Shown in pieces: positions 1-46,243 of a stretch of 46,243 bases of DNA. This stretch comes from Bacteroidota bacterium (GTDB taxonomy: Bacteria > Bacteroidota > Ignavibacteria > Kapaibacteriales > UBA2268), in the NCBI GenBank assembly GCA_021780815.1, contig JAJXYC010000014.1, forward strand, positions 1-46,243. The letters run 5' to 3'. Positions within the stretch are counted from its first letter, which is position 1; each line of letters opens with the position of its first letter. Made by a program: the position numbers and the translations under genes. The notes under the pieces were generated by a model. It made no database searches and was not told the origin of the DNA. It saw only the letters and a list, made by a program, of their open reading frames with translations.

Positions 1-3000
1 CCCATTGTTGAGCTACTTCTATTTCCTAACCGATCATAAGTAAAAGATTCCTCGTAATTATTATCCTCGTTCCAACTTACTAATCTATCTAAATAATCAT
101 AATAATAATTCGTTGTTTTTTCATTTTGCCCAAGTTGTGTTGATTTTTGGGATTTAATTTGACCAGTAGCATTTCTTGTTAATTGTTCTTTAAACACTTC
201 TACATTATTGTATTTTGCAACAATCATATCTATCCAACCTCTTTTATTATAAAAGAATTCTTGCGAATTTGGATTAATCATACCATCAGGTAAAAAGCTA
301 ATTTTTGAAATTGCATTTCTTTTATCATACTCATAAGACAAATCAGCCATTAAAGGCTTTGGATGAGGTAGTGGTGGGTGTAAAAGAGTTTCTCCTAATC
401 CAGAACCAAGAGAATCTAAAAAAGTATACACTTTTTCTACTCTTCCGTTATAATCATAATCATACCAAGTAACAAATTGTCTTAATCTATCTGCAACAAT
501 TATTTTATTTACTTTGTTCATAGAGTTATAAAAATAATAAACTGCATCATAACCTATTTTATCTGTATATCTCAAAACTGCTTCAATTCGACCTCTTGCA
601 TCATAACTAAAGAAAATATAATTAAAATTTTCGGACGAATTATCTCTGTAAGCAACAGCAGCTTTATGCCCTTTTAAATTATGCAAATCTCCATCGAAAT
701 TCATATCTTTAAAATTATATAATTCAGGACAATTGCTCCAGATATTTCCACTATACATATCTTGTCCTATTGGATAATATGAAAGGTCGTCGTATAAATT
801 TGAAACTAAAATATTTTCAGGATGTAAAATTATATTTTCAAAATCATTTGTAGATGATCTTGATTGTTCAGCATAATCTTCATAATTTACTATATTCGCA
901 AGTAAAAATGGAGCAACAGGTATGTAAACGCTATCATATTTATCTAAAGGTCTTGTTAATGAATCTACTCTTACAAAACTTTGCAGTTCTCTCATTTGAT
1001 GGTTTATAGAAAACAAGGTAGTATTTACATTAATTAGGTTACTATCAGGGGCTGCATTATGAACAATATTTGGATTCAACTTATCAGTTAATCTATTAAA
1101 AACAAGATTACCATTTCCATCGCTTTCTGGGTTAGCATTAACTATTGTTGAGTCAATTTTTGCAGTACCAACAATAGTTATTCTATTTAAATCATCATAT
1201 TGCATAAAAGAAATCTTGTTATTTAAAAATTGTTCATTATCTTGCGAAAAACGCAATCTTCCTATATTATCGTAAGCAAAAGAATTATATCCATTATTAT
1301 CATTATATTTGTAAATTACATTCCCAAAATTATCATAATAATATTTTGTTGATTGATTATTGGAATTAATCAATTCTTCTAACTGTCCTAAAGTGTTGTA
1401 ATGATACCTTGTTACAAACGTAGAACCATTAGTATCTATAACAGAAACTCTTAAATTACCAAAAATATCATAATATTGTTGCTTCCCTTTATTTTCTTCA
1501 TTATAAGTTGAAACTTTTTTAAGAACATACCCCTTAAAATATTCTCCATATAAAGTAGGATCACTCAATGCAAAAGTTTCCACTAATACTTTTTTTAAAG
1601 AATTCGGGTTCTCGTTTGTTGAGTAATCAGAATTAATACTAATTGAACTTCCTTCTGCATCTTGAGTAAGATATGATTGGTTTAAATCTTGGTCAGTAGT
1701 TCTAATATATGAATGTGTAGCAGGTGTTGAAGGAAAATCTGTCCCTTTCGTAAACAATGTTTTCTTTATGGATATTGAATCAATACGAATAGGAGACATT
1801 ACGTTACCAATAACAAAGTTTGTTAAATAGCTAACATTGTCTGCCATAAAATAGGAATCGCTCTCTGTATAACGTCCATCTTTACCCCAAGTTTGTATTA
1901 ATGGGATGTTATTTGAATGAAGCGGATCATCAATTTTTGCATAACTTTTCTTCTGTCTTAAAATATCATCATACTCGTACTTATAAGTAAAATCATCTAA
2001 AAAGTTATTTTCATAATTTGTACACATTGATATACCATTATCATCTGCATTTGTCTGGAAATCAATCAAACCTTCATCAGAATCCATACTCACAACAAAA
2101 GTGCAAGTTTCGTTGTTTGACATTTCTTTAAGTAGCAAGAGAATATCTTGTAAATCTACTTGAATACCTCCAAACTCTTGAATATTAGAAGAATCCTGTG
2201 AATCGTTAGTTATTTGATAAGTTTTTTCAAATCCAAATTTATCACAAGAAACTCGAATAATCATATTATCCGCATTGATTTTTGTAATAAAGTTTAAATT
2301 TAAGTAAGCAGAACTTGTTGATGAACTATGAATATTATCAAAACTTCCTGCAGTATAAGTAATCTTTGTTAAATAGTTTTCATTAATAATTAAATGTTTG
2401 TAATATGAAGAATCTTCGTCAACTACTGTATTTGAAATAATATGCCCAACTCTTCCTTCCCAATTAGCAATAGAATCAGATGATAAATTTGGGTTGTAAA
2501 TGGGTACTGTATAACAGTTCATAGAATCCAGTTTGTCAACGAACAGATAATATTTATCAATATTTTTAGTAGTTGAAACATTATAAAGTCTTGCGCAAGG
2601 TGCAGCAGATATTTCAAATATATTATCTGGAAAATCATAAGGCTGCCATTGATATAATTCTCTCCCATTGTAATCATAATTTTTACGATAAATCCACCCA
2701 TTGGGATCGATAAAAGCTGCAACCTGTCCAAAATATGTTCTTTCATTAATCGTTCTTAGTGTGTCAAGGAAAATTCCTTTGTAAGGAGTATATTTCCTTA
2801 TATAATCATCTGACACCAAAGGTGTTTCATACTCTTCAAATTGGTTAAATAATTGTTGATTTTTAATATTGTTTAAATCGGTATAAATTTTCCCAGTTGG
2901 ATATTGTCCTAATCCTTCAACCTCACTATAATCATAAAATACTTTCTTTTCTGCACCAAATATATCTTCAGTTGAATTTACTAAATTTCTATAATTCCCT

Positions 3001-5399
3001 GCTTTGTAACCATATCCTTCAACTCTAATCGTATCTGTGGCATTTTTGCCCACTTTATATGTTGAAATTAGCGCTCCTCGTCTTGGTGATAGCATGTTAC
3101 TTTCAAATGTTAATTGATAATTATTAATTGTACCTGATAAATAAATTTGATTGTTATCTATAATATAATTACTTCTTGATAATCCATAAATTGGGGGCAA
3201 AGTAATTGTATCTTGTAAACGAGTTACTGTATAATTATTCACAGTAACATTATTCCCTGAGCTTCTTGCTGCTAATGTAGCAAGCCTACTCTGATAATAA
3301 TTCCAAGTCGTATCATATCTATCAGTATAAGCATTTGATAAAGTTAAATTTGTAAATTCTTCTATATCTGTATAAAAAATATTAGCAAAATCTGAATTTG
3401 GTTCATACACTTCTGTTATAATTTTTTTCGGAACTACTATGTTATGGTCGCCAGGTAAACACAAAATATTATCAAACTCATATTGTAATTTAATATTGGA
3501 TACATCAACATAATCTTGGTCAGAAGAATTATCTACTTTCATTTTGGCACTGCTGGTTTCTTTTGTTAATAAAACAAAGTGGTTATTGTGGGGATAATTA
3601 TTTGGATCAATATCCCCTAATGTATTATATTGATATTCAGTTACATTCTCAGAATACGAATTATCAATTTTATAATTCCTTTGTATAATTTTTGAAATGT
3701 AAGGAAATCTTTCTATTTGGTATTGAAGAGGAATATTGGGAACAGTATAATATGGGCTAGTTTCATAAATTTTCATATACTGTTCAGTCTGTTGAGTAAA
3801 ATGTTCGCTGTTTGGATAATCATATTGAGTTTTTATTGACAACTTGCAAGTATCATTTCCATTCACATTTTTTGAAAATTGATAAATATCTTTGTGCAAA
3901 GAATCGGCAATATGCCCATTATATAAATTAAATAATGTAAGGGTCTGTACCATATTTGAATTATTGGGAGAAAATGACCATTTATCATAGTTTTGATAAC
4001 TAAATGAGATTGTATCTTTATAATAATTAAGTATATATGCTTTGGTTGGTTCTATTATAGTGTCCATTTTTACAAAATATCTATATCTGTTCAAATCTAT
4101 TATGTGTGCAGTATCTATTTTATAACGAAAACTTGTTATACGATTTTCTGGATCATAAATACTCGTTATATAAAATAACGAGCCGTCATAAGCCTCATTG
4201 CCATAGCTAGAACCAGACAATTTATAATCAAGAGAATCATTAATTTTTACAATATCTAATCCAATATCATGTATTGATTCAAAATGTGCTCTATCAGTTT
4301 GATAATCAATAAAGTTACTATTATCAAATCCTGCAATACCAATATATTTTTCTACATCTTCGAACTTCAAAGTTCTTCCTAATGCTTCTACGAGAAAGCC
4401 TCCACTTCCCCAAGTAAATTTATGACCTTGAAACTCTTTTATTGGAGCATGCCCTATTGAATAATCTTGAACAGTATTATCAAAATTGTGCCATTCACGT
4501 TTGAATTTCAGCAAATTCCTTTGTGAACTATTTATTTCCACTAAATAAAATATTCTTGGTAGAGCATTTTGGTGCGAGTCTTCCCACCAAACCCATGGTG
4601 GCAAAGTTTTGCCTTTGGTTGTTCGAAAATTATATGGTGATACTTCCTCACGAAAGACATACTCTAAACCATCACCAGAATAAAATTTTAATTTCCTTGG
4701 AACAAAAGCATATCTTGCAGGAAACGATACAGGAGCATTTTCTTTTTCATACTGTGGCCAATATGTTGAATCATATTCTACTACAGCAAAACCCGTTGTA
4801 TTTATTCCAGATTCATAATATATCCCTGTATACTTTTCAGCACATTCATAAGACATGTAGTTTTGATTGATTAGTTCCATTACTGAACCATCTGATTTTA
4901 ATAACTTGATTTTATCTATTTCTCCATTTGTTTGAACCTCTTTAAGTTGATTGCAGTAATCGTAACCATCAATAAGCCACATTTGTTGCTCAGGATCTAT
5001 GATTTCTTGTAAGAACACATTAGCTAACATTTGAATAGGATCTTTATACCGGGTATAATATCCTCTATGTCCAAGAACTTGTATAGCAAATTGATTGACT
5101 CCAATGAACCATACTGGATTAGTTTTGGTCTCAAAAGAAAATACCAAATGTTTTTGATCATCAGCAAAATATCCTTCATCAATTGCTGTAAAAAGAACAT
5201 TATCTGCATATGTTAAGTTTACTTTGATAGGAAATCCATCTATTGAGTTTGAAGATATTGGATAAGTATAACTAACTGCACCATTTAAATCATTAATATT
5301 CAGTTTCCCATCTACATCATTTGAAAATTGAGATTTAGCATAATTTGATGTTATTATAATTATCACTAAGATTAAATAATAAGGTAGTATATTTTTCAT
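1..5399 (-). CDS. RHS/YD-repeat secreted protein, 3' end beyond window
   Basis: Open frame of about 1,799 codons read from ATG to the left edge with no stop; I translated it throughout and re-checked the frame at about seven points. The N-terminus (MKNILPYYLILVIIII...) is a Sec signal peptide. Residues about 30-60 carry NGAVSYTYPISSNSIDGFP, the kind of opening seen in large Bacteroidota RHS proteins. YD-type repeats appear at about 1310-1380 (YYDIFGNL, HYNTLGQL, YYDNFGNV, AYDNIGRL) and 1605-1790 (YDYNGRV, YEYDKRNA, YYYDYLDRL, YDRLGNR). The middle is divergent, Tyr/Asn-rich, with no family recognised. RHS proteins form a hollow shell and often end in a core domain plus a variable toxin tip; that end is off the window, so toxin function is only inferred. 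A GAGGG ribosome site overlaps the stop of the upstream gene, suggesting translational coupling. It could instead be a non-toxic adhesin. Confidence 0.85.
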   Translation of the reverse strand, partial: MKNILPYYLILVIIIITSNYAKSQFSNDVDGKLNINDLNGAVSYTYPISSNSIDGFPIKVNLTYADNVLFTAIDEGYFADDQKHLVFSFETKTNPVWFIGVNQFAIQVLGHRGYYTRYKDPIQMLANVFLQEIIDPEQQMWLIDGYDYCNQLKEVQTNGEIDKIKLLKSDGSVMELINQNYMSYECAEKYTGIYYESGINTTGFAVVEYDSTYWPQYEKENAPVSFPARYAFVPRKLKFYSGDGLEYVFREEVSPYNFRTTKGKTLPPWVWWEDSHQNALPRIFYLVEINSSQRNLLKFKREWHNFDNTVQDYSIGHAPIKEFQGHKFTWGSGGFLVEALGRTLKFEDVEKYIGIAGFDNSNFIDYQTDRAHFESIHDIGLDIVKINDSLDYKLSGSSYGNEAYDGSLFYITSIYDPENRITSFRYKIDTAHIIDLNRYRYFVKMDTIIEPTKAYILNYYKDTISFSYQNYDKWSFSPNNSNMVQTLTLFNLYNGHIADSLHKDIYQFSKNVNGNDTCKLSIKTQYDYPNSEHFTQQTEQYMKIYETSPYYTVPNIPLQYQIERFPYISKIIQRNYKIDNSYSENVTEYQYNTLGDIDPNNYPHNNHFVLLTKETSSAKMKVDNSSDQDYVDVSNIKLQYEFDNILCLPGDHNIVVPKKIITEVYEPNSDFANIFYTDIEEFTNLTLSNAYTDRYDTTWNYYQSRLATLAARSSGNNVTVNNYTVTRLQDTITLPPIYGLSRSNYIIDNNQIYLSGTINNYQLTFESNMLSPRRGALISTYKVGKNATDTIRVEGYGYKAGNYRNLVNSTEDIFGAEKKVFYDYSEVEGLGQYPTGKIYTDLNNIKNQQLFNQFEEYETPLVSDDYIRKYTPYKGIFLDTLRTINERTYFGQVAAFIDPNGWIYRKNYDYNGRELYQWQPYDFPDNIFEISAAPCARLYNVSTTKNIDKYYLFVDKLDSMNCYTVPIYNPNLSSDSIANWEGRVGHIISNTVVDEDSSYYKHLIINENYLTKITYTAGSFDNIHSSSTSSAYLNLNFITKINADNMIIRVSCDKFGFEKTYQITNDSQDSSNIQEFGGIQVDLQDILLLLKEMSNNETCTFVVSMDSDEGLIDFQTNADDNGISMCTNYENNFLDDFTYKYEYDDILRQKKSYAKIDDPLHSNNIPLIQTWGKDGRYTESDSYFMADNVSYLTNFVIGNVMSPIRIDSISIKKTLFTKGTDFPSTPATHSYIRTTDQDLNQSYLTQDAEGSSISINSDYSTNENPNSLKKVLVETFALSDPTLYGEYFKGYVLKKVSTYNEENKGKQQYYDIFGNLRVSVIDTNGSTFVTRYHYNTLGQLEELINSNNQSTKYYYDNFGNVIYKYNDNNGYNSFAYDNIGRLRFSQDNEQFLNNKISFMQYDDLNRITIVGTAKIDSTIVNANPESDGNGNLVFNRLTDKLNPNIVHNAAPDSNLINVNTTLFSINHQMRELQSFVRVDSLTRPLDKYDSVYIPVAPFLLANIVNYEDYAEQSRSSTNDFENIILHPENILVSNLYDDLSYYPIGQDMYSGNIWSNCPELYNFKDMNFDGDLHNLKGHKAAVAYRDNSSENFNYIFFSYDARGRIEAVLRYTDKIGYDAVYYFYNSMNKVNKIIVADRLRQFVTWYDYDYNGRVEKVYTFLDSLGSGLGETLLHPPLPHPKPLMADLSYEYDKRNAISKISFLPDGMINPNSQEFFYNKRGWIDMIVAKYNNVEVFKEQLTRNATGQIKSQKSTQLGQNEKTTNYYYDYLDRLVSWNEDNNYEESFTYDRLGNRSSSTM

Positions 5400-5406
5400 T
5401 TTTCCC

Positions 5407-6261
5407 TCATTTTACTATAATAATTTTTTTACTTTCAACTATTTCTTGAAATATCTTAAATACTAAGGTGTATTCACCATTGCCAAAATCTTTTGTGCTA
5501 ATTATATTTTGTTCATAGGCTTCTATATATCCTGTATATACTATATTGGCGTATAAATCATATATTGCAACACTTACTCTTTCTGATGTATTATTTTGAA
5601 TATTAAGTATTTCATTAGAAGGATTAGGGAAAATATTTATTAACAAATTATTCGTTTTATCTGGTATGTTTTGTAACACCTCTTGTTTTTCTGGAATTAA
5701 ATCTGTGTTAATTTTTTTTAATTCTCGTAGTTCTTTGTTGTTTATTCTAATATATTTTAAATGTTCTGTTAAATATCTACCTTGTTCTTTTTGCGCTAAA
5801 AATGGAAAACGCTGAAAATTATTTATATCTTTCATAGAAACTTTGTTAATATTCTTTAAATTATCATCGCCATATATGATATATTTTTTATACAATAAAT
5901 TTACTTTTGTTGTATCTTCTTTCCTATAATACTTTATTTCAATAATTAAATCCAATTTTTGGTCATAATTTATTTTGGAAAAATAAAAACTACATTCTTG
6001 AATATTTATATTTGGAAGTTTTATTTCAGTTATTTTTCTAACTTCATTACTATCCTTTCCCCATTTGATTAATTTCGGGAAAATTATATTTTTGGAATAT
6101 TTAATATAATCTACTGTATCAATTTTGCCATCAAAATCAAAATCAACTTTTTTCTCAAATAGTTGATTCATTGCTTTGTCTGTTTCACTAAAACTGGTTA
6201 AAATATTAACAAAAATAAAAGTAATACTTAACTCTATGAAAAAGAATATCTTGATTTTCAT
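5407..6261 (-). CDS. Secreted protein with VCBS-like repeats and T9SS type A sorting domain
   Basis: 284 residues. The first about 25 residues (MKIKIFFFIELSITFIFVNIL) form a signal peptide. Residues about 35-50 read DFDFDGKIDTVDYI, close to the calcium-binding loop of VCBS/FG-GAP repeats, and a second looser copy (INYDQKLDLIIEI) follows at about 95-110. The last about 75 residues begin INIFPNPSNEILNI and end in a basic IIIVK, the pattern of the T9SS type A sorting domain, so the protein should cross the outer membrane and be anchored or released there. A GGGGAG ribosome site lies 5 bases before the ATG. It is directly upstream of the RHS-like gene with a 7-base gap and probably shares its transcript. 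No enzymatic motif is visible; a companion or surface partner of the RHS protein is a guess. Confidence 0.85.
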   Translation of the reverse strand: MKIKIFFFIELSITFIFVNILTSFSETDKAMNQLFEKKVDFDFDGKIDTVDYIKYSKNIIFPKLIKWGKDSNEVRKITEIKLPNINIQECSFYFSKINYDQKLDLIIEIKYYRKEDTTKVNLLYKKYIIYGDDNLKNINKVSMKDINNFQRFPFLAQKEQGRYLTEHLKYIRINNKELRELKKINTDLIPEKQEVLQNIPDKTNNLLINIFPNPSNEILNIQNNTSERVSVAIYDLYANIVYTGYIEAYEQNIISTKDFGNGEYTLVFKIFQEIVESKKIIIVK

Positions 6262-6592
6262 AATACTCCCCTATTTCATTAATTCTAATATTATACATTG
6301 TAATTCTTTATAATTATAAAATTATAAAAAAAATTTTAATAAGCAATATTTTTTTTAATTTAACTATTGTTTTGATAATTTTAACTAAATATTGTATTTG
6401 ATTATAAATAAAATAACTAATTTTTAAATATATTTATATATGTTATATATCTAAAAATAAAACGTAATGTATTAATAGAGATAATTTTCACAATTAAATT
6501 AATATTTGTACTTAATTCTTTTGTATCATATTAAAGTATAATCAATATCTATTTATTTTTATCAAAATTTTTCTTTTTCGTTCAGCCCATTT
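6262..6592. other. Extremely AT-rich spacer upstream of the RHS operon
   Basis: Almost pure A/T for about 300 bases with no convincing reading frame or RNA fold. It must hold the promoter for the leftward RHS operon, but no clear -7 or -33 element could be singled out. Together with the coding scrap and tRNA gene to its right it makes a gene-free gap of about 540 bases. Confidence 0.6.
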
Positions 6593-6724
6593 TTGCGAAA
6601 GGACAATACAGGATTCAATAGCTTTGTCAATACCCCATCAGTGAACAATGCCCCTCTTGAGAGTAGACTGAAAAAACAAGAAGAGCATATCCAACTTGAT
6701 ATACTTAATATACTTATGCGATAG
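6593..6724 (+). pseudogene. Possible coding remnant beside tRNA-Phe
   Basis: A frame open from about 6542 to a TAG stop has no ATG; the only plausible start is the TTG used here, without a ribosome site. The last about 35 residues (NTPSVNNAPLESRLKKQEEH...) have balanced, coding-like composition, and the DNA is clearly richer in GC than the AT-rich spacer on its left. It lies on the 3' side of the leftward tRNA-Phe gene, where integrases commonly insert DNA. I do not recognise the family. It could be the tail of a lost mobile gene, a small real protein, or chance. Confidence 0.3.
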
Positions 6725-6801
6725 AAAACAAACTAACAAGATTTTGGACATTGTTGAAGTTGTAAGTGTTTATAAAAACAAGGAGTTGTGAGAAGTAGTT
6801 G

Positions 6802-6874
6802 TGGTCAGGGAGGGAATTGAACCCCCGACACATGGATTTTCAGTCCATTGCTCTACCATCTGAGCTACCTGACC
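6802..6874 (-). tRNA. tRNA-Phe (GAA)
   Basis: Reads as a full 73-base cloverleaf. The 7-bp acceptor stem is GGTCAGG paired with CCTGACC with discriminator A. The D arm contains AGCTCAGATGGTAGAGC. The anticodon stem ATGGA/TCCAT encloses loop CTGAAAA, giving anticodon GAA. The T arm is GGGGGTTCAATTCCCTC. CCA is not encoded. A stand-alone gene, oriented away from lon. Confidence 0.97.
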
Positions 6875-6997
6875 TTATTTATTTTTTCAATAAGTCTTTA
6901 TTGTTTCAAAATAAGAATACAAAATTAAGATAAATTTTTTAATTAACAAAATTTTTTTTGTAATTTTTCTTCTTTATTAAAATATAATATTAATAAT

Positions 6998-9451
6998 ATG
7001 GAATTTATGGATAATAAAATCGATGTTTTATCAAAATCGTTGGAAGATTTAGCTGAAAATATGGAATTGACAAATATACCAATTGTCCCTTTAAAAGGGT
7101 TAGTAGTGTTTCCTACAACAACTGTGCCTATTTTAATCGGGCGTAATTTCTCGTTAAAAGCCATAGCTGAGGCAATGTCGCACAATAAATTAGTTTTGTT
7201 AGTTCCTCAAAAAAATGCAAATCAAGATATTGAAGATGTTACCAAAACTGATTTATATAAATATGGAACATTGGCAACAATATCTCAAATATTAAGGCTA
7301 CCCGGCAATTTATTAAAAATATTAGTTAACGGATTAGACATTGTTCAAATAAATCATTTTTCTAACAAAGATTCTCTTTTATTTGGGAAATTTACAACAA
7401 TTAACGTGCAAATTCCCACAGCGAAAGATTTAAAATTTCAAGCATTGAAAAATTTAACACTGGATTTGTTTGAAAATTATATGAAAATTAATGATGAGCT
7501 TCCCAGTGAAATAATGGAAACAATAAAGCAAGCAGATTCCCCACTAAGAAAATTTTATTTAATGGTTTCAAATTTAGAAACATCTTTTGAAAACAAGGTA
7601 ATGCTTTTGCAACAAAAGAATTTGAACGATATGTACACAAAATTTTCGGAAATATTGAAGTACGAAACTGAATTATTAAAATATAGTCAGCAAATAGATA
7701 ACGATATTAACGATAAAGTACAGCAAGTTCAAAAGAAGTATTTAATTAGAGAACAAATCCGTTTATTACGAGAAGAATTAGGCGAAAGCGAAGAAGAATA
7801 TGAGAACTTACCTGAAATAGAAAAATTATATGACAAGATACAAGAAGCTAAAATGCCAGACCAAGCCAAAACTAAGGCATTAGAAGTATTAGATAAATTA
7901 AAACGAATTCCTTCTATAAGTCCAGATTTTGCAGTAGAACGGAATTATCTTGATTTAATGATAAGTTTACCTTGGAATAAATTTAGTGAAGATAATTTAG
8001 ACTTAACAGAAGTACAGCGGATTTTAGATGAAGATCATTACGATTTAGAGAAGCCGAAAGATAGAATTGTTGATTTTATAGCATTATTAAATTTAACCAA
8101 AAATATAAAGAAGCAAATAATATGCTTTGTAGGACCGCCGGGAACAGGCAAAACTTCTCTTGCAAAGTCAATAGCACGTGCATTAAACAGAAAATTCGAA
8201 AGAATAGCACTTGGTGGAATTAAAGATGAAGCTGAAATTCGTGGACATCGTAGAACTTACGTTGGTGCATTACCTGGTAAAATTATTACTGCTGTTAAGA
8301 AAGCAGGAACAAACAATCCATTAATTTTGCTTGACGAAATTGATAAACTTTCATACAGTTACAATGGTGACCCAGCGTCGGCTTTATTGGAAGTTTTAGA
8401 CCCAGAACAAAATTCAACATTCACAGACCATTATTTAGAAGTTGAATGGGATTTAAGTAATGTTTTATTTATCACTACTGCTAATGTTTATTATGATATT
8501 CCTCTACCTTTGCTTGATAGAATGGAAATTATTGAAATATCAAGTTATTTGGATTTTCAAAAAGCGGAAATTGCTAAAAGCCATATAATTACTAAATTAA
8601 TAAAAGACTATGGAATGGAACAGGCTCAAATTTCTTTTACAGATGAGGCAATTCTAAAAATTATTAGCAATTATACACGTGAAGCAGGTGTACGAGAATT
8701 AGAAAGGCAAATTGCAACCATATTAAGAAAAGTAGCAAGAGAATTTGTTGTCGATAAGTTAAATCTTAATCGCACAGATAATTTAGATAAAAAATTAAAA
8801 AAATTCAAAAAAATCATTACACCAGAAGAAGTTGTAAAATATTTAAAGATAGAAAAATATAAAGAAAGAAGCGACGAAATTAAAAACCAAATTGGCGTTG
8901 TAAATGGATTAGCTTGGACTTCCATTGGTGGAGAAATTTTACCTGTCGAAGTTACTGTAATGAATGGACCAGAAAAATTAACATTAACAGGTAAATTAGG
9001 CGATGTTATGAAGGAAAGTGCCATCGCAGGCTTATCTTATATTCGTTCCAATGCCAATTCTTTTAATATCAAATCCGAATATTTTAAAGGAAAAGAAATT
9101 CATATACATATTCCAGAAGGCGCAATCCCAAAAGATGGACCTTCCGCAGGTATTACAATGGCTATTGGGCTACTTTCTGTGTTTACTAATACTCCCGTTA
9201 AAGGCGATGTTGCTATGACAGGTGAAATTACTTTAAGGGGAAATATTTTACCTATTGGTGGTCTCCGTGAAAAATTACTTGCCGCTAAGAAAAATAAAAT
9301 GAAAACCGTTATTATACCAAAAGAAAATGAAAAAGATTTAACGGAAATCCCTGATTTTGTAAAAAATGGGCTAGAAATAATTCCTGTAACCCATATCAAA
9401 GAAGCAATTGAAATTGTATTAGTAAAAAAAACTAAAACTATTGTTATTTAA
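6998..9451 (+). CDS. lon: ATP-dependent Lon protease (LonA)
   Basis: 817 residues, slightly longer than E. coli Lon (784). It is a cytoplasmic hexameric AAA+ protease that unfolds and degrades damaged and regulatory proteins. Order of domains: N-terminal substrate domain (about 25-230), coiled linker (about 230-300), AAA+ module with Walker A GPPGTGKT at 379-386 and Walker B LILLDEID, then the C-terminal protease. The catalytic dyad is Ser716 in PKDGPSAG and Lys759 in GGLREKLLAA, 43 residues apart as in E. coli. A second Met at codon 4 is an alternative start; neither has a strong ribosome site. Transcribed alone and closed by a strong hairpin terminator. Confidence 0.98.
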   Translation: MEFMDNKIDVLSKSLEDLAENMELTNIPIVPLKGLVVFPTTTVPILIGRNFSLKAIAEAMSHNKLVLLVPQKNANQDIEDVTKTDLYKYGTLATISQILRLPGNLLKILVNGLDIVQINHFSNKDSLLFGKFTTINVQIPTAKDLKFQALKNLTLDLFENYMKINDELPSEIMETIKQADSPLRKFYLMVSNLETSFENKVMLLQQKNLNDMYTKFSEILKYETELLKYSQQIDNDINDKVQQVQKKYLIREQIRLLREELGESEEEYENLPEIEKLYDKIQEAKMPDQAKTKALEVLDKLKRIPSISPDFAVERNYLDLMISLPWNKFSEDNLDLTEVQRILDEDHYDLEKPKDRIVDFIALLNLTKNIKKQIICFVGPPGTGKTSLAKSIARALNRKFERIALGGIKDEAEIRGHRRTYVGALPGKIITAVKKAGTNNPLILLDEIDKLSYSYNGDPASALLEVLDPEQNSTFTDHYLEVEWDLSNVLFITTANVYYDIPLPLLDRMEIIEISSYLDFQKAEIAKSHIITKLIKDYGMEQAQISFTDEAILKIISNYTREAGVRELERQIATILRKVAREFVVDKLNLNRTDNLDKKLKKFKKIITPEEVVKYLKIEKYKERSDEIKNQIGVVNGLAWTSIGGEILPVEVTVMNGPEKLTLTGKLGDVMKESAIAGLSYIRSNANSFNIKSEYFKGKEIHIHIPEGAIPKDGPSAGITMAIGLLSVFTNTPVKGDVAMTGEITLRGNILPIGGLREKLLAAKKNKMKTVIIPKENEKDLTEIPDFVKNGLEIIPVTHIKEAIEIVLVKKTKTIVI

Positions 9452-9471
9452 TTAAGTATATATATTTTTGT

Positions 9472-9522
9472 TGTCTCATAGATTGCATTGAAATATCAAT
9501 TAATCTATGAGACACTTTTTTT
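9472..9522 (+). terminator. Rho-independent terminator of lon
   Basis: A perfect 13-bp stem, TGTCTCATAGATT with AATCTATGAGACA, and a 17-base loop, followed by C and seven Ts. It sits 20 bases past the lon stop. The gene on the other side converges on it, but the opposite strand lacks a good T-run, so it mainly serves lon. Confidence 0.9.
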
Positions 9523-9554
9523 AATAATTTTTTTGTGCAAAAATTTTCTAATAC

Positions 9555-10385
9555 TTAATAATCAAGTTGGAAGCCAAAAGCAATATATTGATTATAAAGT
9601 TTATAAAATTGCCCATAATAATCTTCCCCTGAATATGCTTCTGCTTTAATCAAAATACCTCTATTTTGTGCAGATGATAAACGAACTCCAGCCACAACAT
9701 TGTTCATTCCCAATTCAACATCACCAAACCCATTTAATTTAAAATCATAAGCCAAAACAATGCTAATCCAATTGTTTATTGGTTTATTCAATTCTAATCC
9801 AACTGAAGGAACAAGTAAGTTTAAATCTTTTGGCAAATTTGAAAAAATATATATTAATCCTATATATGGCTTAATTGTGATTGAATTTTGATAATTTAAA
9901 TTATATGCAGTTGATAAATCTAAAAATTCTTTTGAGTAAACAAAAGGAAGTTGATTAAATATTCCTAATGACGAAAACCCATCTGAAAGATGCGTCGAAA
10001 TATGTGCAACACGAAAACGACCTAAAATTTTATCATTGCCAATTTTCTTTTCATAAGAATAATTAACTCCAAAATAAAAATCAGTTGTTTCAACAGGAAA
10101 TTTAAAATTCCCTTCGGAACGCAATCTTGTATATGTAAAAAATTCTGCACCAAATCCATATCTGGAATTATCAGAATATTCAGAATGGTAAAAATCATAA
10201 TTACCACCTATATCCAATCGTAATTTCTTATCATTATTTGTAAAAATTGTCCCTAATCTACTTTCGTAAATATTTGCAACTAAAGGTTTAAAAATTAAAC
10301 TCCCGTAATCTTCGGCTTGCATTTTTACACTTGTTACAATTATCACAATTAACAGTACTATTTGAATATGTTTTAAATTTTTCAT
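9555..10385 (-). CDS. DUF1207-like outer-membrane beta-barrel protein
   Basis: 276 residues. A signal peptide covers about 1-24 (ending VKMQAED). The mature part alternates polar and hydrophobic residues in many short strands with frequent Tyr/Phe and ends ...IAFGFQLDY, an aromatic C-terminus typical of outer-membrane barrels. The stretch FRVAHISTHLSDGF resembles the HxSSHLxDEF signature I associate with DUF1207, a family of unknown function. It is divergent from the small secreted gene to its right, with about 100 bases between starts. What it transports, if anything, cannot be read from the sequence. Family assignment is from memory and moderate; the barrel call is firmer. Confidence 0.65.
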   Translation of the reverse strand: MKNLKHIQIVLLIVIIVTSVKMQAEDYGSLIFKPLVANIYESRLGTIFTNNDKKLRLDIGGNYDFYHSEYSDNSRYGFGAEFFTYTRLRSEGNFKFPVETTDFYFGVNYSYEKKIGNDKILGRFRVAHISTHLSDGFSSLGIFNQLPFVYSKEFLDLSTAYNLNYQNSITIKPYIGLIYIFSNLPKDLNLLVPSVGLELNKPINNWISIVLAYDFKLNGFGDVELGMNNVVAGVRLSSAQNRGILIKAEAYSGEDYYGQFYKLYNQYIAFGFQLDY

Positions 10386-10461
10386 CTTGCAATATTTTTA
10401 AATTCAAAATTAATTAATTTTGAAGATTTGAATTCAATTTCATTAACAAGTATTAAATGAT

Positions 10462-10469
10462 TAATTTTG
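10462..10469 (+). promoter_or_regulatory. Candidate Bacteroidota-type -7 box
   Basis: TAATTTTG, matching TAnnTTTG, ends 20 bases before the ATG at 10490. A second copy lies at 10415-10422. No TTTG is placed 19-21 bases upstream, so the -33 half is missing. If real it rules out the in-frame ATG at 10457 as the translation start. Confidence 0.35.
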
Positions 10470-10489
10470 TATTTTATGGAATAAGCGAA

Positions 10490-11095
10490 ATGAAAAAAAC
10501 AATTATTTTTTTGTTAGGTATTGTTTTGTTTTTTAACTCAAATAATTTGATCTCGCAAAATTTAACAAAGCTTTACGAGATAAATTTTGCAGATAAAGGT
10601 ACTTTTAAAGGTTTCGATTTTATTACCATTAAATTTTATTCAAGCAAAAAGAAGTTTTTAAAAGAAGTTTTGGGTATAGAATTTTATAAATTAATAAATG
10701 CACAAAAATACAATATCTCCAAAGAAGACTTTAATAAGTTGGTAATGATTGCATACTCAAAAGAAGGCAAGAAAGTTCAATTTTCATATTCAGATATTTC
10801 CCCAAATATTTCAAAAATACCAACATACATTGCATTCAGAGAAAAATTAATTTTACCCGATACACTTACAGTTTCTAATTTTAAAGGCACAAAATTAAAC
10901 GAAGCACAAAAGAAAAAAATATCAGATGTATTTACTTTTGCTAATGTATATAAAATTTATTTACAAATACCCACAATTCCAAAGGAAACAATGGACAACA
11001 TTTTCAAAAATTATTTTATTATCTTTCCTCAAGATAACTCTATTGACCGCTGGGTTGGTGATTTAGAAAAAATTGAAATTTACAAAATAAAATAA
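10490..11095 (+). CDS. Small secreted protein of unknown function
   Basis: 201 residues starting at MKKTIIFLLGIVLFF, a textbook signal peptide cleaved near NLISQN. An in-frame ATG 33 bases upstream would add 11 residues in front of the Lys-Lys region and precedes the candidate promoter, so it is rejected. The mature part is Lys-rich with mixed alpha/beta character, without cysteines or a lipobox, and no motif I recognise; it ends ...VGDLEKIEIYKIK. The gap to the following ftcD is 10 bases, so the two are probably co-transcribed, but nothing links it to histidine or folate chemistry. Confidence 0.7.
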   Translation: MKKTIIFLLGIVLFFNSNNLISQNLTKLYEINFADKGTFKGFDFITIKFYSSKKKFLKEVLGIEFYKLINAQKYNISKEDFNKLVMIAYSKEGKKVQFSYSDISPNISKIPTYIAFREKLILPDTLTVSNFKGTKLNEAQKKKISDVFTFANVYKIYLQIPTIPKETMDNIFKNYFIIFPQDNSIDRWVGDLEKIEIYKIK

Positions 11096-11105
11096 AGGAT
11101 TAAAA

Positions 11106-12737
11106 ATGAACAAAATCGTGGAATGCGTTCCAAATTTTTCAGAAGGTAGAAATATTCAAATTATTGAAGCAATTGCAAATGCAATAAAAAACGTCAATGG
11201 TATAACATTACTTGATGTTGACCCGGGCAAATCTACAAATCGTACTGTTTATACATTCGTAGGTTCACCTGAAGTTATTGTTGAAGGTGCTATGGCTGCT
11301 TCACGAGTAGCATTTAAGATGATAGATATGTCAAAACATAAGGGCGAACATCCACGACTGGGTGCATTAGATGTATGCCCATTTATACCAGTTGCTAACG
11401 TTTCAATGGAAGAATGTGTCCAATTAGCAGAAGAATTTGGCAAAAAATTGGCGGAAGAATTTTCTGTTCCTGTATATTTATATGAATATGCTGCAAAATC
11501 TGATTATCGTAGAAAATTGCCTGACATTCGTTCTGGTGAATATGAAGGATTGGCTGATAAATTGCATCACGAAGAATGGAAACCTGATTTTGGTCCTACA
11601 AAATTTGTCCCAAGCTGGGGGGCAACTGTTACTGGCGCTCGTAATTTCTTAATCGCTTACAATGTAAATGTGCTGGGGACAAAACAGCAAGCACATCGTA
11701 TCGCTTTAAATTTGCGTGAAGCAGGTAGAGGAATTACTGAACCAGGAATGTTGAAAGAAGTCAAAGCAATTGGCTGGTTTGTTGATGAATACAATATGGC
11801 TCAAATTTCAATGAACTTAACTAATTTTGAAATAACTCCAATACATATTGCTTTTAAATCCGCATTAAATGAATCTAAAAAATTAAATGTTGCCCTTGCC
11901 GGTTCAGAAATCGTTGGATTAATTCCTCTTAAATCGATTTTAATGTCTGCTGATTATTTTATTGAACAAGAAAATTTGATGATTCTTGAAGAAGAAATGA
12001 AAATCAAATTGGTCGTAGATAGGCTTGGACTTAACGCTATCACACCTTTTGAACCAAAGAAGAAAATTATTGAATATTTAATTGAAGAAAATAAAGAAGA
12101 AAGATTAATCAATTTAACTTTAAAAGATTTTATCGGCGAAATTGCCGCACGTACTTCATCACCAGGTGGTGGTTCTGCTTCTGCATCTATTGCCGCTATT
12201 GGTTCAGGGTTAGCTACTATGGTAGCACAACTTACCTATGGTATTCGTAAATTTGAAAGCGTTGATAAGCAAATTCGTGCCATTTTACCAAAACTTTATA
12301 ATACAACTTTAAATTTAATCCCTATGGTTGATAAAGATACAAAAGCTTTTGATGAATATATGGAAGCAATGAGAATGCCAAAAGAAACTACCGAAGAACA
12401 ACTTATTCGTGAACAAAAAATGCAGGATGGTTTGAAAAAAGCTGTCGAAGTTCCTTTAAATACTATGAAAATTGCAAATGCTATCTGGAAAGAAGTTCAA
12501 GAGGTTGCTCGTTTTGGAAATATTGCCTCTCATTCTGATATTGAAGTCGGTGCACGTGCATTAGAAGTTGGTATTTGGGGTGCTTACCGTAATGTACTAA
12601 TTAATTTACCAAATATTAGTGATGAAAAATTCAAATCCGATACATTAAAAGAATCGGAAGCAATAGTTGAAATTGCTAAAAATGAATGTGCAAAAACTTT
12701 GCAAATTATCCAAGATAGATTAGTAACTGAAAGTTAA
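11106..12737 (+). CDS. ftcD: Bifunctional glutamate formimidoyltransferase / formimidoyl-THF cyclodeaminase
   Basis: 543 residues, the length of the fused animal-type enzyme. It moves the formimino group of formiminoglutamate to tetrahydrofolate and then cyclises it to methenyl-THF with release of ammonia, the last steps of histidine breakdown. N-terminal transferase domains span about 1-330: VECVPNFSEG at the start and KGEHPRLGALDVCPFIPV with His82 as catalytic base, the same number as in the pig enzyme. The cyclodeaminase domain covers about 335-543 (RTSSPGGGSASASIAAIGSG). The ribosome site AAAGGATT precedes ATG by a few bases. No hut genes occur in the window, so the histidine pathway, if present, is elsewhere; a role in one-carbon supply is also possible. 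Confidence 0.95.
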   Translation: MNKIVECVPNFSEGRNIQIIEAIANAIKNVNGITLLDVDPGKSTNRTVYTFVGSPEVIVEGAMAASRVAFKMIDMSKHKGEHPRLGALDVCPFIPVANVSMEECVQLAEEFGKKLAEEFSVPVYLYEYAAKSDYRRKLPDIRSGEYEGLADKLHHEEWKPDFGPTKFVPSWGATVTGARNFLIAYNVNVLGTKQQAHRIALNLREAGRGITEPGMLKEVKAIGWFVDEYNMAQISMNLTNFEITPIHIAFKSALNESKKLNVALAGSEIVGLIPLKSILMSADYFIEQENLMILEEEMKIKLVVDRLGLNAITPFEPKKKIIEYLIEENKEERLINLTLKDFIGEIAARTSSPGGGSASASIAAIGSGLATMVAQLTYGIRKFESVDKQIRAILPKLYNTTLNLIPMVDKDTKAFDEYMEAMRMPKETTEEQLIREQKMQDGLKKAVEVPLNTMKIANAIWKEVQEVARFGNIASHSDIEVGARALEVGIWGAYRNVLINLPNISDEKFKSDTLKESEAIVEIAKNECAKTLQIIQDRLVTES

Positions 12738-12792
12738 GTATTTTAAATACAAAAAAGTTTTTTAATTTTTTTAATATAACTCTTTCTTTTTT

Positions 12793-12800
12793 TAATTTTG
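12793..12800 (+). promoter_or_regulatory. Candidate -7 box for menA-like gene
   Basis: TAATTTTG, fitting TAnnTTTG, 37 bases before the ATG in an AT-rich gap of 100 bases between ftcD and the prenyltransferase gene. No matching -33 TTTG was seen. Confidence 0.35.
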
Positions 12801-12837
12801 CATAAATTGTTTTTTTATTTTCATTTTAGGATTATTT

Positions 12838-13779
12838 ATGGAAAATGTAAACAAAATCAAACTATGGCTTGCTCAATTTAGAGCAAATTTTTTACCACTC
12901 GCTGTAATTCTCTCATTAATTGGGATAATTTTCGCTTTCAAATACCAATCCTCATCAATAAACAATATCAATTTATTGAATTTGTTGATGTTAATCATTG
13001 GAGTTGTCTCGTCCCATATTTCAGTAAATTTATTTAACGAATATTCTGACTATAAGACAAAAATAGATTTTTCTACCAAAAGAACACCATTTAGCGGCGG
13101 AACAGGTCTTTTAGTAGAAGGCAAAACAAAGCCCGAAAGTGTTTTAAAAGCCGCATACATTACTTTATTTATCGGCATCTTTATTGGAGTATACTTTACC
13201 GTTATTGCTCATTGGTTCTTGTTGATATTTATAGTTTTAGGTGCTTTTTCAGTAATGTATTATACCAATTTTTTAGCAAGATATATGTTAGGTGAAATTT
13301 TTGCCGGATTAACATTAGGAACTTTTGTTGTTTTAGGCAGTTATATATCTTTAACAGCAAATGCAAATACTCCAATTACTCATTTAATTCCACTTGAAGT
13401 TTTAATTCTTTCAATTCCACCAGGAATTTTAACTGCACAACTTTTATTACTTAATGAATTCCCTGATGCTGAATTTGATAAAGTTGGTGGAAGAAGACAT
13501 CTGGTAGTTATTTTTGGAAAAAAAATTGCAGCAAAAATTTATATCGCTGGACATATTATAAATTATGCAATTATTTTATTTGCTCCTATAGTCGGAATTA
13601 CTTCTTATTGGGTTTATATCGCTTTACTTACTTTACCTTTTGCGGTGCAAGCCTCTATTGTCGCTTTAAAGCATAATGAAGAGCCTCCAAAGCTTATTGC
13701 TGGAATGGCTAAAAATGTTTTAGTAGTATTAATAACCGATTCCCTTATTTTCTTATCGGTATTAATTTCAAGGATATAA
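12838..13779 (+). CDS. menA: UbiA-family prenyltransferase, probably MenA (DHNA polyprenyltransferase)
   Basis: 313 residues with about eight or nine membrane segments. UbiA enzymes attach a polyprenyl chain to an aromatic ring at the inner membrane; MenA acts on 1,4-dihydroxy-2-naphthoate in menaquinone synthesis. The first Asp-rich motif reads N67-EYS-D71-YKTKI-D77 and the second NEFPDAEFD, both Mg-diphosphate sites; RTPFSGGTGLLVEG after the first motif is typical of the MenA branch. AGGATT lies shortly before ATG. No other men genes are nearby, so the substrate rests on sequence type; other UbiA members are the alternative. Confidence 0.8.
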   Translation: MENVNKIKLWLAQFRANFLPLAVILSLIGIIFAFKYQSSSINNINLLNLLMLIIGVVSSHISVNLFNEYSDYKTKIDFSTKRTPFSGGTGLLVEGKTKPESVLKAAYITLFIGIFIGVYFTVIAHWFLLIFIVLGAFSVMYYTNFLARYMLGEIFAGLTLGTFVVLGSYISLTANANTPITHLIPLEVLILSIPPGILTAQLLLLNEFPDAEFDKVGGRRHLVVIFGKKIAAKIYIAGHIINYAIILFAPIVGITSYWVYIALLTLPFAVQASIVALKHNEEPPKLIAGMAKNVLVVLITDSLIFLSVLISRI

Positions 13780-13801
13780 TAAACAATTTTCATATTACCA
13801 A

Positions 13802-13834
13802 AAAGAGACTGTTTCACAGGCAGTCTCTTTTTTT
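13802..13834. terminator. Bidirectional terminator between menA-like and M1 peptidase genes
   Basis: 10-bp stem AAAGAGACTG / CAGTCTCTTT with a 9-base loop and a T-run on the plus strand; the minus strand reads into a shorter T-rich stretch. Placed between two convergent genes 82 bases apart. The stem shares 13 bases (AAAGAGACTGTTT) with the terminator after rplI. Confidence 0.85.
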
Positions 13835-13861
13835 ACATAAGTTAATCAAATAAATAAAATA

Positions 13862-16309
13862 TCAATTTATATTATTAATCTTTTTGATTAGACCTTCAAT
13901 TGCTTTTGTTTGTGGTTCTGACCAGTTATTAGCAGTTAAAACGTGCAACAACATCTTTCTTTTTTCATTTTGTTGAATAAAATAATTAAAAACATCATTA
14001 GCGGCATTTCTTAATTTGTAATGCCAATAAGTATCTGCTAATATTAAGTTGTAAGCCGCTTCTTTATCCAAATAATTTAGCCTTTGCAAAAGTTGCAATG
14101 AATTAATCCTTGTTTCAAAATTATAACTATTAGAACTATAATCAATAATTTGTTTTAGAATATTGTTTAATTCATCAGAATTGTTGCTCTTTTGAGCATA
14201 ATTATAAGCAATTTCTAACCATTTGATTTTAATATTTTTCCCACGCCAACCTTCTTTATCTTTTGTAAGTTCAAGATATTTTTGAATATTTTCTGGGAAA
14301 GAACTGCATAAATTTTCTAAACCTTTTTCAATATTAATGTTAGAAACACATAAGCCTTGAACAATTCTTTCGTAATCATTTTTTAATTCTACTGGAACTA
14401 TTTTCACATTTTCTACTAACGATTGAATTACCAACTCATCTTTGGAATTGATTGCATCTTTGAAAATCTTTAATGCTATTTTGTCTTTTTCATTAGCAAT
14501 CTGTTTGATAATTTCTGCTTTAATTAAATGGAACGTTTCTTTTTGAAAAATTCTTTGGTACAGTTCTTTCTTATTGCCATACATTTCATCTGCCAAATCT
14601 TTCACTGCATCGTATCGGTCTAACAAATTGGCAGCAAATTCAGCCTGACGAGCAGTTTCTGCAAAATCACGTAAATATTTCACTTTCTTGAATACTTTTC
14701 TATCAGGGTCAAATACCACAAAATCGACATCTTTTATCTCAGGAATTAAAAAATGGTAAATTTGTTCTTTCTCCTCATTTTTAAAGTTTCTTGTCTCTTT
14801 TGTTCCATCTTTATAGTATATATCAATATCTAAAGGCATCTTGAAGGTATGAACAGTCTCGTCTGTTTTTTGAATTTGTTTTAAATGTAATTGTAATATT
14901 TTTTTTTGATTTTCAATAACTTGTGAATAATCAATTTGATAATATGGGTATCCACCTCTATAAATCCACTCATCAAAGAACCAATGATAATCCAATCCAG
15001 TAACTTTATAAATTGAGTATAAAAAGTCTTCTATTGCAACTTGATGTGCAGGATATGTTTCAGCATAAAATCTGATTACACGTTTGAAATCATCATCACC
15101 TAAACTATTTCTAAGCATATCCAAACATAAGGAACCTTTTTGATAAATTCGTTCGCTACCACTAAAAGAACAACCAATTGGATAATTATTTTTTTCATCT
15201 GCACTCATTGCTTTATCATATTCTTGCACTCTTTCCCAATCATAATAGTCTTTGCCGAAAAATGCCTTTTCAAATATTTTAGCAAAATATGTAGCAAACG
15301 ATTCAGTTAAACAAACATCTCTATTAGAAATATGAGCAATATCATTACCAAACCACTGATGAGCAAGTTCATGAGCATTTACATTAATATAATTTCTTTG
15401 GAAATATGCCGCAGTATCAACTAATAGAAAATCACCATAAACAGTTGAAGTAGTTGTTTCCATTGCCCCATAAAGATAATCTTCTAATGGCACTTGGCGA
15501 TATAATTTCCACGGATATGACACCCCAAATTCTTTTTCATAAAAATCAATCATATCCGTCGAATAACGATATGTTGTTTCAAATTTATACGCTTGTTCGG
15601 GATAATACCACAATTCTTCTTCTAATCCACTTTTAGTTTTTAAAGTTTTATAATCATAATCCCCTATTGCTAATGCAGTTGAAAAATATGGATGACTTTT
15701 ATCCATTTGGTACCAATATGTATTTGTTCCATCTCCATTTTTAATAATACTTTTCCTTACTCCATTTGAGTAAATTTTGTATTTACTATCAAATGTTAAA
15801 TACATATCAACTTTAACTCTTGCATCAGCAAAAGGCAACCACCCATGTGGTCTATGCGCCCAAATTTGTTTTCTTTTTCTGCCTGTTGTATCATCAAAAC
15901 CAACAAAATATATTTCTCCTGTATAATTTTGGACTGTATAATCCAAAAACAATACATATGTTTTATTAAATTCTAATTTAAAAGGTATTTTGACAATTAA
16001 ATTCTTATCTTGGAAATAATATTTAGCTTCTTTATCATCAATTGTAACTTTATTAATTAAAAAGTTTGGAGCATATAAAACCAAAGAATCAACATTTTCT
16101 CTTAATTTCCGAAAATTCATACTGACTTTTGCTATAATTTTATTATGTTCAGGCTCAAAACTAACATTTGCTTTTACATAATCGTAATCAACTAAATGTT
16201 CATAGAATTCATTGCCATTATCCTTGTAATAGCACTTTAAGTTTACTTCTGCAAAAGCTATATTTGATGAGAAAAGAAGAAGAAATAATAAGTATAAATA
16301 TTTATTCAT
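13862..16309 (-). CDS. M1 family zinc aminopeptidase, exported
   Basis: 815 residues. The signal peptide is MNKYLYLLFLLLFSSNIAFA. The ATG used here has GAAGG 6-10 bases upstream; an in-frame TTG four codons earlier overlaps that ribosome site and is rejected. The zinc site is HELAH (His313, Glu314, His317) with the third ligand Glu336 in TESFATYF, the HExxH-x18-E spacing of M1. The exopeptidase loop is YGAMETTTS (G281-E284), a Thr replacing the last Asn of GAMEN. N-terminal beta domain about 20-200, catalytic domain about 200-460, helical C-terminus (about 540-815) of HEAT-like repeats. It removes N-terminal residues from peptides in the periplasm or at the surface. It follows purF-yraN by 61 bases on the same strand. 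Confidence 0.95.
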   Translation of the reverse strand: MNKYLYLLFLLLFSSNIAFAEVNLKCYYKDNGNEFYEHLVDYDYVKANVSFEPEHNKIIAKVSMNFRKLRENVDSLVLYAPNFLINKVTIDDKEAKYYFQDKNLIVKIPFKLEFNKTYVLFLDYTVQNYTGEIYFVGFDDTTGRKRKQIWAHRPHGWLPFADARVKVDMYLTFDSKYKIYSNGVRKSIIKNGDGTNTYWYQMDKSHPYFSTALAIGDYDYKTLKTKSGLEEELWYYPEQAYKFETTYRYSTDMIDFYEKEFGVSYPWKLYRQVPLEDYLYGAMETTTSTVYGDFLLVDTAAYFQRNYINVNAHELAHQWFGNDIAHISNRDVCLTESFATYFAKIFEKAFFGKDYYDWERVQEYDKAMSADEKNNYPIGCSFSGSERIYQKGSLCLDMLRNSLGDDDFKRVIRFYAETYPAHQVAIEDFLYSIYKVTGLDYHWFFDEWIYRGGYPYYQIDYSQVIENQKKILQLHLKQIQKTDETVHTFKMPLDIDIYYKDGTKETRNFKNEEKEQIYHFLIPEIKDVDFVVFDPDRKVFKKVKYLRDFAETARQAEFAANLLDRYDAVKDLADEMYGNKKELYQRIFQKETFHLIKAEIIKQIANEKDKIALKIFKDAINSKDELVIQSLVENVKIVPVELKNDYERIVQGLCVSNINIEKGLENLCSSFPENIQKYLELTKDKEGWRGKNIKIKWLEIAYNYAQKSNNSDELNNILKQIIDYSSNSYNFETRINSLQLLQRLNYLDKEAAYNLILADTYWHYKLRNAANDVFNYFIQQNEKRKMLLHVLTANNWSEPQTKAIEGLIKKINNIN

Positions 16310-16370
16310 AAAAACCTTCAATTATTAATCAATGTAAATTTATTTGTTAGATTTAAAATTATAAATCAAA

Positions 16371-16751
16371 TCACATAATTACTATCGCATTTTCAAGATG
16401 CTCTATAATCTCAGGAGAAACAGAATAATCAATGCTAATAATATCAAAACGAAAATCTGTATTAACAATATCATTAACCATTATATAACCTTTTGCAACA
16501 GCAATTAAGTTTTTTTGTTTGCTTTTTGTAATTGATTCGAGTGGGTCATAAAATTTAGGATTGCTTCTGGCTTTTACTTCAACAAAAACAACGGTATCTT
16601 TATCTTTAGCAATAATATCAATTTCTCCGACGTTGCCAAAGTGGAAATTCCTTTTAAGTATTGTATAACTTTTTTCTTCTAAGAATTTTGTTGCTAATTC
16701 TTCGGCTTCTTTACCTTTGTCTTTCGTGCTTTTGTTTTGATTTTGAAACAT
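16371..16751 (-). CDS. YraN / UPF0102 family, endonuclease-like fold
   Basis: 126 residues from MFQNQNKSTKDKGKEAEELA. The family has a restriction-endonuclease-like fold of uncertain function; members usually sit near ribosomal or cell-division genes. The core reads GEIDIIAKD and VVFVEVKAR, the Asp and Glu-x-Lys that would bind metal, as in PD-(D/E)xK nucleases. A longer frame from an ATG 30 codons upstream would overlap purF and add a hydrophobic run foreign to the family, so the shorter start is chosen. It begins 4 bases after the purF stop, hence coupled translation. Full family length. Confidence 0.92.
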   Translation of the reverse strand: MFQNQNKSTKDKGKEAEELATKFLEEKSYTILKRNFHFGNVGEIDIIAKDKDTVVFVEVKARSNPKFYDPLESITKSKQKNLIAVAKGYIMVNDIVNTDFRFDIISIDYSVSPEIIEHLENAIVIM

Positions 16752-16755
16752 ATAA

Positions 16756-18261
16756 TCACTCTTCAGTTGATAATTTAGACAAATTATCTTCAATAGGAAT
16801 AGGATATTCCCCTGAGAAGCAAGCAGTACAATAACCAACATTATGCCCTTTTGGAACAGATTCTAACAATTTTTCCATACTCAAATATTTAAGACTATCA
16901 ACACCAATTGCTTTACCAATTTCATCAATATTTTGATAATGATTAGCGATTAGTTCTTCTTTGCTGGGGAAATCCATACCATAATAACAAGGGAATTTTA
17001 CAGGTGGCGAAGTAATTCTCATATCAATGCTTTTCGGCATACCTGTTTTAATTAAATTAACAAGAGCAATTGACGTAGTACCTCTAACAATTGAATCATC
17101 AACAATCGTAATATGCCTACCTTGAGTAACACCTTTGACAACATTGAACTTCATTTTAACTTTTATTTCACGTGCATCTTGACCTGGTGAAATAAAACTA
17201 CGACCAACATAATGATTTCTAATTAATCCTATTTCAAATTTAGTTGGATAATTTAATTTATTGTTTTCAATAGCAAATCCAAGCGTAGAAGTATTTCCAC
17301 TATCAGGAACAGGAATAACATTGACTTTGTCTTTATCATCTTTAATCACTGGTGCTTCGCAAGCAAGTAGTTTCCCGAGCTTTCTTCTCACTTTATCAAC
17401 AGATTCGTTAAAAATCTTACTATCAGGACGGGAAAAATATATATATTCAAATATACAATGACTTGATTTTTCAGGAGATTGTGCTAAAATTTTATATGAT
17501 TTAATTTCGCCTGTTTTGATTGTTCCTTGGTCAATTACAACAATTTCATTTTGATGAACTTCCCGAATATATTCAGCATTGATTAAATCAAAAGCACAAG
17601 TTTCACTTGCTAATACATAACTATCGCCATCGGCTCTTTTAATTCTTCCAATAGACAACGGTCTAATTCCTAATGGGTCGCAAGCACCTACCATTTCATT
17701 GTTAGTAAGCATTACAAGAGAAAAAGCTCCTTTTGCAATATTCAAAGCTTCACGAATTTGTTCAAGTTGTGTTTTCCCTTTGCTATGTGCAATTAAGTGC
17801 ATAAATAATTCCGAATCAGTTGTTGTTTGGAATATAGTACCTTCTTCTTGCAATTGCTTGCGCAATAAATTTGTATTAGTCAAATTGCCATTATGGGCAA
17901 GCGAAAGCAATCCACTTTTGTAAATCATATTAAAAGGTTGGATGTTAGCTCGTGAAGTTGAACCAGTTGTTGAATAACGATTATGTGCTATCGCTCTATC
18001 ACCAATAAGTTCTTTTCCGAAAACACTTGGGTTTGCAAAAACTTCGGAAACTAAACCTGCCCCTTTAACATTTGCAAACCGCATCTTTTGCTTTTTGTCA
18101 TCAAAATAAAAACTTGTAATACCGGCGGCTTCTTGTCCTCTGTGTTGCATCGCAAAAAGTCCGTAATAAGACATCAATGAGGCTTCTGGGTGATTATATA
18201 TGCCAAATACACCGCAGTTTGATTGAGGTTTATCTATCTCTTCAAATCTATTTATTTGCAT
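16756..18261 (-). CDS. purF: Amidophosphoribosyltransferase
   Basis: 501 residues. Catalyses the first step of purine synthesis: glutamine plus PRPP to phosphoribosylamine. The nucleophile is Cys16 (NCGVFGIYNHPEAS), so 15 residues are a propeptide removed on maturation, as in the Bacillus type. N-terminal glutaminase about 16-250; phosphoribosyltransferase about 260-470 with PRPP loop ITIVDDSIVRGTTS. Cysteines in SSHCIFEY, FPCYYGMDFP and YCTACFSGEYP match the four ligands of the B. subtilis [4Fe-4S] cluster, so an oxygen-sensitive Fe-S enzyme is expected. Ribosome site weak (AAAGAAAAAG). Other pur genes are not in the window. yraN follows in the same transcript. Confidence 0.98.
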   Translation of the reverse strand: MQINRFEEIDKPQSNCGVFGIYNHPEASLMSYYGLFAMQHRGQEAAGITSFYFDDKKQKMRFANVKGAGLVSEVFANPSVFGKELIGDRAIAHNRYSTTGSTSRANIQPFNMIYKSGLLSLAHNGNLTNTNLLRKQLQEEGTIFQTTTDSELFMHLIAHSKGKTQLEQIREALNIAKGAFSLVMLTNNEMVGACDPLGIRPLSIGRIKRADGDSYVLASETCAFDLINAEYIREVHQNEIVVIDQGTIKTGEIKSYKILAQSPEKSSHCIFEYIYFSRPDSKIFNESVDKVRRKLGKLLACEAPVIKDDKDKVNVIPVPDSGNTSTLGFAIENNKLNYPTKFEIGLIRNHYVGRSFISPGQDAREIKVKMKFNVVKGVTQGRHITIVDDSIVRGTTSIALVNLIKTGMPKSIDMRITSPPVKFPCYYGMDFPSKEELIANHYQNIDEIGKAIGVDSLKYLSMEKLLESVPKGHNVGYCTACFSGEYPIPIEDNLSKLSTEE

Positions 18262-18280
18262 ATTCTTTTTCTTTAAAAAA

Positions 18281-18288
18281 CAAAATTA
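18281..18288 (-). promoter_or_regulatory. Candidate -7 box for purF
   Basis: TAATTTTG on the minus strand, 19 bases before the purF ATG, the same spacing as for the genes starting at 10490 and 28966. No well-placed TTTG -33 element. Confidence 0.35.
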
Positions 18289-18395
18289 AAACTTTTTCAA
18301 AAACTGATTAATAAATTCTTTAAAGAAATAGACGTTTATATTATTCATAAAATCTATTAAGTAACAAAATCTGACTGATAATTTTGCAAATAAAA

Positions 18396-19805
18396 TTAAA
18401 GATAAATTCCATAATTATTTTTTAAAACAATTAGTTTATCTTCCATCATATCATTAATTGCATATTTAATACCACCTGTGCCAAAACCCGATTCTTTGTA
18501 TCCACCAAATGGCATCCAATCTACCCTAAAAGCTGTGCTATCATTTATTATACAAGCTTTTTGTTCAATATTTTTTGCATAATAAAATGCCAAATCAATA
18601 TTCTCTGTATAAATTGAAGTTTGAAAAGCAAATTTAGATTCATTAATTGCATTTATAACTTCATCAATTTCTTTGTATTTGATAATTGATAAAATTGGAC
18701 CAAAAACTTCATCTTTAAAAACTAACATTTCAGAATTAACGTTTTCAAGTAGTGTCGGTGCAAAGCATTGATTTGCCAATGGATTACCACCAATTAAGAC
18801 TTTTGCTCCTTTAATTTTCGCATCTCCGATTAAGAACTCCATTTTTTCTACTACCGCTTTGGTAATCAAAGGACCACAATCTGTATCAGGCAAAGTTGCA
18901 TCACCCGTTTTCAAATTATTTACACTTTCCTTCATTTGATTAGCAAAAGCATCATAAATTTTTTCATCAACATAGGCTAATTGTGTAGAAACACAAACTT
19001 GTCCTGAATGATAATAAGCACCACGAATAATTGAAGGCACAGCAATGCTTAAATTAGCATCATTTGCAACAACGGTAGCCGCAGTACCGCCATGTTCCAA
19101 CATAACTTTAACACCTGGTAGAACTTTTCTACGAATAAGCCATCCAATATCTGCGTTTCCAACAAAGGATACATATTTAATAACTGGATTGGTAAGAATT
19201 TCTTCTGTTTCCTTCCCGGATAATACAAGGTATTGTAAAGCATCAGGATTTAGACCTGCTTGATAAAAGAAATCTGTAATTTTTTTGGCAGAAAGAGGTG
19301 TTTTCTCAGCTGGTTTAAGAATAACGGAATTACCTGAGGCAATTGCCGTAGAAACTTGATGACAAATCAAATTTACGGGATGATTGAACGCAGAAATAGC
19401 AAGGACAACTCCAATAGATTGTTTTAGCGTAAAAGATATATGATTTTCACTACCTTTAGCTCTATCCATTGTAATTTGTTCACCATTTAAATGCAAGGTT
19501 TCCATTCCAGACATTTTCACTGTATTCACTGCTCGTGCAACTTCTACACGTGCATCTTTTAATGGTTTACCTCCTTCTTTGGCTATCAAAAACGATAGTT
19601 CTTCTGAATCAGATGCAATAAGTTCCGCTACTTTAAATAAAATTTCTGCACGTTCCCAAGCTGGCATCTTCTTCATATAATTTTGATATGCTTTTTCTGC
19701 TTTTTCAAAAGCATCTTGAACTTCTAATGGTGTTGGCTTTTTTATCGTATCTAACAATTCGCCAGAAAAAGGATTTCTAACCTCTAATAATTGATGATTA
19801 TTCAT
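18396..19805 (-). CDS. NAD(P)-dependent aldehyde dehydrogenase
   Basis: 469 residues, the usual ALDH length. It oxidises an aldehyde to the acid; the substrate is not readable. Catalytic Cys271 lies in HSGQVCVST and the general base Glu in MLEHGGTAATVV. The cofactor site contains ISAFNHPVNL and KPAEKTPLSA. The usual GSTxVG is FVGNADIG. C-terminal DEVFGPILS and PFGGYKESGFG are standard. The overall look is nearest the lactaldehyde dehydrogenase / non-phosphorylating glyceraldehyde-3-phosphate dehydrogenase side of the superfamily, a judgement by eye. AAGGG stands 7-11 bases before ATG. Single gene: about 130 bases separate it from purF and 120 from the regulator upstream. Confidence 0.9.
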   Translation of the reverse strand: MNNHQLLEVRNPFSGELLDTIKKPTPLEVQDAFEKAEKAYQNYMKKMPAWERAEILFKVAELIASDSEELSFLIAKEGGKPLKDARVEVARAVNTVKMSGMETLHLNGEQITMDRAKGSENHISFTLKQSIGVVLAISAFNHPVNLICHQVSTAIASGNSVILKPAEKTPLSAKKITDFFYQAGLNPDALQYLVLSGKETEEILTNPVIKYVSFVGNADIGWLIRRKVLPGVKVMLEHGGTAATVVANDANLSIAVPSIIRGAYYHSGQVCVSTQLAYVDEKIYDAFANQMKESVNNLKTGDATLPDTDCGPLITKAVVEKMEFLIGDAKIKGAKVLIGGNPLANQCFAPTLLENVNSEMLVFKDEVFGPILSIIKYKEIDEVINAINESKFAFQTSIYTENIDLAFYYAKNIEQKACIINDSTAFRVDWMPFGGYKESGFGTGGIKYAINDMMEDKLIVLKNNYGIYL

Positions 19806-19925
19806 AAATACCCTTAATAATTATCTTATTTTAAATTATCTTGTTTTTATTTTGTAAATATTTGTAAATAAAAATTATTAATAGAAAGGAAAAAAAGGAA
19901 AGAAAATATATTTTTCCCTATAAAA

Positions 19926-21131
19926 TTATTTTTGCTCATAAATAAAAATTGAACCTAAAATTCCATCTTCTTTATTTACATTTAAAATTTTATAAATTGT
20001 TTCATCGGTTAAACGAGTACCAGCTCCCACCAATTTTAAACCAGATTGAGTAAATATATTCCTTGATAAAATCATATTAGGAGTTAATTCAGAAATCAAT
20101 ATGGGATTTTCACGAGTATGTCCTGTTTTACCTTTCATATTTAAAGAAGCAAGATATTGGTCGTAATAAGCAATTATTCGGAAATCATATAAACGATGTG
20201 CCTCGTTAAAAAGCAATTCAATTGCTTTTGCTTCTTTCCCTTGATTTTTTTCAAGAAAATATTCAAAATCAATTGCAACACGTAAAACTCTGCTTTCCAA
20301 TGGAATTTCCCAAGTTTTCATTTTATCAGGCATTCCAGAGCCATCAAAATTTTCATAAATATGCACTAAAATATTAGTGATATCTTCAAAATCTGGGATT
20401 TGGGATAATAATTGTTGAGTATAAGCAGGAACTCTGTTCATGCTCTCATTTGTAACAAATCCATTAGTCATAACAGGCAGATGAATTTGACTTTCCGTTA
20501 AAAAAAGCTTTCCTACAAAGACCAATTTTGAAGCAAGCGTTACTCTTTCTATTTCTTCTGGGTTCTCTGAAAGTCTTTGTGTAATCCAAAACGCTGCATT
20601 TTTAATACTTTCTGTAAGTTTATCGGCTTTTTGGATTTTTGAATTTTGAAATTCAGATATTAAAGTAATCATTCGTTCTCTATTCTTTGCATTTTCTTCT
20701 AAAAGGTGCGAAACTTTTTCTTGTAGTTCTTTTGCATTGATTTTCTCGCTAATAAATTTCTTTGCATTTAGCAATCTTGTGATTAGATTTTCAGTTTGAA
20801 TAGGTTTGTGGAAGAAATCATCAGCACCAGCTTTTAAAGCCTGAATTCCAATAGAAGCATCATCGCCTGTTGTCATTACTATTGAAAAATAAATCTCGTT
20901 AGGAAATATTTGTTTTATTTTCTTTAAAACATTTATACCATTAGCATCTTCAAGGAACACATCAATAATAAAAATAGATGGGAATTGCAATTTTTCAAGT
21001 AAATCAACAATATCAACTAACTTCCCTGCTTGCTTTATACCAATATTAGGGAAAAATTTGCTCACTACATTATTAATAAACGTAGCTTGTATCAAATCAT
21101 CTTCAAATATGTATATCTTTTGTATTTCCAA
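19926..21131 (-). CDS. Response regulator with degenerate HD-GYP output domain
   Basis: 401 residues starting at TTG; an in-frame stop lies just upstream and the next Met would cut the receiver domain, so TTG is the only reasonable start. Receiver domain about 1-125: acidic pair in FEDD, phospho-acceptor Asp57 in IIDVFLED, and Lys in HKPIQ. A coiled segment covers about 125-165. Residues about 170-310 align with HD-GYP phosphodiesterases (HIYENFDGSGMPDKM, then IPLESRVLRVAIDFEYFL), but the HD pair is replaced by FVGK, HHE by YEN and GYP by GMP, so metal binding and c-di-GMP hydrolysis look lost. The tail (ISELTPNMILSRNIF) is the small domain often attached to HD-GYP proteins. No kinase gene is nearby. 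It may act by binding rather than catalysis. Confidence 0.85.
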   Translation of the reverse strand: MEIQKIYIFEDDLIQATFINNVVSKFFPNIGIKQAGKLVDIVDLLEKLQFPSIFIIDVFLEDANGINVLKKIKQIFPNEIYFSIVMTTGDDASIGIQALKAGADDFFHKPIQTENLITRLLNAKKFISEKINAKELQEKVSHLLEENAKNRERMITLISEFQNSKIQKADKLTESIKNAAFWITQRLSENPEEIERVTLASKLVFVGKLFLTESQIHLPVMTNGFVTNESMNRVPAYTQQLLSQIPDFEDITNILVHIYENFDGSGMPDKMKTWEIPLESRVLRVAIDFEYFLEKNQGKEAKAIELLFNEAHRLYDFRIIAYYDQYLASLNMKGKTGHTRENPILISELTPNMILSRNIFTQSGLKLVGAGTRLTDETIYKILNVNKEDGILGSIFIYEQK

Positions 21132-21195
21132 GTTATCTCAATTGTTAAAATTAGATGTTTTTACAATAATTTTATTTTATAAACTTCAAATTTAC

Positions 21196-21203
21196 TAATT
21201 TTG
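21196..21203 (+). promoter_or_regulatory. Candidate -7 box for acyltransferase-DUF3098-era operon
   Basis: TAATTTTG in the divergent 110-base gap, 38 bases before the ATG. A -33 TTTG at the right distance is not visible. Confidence 0.35.
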
Positions 21204-21241
21204 TATATATTATAAATACATTTTCTTAATTTTTATAAATA

Positions 21242-22384
21242 ATGGACGCAGCAACACAATCAAACCGTGTGCCATCATTAGATTTAGCAAGAATATTAGC
21301 AATGTTGATGATGATTTCAGGGCACACTTTTTTTTCTCTTGTCAATCCTAAGCTTGTAGATGTAAGTGTTTTCCCTTGGTCTTGGTGGGAATTTCTTCGT
21401 GGCGTTACCGCACCAATTTTTTTAACTGTTTCTGGTATTGTTCAAGTCTTTGCCAATAAAAGAGATGCAAAAGGTAATTTAAGTGAAAAAACTATTACTA
21501 AAAGATACAGAATGGGGCTTCTTTTAATTGCAATTGGATATATTTTAATGTTCCCCGCTGACCGAATCTATGATATCCCTTTTTTAGAACACAAATACCT
21601 CGAAGGCTTTTTTGCAGTTAATATTCTACAACTTTTTGGTTTATCTTTATTATTTGTCCTTATATCTTTTATATTAACCAAAAGCGATAAAATATTATTT
21701 AAAGTTTCCATAACCATTGCATTATTAATAACATTACTAAGCCCATTTTCCCAATTAATTAATTGGTTTTCTTTTTTACCTTATCCTGTTGCTTCTTACT
21801 TTGATTACCGTAATGGCTCATTCTTCGGGGTATTTCCTTTTAGTGCCTATCTATTTTATGGACTTGCTTTTGGAACAAAACTGAAGCAAATTGATGCTAC
21901 AAAAAGAATCAATTATATTATAAAAATGGGATTCCGTTTTATCCCTGTTTCTCTTGCATTAGGAACAATTCTTTTAAGCCTTGAACTACCTTTCTTATCA
22001 AGTGGATTAATACCATATAAAGTAAGTATAGGTTTCTTTTTCTTACGTTTTAGTGTAGTTGCTTTGGTTCTTGCTCTTACAGGAATGGCTACAATAAAAT
22101 TGCCAAATTTACATAGATATTTTACTTTCTTCGGGCAAAAAGCTTTATATGTTTATATATTACATATTATCGTTTTGTATGGAACAAGTTTAACTCCCGG
22201 GCTAAATACATTTTTTGGCGAACATTCTTCTGTTGCTTTCGCTTATGTAAATATTCCGATAGTCCTTGCTAGTACGATGATTTTAACTTATACTGTTAAT
22301 CAATTATTAAATTCCAGCAAACGATTTAATTTAATTTATAAATTTTCTATTACAGCATATTTAGTTTATTTGCTTTTTATTTAA
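21242..22384 (+). CDS. DUF1624 / HGSNAT-like membrane acyltransferase
   Basis: 380 residues with about ten membrane helices. The start reads RVPSLDLARILAMLMMISGH and a little later FLRGVTAPIFLTVSG, the signature of the DUF1624 family related to heparan-alpha-glucosaminide N-acetyltransferase; the His in the first helix is the expected acyl-carrying residue. Such proteins move acetyl groups across the inner membrane to glycans. A cytoplasmic Lys-rich loop (KRDAKGNLSEKTITKRYRMG) follows helix 2. It is the first gene of a run with the DUF3098 protein and Era, 43 bases before the next. Substrate unknown. Confidence 0.85.
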   Translation: MDAATQSNRVPSLDLARILAMLMMISGHTFFSLVNPKLVDVSVFPWSWWEFLRGVTAPIFLTVSGIVQVFANKRDAKGNLSEKTITKRYRMGLLLIAIGYILMFPADRIYDIPFLEHKYLEGFFAVNILQLFGLSLLFVLISFILTKSDKILFKVSITIALLITLLSPFSQLINWFSFLPYPVASYFDYRNGSFFGVFPFSAYLFYGLAFGTKLKQIDATKRINYIIKMGFRFIPVSLALGTILLSLELPFLSSGLIPYKVSIGFFFLRFSVVALVLALTGMATIKLPNLHRYFTFFGQKALYVYILHIIVLYGTSLTPGLNTFFGEHSSVAFAYVNIPIVLASTMILTYTVNQLLNSSKRFNLIYKFSITAYLVYLLFI

Positions 22385-22427
22385 ATTTTTTTAATAAATT
22401 TGTATTTTAAAAATTATTCAAATTAAA

Positions 22428-22727
22428 ATGACTGCAAAACAAGTTATAAAAGCAAAAGAAAAAGCAAAAATTGCTACAAAGAATGCTCCAAAATGGCACT
22501 TTCCATTAGAAAAGAAAAATTTCTATGTGATTGGAATTGGAATTGGAGTAATTATTTTAGGTTATCTTCTAATGGCAACTGGAATCGGTAACCAACCCGC
22601 TATTCCTCATGGAAGATGGGATAATATTTGGTCTGTTAATATAGCTCCTATTGTCCTTGTGATTGGTTACTGTATTATAATTCCTTATGGAATTTTTAAG
22701 AGATTTAATACAACAACACACGAATGA
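22428..22727 (+). CDS. DUF3098-family small membrane protein
   Basis: 99 residues. A Lys/Ala-rich cytoplasmic N-terminus (about 1-25) leads to PLEKKNFYVIGIGIGVIILG and a second helix (IAPIVLVIGYCIIIPYGIF), with a short polar loop between. The layout (FPLxKKNF, helix, LAPIVLxxGF, helix) is that of DUF3098, found widely in Bacteroidota and of unknown role. Its stop overlaps the era start by four bases (ATGA), so translation is coupled. Position between a membrane acyltransferase and Era may only reflect shared transcription. Confidence 0.82.
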   Translation: MTAKQVIKAKEKAKIATKNAPKWHFPLEKKNFYVIGIGIGVIILGYLLMATGIGNQPAIPHGRWDNIWSVNIAPIVLVIGYCIIIPYGIFKRFNTTTHE

Positions 22728-23620
22728 CAATAAAAAAATCAGGTTTTGTTTCAATTATTGGAAAGCCGAATGTAGGGAAATCTACTTTATTAAATTCTAT
22801 TCTTGGAACCAAATTATCTATTGTTTCTCCAAAGCCTCAAACAACCCGTAAAGAAGTCGTAGGTATATTAACCGAGGATAATTATCAAATAGTTTTTTTA
22901 GATACTCCTGGTTTATTAAAGCCTCGTTACAAACTTCAAGAAGTAATGATGGAGTACGTTCCTCAATCGATTCAATCTGCCGATATTTTGCTTTTTGTTT
23001 TTGACTTTGAACATTTATCAAAACAAAATAATCCTTTACATTCTTCTATAATCAATTTAATTGAAGAGATACAATTACCCAAAATTGCTGTTTTAAATAA
23101 AATTGATGTTGCAAAATACAAAGTTGAAATTATTCCTATACTAGATAGAATTTCTAATATTACAAAATTTGATGAAATTATTCCGATTTCTGCTTTAAAG
23201 AAAGAAAATCTTGAACCTCTTTTACAATCTTTACTAAAATATTTACCTGAAAATGAATTTTATTATGATGAAGAAAGTTTAAGCACATTAAATAATAAAT
23301 TTTTTGCTGCAGAAATTATACGGGAAAAAATATTTTTATTCACCGAAGAAGAAGTTCCTTACTCAACAGAAGTTCAAATTACTGAATTTAAAGAAAGAGA
23401 AACGGGGAAATGGTTTATTTCTTCTGATATTATTGTAGAAAAGAAAACGCAAAAACAAATAATCATAGGTAAAGACGGAAAATTAATTAAACAAATAGGT
23501 CAAGAAGCTCGATATGAAATAGAAAAGCTCCTTGAACATCCTGTGTTCTTAGAGCTTTTTGTTAAAGTGCGTACTGATTGGAGAAACAACCCTACTTTTT
23601 TAAAGTCATTTGGTTATTAA
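22724..23620 (+). CDS. era: GTPase Era
   Basis: 298 residues. Ribosome-assembly GTPase that binds the 3' end of 16S rRNA and checks 30S maturation. G1 GKPNVGKST (13-21), switch I with PQTTRKEVVGI, G3 DTPGLL, G4 NKID, and a C-terminal KH domain with QIIIGKDGKLIKQIGQEAR (about 245-265), which binds RNA. Start fixed by the ATGA overlap with the preceding gene. Converges with the dipeptidase gene, the two stops being 14 bases apart with no room for a separate terminator. Confidence 0.98.
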   Translation: MTIKKSGFVSIIGKPNVGKSTLLNSILGTKLSIVSPKPQTTRKEVVGILTEDNYQIVFLDTPGLLKPRYKLQEVMMEYVPQSIQSADILLFVFDFEHLSKQNNPLHSSIINLIEEIQLPKIAVLNKIDVAKYKVEIIPILDRISNITKFDEIIPISALKKENLEPLLQSLLKYLPENEFYYDEESLSTLNNKFFAAEIIREKIFLFTEEEVPYSTEVQITEFKERETGKWFISSDIIVEKKTQKQIIIGKDGKLIKQIGQEARYEIEKLLEHPVFLELFVKVRTDWRNNPTFLKSFGY

Positions 23621-23634
23621 TTGCTCATCTTGTT

Positions 23635-25287
23635 TTATTTCTTATCTGTTTTCTTTCTCCATTTTAAATCATAATAACCAGGTTTATCTTCAATTACTCT
23701 TTTAAAATAATCGTCACCATAACCAACGCCTTGTGGATTTCTGCCTCGGTCTATGTTTACATTATTAATATAACCATCATTATATTTTACCACTAGTTTC
23801 TTCCATAGGTCATACCAATCAGAAAATACAATATCGCTTTGTGAAACTGAATAGTCAGTTAAATACTGTATTGCTAAATTTTTATCTTGCTTATAAAGTT
23901 CATTCGCAGTATTTTCTACGGCAGGCTGAAACGCAAAAAATTTATTTTCTAATTTAGATTGTTCGGTTTTAATATCTTTAATGATATAACTATATTTGGT
24001 ATAAGCAAGATTTGCAACTAAATTGAATACCCAAAATCCCTTGGTTAAATCTAATTCAGCAATACTACCACCTATAAAAGGCTTTGGAGGTTCGGTAATA
24101 GAGCAATACAAAGGCATATAAACATTGGAATAAGTATCATCAACACCATACCAAAAAACACCACCTATTTCACGTGGTAAAAAAGAGCGCATCTGTGCAA
24201 CAAAAGAAAAAGCCGTTTGTTGTGTTGAAATAGGTCTTTCCCAGCCATAATGATGAACCGTATCAGTTGAAATTTGCCAACCTAAATTTTTCCAACGATA
24301 TGGGTTCCCGAATGGACCAGCAGCAAATCCTTTTGTCATATCAAATTCAGTACCTTCAAAATGGTCTCTCATTAATGAAATTACATCTTGCACAGATAGA
24401 TTATGGTCAGGTTTAATATAAAGCGGATAAGGCTTTGCTCCTTCAACAGCACGCCAATAATCAGAAGATAAATTAAGTGAGGGTGCCGCTCTTCTAAATA
24501 AGCTCCAAACTCTTCCTTCGCAAAAAAGCAAAGCTGATGGATTAGCAGGTGCATATGCTTTTTGGAAACTAAATTGACCATCTTTTTTAGGGTCGTAATA
24601 CTTCATTTTAATAGCAAAACTTTCTACATCAGGAGAACACATTATATTTTCTTTATCATTTTTATCAAAGCTTTGAATTCTTGATTGATTGGCATGAGCC
24701 GAAATATATCCATCAGGAATTCTCACAGCTGCCCAAACAGCCCCTTTTTCATACTTCCCTTTGGAAATCATTTCTAAAATCCATACTTCGTTAGGGTCTG
24801 CCACCGAAAACGATTCGCCTTCACTATAATAACCATATTCTGCAACTAAATCTCCCATTACTTGTATCGCTTCTCGTGCCGTTTTGGAACGTTGCAAAGC
24901 AAGATATATTAAAGAACCATAATCTACAATTGCTGTTGTATCTCGCAATTCTTCACGGCCTCCAAATGTTGTTTCTCCTATACTTACTTGATATTCATTC
25001 ATATTACCAATTACTTTGTATGTATGTGAAACTTGTTTTATTTTACCTAAAAATTTACCTGTATCCCATTCATAAATATCTAACATTGAACCTACTGGAT
25101 AGTCAGCGGCATTAATAAAATACAGTGGTTCCATAAATCCACCAGCATCTGCATTATAACTTATCATCGCTGAACCATCTTTCGAAGCTCCCTTTGATAC
25201 TAATAAGTTTGTGCAAGCAAAACTTCCAAAAGAACTTGCAATTAAAAAAGCAATTATTAAATTAATCAGAATTTTTTTATTTAACAT
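23635..25287 (-). CDS. C69 family (Ntn-hydrolase) dipeptidase, exported
   Basis: 550 residues. Family C69 peptidases cleave dipeptides using an N-terminal cysteine uncovered by processing. Here Cys25 follows a hydrophobic leader (ILINLIIAFLIASSFGSFA) and begins CTNLLVSKGASKDGSAM, the family signature, so leader removal could both export and activate it. Other conserved stretches: TFGGREEL, ADPNEVWILEMI and WAAVRIPDGYISAHANQSR (a family hallmark). It lies 15 bases after the subtilisin gene on the same strand, so a protease and a dipeptidase are co-expressed. AAGGTT precedes the ATG. The leader does not match a lipobox (SFAC), so lipidation is unlikely. Confidence 0.93.
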   Translation of the reverse strand: MLNKKILINLIIAFLIASSFGSFACTNLLVSKGASKDGSAMISYNADAGGFMEPLYFINAADYPVGSMLDIYEWDTGKFLGKIKQVSHTYKVIGNMNEYQVSIGETTFGGREELRDTTAIVDYGSLIYLALQRSKTAREAIQVMGDLVAEYGYYSEGESFSVADPNEVWILEMISKGKYEKGAVWAAVRIPDGYISAHANQSRIQSFDKNDKENIMCSPDVESFAIKMKYYDPKKDGQFSFQKAYAPANPSALLFCEGRVWSLFRRAAPSLNLSSDYWRAVEGAKPYPLYIKPDHNLSVQDVISLMRDHFEGTEFDMTKGFAAGPFGNPYRWKNLGWQISTDTVHHYGWERPISTQQTAFSFVAQMRSFLPREIGGVFWYGVDDTYSNVYMPLYCSITEPPKPFIGGSIAELDLTKGFWVFNLVANLAYTKYSYIIKDIKTEQSKLENKFFAFQPAVENTANELYKQDKNLAIQYLTDYSVSQSDIVFSDWYDLWKKLVVKYNDGYINNVNIDRGRNPQGVGYGDDYFKRVIEDKPGYYDLKWRKKTDKK

Positions 25288-25301
25288 CGATAACCTTAAT
25301 A

Positions 25302-28300
25302 TTAGTTGTTAATAATAATTTTTTGAATATATTTATGGGTTGCGTTCTTTAAAATAACAAAATAAACTCCATCGCTTAATTTAGGAAATTCAATATTATG
25401 TTCATTACTTCCTTCTTGCATTTCAAAGGAGTGTAAATAACAAATTTGATTTAAATCATTAAAAAGTTCTAATTGATAAGTACCATTCATTTCTGAATTG
25501 AAATACAAAGAAACTCTCCCATTTGTTGGGTTTGGAGAAATATTGAACTTATCTATACCCAAAGCTTCAAATACAGAATTAGCAGGGTCTCCAACTCCAA
25601 TAACTTTAAATTGGATGTTTGCCGGATTACCATCTGTCAATAATTGAATAGTGGCAGATTTGGAACCTGTTGTTATTGGTGCAAATCCTACACGGAAATT
25701 AATCGTTGAACCCACATCTATCGATGTTGGCAATGTAGATTTAATTGAAAATTCACTTGCTTGTGTTCCTTCATCAGGAATAACTTGATAACTCAACACT
25801 GATGAAAGATAATTTCCTGTATTTTGTAGTTTGATAAACTTCGTTTTATTCTTATTTACAGGTTCATTACCACAATCTATAGGTTCAGCATCTAAAAGAG
25901 TAATTTGCTTATTAATTTCAGTTGGTTGATAAATAAAATCAAGATAAGAAAGCGAGTAACCTAATTGCCACAACCTTACTTTACCCGACAATATAGCGTG
26001 AGTTGCTAAAACATAATTTTCATATTTTTCAGATAGTTCTGAACTCCAAGTATTTCCATTATCATCTGAGTATTTTACTTCACCAGTATAAAATAAAATA
26101 TATTGCTTATTTGTTCCACTTGGCGAAAAAGCATAGATAGGTAATAAATTTTGAGCAGTGAAATTGATTGTTTGATTAATATTCCAGTTTTTTGCCCCAT
26201 CGCTTGTCATAGCAAGAAAACGACTTGATGTAGGTCTTAAATCAGTTGCAAATATTGCAAATCCGGTACTATCATTGCTAAATGATAAATCAAGAACAGG
26301 TTGCCCAACATTTATATTTGAGACAGACCAAGTTTGTCCTCGGTCTGTTGAACTAAATACTCTCCCCATTGTCGTTCCAAACCAAATATGGTCTCCTGAA
26401 AATTGACCAGAACCAACAAGTCCATCTTCATTTGTTAAAGCAAGAGGCACATTATTTGCCCGGTTCCAGCTTTTGCCACCGTCAGTTGTAGTAGCAATTC
26501 CCCAAACTGAATTAATTGGGTCACCAAGAACAATACCATTATTGCTATCATAAAAATGAATGAAATTAATAAATCCTGTTATCTGTGTTGAATTATAGGA
26601 AGTCCAACTTGCACCTCCATCTTTTGTATATAATATTTCAGATGTAGCCGTAGTTGAAGAACCAGTCCCTATAAATGCAGTATTTGCGTCAAAAGCATAT
26701 ATAGCATAATCAGGATTTGTTGTTTGATAATTCATTGTTACATTAGTCCCGGAAATTTTCCCATAAAGCCCTTTGTTATATACCAAGTCATTACCAACTA
26801 TCCAGCCATTTTGTTCATCTACCATTTGCATAGCATTCATTGAAATATAACTTGGATTATTTGCACTTTGGATTTTGATTGAAAATTGGTTTTGAGTTGT
26901 AATATTGATTGGTAAATTTACTAATTCATAATTAGTATAAGTTCCTGACGTAATAGTTGCAAGCAATCTTGTCTTTCCAGAGAACCAAGGACAATTTTTT
27001 GTAATTTGTAAATTCAATTGTAAATCTTTGATTTCATTTGAAGCCATAGAATTCAAAGAAAAAACAGAATCATTTAGAACAACCCAATTATCTAAAGGAG
27101 TTAATTTAACGCTCACATCAGAAGTAGTTGGAGAAAGATAATTTTTAAAAGAAATTTTGATTTGATTATTATTAAAATCACTAATATAACCTTGTGAATT
27201 AATCAATACTTGTTCCAAAGCAATACCAGGAATTTGTAAGTTTGGGTCTTGATTATTATATTGAAAAGCTTTTTGAGCATTGGCAATACCAAAATAATAA
27301 GGTCGCAATGAAGGCGAAGTTGCTACTTTATCATCAGCAGTTCCACGAATTTGCAACATCAATTGCTTTGGTGTCCAATTAGGATGAATAGATTTAAGAG
27401 AAGCAACTAACCCTGATATAATAGGTGAAGCCATAGAAGTACCACTTTCTTTTGCATATCCATTATTAGGAACTGTTGAAAGTATATTTTCGCCAGGTGC
27501 CCAAATATCCACAGTAATTCCATAATCAGAGAAAGAAGATGCTTTATAGTTAGCTCCTACTGAACCAACACAAAAAACAGCACCATAACCGGCGGGATAT
27601 TCTTGGTCATCATCAACAAGAGCTGAATTGTTTCCGGCGGCAACAACAACGACCGAACCTTTTGCTACTGCTGTATTAATAATATCTTCTTCTGCTGGCG
27701 AATAACCAGGACCACCCCAACTACAATTAATAACATCTGCGCCTAAATTTGCGGCATATAATATGCCATCATATCCAGCAAGAATCCCTGATATTTGATT
27801 GTTGTCCGCTCCTACTTTTACAGGTATTATGCTACAACCATAACCTATACTTGCTATACCTAAATTGTTATCTGTTACAGCATCAGCACAACCAGAAACA
27901 TGTGTACCATGCAAATTATTTGGGTCTGATGGCCTTGTATCATTGTCGGGTAAAAAAGTTGTAGAATTTGCATTTATATTACCAACAAAATCCCAACCGT
28001 GAACATCATCAACATATCCATTATGGTCATCGTCAATTCCATTATCAGGTATCTCATTTGGATTTGTCCATAAATTCCCATTCAAATCTTCATGACTCCA
28101 ATCAATACCAGAATCAACTATTGCAATTTTTATACTCTTACTCCCTTTAGAGATTTCCCAGGCTTTCCGCATATTCAGCATTTCCAAAGCATATTGTTCA
28201 CCTGAATTAAATCTCGGGTCATTTGGAGCATAGTCATAACTATATCTTATAAAAATTGGAGTAGCATATTCCACATCAGGATTATTCATTAACTCTTGAC

Positions 28301-28712
28301 ATACTAAATACGGGTCAATTGGAGTAGTATATTGGACTTTATATATCCTCGATATTCCATTATTATCGCTCTCATTGCTCCTAATATATTTTTCAAAAGG
28401 AGATTCTATTTGATTAACAGATAAATCTGCTAATTGGCTTTGTAATCTATAATTTTTAATTTGTTTTTTGTCTTGCGTAATTTCTGCCTTTGTTTTTAGT
28501 TTTACATAAACAGCATTTTGTACCAAATACTTAGGCTGAACTCGCTCAATAAATTTAGTCTGTGCAAGTGTAGACCATTTCCCATCAATCGTTTTGCCTA
28601 ATTTCTTTACATAAATTCCATCTTTATTGAAATTCATTTGCACATTAGGACGGGAATACATAGTAACAGTAGCAATTAAAATTATTACTACACTAATTAA
28701 AATTTTTCTCAT
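25302..28712 (-). CDS. Subtilisin-like (S8) protease with Asp-box repeats and T9SS sorting domain
   Basis: 1,136 residues. Signal peptide about 1-20; propeptide about 20-150; peptidase S8 domain about 155-470 with catalytic Asp200 (IVDSGIDWSH), His268 (NLHGTHVSG) and Ser426 (GTSMASP). Then about 640-950 a beta-propeller-like region with at least five Asp-box motifs (YTKDGGASWTS, TTDGGKSWNR, STDRGQTWSV, TSDGAKNWNI, YSDDNGNTWSS), an Ig-like/choice-of-anchor stretch, and a T9SS type A domain at about 1060-1136 (ISPNPTNGRVSLYF, ending IQKIIINN). Predicted to be a cell-surface or released broad endoprotease. AAGG lies upstream of ATG. The dipeptidase gene follows 15 bases on. Confidence 0.96.
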   Translation of the reverse strand: MRKILISVVIILIATVTMYSRPNVQMNFNKDGIYVKKLGKTIDGKWSTLAQTKFIERVQPKYLVQNAVYVKLKTKAEITQDKKQIKNYRLQSQLADLSVNQIESPFEKYIRSNESDNNGISRIYKVQYTTPIDPYLVCQELMNNPDVEYATPIFIRYSYDYAPNDPRFNSGEQYALEMLNMRKAWEISKGSKSIKIAIVDSGIDWSHEDLNGNLWTNPNEIPDNGIDDDHNGYVDDVHGWDFVGNINANSTTFLPDNDTRPSDPNNLHGTHVSGCADAVTDNNLGIASIGYGCSIIPVKVGADNNQISGILAGYDGILYAANLGADVINCSWGGPGYSPAEEDIINTAVAKGSVVVVAAGNNSALVDDDQEYPAGYGAVFCVGSVGANYKASSFSDYGITVDIWAPGENILSTVPNNGYAKESGTSMASPIISGLVASLKSIHPNWTPKQLMLQIRGTADDKVATSPSLRPYYFGIANAQKAFQYNNQDPNLQIPGIALEQVLINSQGYISDFNNNQIKISFKNYLSPTTSDVSVKLTPLDNWVVLNDSVFSLNSMASNEIKDLQLNLQITKNCPWFSGKTRLLATITSGTYTNYELVNLPINITTQNQFSIKIQSANNPSYISMNAMQMVDEQNGWIVGNDLVYNKGLYGKISGTNVTMNYQTTNPDYAIYAFDANTAFIGTGSSTTATSEILYTKDGGASWTSYNSTQITGFINFIHFYDSNNGIVLGDPINSVWGIATTTDGGKSWNRANNVPLALTNEDGLVGSGQFSGDHIWFGTTMGRVFSSTDRGQTWSVSNINVGQPVLDLSFSNDSTGFAIFATDLRPTSSRFLAMTSDGAKNWNINQTINFTAQNLLPIYAFSPSGTNKQYILFYTGEVKYSDDNGNTWSSELSEKYENYVLATHAILSGKVRLWQLGYSLSYLDFIYQPTEINKQITLLDAEPIDCGNEPVNKNKTKFIKLQNTGNYLSSVLSYQVIPDEGTQASEFSIKSTLPTSIDVGSTINFRVGFAPITTGSKSATIQLLTDGNPANIQFKVIGVGDPANSVFEALGIDKFNISPNPTNGRVSLYFNSEMNGTYQLELFNDLNQICYLHSFEMQEGSNEHNIEFPKLSDGVYFVILKNATHKYIQKIIINN

Positions 28713-28937
28713 TGAATACCTTAAATTTATTATTAAATTATTGAATCCTGATATTTTGAAATTTTTATTTTACAATCTTGTAAATTAAGCAATTCCAGAT
28801 AAATAAAATATATTTCTTTGTTCAAGATGAGAATAAAAAAATTATACTTTAAGACAATCAGAACCTGAAAAAAGTTACACTTTTGTGAATTTTATTCTTT
28901 TTTTTAGAAATACATTCTTTTTTTGAATTGAATTTGG

Positions 28938-28945
28938 TAATTTTG
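28938..28945 (+). promoter_or_regulatory. Candidate -7 box for lipoprotein peptidase gene
   Basis: TAATTTTG, 20 bases before the ATG in the 253-base divergent gap. The rest of that gap is AT-rich and holds no frame; a TTTG run at 28918-28925 is too close to serve as a -33 element. Confidence 0.35.
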
Positions 28946-28965
28946 AAAAAAATAATGGAATTAGT

Positions 28966-31029
28966 ATGAAATATTTTCTTTTTCTTTCAATCATTAGTTT
29001 AGCAATATTGAATTTTTCTTGTTCTACAAAGGAGAACAAAGAGATGAAATCACAAGACAATCTTGACCTTTCCAACATATCAAATTCAACAATTGAAAAG
29101 GTAATTAATACGTTATCTCAGAAATATCCAAATATTGATAAGGATAAAATTACAAGAGGTGTAAGTCAAACAGCATCAATGTGGCATGAAGTTGACGGAA
29201 CAGAAATGGATTTTATAAAGTTTTGTAATGATAATTTTATTTCAGATGATACAAAATTAGATGAAATGTTTTCTACAATTCAGAAGAATATGGAATCCAT
29301 CGCAGGTAATATGAATCAAATCAATCTGGATTTAAAAGAAAAAATACACTTAGACAAAGGAGAAATTTCAAATTTAGATATGCTTTTCGGTAGTTATGAC
29401 CCAGCATCACATATTTCAGATGACTTTTTCTTAAATAAAATCGCATTTATTATTAAATTAAATTTCCCTCATTATTCACTTGCAGAAAAGCAAAAACTTG
29501 GTGAAAATTGGACTCGCAAGCAGTGGGCTTTCGCAAGAATTGGAGATGCTTTCTTATCCAGGGTCCCTGCAAGCGTTGTACAAGATGAAGCAAATGCATT
29601 AGCAACAGCTGATAACTATATTGCCAATTATAACATCTATGCTGGTTATCTGGTTGATGACAATATGCAAACTTACTTTCCACAAGATATGAAATTAATC
29701 ACTCACTGGAATTTACGTGACGAAATTAAATCGCAATACTCTAATGCAGATGGATTGAAAAAACAAAAGATGCTTTATGAAGTAATGAAACGTATCATCA
29801 CACAAACAATTCCTGAAGAAGTAATTAACAGTAACACTTATCAATGGAATCCATTCAAAAATGTTATATATAAAAATGGAAAAGAAGTCAAATTCACAAG
29901 TGAACCAAATACACGTTATCAAACTTTCTTAAATAATTTTTTAGCAGAAAGAGAAGTAGACAAATATAATCCAATGTTCCCAACTGCTATGGATAGAACA
30001 TTCGAAGAAAGTTTAGAAATACCTGAAAAAGACGTTGAAAATTTATTTGTTGAATTATTAAGTTCCCCTATTGCAAAACAAGTTGGCGAATTAATTGCAA
30101 AAAGATTAGGACGTCCGTTAGAAGCTTTTGATATTTGGTATGATGGTTTTAAATCTCGTAGTACAATATCACCAGCAGAACTTGATGCAATGACAAAAAA
30201 GAAATATCCAACTACTCAAGCATTTGAAAAAGATATTCCTAATATTTATGCTAAATTAGGTTTCACAAAAGATAAAGCACAATTTATTGCAAGCCAAATA
30301 CAAGTTGACCCGGCTCGTGGTGCAGGTCATGCTTGGGGTTCTGAAATGCACTCTCAAAAATCTCATCTTAGAACTCGGGTTGGCAAAGATGGTATGGATT
30401 ATAAAGGTTATAATATTGCTGTTCACGAATTAGGACATAATACAGAACAAACTATCACACTGCACGATGTTGATTATTACGCTTTAAAAGGTGTACCAAA
30501 CACTGCTTTTACTGAAACTTGGGCTTTTATCTTCCAATCTAGAGATTTAGATTTACTTGGACTTAAATCTAAAGATGTAAACGAAGATAACTTGAAAATT
30601 TTGGATAGTTTTTGGTCTATGTACGAAATTATGGGTGTCTCGCTCGTAGATATGAAAGTATGGGATTGGCTCTATAAAAATCCAAATGCTTCGACTGAAC
30701 AATTAAAAAACGAAGTAATCGATGTTTCAAAGCAAGTTTGGAATCAATACTATGCACCTGTCTTCGGAATGAAAGACGAAATCATATTAGGAATTTATTC
30801 GCATATGATTGATTATCCTTTGTATCTACCTGCTTATCCAATTGGACATATTGTTGAATTTCAAATTGAAAATTATGTTAAAGGAAAAAATATCGCAACA
30901 GAAATGGTACGTATGCTCTCACAAGGTAAAATTGTTCCACAAATTTGGATGAAAAATGCTGTTGGAACTACTTTATCGGTAGAACCAATTTTAGAATCTG
31001 TAAAAGTTGCTTTACAAAAAGTTCAATAA
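28966..31029 (+). CDS. Lipoprotein zinc metallopeptidase (gluzincin-like, HELGH)
   Basis: 687 residues. The signal peptide ends in a lipobox LNFSC, so Cys19 should be lipidated and the protein held in the envelope. The zinc site is VHELGHNTEQ (His487, Glu488, His491), with a likely third ligand Glu517 in AFTETWAFIF, 26 residues past the second His, the spacing of M3-type oligopeptidases (HExGH ... FxE). The rest is mainly helical and I cannot place it firmly in M3 or another MEROPS family. A second notable stretch is DPARGAGHAWGSEMHSQKSH just before the active site. It is a monocistronic gene divergent from the subtilisin operon and closed by a strong terminator. Probably trims peptides made by the surface protease. 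Confidence 0.82.
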   Translation: MKYFLFLSIISLAILNFSCSTKENKEMKSQDNLDLSNISNSTIEKVINTLSQKYPNIDKDKITRGVSQTASMWHEVDGTEMDFIKFCNDNFISDDTKLDEMFSTIQKNMESIAGNMNQINLDLKEKIHLDKGEISNLDMLFGSYDPASHISDDFFLNKIAFIIKLNFPHYSLAEKQKLGENWTRKQWAFARIGDAFLSRVPASVVQDEANALATADNYIANYNIYAGYLVDDNMQTYFPQDMKLITHWNLRDEIKSQYSNADGLKKQKMLYEVMKRIITQTIPEEVINSNTYQWNPFKNVIYKNGKEVKFTSEPNTRYQTFLNNFLAEREVDKYNPMFPTAMDRTFEESLEIPEKDVENLFVELLSSPIAKQVGELIAKRLGRPLEAFDIWYDGFKSRSTISPAELDAMTKKKYPTTQAFEKDIPNIYAKLGFTKDKAQFIASQIQVDPARGAGHAWGSEMHSQKSHLRTRVGKDGMDYKGYNIAVHELGHNTEQTITLHDVDYYALKGVPNTAFTETWAFIFQSRDLDLLGLKSKDVNEDNLKILDSFWSMYEIMGVSLVDMKVWDWLYKNPNASTEQLKNEVIDVSKQVWNQYYAPVFGMKDEIILGIYSHMIDYPLYLPAYPIGHIVEFQIENYVKGKNIATEMVRMLSQGKIVPQIWMKNAVGTTLSVEPILESVKVALQKVQ

Positions 31030-31066
31030 AACACATTTTATTTTGTAAATTTAAAAACATTATAAA

Positions 31067-31119
31067 CTCTCAATAGCAAAAATTATCAAAACGTCAGTGC
31101 TATTGAGAGATTTTTTTTT
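31067..31119 (+). terminator. Rho-independent terminator after lipoprotein peptidase
   Basis: Perfect 11-bp stem CTCTCAATAGC / GCTATTGAGAG, 21-base loop, then A and nine Ts. Begins 38 bases past the stop. Confidence 0.9.
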
Positions 31120-31256
31120 ATCATTTAATTGTATAAAAAATTTATTACTTAAAGTTATTTATTATATTAATTTTTTTTGCCTTTATTAAGTGAAAATTTA
31201 ATCAATTTCGTTAAATTTGAAGTTATTAAAATAGTAAATATAAATTGTTTTAGCAC

Positions 31257-31264
31257 AAAGGAGG
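31257..31264 (+). promoter_or_regulatory. Strong Shine-Dalgarno site of fbaB
   Basis: AAAGGAGG seven bases before the ATG, near-perfect complement to the 16S tail. It fixes the start and is unusual for the phylum. A TAAATTTG at 31212-31219 may be its -7 box. Confidence 0.8.
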
Positions 31265-31271
31265 AAAAATT

Positions 31272-32336
31272 ATGTATAATAAAATCCACGAATTATTAGG
31301 CGATAAATCTGAATATTTGCTTGGTTTTAATGAGCCAAAAATAAGTAAAAATTTATTGCATTTACCATCACCAACTTTTGTTGATGACATTTTCATAAAT
31401 TCCGACAGGAATAACAGGGTAATTGGCAATTTACAATGGATGTTTAATACAGGTCGGCTTGCAGGAACTGGTTATGTTTCAATATTACCTGTTGACCAAG
31501 GAATTGAACACTCTGCCGGTGCAAGTTTTGCTAAAAATCCACTTTATTTTGATCCAGAAAATATTGTAAAATTAGCAATCGAAGGTGGTTGCAATGCAGT
31601 TGCCTCCACTTTTGGAGTCTTAGGAATTGTTTCCAGAAAATATGCTCACAAAATTCCATTTTTAGTTAAAATCAATCACAATGAATTGCTTACATACCCA
31701 AATAAATTTGACCAAGTGCTTTTTGGAAAAGTAGAGCAAGCTTATGATATGGGCGCCGCCGCAATCGGTGCCACAATTTATTTTGGTTCAGAAGAAAGTA
31801 GTCGCCAAATTGTTGAAGTATCCGAGGCTTTCCAACTTGCACATGAACTTGGTATGGGAACTGTTCTTTGGTGTTACCTAAGAAATAATTCTTTTGTAAA
31901 AGACAAAGATTACCATGTCTCGTCTGATTTAACCGGACAAGCTAATCATCTTGGTGTTACAATTGAAGCAGATATTATTAAACAAAAACTTCCAGAAAAC
32001 AATGGTGGTTATATTGCTATCAACAAAGATGGTGTTAAATATGGTAAATATTCTGACTTAATGTACACAAATTTATGTTCAGAACACCCAATTGATTTAA
32101 CACGCTATCAAGTTGCAAATACATATATGGGACGTATTGGGTTAATTAATAGCGGTGGTGCATCAGGAGCTAATGATTTTGGCGATGCAGTTACAACTGC
32201 TGTAATTAATAAACGTGCTGGCGGTATGGGACTTATTTCAGGACGTAAAGCATTCCAACGACCTATGGAAGAAGGCATAAAATTATTAAATTTAATTCAA
32301 GATGTTTATCTTGATAAAGATATTGATATTGCTTAA
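31272..32336 (+). CDS. fbaB: Class I fructose-bisphosphate aldolase, DhnA/FbaB type
   Basis: 354 residues, close in length and sequence to E. coli FbaB (350). Splits fructose-1,6-bisphosphate into the two triose phosphates, or the reverse in gluconeogenesis. Signature stretches: [50 protein letters not shown] and [16 protein letters not shown]. The Schiff-base lysine is Lys237 in ADIIKQK, the same number as in E. coli. Metal-independent. It has the strongest ribosome site in the window and its own terminator, fitting high expression. No other glycolytic genes are adjacent. The likeness to proteobacterial FbaB is very high, so ancient transfer is possible but not shown by composition. Confidence 0.97.
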
Positions 32337-32388
32337 TTTAACAATTTAGCAAAGGTGTCTATCTCAAAGTACCTTTACAAAAAATAAT

Positions 32389-32427
32389 AAACCTCCCGAA
32401 GGTTCCGAATCTCCGGAAGGTTTTTCT
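32389..32427 (+). terminator. Terminator of fbaB
   Basis: 10-bp stem with one mismatch (AAACCTCCCG against CGGAAGGTTT) followed by a T-run. It touches the end of the converging T9SS gene and may serve both strands. Confidence 0.75.
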
Positions 32428-34779
32428 TTACATCTTGATAAATTTCCTTGTGATGAACCAGCTATTATCAAATGTTAATTTTACTACATATACTCCTGCT
32501 TGTAATCCACTTACATCAAATTGTTCATTACTAAAATTATTTACCCGTCGCTCTCGCCCATATATGTCATATATTTGTAAATTCGTTAAATTATAGTAAT
32601 TATTTTGCAACTTTACTATTCCGCTTGCTGGATTTGGGTATAGTTCGATTGGTAATAACGTAACTTTCTCGATTTCTTCTTTTACACTCACTGGCTCAAC
32701 TTTCATCCTAAATAATCCTTCAATCGTACTAATATATAAGTAATTATCTACGGACAATATGTCTGTGATTATATTACCATCTAAATTTTGTGCTATATTT
32801 ATCCATTCATTCTTTTCCTCATCAAATTCAAATAAATTTGATTCTGAATTTTGAAATCCAAGCAATAGCAAAATTAATTTTCCATTTAAGTACAAAAATT
32901 TGTTATCTTCTGCTATATTCTTACCATTAATTTTTGGGAAGTTTGTTTGAATAAATGTTCGTCCAAAATCTTTCGTTATGTATATTGGTGATAAATATGT
33001 TTGTTGAATGATTGAATTACTATTAGTAGATAAATTCGCTAATATTAAAATTGTATCTTTATTTTCAACATAGGAATAAATAGATTGATAGTTTAGTGTA
33101 TCACTTGTCATCTTACTTATTTGTCTTTCAAAATTCCAGATTTTACCATCGTCAATGGATTTAAATAAAGCAAAGCTTTTGTAGTTAATACTGTAATAAT
33201 TCCCATCTCTTACAAATAAAATTTTGCTTTTTTCGGGTAATTTCTGTAAAAATAATGAATCATACATTACCCAAGTGTGTCCTGTATCTAATGAATAATA
33301 GTTGAATTTATCTGTCGCAAAGTAACTGCTGTTGTAAAAATAAAATAATGTGTCATTTCTTTCATACATATTTTTGTCTTCATCTAAGTAAAAAGCTGAA
33401 ACATCAGAATAAAGTTCCCAACTTTCTCCTTTATCATATGATTTATAGGTTTTATTAGTTCCTCTATCTACTGCAAATAACCCATATTTATTCTTGGAAA
33501 AAGTAAAATTATACTTTCCTCCTGTCCAATAATATTCTGTATATCCAATTGAATCTATTAAAAATTTTCTTTGCCATGTTCTTCCGCCATCATATGATTT
33601 CATATATACATTATAAAACGTATTTCTTGGTGCTGTTATATATTCATTATCATTTATCTTTACTATTTTCTTCCAAGGTCCTTCATACAGATAATCGGGT
33701 GAATTATACAAACCATTATTCCTTTCCTCCCATGTCACACCATCATCGGTTGATACCAATACTCCATAATATTTATTAGATGCTATTAATAAGTCGTCTG
33801 CAGAAAATAATTGCAAAATAGTAAAATACCGATTACCAACAATTTCCCATTTTGTCTCTCCGTCTTTTTTTCTTACTAATATTGCTTTATGGTTTAATCT
33901 ATCTATTGCTTGCGCATATATCATACCTTTATGTTGTATTAAAAAATCAGTATTAAAATTGTCAAATTGTTCATCAACGATTTTTTCGTAAGTTCCATCT
34001 TCCTTGGGTTGCCATATTGAAAAGGGAGAGAGTATCCATAATTTACCATTTATTTGAGAAAGAGATTTTATACCACCTTGGATACTAACTTCTACTTTTT
34101 TCCAAGACCAACCAAAATCTGTTGAATAAAAATATCGTGGATAATAAAACAACTTACTCCCATTATAATAAATTGCATATAACGTGTCACCAAATTGATA
34201 ATAATTCGTGACATTGTTAAATGATATTCCAAAGCCTTCATTATTGTCGACAATTTCTCCTTCTCCAGGTATTTTTTGAAATTTTAATGTTATTAATGAA
34301 TCATAGGTTATTTCTTTACAAATATATGTCCTATATTTGCTTATGGAATCACTTGTTTCTATAGCACGTATTATCAAAGATGAATCAGTAAAAAATATAG
34401 TAAGAATTGACGCACTTTTACCAAACCCTTCAACTTTAATAGATCCCCAATTTTTTAAATCTTCTGATATGTATGAATTGTTAACACTATTAAACATTAT
34501 GTATTTATTTTTGAATTTAATCATTTTAAAAGTACGTGCTAATTTTATTTGCTTAAATAAATTATCATAGTATTTAATTGTATGCCACTTTTCTCCATAA
34601 TTTGTGCTTAAATATGTGTAATTATATACAATAAATAAAATAGAATCTATTTTATTAATACCTTTAGCTGTATTATAATTGTTAAATCCTTCAGTGCAAT
34701 TTTCCCATTCAGAAACATCTTGAGAAAAAAGATTAACTGAAAAAAACATTACAAATAAAAGTATTAGATTTTTCTTTAT
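32428..34779 (-). CDS. Asp-box repeat surface protein with T9SS sorting domain, apparent ATA start
   Basis: About 783 residues. At least eight Asp-box motifs span the protein (STNYGEKWHT, STDFGWSWKK, STDDGVTWEE, SYDGGRTWQR, SYDKGESWEL, SLDTGHTWVM, SIDDGKIWNF, TKDFGRTFIQ), pointing to a sortilin/sialidase-like beta-propeller. The last about 80 residues (LYPNPASGIVKLQN, ending RKFIKM) are a T9SS type A domain. The first ATG (34749) leaves only FFSVNLFSQ as leader, too short and without a basic end. Ten codons upstream, ATA begins KKNLILLFVMFFSVNLFSQ, a complete signal peptide, with AAAGGAG 8 bases before it, the same spacing as in the related gene at 42871-45354. I therefore take ATA as start, or as a mutated ATG. 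No sialidase catalytic set was identified; function unknown. Confidence 0.82.
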   Translation of the reverse strand: MKKNLILLFVMFFSVNLFSQDVSEWENCTEGFNNYNTAKGINKIDSILFIVYNYTYLSTNYGEKWHTIKYYDNLFKQIKLARTFKMIKFKNKYIMFNSVNNSYISEDLKNWGSIKVEGFGKSASILTIFFTDSSLIIRAIETSDSISKYRTYICKEITYDSLITLKFQKIPGEGEIVDNNEGFGISFNNVTNYYQFGDTLYAIYYNGSKLFYYPRYFYSTDFGWSWKKVEVSIQGGIKSLSQINGKLWILSPFSIWQPKEDGTYEKIVDEQFDNFNTDFLIQHKGMIYAQAIDRLNHKAILVRKKDGETKWEIVGNRYFTILQLFSADDLLIASNKYYGVLVSTDDGVTWEERNNGLYNSPDYLYEGPWKKIVKINDNEYITAPRNTFYNVYMKSYDGGRTWQRKFLIDSIGYTEYYWTGGKYNFTFSKNKYGLFAVDRGTNKTYKSYDKGESWELYSDVSAFYLDEDKNMYERNDTLFYFYNSSYFATDKFNYYSLDTGHTWVMYDSLFLQKLPEKSKILFVRDGNYYSINYKSFALFKSIDDGKIWNFERQISKMTSDTLNYQSIYSYVENKDTILILANLSTNSNSIIQQTYLSPIYITKDFGRTFIQTNFPKINGKNIAEDNKFLYLNGKLILLLLGFQNSESNLFEFDEEKNEWINIAQNLDGNIITDILSVDNYLYISTIEGLFRMKVEPVSVKEEIEKVTLLPIELYPNPASGIVKLQNNYYNLTNLQIYDIYGRERRVNNFSNEQFDVSGLQAGVYVVKLTFDNSWFITRKFIKM

Positions 34780-34885
34780 TTTATGTACTCCTTTTTATTT
34801 TGCTTTTTCTAATTTAACAATTTCTTTATATATAAAGAGTGTTTTTTTTGAAAAAAGTTACAGTCAGATGCAAAAAAAATTTTTT

Positions 34886-35046
34886 TGTCATTGCGAGCAT
34901 AGCGAAACAATCCACTGGATTCCCCCTTGCGAGGGAATGACAAAGTCTGCATTGTCATTCTGATCGTAGCGAAGAATCCATTAGATTCCCTCTTGCGAGG
35001 GAATGACACCACCTGCACTGTCATTTCCGTGGAAACGGGGAACCAC
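34886..35046. repeat. Tandem intergenic palindromic repeats (TGTCATT...AATGACA)
   Basis: Two full units (34886-34942 and 34953-35008), each bounded by TGTCATT and AATGACA, plus a third partial unit from 35019. Starts are 67 and 66 bases apart. Each unit contains a variant of TAGCGAA.AATCC and TTGCGAGGG. They are richer in GC than the surroundings and resemble dispersed intergenic palindromes known from many bacteria, whose translations give spurious SFPRKRES peptides. No transposase present; a non-autonomous element moved in trans is possible. Confidence 0.85.
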
Positions 35047-35049
35047 TGC

Positions 35050-35205
35050 TTAATTCTTTATTACTTTTATTGCTTTTTTCTCGGTACCATAATTTATTGT
35101 GATGATGTAAACTCCGGGTTCGTTACCTTCGCAATTCCAAATTAATTTGCCATACCAATCACTTTCCGGATTCTTCGCCAAAGGTTCAAAACGACAACGA
35201 GGAAA
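35050..35205 (-). pseudogene. Truncated C-terminal tail of a T9SS sorting-domain protein
   Basis: The minus strand encodes about 50 codons ending at TAA with no start codon. The translation includes PESDWYGKLIWNCEG, then EPGVYIITINYG, and ends KKAIKVIKN. This lines up with the end of the intact protein at 42871-45354 (AEIIWDCSKYSPGVYFIKLN, ending KDAIKVIKN). The frame runs back only into the T-run of the rplI terminator, so everything upstream is lost. It lies against the palindromic array. A remnant from duplication and deletion is the simplest reading. Confidence 0.75.
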
Positions 35206-35240
35206 AGAAAAAAGAGACTGTTTTTTAACAACAGTCTCTT
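35206..35240 (-). terminator. Terminator of the infC-rplI ribosomal operon
   Basis: On the minus strand: 11-bp stem AAGAGACTGTT / AACAGTCTCTT, 7-base loop, then six Ts, C and four Ts. Lies 73 bases past the rplI stop. Near-identical stem to the one at 13802-13834. Confidence 0.9.
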
Positions 35241-35313
35241 ATTCATTCTAATCTTTGAGATTAATGTGTTCTTAATCAATTCATTAATTGATTTTATTCA
35301 CATAACAACAGAA

Positions 35314-35766
35314 TTAATCTTCAGTTTCTTCTATAACCCAAACTTTAATAGTGGTATTTACTTCAGGATGTAATTTAATTTTTACATCAAAAATACCTAA
35401 AGTTTTAATAGGTTCATCTAATATGATATTTTTCTTATCAACATCATAGTGCAATTCTGCGAGTTTTTCGGCAACTAATTGATTAGTAACAGAGCCATAT
35501 AAATGACCTTCTTCGCTAACTTTCATAGGAACAGAAAGTTGAATTTCGGATAAAGTTGCGGCAAGTTTTTCAGCAATATCCTTTTCTTGGGCAAGACGAC
35601 TTAAAGTTTTTCTTTTTTCAATTTCTATTCTTTTTAAAGAAGTTGCAGTTGCTATATAGGCTAATTCTCTTGGAAAAAGGAAATTTCTTGCATAACCGTC
35701 TTTAACATTAACCACATCACCGATTATCCCAAGATTATTAACATTTTTTCTTAAAATTACTTTCAT
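35314..35766 (-). CDS. rplI: 50S ribosomal protein L9
   Basis: 150 residues from MKVILRKNVNNLGIIGDVVN, the universal L9 opening; an in-frame TTG three codons upstream is rejected for that reason. N-terminal rRNA-binding domain about 1-50 (VKDGYARNFLFPRELA), long connecting helix about 50-80, and C-terminal domain (EEGHLYGSVTNQLVAEKL). Last gene of the ribosomal run, 32 bases after rpsF, followed by the operon terminator. Confidence 0.98.
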   Translation of the reverse strand: MKVILRKNVNNLGIIGDVVNVKDGYARNFLFPRELAYIATATSLKRIEIEKRKTLSRLAQEKDIAEKLAATLSEIQLSVPMKVSEEGHLYGSVTNQLVAEKLAELHYDVDKKNIILDEPIKTLGIFDVKIKLHPEVNTTIKVWVIEETED

Positions 35767-35798
35767 TTTATTCAAAAATTTTGTTGTGAAAAAAAATA

Positions 35799-36239
35799 TT
35801 ATTCTGTAGCAGAATTTAAATCTAAATTAGAATCAGTTGCAACATCAATGTCTTTAGATTTCTTTTCGTCTTTGTCAATAATTGCCGGGATAAAAGTTTC
35901 TAGACCTTCTTCCATAGCTCTTTTAGTACGTAAATCAAGCAATTCTTTATTTAACAATAAAGTTAAATGCCTCAAAACAGTATCGTCAAGTGTTAAAAAT
36001 CTTTCTAATTGTGGAAGGAATTCAGGCATTAATTCAAAGATTAAATGCACATAAAATCCATTATGTTTTTTATTAATTGGATAAGCAAGGCGACGACGAC
36101 CCCACTTGTTAATTTCTTGGATAGTACCGCCATTGTTAGTAATTTGGTTAAGTACTTTAGTTACAACAGCTTCAATATCATTATCTTCTAAAGCTGCATT
36201 TACTATAAAAGTTGTTTCATATAAACGTCTTTCGCTCAT
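35799..36239 (-). CDS. rpsF: 30S ribosomal protein S6
   Basis: 146 residues, longer than the usual 95-135 because of an acidic tail (about 120-146, DEKKSKDIDVATDSNLDLN...). The body has the S6 pattern: YETTFIVNAALED at the start, EINKWGRRRLAYPINKKHNG, and FLTLDDTVLRHLTLLL. GGAG lies 5 bases before ATG. The usual partner genes rpsR (S18, which binds S6) and ssb are absent between rpsF and rplI, so S18 must be encoded elsewhere. pheS lies 78 bases upstream on the same strand. Confidence 0.97.
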   Translation of the reverse strand: MSERRLYETTFIVNAALEDNDIEAVVTKVLNQITNNGGTIQEINKWGRRRLAYPINKKHNGFYVHLIFELMPEFLPQLERFLTLDDTVLRHLTLLLNKELLDLRTKRAMEEGLETFIPAIIDKDEKKSKDIDVATDSNLDLNSATE

Positions 36240-36317
36240 TTATTCTCCATCAAGTTTTTTCTTTTTTATTTGTTTTTGTCTTATTAATAATATAATTATT
36301 AAAGAACTAATTAATGT

Positions 36318-37331
36318 TTAAAATTGATTTAAAAATCTTTTATCGTTTTCGTAAAGTAATCTAATATCATCAACACCTGTTTTAAGCAAAGTAACTCGTT
36401 CAATTCCAAAACCGAAGGCATAACCGGAGTATTCATTCGGGTCAATACCACCATTTCGGAGAACATAAGGATGCACCATACCACAGCCCACAATTTCGAG
36501 CCACCCGGAGTTTTTACAAACTCTACATCCTTTGCCACCGCAAAGGAAACAAGTAATATCCATTTCGGCACTTGGTTCTGTGAAAGGAAAGAACGACGGT
36601 CTAAATCTAAATTTGCTATGTTCACCATACATTTTTTTCGCAAAGACCATCATCGTAGCTTTAAGTTCAGCAAATGATACGTTTTTATCAATATAAAGAC
36701 CTTCAATTTGATGAAATTCAGCAAGAGAACGAGCATTGATAGATTCATTGCGATATACCCGTCCGGGCATTATACTACGAATAGGTGGTTTCATACCATT
36801 CATAACTCTAATTTGCACAGGCGAAGTATGCGTTCTTAAAAGCAAATTGTTCCCATTTTTCAAGAAAAATGTATCTTGCATATCACGAGCCGGATGGTCT
36901 GGTGGGAAGTTCAAAGAATCAAAATTATGTTTTCCATCTTCAATATCAGGACCTTCGGCAACGGAAAATCCCATTTCGATAAAAATATCCATCATTTGGT
37001 GCATAGTTTGCATTACAGGATGGAACGAACCTACTTGATATTTTCTACCCGGTAATGTTAAATCAATAGATGGCTCATTAATTTGTGAGTTTTCAAATTT
37101 TGTTTTTAATTCTTCAAACTTAAGTTCAACAAATTTTCTTAAAATATTAAGTTCTTTTCCTAAAATAGGTTTTTGCTCAGAAGGAGCTTCCTTCATTTTA
37201 TCAAATAAGGCTTGAATTTTTCCTTTTTTGACAAGATATTCAAGACGGAAAGTTTCTAATCCTTTCAAATCGGAAATAAAGGAAAATTTTTCCTCAATTT
37301 CTTGTCTTAATATAGGAATTTGTTCTAGCAT
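36318..37331 (-). CDS. pheS: Phenylalanine-tRNA ligase alpha subunit
   Basis: 337 residues. Catalytic subunit of the alpha2-beta2 enzyme that charges tRNA-Phe (its tRNA is also in the window). The N-terminal coiled coil occupies about 1-90; the class II core follows with [20 protein letters not shown], motif 2 [12 protein letters not shown] and motif 3 [16 protein letters not shown] CxxC-type insert [17 protein letters not shown] may bind zinc, as in many bacterial PheS. It starts 3 bases after the rplT stop without its own ribosome site, so translation is probably coupled. pheT is not downstream; separation of pheS and pheT is known in Bacteroidota. Confidence 0.98.
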
Positions 37332-37334
37332 TGA

Positions 37335-37682
37335 TTAAATTGATACTTTATCTACAATAGATTTAAAAACTTCTGGACGTTCCATAGCAAAATAAGCAAG
37401 CACTTTTCTGTTTATAGAAACATTATGCTTTTTTAAATTGTTCATTAATTTAGAGTAAGTAGTACCGTTAATACGAGCGGCAGCATTGATACGGACAATC
37501 CATAAACTACGGAAACTGCGTTTTTTAAGCTTACGTCCCACGTAAGCATGAGAGAGACTTTTTTCTATATTGTTTTTCGCAATCGTCCAAACGTTTTTTC
37601 TTCGTCCCCAGTAGCCTTTTGCTAATTTCAGGAAACGTATACGTTTGTGATGCGATGCTACTTTATTGGTTGCACGTGGCAT
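37335..37682 (-). CDS. rplT: 50S ribosomal protein L20
   Basis: 115 residues, full length. Basic N-terminal extension ([20 protein letters not shown]) followed by [12 protein letters not shown] and [19 protein letters not shown], all family hallmarks. Needed early in 50S assembly and, in known systems, represses rpmI-rplT translation by binding its own mRNA. GGAG lies 5 bases before ATG. A hairpin sits in the 102-base gap after rpmI. Confidence 0.98.
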
Positions 37683-37714
37683 TTTTTCTCCAATTTTGTG
37701 TTTAACATAAATTT

Positions 37715-37742
37715 ACATGAGGAGAGCATCAAACCTCTATGT
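37715..37742 (-). promoter_or_regulatory. Hairpin in the rpmI-rplT spacer
   Basis: On the minus strand ACATAGAGG pairs with CCTCATGT (8 bp, one bulged A) around an 11-base loop, about 33 bases before rplT. No T-run, so not a terminator. It could be part of an L20 autoregulatory site, but I cannot show an rRNA mimic. Confidence 0.4.
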
Positions 37743-37784
37743 ATTTAACTAATTTTGAAAGAACTTTTTTACTTGCAAAGTTAA

Positions 37785-37982
37785 TTATTTCATTGCAAGC
37801 ATTCTTTTAATTGCATGTTCATTAGTCGAATGAACAAGAGTTGATTGGCGCAAATTTCTTTTTCTTTTGCGGGATTTTTTTGTAAGAATGTGGCTGATGA
37901 ATGCTTTTTCTCTTAACAGCCTACCACTTCCTGTTATTTTGAATCTTTTCTTTGCAGCGCCTTTTGTTCTCATTTTAGGCAT
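37785..37982 (-). CDS. rpmI: 50S ribosomal protein L35
   Basis: 65 residues from [20 protein letters not shown]; an in-frame TTG four codons upstream overlaps the GGGTGA ribosome region and is rejected. Very basic, with [20 protein letters not shown] in the middle. Sits in the classic infC-rpmI-rplT order. Confidence 0.97.
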
Positions 37983-38047
37983 CTTGTCACCCAAAAGTTT
38001 AAATTTAATTTATTGATTATTTATTTTTTCCTAAATTACTTTTAATA

Positions 38048-38074
38048 AAATTGCAATTTAAAGATTTGCAATTT
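38048..38074 (-). promoter_or_regulatory. Hairpin in the infC-rpmI spacer
   Basis: Perfect 9-bp stem AAATTGCAA / TTGCAATTT with a 9-base loop inside the 171-base gap between infC and rpmI. AT-rich with no T-run; it might be a weak attenuator or a leader element for rpmI-rplT. Confidence 0.35.
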
Positions 38075-38153
38075 ACAAAATTTAATTTAATTTTTAACTT
38101 TTTTATTTAAAAATCATTGCTTTTATTTTACAGAATTTTCACAGGAAGCTACC

Positions 38154-38741
38154 CTAAACTTTATCTATAGCTTCTTTCGATTGCTTTTTTGCTTTCGTTT
38201 TATCAGGAGACAGAACAACACTTAATTTTTTACCTTCAAGCTTTGCAGGAGAATCAACTTTAGATAAATCAGAAACTGCTTCAATAAATTTGTCTAAAAG
38301 TTCTTTCCCCACTTCTTGATGGGTAATTTCACGACCACGGAACATTACTGTTGCTTTAACTTTATTGCCTTCTTCTAAAAATTCTCGTGCATGTTTTACT
38401 TTAAAGTTGAAGTCATGTGTAGCCGTTCTCCAAGTAAAACGTAATTCTTTCATTTGTTGCGACGACTGTTGCTTCTTTTGCGTTTTCTCTCGCTTTTGTT
38501 GCTCATAGATAAACTTTGAATAATCCAATATCTTGCAAACTGGTGGGTTAGCCGCAGGTGAAATTTCTACTAAGTCCAATTCTCTTTGTTCCGCTATTTT
38601 TAACGCTTCTAATACTGAAACTACACCTAACATTTTGCCTGTTTCATCAATTAATCTGATTTCTCTTGCTCGGATTTGATTGTTCAAACGATGTTTAGTT
38701 TTACTTTCGTTATTGTTTGGGAAAGGTTTAAATGTTTTCAA
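38154..38741 (-). CDS. infC: Translation initiation factor IF-3 (TTG start)
   Basis: 195 residues. IF-3 binds the 30S subunit, keeps it apart from 50S and proofreads the start codon. N domain HRLNNQIRAREIRLIDETGK and GVVSVLEALKIAEQRELDLV; C domain KELRFTWRTATHDFNFKVKH and KVKATVMFRGREITHQEVG. The codon here is TTG with GAGG upstream; an in-frame TGA two codons earlier leaves no ATG start, and the next Met is inside the N domain. Rare starts at infC allow the factor to limit its own synthesis in E. coli (AUU there). A three-codon ATG-AGG-TAA overlaps the ribosome site. First gene of the six-gene ribosomal run. Confidence 0.96.
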   Translation of the reverse strand: MKTFKPFPNNNESKTKHRLNNQIRAREIRLIDETGKMLGVVSVLEALKIAEQRELDLVEISPAANPPVCKILDYSKFIYEQQKREKTQKKQQSSQQMKELRFTWRTATHDFNFKVKHAREFLEEGNKVKATVMFRGREITHQEVGKELLDKFIEAVSDLSKVDSPAKLEGKKLSVVLSPDKTKAKKQSKEAIDKV

Positions 38742-39014
38742 ATTACCTCATTTTTTTTGAATAATATTTCCATTTTTCTTTTTGATTTTTTACAAGTTAC
38801 AAAATTAATGCTTTTTCAATTAATAATTTATATTAACGAATATATTTTTTTTTGTTTTAGTCCTTTATTTTATAAAAAATTAATAGCAATTATTGAATAT
38901 TTGTTCCATAAGAAACAATTTCTTTTTAATTTCGTATTTTTCATTTAAGATTTTTTATTTATTGTTAATTAAAATTAATAAGAAAATTTTTTTTTAATAA
39001 AGGAAGGTTATAAA
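38742..39014. other. AT-rich divergent gap between infC and sppA
   Basis: 273 bases, mostly A/T runs, carrying the two divergent promoters. No clear TAnnTTTG box and no convincing frame. The AGGAAGG ribosome site of sppA lies at its right end. Confidence 0.5.
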
Positions 39015-40964
39015 ATGGCAAACGAATTCAATCAATTTCAATCCCCACAACCATATATTCCAATTGCAAAAAGGAAACGTAGTTGGGTGTTACCAACAAT
39101 TTTAATTCTTATAATAATTTTTCTATTGTCTTTACCATTTATAATAATAGGCAGTATTTTTGGTAAATTTTCCAAATTTGAAAGTAAGCCTGTTGAGGTA
39201 AAATCAAATACAGTACTTGTGCTTAATTTAAATTCATTTAATGAAGCACCAAGAATCAATCCTTTTGCAATTTTTTCAGGAGACGAATCTCGCAATACTG
39301 TTTTTGATATAATAGGAGCATTAAAATCCGCTAAAAATGACAAGAATGTTAAAGGTATTTGTTTGAAATCCGGATTAGGTATTTATGGATTGGGTAAGGC
39401 ACAAGAAATAGTCAATGCTTTAATTGATTTCAAAAAATCGGGCAAATTTATCTACACTTATATGCCATTTGGAAATGAAAACACATATTATATTGCCAGT
39501 GTTTCTGATAGTATTTTCGCCCCAACTATGGCTATGGTTGAAATGAATGGATACGGTGTTTCTACTTTATTTTTCAAAGATTTCTTTGATAAAATCGGCG
39601 TAAACTTTTATGTAGAACATTTTGAAGATTATAAATCTGCTGGCGAACAATTCAGCAATGCACATTATAGCGATTCATCACGTAAACAACTAAAAGTTTT
39701 AGTTGAAGAAAGATTCAATGATTTAATTGAGCAAATAGTAAATAGCAGAAAAGTAGATAAAGAAAAACTACTTTCAGCAATTAACAGAGGACAATATACC
39801 GCAGATTCACTTTTATCATTGGGCTTAATTGATGGGTATGCAACACCACAAGATTATGAAGATAAAGTCTATTTCAAAGTATTTGGAAAGTATCCTACCG
39901 ATAATGACAATGAACAAGATGAAGAAACAACAAATAAAGTACATTATGTAGATATTACTAACTATGCGGCTTCTACACCCAAAGCAAAAGATGAACTTTA
40001 CAATAAGCGAACTAAAATAGCAATCATACAAGCGGCGGGGGAAATCACATCGGATTCCCAAACTTTAACACCTGTTAACGAAGATGCTGGAATTACAGAC
40101 GGTAGAATGGTAAAATACCTTGAAGAGGCAAGAACAGATAAGGATGTCAAAGCAATTATTTTGAGAGTAGATAGTCCTGGCGGAAGTGCACTTGCAAGTG
40201 ATAATATATGGCAAGAAATTATGAAAGTAAGAAAGGAAAAACCTGTCTATGCCTCAATGAGTGATGTTGCCGCTTCTGGTGGATATTATATTTCTATGGC
40301 ATGCGATACTATCATTGCTTATCCACAAACTATTACCGGTTCAATTGGCGTAATTTCTATGGTACCAAATGTTAGCGGATTACTTAATAAACTTGGATTT
40401 ACTACTGATACTATCAATGTTGGCAAAGATGCCCAATTTATGAATGGCTCATTCCCATTTACTGATTATGATAAAAAGAAATTTAGAGATGCAATGCAAA
40501 CTATTTATTTCGACTTTGTCTCCAAAGCCGCAAAAAGCAGGAAAAAAACTTTCGAAGAACTTCGGGCAGTTGCAAAAGGTCGTGTTTGGACCGGACAAGA
40601 TGCTTTAAAAATCGGATTGGTTGATATGCTCGGAAATTATCAAACTGCAATAGATGTTGCTAAAAAACGATTGGGAATTCCATTAGATAAAAAAGTCTTG
40701 GTTGAACTTTATCCAAAACCCGGAGACAATATTGAAGAATTTATTAATTTCTTAAAAAATTTAGGAAATACTCAATCTTCGTCACTTTCTGCTTCTTTGT
40801 CATTGCTCGGATTTAACAATGCTGATTTGGCTGCTTTTTCAAAGGTTATCAATACATTACCTGCTGGTTTGCAAATGCAAATTAAATATAACTTAACATT
40901 GATGCAAATTTGTAAAAAGGAAAATATCTTACTTACTTTGCCTTTTTACCCAAATTTTAATTAA
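39015..40964 (+). CDS. sppA: Signal peptide peptidase SppA, long (67K) form
   Basis: 649 residues. Inner-membrane serine protease that digests cleaved signal peptides. One membrane segment at about 24-50 (VLPTILILIIIFLLSLPFII). Two tandem SppA/ClpP-like domains: the N-terminal half (about 70-300) supplies Lys207 in EDYKSAGEQF, the C-terminal half (about 330-560) supplies Ser421 in DVAASGGYYIS, matching the K209/S409 dyad of E. coli. DSPGGSALAS and TGSIGVISM line the site. AGGAAGG lies shortly before ATG. Single gene with its own hairpin downstream. Confidence 0.96.
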   Translation: MANEFNQFQSPQPYIPIAKRKRSWVLPTILILIIIFLLSLPFIIIGSIFGKFSKFESKPVEVKSNTVLVLNLNSFNEAPRINPFAIFSGDESRNTVFDIIGALKSAKNDKNVKGICLKSGLGIYGLGKAQEIVNALIDFKKSGKFIYTYMPFGNENTYYIASVSDSIFAPTMAMVEMNGYGVSTLFFKDFFDKIGVNFYVEHFEDYKSAGEQFSNAHYSDSSRKQLKVLVEERFNDLIEQIVNSRKVDKEKLLSAINRGQYTADSLLSLGLIDGYATPQDYEDKVYFKVFGKYPTDNDNEQDEETTNKVHYVDITNYAASTPKAKDELYNKRTKIAIIQAAGEITSDSQTLTPVNEDAGITDGRMVKYLEEARTDKDVKAIILRVDSPGGSALASDNIWQEIMKVRKEKPVYASMSDVAASGGYYISMACDTIIAYPQTITGSIGVISMVPNVSGLLNKLGFTTDTINVGKDAQFMNGSFPFTDYDKKKFRDAMQTIYFDFVSKAAKSRKKTFEELRAVAKGRVWTGQDALKIGLVDMLGNYQTAIDVAKKRLGIPLDKKVLVELYPKPGDNIEEFINFLKNLGNTQSSSLSASLSLLGFNNADLAAFSKVINTLPAGLQMQIKYNLTLMQICKKENILLTLPFYPNFN

Positions 40965-40988
40965 TTCTTACTTATAAACAAAAAGTGG

Positions 40989-41031
40989 AACTCCACTAAA
41001 TCTCTATTTTAAAAGAGTATTTGGTGGAGTT
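40989..41031 (+). terminator. Hairpin downstream of sppA
   Basis: 13-bp stem AACTCCACTAAAT / ATTTGGTGGAGTT with one G-T pair and a 17-base loop. The following GTATATTTTAA is a weak T tract. Starts 25 bases after sppA. Confidence 0.7.
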
Positions 41032-41103
41032 GTATATTTTAATTCGTTCTTTGTTTGCTTCACTACCCATTTGCTCTTTTGTAAAAATAATTCAGAATAT
41101 TAT

Positions 41104-41143
41104 ACAAAAAAAGACCACTAAATTGATATAAATTAGCAGTCTT
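41104..41143 (-). terminator. Terminator of the MFS transporter gene
   Basis: Minus strand: AAGAC...GTCTT outer stem and CTAA/TTAG inner stem, then a seven-T run. Located 60-100 bases past the MFS stop. The rest of the gap to the gene is AT-rich and empty. Confidence 0.7.
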
Positions 41144-41202
41144 CTATTTTTAATTATTTAGGTAAATATCAAAATAATTGCAATTAACTATTCAAATATT
41201 TT

Positions 41203-42585
41203 TTATGGTTGAATATTAGGTAATTCCAAGCCATATCCTTTTTTCTTGTCTTCTGCTTTCAATAGGAAAGCAAAAATTAATGCAAGAACACCAAAACCAG
41301 TAAATATCAACATTGGTAATGTATAATTGTATGTTGTGGAAGTTACTCCGTCAATAGTAGTTGTTCCTGTGATGCAATACTTATCAAGAACCCAGCCAAT
41401 TAAATAAGGAACACCCATTAATCCCCAATTTTGAACCCAAAATATTAGAGAATATGCTGTGCCAAGTTGTTGTTCTGGAATTATCTTTGGGACAGAAGGC
41501 CACATCGCTGATGGAACCAAAGAAAATCCAATCCCAAGAATTAACACCAAAACTATTGCAATCAAATAACTATTTAAAAATGGAATAGAGAACATTGCAT
41601 GAACAAAAATAATCAGAATAGCACCAATAATCATAATAGTTGCTCCTTTCCCTTTCTTATCATAAATTCCACCAAACAATGGAGTTAGCAATATTGTCCC
41701 GAATGGTAATAAGCTTGGAATAATGCCAGCCCAATATTCAGATACTCCAAATTTATTTACCATCAAAAGAGTAGCATATTTTAAAAATGGAAATACTGCA
41801 GAATAAAACAAAACACATAAAATCGCAATATACCACCAGCCTTTATTGGTTATTATGTTAAATATATCTTTAAATTTAAATTCTTCTGACGCTTCAACTT
41901 GATTTTGTTCATTGTGAAGAGTAATACTTTTATCTAACTTTTTATCATTGAAAGTATAAATAAAGAATGCAAGGAAACCTATAATAAGCATTATTAAACA
42001 AAATAGAATTGGCGTAGATACATTGTTGAAATGTAATGCAATTGGCAATGAAGTGGAAATTGCAAGAGCAGTTCCCAATCTTGCAACAGATAATTGAAGT
42101 CCCATTGCAAGAGCCATCTCATGACCTTTAAACCATTTGACTATGATTTTAGACACCGTAATTCCCGCAACTTCAACTCCTACACCAAAAATCGCATATC
42201 CTAATGCGGCTATCATAACTTGCGCTTTCCAACCCAATATTACTGACCCCTCTAATGAATGAGTTGATATTGCCCAATACTTTATTGCCGCACCAATAAC
42301 CATAACTGCCGCCGCACCTAATCCAGTAAAACGTACACCCATCTTGTCTAATATTATTCCACCTATAATAAGGAAGAAAAGAAAAACGTTAAACCAACCA
42401 TAAGCACTTGTAACAAATCCATATTCTGAACTTGTCCAGCCTAATTTGTTTTCCAAAAGTCCTTGTAATGGAGCTAATACATCTGCGAGGTAATAACCTG
42501 CAAACATCGTAAAAGAAACAATTGCTAATGCAGTCCACCGAGCTGTTTTTGAGTCATTGAGCATTGCTGTAATCTTTTCTGTCAT
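41203..42585 (-). CDS. MFS transporter, possibly MFSD1-like peptide carrier
   Basis: 460 residues with about twelve membrane helices and a central cytoplasmic loop (about 215-240, NDKKLDKSITLHNEQNQVEA). The loop 2-3 motif is GGIILDKMGVR. A second signature, WPSVPKIIPEQQLGTAY in the C-terminal half, recalls the MFSD1 branch, whose animal member carries dipeptides. That match is from memory; sugar-acid or oxalate carriers are alternatives. The several peptidases in this window make a peptide substrate attractive but do not prove it. AAGGG lies a few bases before ATG. Single gene. Confidence 0.85.
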   Translation of the reverse strand: MTEKITAMLNDSKTARWTALAIVSFTMFAGYYLADVLAPLQGLLENKLGWTSSEYGFVTSAYGWFNVFLFFLIIGGIILDKMGVRFTGLGAAAVMVIGAAIKYWAISTHSLEGSVILGWKAQVMIAALGYAIFGVGVEVAGITVSKIIVKWFKGHEMALAMGLQLSVARLGTALAISTSLPIALHFNNVSTPILFCLIMLIIGFLAFFIYTFNDKKLDKSITLHNEQNQVEASEEFKFKDIFNIITNKGWWYIAILCVLFYSAVFPFLKYATLLMVNKFGVSEYWAGIIPSLLPFGTILLTPLFGGIYDKKGKGATIMIIGAILIIFVHAMFSIPFLNSYLIAIVLVLILGIGFSLVPSAMWPSVPKIIPEQQLGTAYSLIFWVQNWGLMGVPYLIGWVLDKYCITGTTTIDGVTSTTYNYTLPMLIFTGFGVLALIFAFLLKAEDKKKGYGLELPNIQP

Positions 42586-42637
42586 TTTTTTCCCTTATAG
42601 TTTAAGAAAATTTTGAATTTTATATTTACTTATAATT

Positions 42638-42645
42638 CAAAATTA
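42638..42645 (-). promoter_or_regulatory. Candidate -7 box for MFS gene
   Basis: TAATTTTG on the minus strand, 52 bases before the ATG. The remainder of the 285-base gap upstream is AT-rich without a frame. Confidence 0.3.
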
Positions 42646-42827
42646 TAAAATATCTAAAATTAGCAATGTATTTTGAGTAAAATAATTGTTCTTAACGGGG
42701 AGGAACTTGCTAAATATTTCGTTCCCTAATATTGAAAAAGTTTATTTAGTAAAAACTATCTACAAATTTTATAAATTATTCTGACCTTATTTTCAATTGT
42801 TATTCTAAACGGGCTATAAATCGTATA

Positions 42828-42860
42828 AGATGTGCCACACCTCGGAAGTATGGCACATCT
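42828..42860 (-). terminator. Hairpin downstream of Asp-box T9SS gene
   Basis: Perfect 10-bp stem AGATGTGCCA / TGGCACATCT with a 13-base loop, 10 bases past the stop of the minus-strand gene. The T-run is better on the plus strand, but no plus-strand gene precedes it. Confidence 0.65.
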
Positions 42861-42870
42861 TTTTAACAAT

Positions 42871-45354
42871 TTAATTCTTTATTACTTTTATTGCATCTTT
42901 ATTCGTGTCGCAATTTAGTTTTATGAAATATACGCCTGGGGAATATTTACTACAATCCCAAATTATTTCTGCTTCGTATATTCCTGTTTGTTGTATTGTA
43001 AATTCATTCTTTGATTTATACACAACTCCTTCTGAATTATATATCTCAAAGCTTTCAGGGTTAAAGCAATCAAAATTGTTCGTATAAATTTTTACTCGCA
43101 ATTCATTCGTCGCCGGCTGCGGATATGCTAAATATTTATATAAATAACTTTCTTTCCTTTCAATTTCCGGAACTTTATTTATTGTTTCCCCTTTTTCAAG
43201 GATTAATAATCCATCAATATATTTATTTTCTGATAATTTATGGAAATAAATTGTCGGTAAACTTAATGAAGATGACCTTAAGTATTTCCTAAAATCGATA
43301 AGTTGAAAATTTGAAAAATCTGGAACCCAATTTTGACTTTCTATTCCTGTTGTTTCACAAAAGAAAGATTTTGAAATCGAGGAACCTTCATCGTACGTTT
43401 GAAAATAAATTCTTCCTTCATCTACCAAAAAAGGAAAAGAAAAAGATGTTTTGGTATAACCTGGTTTAATTGTAAACTTCCAATTACCAGGAGCCCCACT
43501 TAAAACACCTTCGTAGTCTAATGTATCCTTTTTGATTAATTTGAAAATGTTATTAGTAAAATCAATGTAAAAAGTTGATAAAATTTTAAACTCTTTTATA
43601 CCCCCATCAATAATATTACCGTCTGGATCTATTTTAATATTTTTTGAATCGCTCGTATCTATTATTGTAAATGCAAATGGTCTTGAAAATGAATTATCTG
43701 TTTGTGTATGAAAAAATATATTATTAAGCAATCCTTTATATCTATGTTTATCTGTAAAATCATTAAAAAGAAATAAGTCCTTCCAATTGTCTAAATCAAT
43801 ATTGTCACAGATCGAAATTGTAGCCTTACCATTTTTCACATTAAAAGTATATAATGTTTCATTTAGATTTGTAATTAAAAAAATGAAAGTGGAATCAATA
43901 AACTTTTTTGTAACAATTGGTTCGTCGCTATATATTGTACTATAATCAAATTTTATAAGATAAGTGAAATTTTGCATATCGTCAATTAAGTTATGAATAT
44001 TATACCCTTTAAACCTCACAGTAGAGTAACCACCATTGTTGAAGAAAACAGAAGAACCCTTTGGATAAAGACCATATAGCCATTTAGTTTTGAAATTATC
44101 GCCATAATTGTTAGTTATATAAAAATTAAACATTTTACTTGTATCGCTTCCATAAATTGGATTATTCCCGTTCCAACAATAATAATGCCCTAAATCATCA
44201 GCATCAAAAATAACAGATGGGAATGTTGCTATTGCTGTAAAAGATGTATCATTCATATTTTTTTGTGGTAAAAATGTAGCACCTCCATCTATCGTTCGAA
44301 ATATTTGGTTATCTGGGCTTGAAAAATATCCAATTTTTTCATTTACCCATTTTAATGTTTGGTTGATATTTAGATATGAAATAGGCTGCCAAGTATACCC
44401 TCCATCAAAAGACATAAAAATTGTGTTATATGTTCCAACTGCAATTAGTGTATTTTGATTTATAACTTTTACATCTTTTATTTTAAAATCCTTGCTTATC
44501 ACTCTTTCATAATGAATAATACTTCGATTTTGAAAGTTTCCATTAACTAGTTGATTAGTTTGTAGAGTTGCTATATTAAATTTAGACTCATCATTTCTTA
44601 TAATATTAAATATTTGACCATAATTTTCAAAAAATACCCCTCCAGTTACGTCATTAGTTATGCTAGTTAATTGATATTCCTGCTGATTCATTTTCATTAG
44701 TTTCCCATCAATATCAACATAAATTCCACTTTCAAATTTATAAATATTATTTACATTCTTACCTAATTGTAAATCATCAATTTTCAAAGTATAAATATTT
44801 AAAAGATTTTTAATATCAAAAGACAAAATTCTATTATTGCAAATTGCCAAAAATGAGCTATCTCGACCTTCAACAACTTTATAATAAGGCGATGATCCAT
44901 TTGATAAAAATTTTACTTCATAATAATTATACAGGTTGTCGTTAAAAATCCAAATAAAATAATTTGAAGCTGTTATAGAATATAAGGAATCATTATATTT
45001 TGATAAACTCGTGATTTGAGTATTTTCATACTTTTGCTTCGATTGAACAATTTTATAATTTTTATCTAATTTAAATAACATACCATCAGCCCTTGCACCA
45101 ATTAAATAATCACCATCCGGAATCAAATTCACAATTGAAACAGTATCTACAAAAATATGTTCTCGATACCAGTTTTTGCCCATATCATCACTAATTACAA
45201 AGTCGCCTGAATTTCCAAATACAATTATTTTATTATTAAAGTAACAAGAGCCATTAAAATCATAGTTTAAATGATAAAGCATAAACTCCTGATTTGCTTT
45301 TCCTATTGTAACAAATAGTACAAATACTATTAAAATTGTAGTAATTTTTTTCAT
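42871..45354 (-). CDS. Large secreted Asp-box protein with T9SS sorting domain
   Basis: 827 residues. Signal peptide MKKITTILIVFVLFVTIGKA with AAAGGAG 8 bases before ATG. Four Asp-box-like turns are visible (ISDDMGKNWYRE, SFDGGYTWQP, RTIDGGATFLP, TNNYGDNFKT), mostly in the N-terminal half, suggesting a beta-propeller. The T9SS type A domain is at about 745-827 (AYPQPATNELRVKIY, PGVYFIKLNCD, ending AIKVIKN). No catalytic motif recognised. It is a paralogue in design of the protein at 32428-34779, and its tail is copied as the remnant at 35050-35205. Probably surface-exposed; binding or degradation role unknown. Confidence 0.88.
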   Translation of the reverse strand: MKKITTILIVFVLFVTIGKANQEFMLYHLNYDFNGSCYFNNKIIVFGNSGDFVISDDMGKNWYREHIFVDTVSIVNLIPDGDYLIGARADGMLFKLDKNYKIVQSKQKYENTQITSLSKYNDSLYSITASNYFIWIFNDNLYNYYEVKFLSNGSSPYYKVVEGRDSSFLAICNNRILSFDIKNLLNIYTLKIDDLQLGKNVNNIYKFESGIYVDIDGKLMKMNQQEYQLTSITNDVTGGVFFENYGQIFNIIRNDESKFNIATLQTNQLVNGNFQNRSIIHYERVISKDFKIKDVKVINQNTLIAVGTYNTIFMSFDGGYTWQPISYLNINQTLKWVNEKIGYFSSPDNQIFRTIDGGATFLPQKNMNDTSFTAIATFPSVIFDADDLGHYYCWNGNNPIYGSDTSKMFNFYITNNYGDNFKTKWLYGLYPKGSSVFFNNGGYSTVRFKGYNIHNLIDDMQNFTYLIKFDYSTIYSDEPIVTKKFIDSTFIFLITNLNETLYTFNVKNGKATISICDNIDLDNWKDLFLFNDFTDKHRYKGLLNNIFFHTQTDNSFSRPFAFTIIDTSDSKNIKIDPDGNIIDGGIKEFKILSTFYIDFTNNIFKLIKKDTLDYEGVLSGAPGNWKFTIKPGYTKTSFSFPFLVDEGRIYFQTYDEGSSISKSFFCETTGIESQNWVPDFSNFQLIDFRKYLRSSSLSLPTIYFHKLSENKYIDGLLILEKGETINKVPEIERKESYLYKYLAYPQPATNELRVKIYTNNFDCFNPESFEIYNSEGVVYKSKNEFTIQQTGIYEAEIIWDCSKYSPGVYFIKLNCDTNKDAIKVIKN

Positions 45355-45413
45355 TTTTTTAACTCCTTTATTATTTAAAAAATTATATTTCGTTTGAATT
45401 ATAAAATAACAGA

Positions 45414-45434
45414 CCTTGTGGTATTACCACAAGG
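45414..45434 (-). terminator. Hairpin between cysteine-rich gene and Asp-box gene
   Basis: 8-bp stem CCTTGTGG / CCACAAGG with a 5-base loop, 9 bases after the stop of the upstream gene, followed by TCTGTTATTTTAT on the minus strand. A weak terminator or processing hairpin. Confidence 0.6.
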
Positions 45435-45442
45435 CTGATAAA

Positions 45443-46063
45443 TTAAAAGCTACAAGTACCCCAAACAAAACAGTCAGAAGTCCAACCATCCGGAATTTCA
45501 TTTGGAATTGGTGGTATTTCTAACCAAGGACAGTCAGCTCCTGGTTCAATAAATGAATTATCAAAAAGATAGTTTAATATAGCCTCGCCATTTTCATTAA
45601 ATGTTACACAAACCTTATACATTTTGTGGCAAACAGCTGTACTTTCACAAGATATTAGATGAAACATTGCATTTGGTACATCATTAACTAATTTTTTGCA
45701 TTCTACAGAACTAATTTCAGCAACATGAATCTGCCAACCTGGGTCAGAGCAAGGCTTTAAACAACCAGAAACCTGCATTAACCTTTTTAGAATATTTTGA
45801 TGTGCAACACTATCAAACTTATATCTATAGTACAACACTGAATCTAAACAATTATTAGGTATATCGTATTCTACAATCTTAATATCAAAACCCACTCCAA
45901 TTGCAGCACATAAATAACAAAATTTAACATTTATTGTACAATCATTGTATGTTACAGATACATTATCTTCAGAATAACCTAATGGACATGAGTTTGCATT
46001 GTCAGTAGTTAAAAATAAAACTATTAAAGATATAATTACTATATATATTCTATATATTTTCAT
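45443..46063 (-). CDS. Cysteine-rich secreted protein of unknown function
   Basis: 206 residues. Signal peptide about 1-25 (IYIVIISLIVLFLTT...), then a mature part with 14 cysteines, an even number fitting seven disulphides. Pairs include NDCTINVKFCYLC, GCLKPC and SDCFVWGTC. The Cys in NSCPLGY lies just after the leader but the preceding NANS is a poor lipobox. The tail is Pro-rich (PWLEIPPIPNEIPDGW). AAGG lies upstream of ATG. No T9SS domain. I do not recognise the family. Same strand as the following Asp-box T9SS gene, 88 bases apart with a weak hairpin, so possibly co-transcribed. Confidence 0.8.
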   Translation of the reverse strand: MKIYRIYIVIISLIVLFLTTDNANSCPLGYSEDNVSVTYNDCTINVKFCYLCAAIGVGFDIKIVEYDIPNNCLDSVLYYRYKFDSVAHQNILKRLMQVSGCLKPCSDPGWQIHVAEISSVECKKLVNDVPNAMFHLISCESTAVCHKMYKVCVTFNENGEAILNYLFDNSFIEPGADCPWLEIPPIPNEIPDGWTSDCFVWGTCSF

Positions 46064-46077
46064 TTTATTACCTTAAA

Positions 46078-46243
46078 TTAAATTAAAAAAACATTATTTA
46101 CACCCGATTTATTCATCAGCTCGGGAGCAACCGCTTGTGGTAACAACGCTATTGCAAATATGCTACAAAGCGAAACGGAACTACCACACCTCCCGCAATT
46201 ACTTTGTAGCACCGTCGCAATGAATTTCCACTCGCAGTTGTAT
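46078..46243 (-). other. GC-richer repeat-like segment with open frame at window edge
   Basis: The minus strand is open from the right edge to a TAA for about 54 codons, giving fragments such as CEWKFIATVLQSNCGRCG and FAIALLPQAVAPELM. Composition is near 50% GC against about 30% around it. It contains the inverted repeat TGCTACAAAG (46159-46168) and CTTTGTAGCA (46201-46210). It may be a dispersed repeat whose translation is spurious, or the 3' end of a gene lying further right. Confidence 0.4.

What the first reader, a model, noticed from the sequence alone, without database searches (positions are those of the whole stretch)
1..5399. Giant RHS/YD-repeat secreted protein with unseen C-terminal tip
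At least 1,799 residues with a Sec signal peptide and scattered, divergent YD repeats that become regular only near the edge (YDRLGNR). RHS proteins of this build often end in a core domain and a variable toxin, followed by an immunity gene. Here both would lie left of the window, so this may be a polymorphic toxin locus.
Basis: partly seen in the sequence, partly recalled or inferred. Interest (0 to 1): 0.72.

Follow-up and report, generated by a model that had tools for sequence, protein, structure and literature searches.

The report
Giant Rhs toxin with dedicated companion
A bacterium carries a giant shell-like weapon protein of the Rhs type whose missing end (conserved core, variable tip, likely immunity gene) was found on another contig, and the gene just before it makes a small surface-export protein that accompanies this toxin family almost without exception, hinting at how such toxins leave the cell.

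Summary
In detail: window 3-5399 (-) is a 1,799-aa open frame with a Sec-like signal and RHS repeats, running off a contig end. The missing end is very probably at the right end of contig C9: the genome's only full Rhs core, an HExxH-bearing tip without a family match, and an overlapping 242-aa signal-bearing gene (candidate immunity). In all 17 relative ORFs where both matches reach the junction, the two pieces lie side by side. Relatives show the polymorphic design: cores match in 430 of 435 pairs, tips in 7 of 465; tips include Tox-MPTase3, M91 and NlpC/P60 domains.

New part: the gene directly upstream (5407-6261 -) is a T9SS-tagged protein. Its N-domain family, unnamed in Pfam, lies upstream of this Rhs clade in 33 of 35 loci; in 60 sampled genomes the 14 with the N-domain are the 14 with the Rhs N-terminus. 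The genome has SprA and lacks VipB. I propose that the companion carries the T9SS signal in trans for an Rhs toxin that has none. That the pair belongs together is well supported; the escort mechanism is inference. The nearest published parallel is the TANFOR toxins.

The parts
3..5399 (-). N-terminal 1,799 residues of a giant Rhs/YD-repeat protein; 3' end beyond the contig edge
5331..5399 (-). Sec-like signal peptide of the Rhs protein (residues 1-23, by eye)
   Evidence: translation; no predictor run
4359..5318 (-). Conserved N-terminal region of this Rhs clade (residues 28-347), the part that co-occurs with the companion
6..101 (-). RHS repeat at the contig edge
1314..1460 (-). Two overlapping RHS repeat matches, best stretch of the protein
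2661..2729 (-). Weak RHS repeat match (E 0.299)
5407..6261 (-). Companion gene: 284-aa protein, N-terminal hydrophobic signal, unnamed N-domain, T9SS C-terminal sorting domain; ends 7 nt before the Rhs start
5674..6168 (-). Companion N-domain (FG-GAP-like motifs; family specific to this Rhs clade)
5416..5634 (-). T9SS C-terminal sorting domain of the companion (Por_Secre_tail)

Best explanation
This is the front part of a polymorphic toxin operon: companion, Rhs toxin, immunity. The Rhs protein (1,799 residues here, about 2,300 with the C9 piece) folds into a YD-repeat shell that ends in a conserved core and holds a variable C-terminal toxin tip; in this genome the tip carries an HExxH motif, so it is probably a zinc-metallopeptidase-like toxin, and the 242-aa signal-bearing gene that overlaps its stop is its probable immunity protein, acting in the periplasm. 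The Rhs protein enters the periplasm by Sec but no T9SS tag was found on it. The companion encoded just upstream has such a tag, and I propose that its N-domain binds the Rhs protein and its T9SS domain brings the complex through, or anchors it at, the outer membrane (a secretion signal supplied in trans). Shown: repeats, core, tip diversity among relatives, T9SS-type domain on the companion, SprA in the genome, tight co-occurrence and synteny. Inferred: that C9 continues C3, that the tip is toxic, that the small gene is immunity, and that the companion escorts the toxin. My confidence is about 0.85 for the polymorphic toxin operon, 0.9 that companion and Rhs form a functional pair, and 0.4 for the escort step; the figure below is for the statement as a whole.
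For: Rhs nature. Missing end on C9: only full core in the genome, open at the contig end; no other body matched; in 17 of 17 relative ORFs in which both matches reach the junction, the implied number of missing residues is -27 to +7, median -11. Polymorphism: cores similar in 430 of 435 pairs, tips in 7 of 465. Of 10 tips given to Pfam (of 32), three exceed the curated cut-off: Tox-MPTase3 1.7e-25, NLPC_P60 1.6e-5, Peptidase_M91 2.4e-5; three match below it (Prok-JAB, Toxin-JAB1, Lnb_N); four, the window's included, have none. Orphan core-tip ORFs behind the main gene in 7 loci: L066, L068, L069, L096, L104, L105, L112. A small ORF starts within -50 to +34 nt of the stop in 25 of 32 cases. Companion: one family member upstream of Rhs in 33 of 35 loci; with the last 90 residues removed, a profile seeded by the window protein alone still converges on those 33 among the upstream ORFs, best shuffled decoy E 0.63 or worse in each round. 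In 60 genomes the N-domain is in 14 and the Rhs N-terminus in the same 14. In 149 genomes of the class (8 of the 15 companion genomes shared with the first sample), 15 have the companion at E<1e-20, all among the 16 with the Rhs N-terminus at E<1e-40; the sixteenth (G117) has diverged companions at the 3 of its 5 loci where upstream sequence exists (thresholds set after seeing the lists). Companion and Rhs distances correlate, Spearman 0.63, 0 of 2,000 permutations. T9SS domain: 28 of 33 Por_Secre_tail at E<=0.01; predicted structure closest to the NucA signal domain bound to the translocon, Z 10.9, then mirolase 10.5. SprA 744 bits; VipB of T6SS absent.
Against: C9 and C3 share no exact end overlap of 5 to 199 bases, so the join is inferred from relatives. 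The window tip matches no Pfam family and HExxH is read by eye. The candidate immunity gene has no curated match over cut-off. No null was run for the count of small downstream ORFs. T9SS-tagged genes are common in this genome (114 places at E<=0.01), though that alone would not give one homologous family 33 times. NCBIfam scores the companion tag at 22.3 bits, just under its cut-off of 23. In the fold search, Ig-like domains of unrelated proteins follow close behind the T9SS domains (DUF3244 Z 9.8, a bacterial alpha-2-macroglobulin 9.5), and Foldseek had no match at E<=0.001. At position -6 from the end, 15 of 33 companions have proline and 4 (the window among them) lysine, and the L096 member has a dockerin-like end and no tag (by eye; one member matches Dockerin_1), so recognition by PorV may differ. 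No interaction or secretion was tested. A folded Rhs shell may be too large for the SprA pore (recalled, not computed).
Confidence: 0.6

Rival explanations
1. The pair is functional, but the companion is a surface partner in its own right (for example a receptor binder or anchor displayed by T9SS) and the Rhs protein crosses the outer membrane by another route or is released in vesicles.
For: The companion N-domain has FG-GAP-like motifs (one member of 33 matches Pfam FG-GAP_3, E 0.0053) and weakly resembles integrin-type propeller blades (Z 7.7, 140 residues aligned, rmsd 5.9), a fold used for binding; T9SS cargo is often surface-anchored (recalled).
Against: No other two-step exporter for the Rhs protein is known to me in this genome, but only T6SS was tested for (absent). 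The Z value lies at the background level of that method.
Confidence: 0.3
2. The C9 piece is not the continuation of the window gene; a second Rhs body is missing from the assembly and the true tip is unknown.
For: No end overlap between the contigs; the assembly is in 20 contigs.
Against: One body without an end and one full core without a body were found in the assembly; RHS_repeat matches elsewhere lie only in a T9SS-tagged subtilase-like frame on C17. Both pieces break at the homologous point, in register, with compatible strands.
Confidence: 0.1
3. Companion and Rhs merely travel together in one genomic island without acting together.
For: Both are absent from 4 of 4 same-genus genomes, so the module is accessory; distances correlate as they would in simple co-transfer.
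Against: Near one-to-one co-occurrence across several families and at least two orders with the gene order conserved, and N-domain and tag kept at 12-24% identity to the window protein, exceed what hitchhiking predicts.
Confidence: 0.1
4. The Rhs protein is an adhesion or teneurin-like surface protein and not a toxin.
For: The profile also matches teneurins; the window tip has no family match.
Against: Near-total divergence of tips behind a conserved core, recognised toxin and peptidase domains in relatives, orphan modules and adjacent small genes.
Confidence: 0.07

Closest known systems
Rhs/YD-repeat polymorphic toxins (T6SS Rhs effectors such as Tre23, Tse5, Tse15; WapA-type)
   Same: YD repeats, Rhs-associated core, variable C-terminal tip, adjacent small gene, orphan core-tip modules; sequence relatives of the solved Rhs shells
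   Different: Sec-like signal in place of a PAAR or other T6SS N-terminus; no VipB in the genome; a T9SS-tagged companion is encoded just upstream
TANFOR polymorphic toxins of Bacteroidetes (Jana, Salomon, Bosis 2020, PMC7073777; outline, passages and sections 6 and 9 read)
   Same: Sec signal, variable toxin tips, immunity genes, T9SS-tagged genes enriched nearby, one toxin immediately downstream of such a gene; the authors speculate about T9SS export
   Different: No NCBIfam family matches the window protein at E<=0.1 (whether the library holds a TANFOR model was not checked); there the enriched neighbour domains (SprB, Fn3, PKD, T9SS tag) were counted within 10 genes, here one small dedicated family lies upstream with near one-to-one co-occurrence
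T9SS type A cargo signal domains (NucA, FspA, RemA, RemZ, mirolase; PorU and PorZ domains)
   Same: Companion C-terminal domain: Pfam 31.7 bits over a cut-off of 27; structure Z 8.1-10.9 to these
   Different: The tag sits on a separate small protein beside the probable cargo; NCBIfam score just under cut-off; end of the domain variable in the family
FG-GAP / integrin alpha propeller repeats
   Same: Asp-rich loops in the companion N-domain and weak structural likeness
   Different: Only about 130 well-ordered residues, too few for a closed propeller (recalled fold size); one marginal Pfam hit in 33 members

Membership tests
Rhs polymorphic toxin | RHS/YD repeats | tested here: met
Rhs polymorphic toxin | Rhs-associated core domain | tested here: met
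   59.8 bits over a cut-off of 32.5, on the C9 piece; its link to the window is inferred
Rhs polymorphic toxin | Conserved core followed by a variable tip | tested here: met
   430 of 435 core pairs and 7 of 465 tip pairs similar
Rhs polymorphic toxin | Adjacent immunity gene | tested here: inconclusive
   A 242-aa ORF overlaps the stop by 8 nt; no curated immunity match
Rhs polymorphic toxin | Toxic activity of the tip | not testable with these tools
   needs expression
T6SS Rhs effector | T6SS sheath in the genome | tested here: not met
   VipB PF05943 0 matches; the control rang in E. coli
T6SS Rhs effector | PAAR or similar N-terminal domain | tested here: not met
   Pfam scan of the 1,799 aa at E<=0.1 lists RHS_repeat alone
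TANFOR polymorphic toxin | N-terminal TANFOR domain | tested here: inconclusive
   no NCBIfam family at E<=0.1, but I did not verify that the library holds a TANFOR model
TANFOR polymorphic toxin | T9SS-tagged gene in the neighbourhood | tested here: met
T9SS type A cargo (companion) | C-terminal sorting domain by sequence | tested here: met
   Pfam 31.7 bits, cut-off 27; NCBIfam TIGR04183 22.3, cut-off 23, narrowly missed
T9SS type A cargo (companion) | C-terminal sorting domain by fold | tested here: met
   8glk_D Z 10.9 over 74 residues, rmsd 2.2; 8qb1 10.5 over 75, rmsd 1.8; unrelated Ig-like domains reach 9.8
T9SS type A cargo (companion) | T9SS translocon in the genome | tested here: met
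   SprA 744 bits; other components not tested
T9SS type A cargo (companion) | Secretion that depends on T9SS | not testable with these tools
   needs an experiment
Peptidase_M91 (tip) | M91 profile match | tested here: not met
   no Pfam family for the window tip at E<=0.1; an HExxH motif is seen by eye

The most novel reading that the evidence does not exclude
A secretion signal supplied in trans: Kapabacterial Rhs toxin shells that lack a T9SS signal are exported or surface-anchored by the T9SS through a dedicated companion whose T9SS domain acts for both. This would be a new mode of T9SS cargo recruitment, a route for Rhs toxins other than T6SS, T7SS or one-membrane Sec release, and a T9SS role in warfare between bacteria.
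Probability: 0.35. Interest if true: 0.82.

Novelty: new variant of a known kind. Interest (0 to 1): 0.6.

Why it matters
How Sec-exported Rhs toxins of Gram-negative bacteria without T6SS cross the outer membrane is, to my knowledge, open, and a role of T9SS in killing neighbours has been proposed (PMC7073777) but I saw no demonstration in the papers searched here. A small protein family that accompanies one Rhs clade almost without exception and bears the T9SS signal makes that question testable with one gene pair. If the signal works in trans, lists of T9SS cargo that are built on proteins with their own tag are incomplete.

Tried and rejected
The end overlap between C3 and C9 was looked for and not found. 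A DNA search of the window's first 150 bases in the own genome gave the window itself and 39 short matches at E 0.028 or worse, none on C9. The RHS_repeat matches on C17 lie in a T9SS-tagged frame that reads as a subtilase (by eye); single matches are under the cut-off of 22 bits, the frame sum is 24.6, over it; I discount it as a second Rhs body because the window protein does not match it. The first genome-contig scan with the single protein found nothing; an alignment found 34 loci. The weak companion hits G177 and G179 (E 8.5e-4, 2.4e-4, no Rhs) were left out of the count of 15. Three genomes counted as Rhs-positive (G010, G035, G059) match only repeats or C-terminal residues and were set aside for the co-occurrence count. 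One Rhs place, G015:C199, has no N-domain hit; its companion (L123) was recruited. Nine genomes of a diverged Rhs clade have no companion hit; among the loci fetched for them, several lack enough upstream sequence, and one T9SS-tagged ORF in G175 (L167) gave an N-domain E of 0.0025 in that small set. PDB sequence searches with the Rhs N-terminus and the companion N-domain gave nothing significant, and Foldseek gave no match at E<=0.001 for either model; the integrin-like rows are at background level. MAG1140 (0.0075) and YoaP (0.083) hits were judged chance. The Cys-rich neighbour family has no Pfam match in the seven scanned. Literature searches for this pairing showed no report of it in their listings; bioRxiv and most subscription journals were not covered. 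PMC10994853, PMC10202324 and PMC12618676 were read only as passages.

Full report
What was given. The finding concerns window 1-5399. The window is the whole contig C3 of a 2.63-Mb, 20-contig, 99%-complete genome. Its named relatives by this gene are mostly MAGs labelled Candidatus Kapaibacterium, Ignavibacteria, Chlorobiota or Bacteroidetes.

The observation. ORF 3..5399 (-) gives 1,799 aa, open at the contig end. Pfam finds RHS repeats, at three places along the frame. A profile of residues 1080-1799 with 24 relatives matches solved Rhs shells down to E 2.1e-30, and teneurins. The first residues look like a Sec signal (by eye).

The missing end. A search of the own genome for the Rhs-associated core gives one full match, at C9:136220-136447 (-), and one remnant with a stop on C14. 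The C9 match lies in a 503-aa frame open at the right end of C9. The window protein finds no other body in the genome. There is no exact overlap of the two contig ends. In 17 of 17 relative ORFs in which both matches reach the junction, the end of the window protein and the start of the C9 piece map side by side; the implied number of missing residues is -27 to +7, median -11. So I take C9 as the continuation, with little or nothing lost; this is an inference. The tip is 171 aa with HExxH (by eye) and no Pfam match. The next ORF, 242 aa with a hydrophobic N-terminus, overlaps the stop by 8 nt.

Relatives show the polymorphic design. In 42 loci given (34 named, 7 unnamed, C9), 32 ORFs bear the core end. 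The 30 core stretches long enough match each other in 430 of 435 pairs at E<=1e-3. The 31 tips (one with unknown bases left out) match in 7 of 465 pairs: five of these are within one locus (L069, L096, three in L105) and cover the first part of the tip only, and two join L098 with the two L096 tips, one of them over nearly the whole tip at 34%. Of 10 tips given to Pfam (the window's among them), three exceed the curated cut-off (Tox-MPTase3 1.7e-25 in L101, NLPC_P60 1.6e-5 in an L112 orphan, M91 2.4e-5 in L104), three match below it (Prok-JAB 1.4e-4 in L096, Toxin-JAB1 0.0077 in L098, Lnb_N 0.081 in an L104 orphan), and four, the window's included, have none. Orphan core-tip ORFs follow the main gene in seven loci: L066, L068, L069, L096, L104, L105, L112. 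In L105 the main tip and one orphan share 120 residues at 97.5% and then part, as expected of tip exchange. A same-strand ORF of 70 aa or more starts within -50 to +34 nt of the stop in 25 of 32 cases; two of the other seven are at contig ends (no null model was run for this count).

The companion. The gene upstream (5407-6261 -) ends 7 nt before the Rhs start and has a T9SS C-terminal domain (NCBIfam just under its cut-off). In the window and 34 named loci, 33 of 35 have exactly one homologue upstream on the same strand: in 8 a Cys-rich ORF of about 200 aa lies between it and Rhs, in the other 25 no such ORF does. The two without a homologue are L103 (144 nt of upstream sequence held) and L116 (an IstB-like transposase upstream, by eye). 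With the last 90 residues removed (L120, a 167-aa piece, was kept whole), a profile started from the window protein alone converges on exactly these 33 among the upstream ORFs; the best shuffled decoy has E 0.63 or worse in each round. 28 of 33 match Por_Secre_tail at E<=0.01; the member in L096 has a dockerin-like end (by eye).

Co-occurrence. In 60 genomes (the own one included), 14 have the N-domain and the same 14 have the Rhs N-terminus; 46 have neither. Of the 21 places, 20 lie upstream of Rhs on the same contig and strand; the other, G057:C178, is a fragment at a contig end. In G045 about 5 kb with minus-strand ORFs that look like a restriction-modification insertion (by eye) lie between. 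In 149 genomes of the class, 15 have the companion at E<1e-20, all among the 16 with the Rhs N-terminus at E<1e-40; 8 of the 15 are also in the first sample, and the thresholds were set after seeing the lists. The sixteenth, G117, has diverged companions (E 2e-23 to 2e-22 with the full profile, which includes the tag, and 6e-6 to 6e-5 with the N-domain, in a small set) at three loci; its two other loci start at contig ends. Nine genomes with a diverged Rhs N-terminus have no companion. The genomes are related, so these are not independent events. Companion and Rhs distances correlate (Spearman 0.63; 0 of 2,000 permutations reach it), consistent with joint inheritance. T9SS-tagged genes are frequent in the own genome (114 places at E<=0.01), so a tagged neighbour alone would mean little; the shared N-domain is what counts.

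Structure. The companion model (pLDDT 84.9, pTM 0.56) has an ordered N-domain, a disordered linker and a C-terminal domain closest to T9SS signal domains: NucA in the translocon Z 10.9, mirolase 10.5, FspA 9.9, PorZ 9.9, PorU 9.8; Ig-like domains of unrelated proteins follow at 9.8 and below, and Foldseek had no match at E<=0.001. The N-domain alone (pLDDT 83.6) gives no Foldseek match at E<=0.001 and, in the second look, integrin propeller blades at Z 7.7, which is background level; its Asp-rich loops fit FG-GAP repeats.

Mechanism. The genome has SprA and no VipB. I propose that the companion binds the Rhs protein in the periplasm and lends it its T9SS signal. Evidence against or open: no interaction test, 15 of 33 companions with proline at position -6 where the window has lysine, one member without the tag, and possible size limits of the pore (recalled). 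The rivals are listed with their odds.

Known and new. Rhs polymorphic toxins are well known; TANFOR toxins are the published parallel for a link to T9SS neighbours (PMC7073777). The listings of searches showed no report of an Rhs clade with a dedicated T9SS-tagged companion. I therefore call it a new variant of a known kind.

Noticed in passing
L014 1501-1662 (G000:C14:40436-40597): Remnant of a second Rhs core with a stop inside and no Rhs body seen nearby: a decayed orphan module in the same genome.
   Followed up: partly
L107, L115, L118, L121, L122, L124, L125, L126 (between companion and Rhs); L100, L119 (before companion); L164 2908-3543: A second small secreted-looking Cys-rich family of about 200 aa in the same operons, no Pfam match in the seven scanned; absent from the window locus.
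   Followed up: partly
L094 13468-18228: The Rhs gene of this locus is interrupted by about 4.8 kb that includes a transposase-like ORF (by eye).
   Followed up: no
L164 3975-7019: Minus-strand ORFs that look like a restriction-modification insertion between companion/Cys-rich genes and Rhs (by eye).
   Followed up: no
L105 9701-17113, 17660-18514, 19519-20424: Main tip and one of two orphan modules share 120 residues at 97.5% and then differ: a picture of tip exchange.
   Followed up: partly
L101 9824-17347 and 17022-18041: The core and Tox-MPTase3 tip lie in a second frame overlapping the end of the main Rhs frame: a shifted gene or a sequence error.
   Followed up: no
L099, L115, L116: Members in MAGs labelled Desulfobulbaceae, Lokiarchaeota and Bradyrhizobiaceae; more likely mis-binned contigs than transfers (not tested).
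   Followed up: no
L114 2-7423: A second, different Rhs-core protein of 2,474 aa lies upstream of the companion-Rhs pair.
   Followed up: no
window 25302-28712, 32428-34749, 42871-45354: Three further T9SS-tagged proteins in the window: a subtilase and two BNR-repeat proteins; the genome has 114 tag places at E<=0.01.
   Followed up: no
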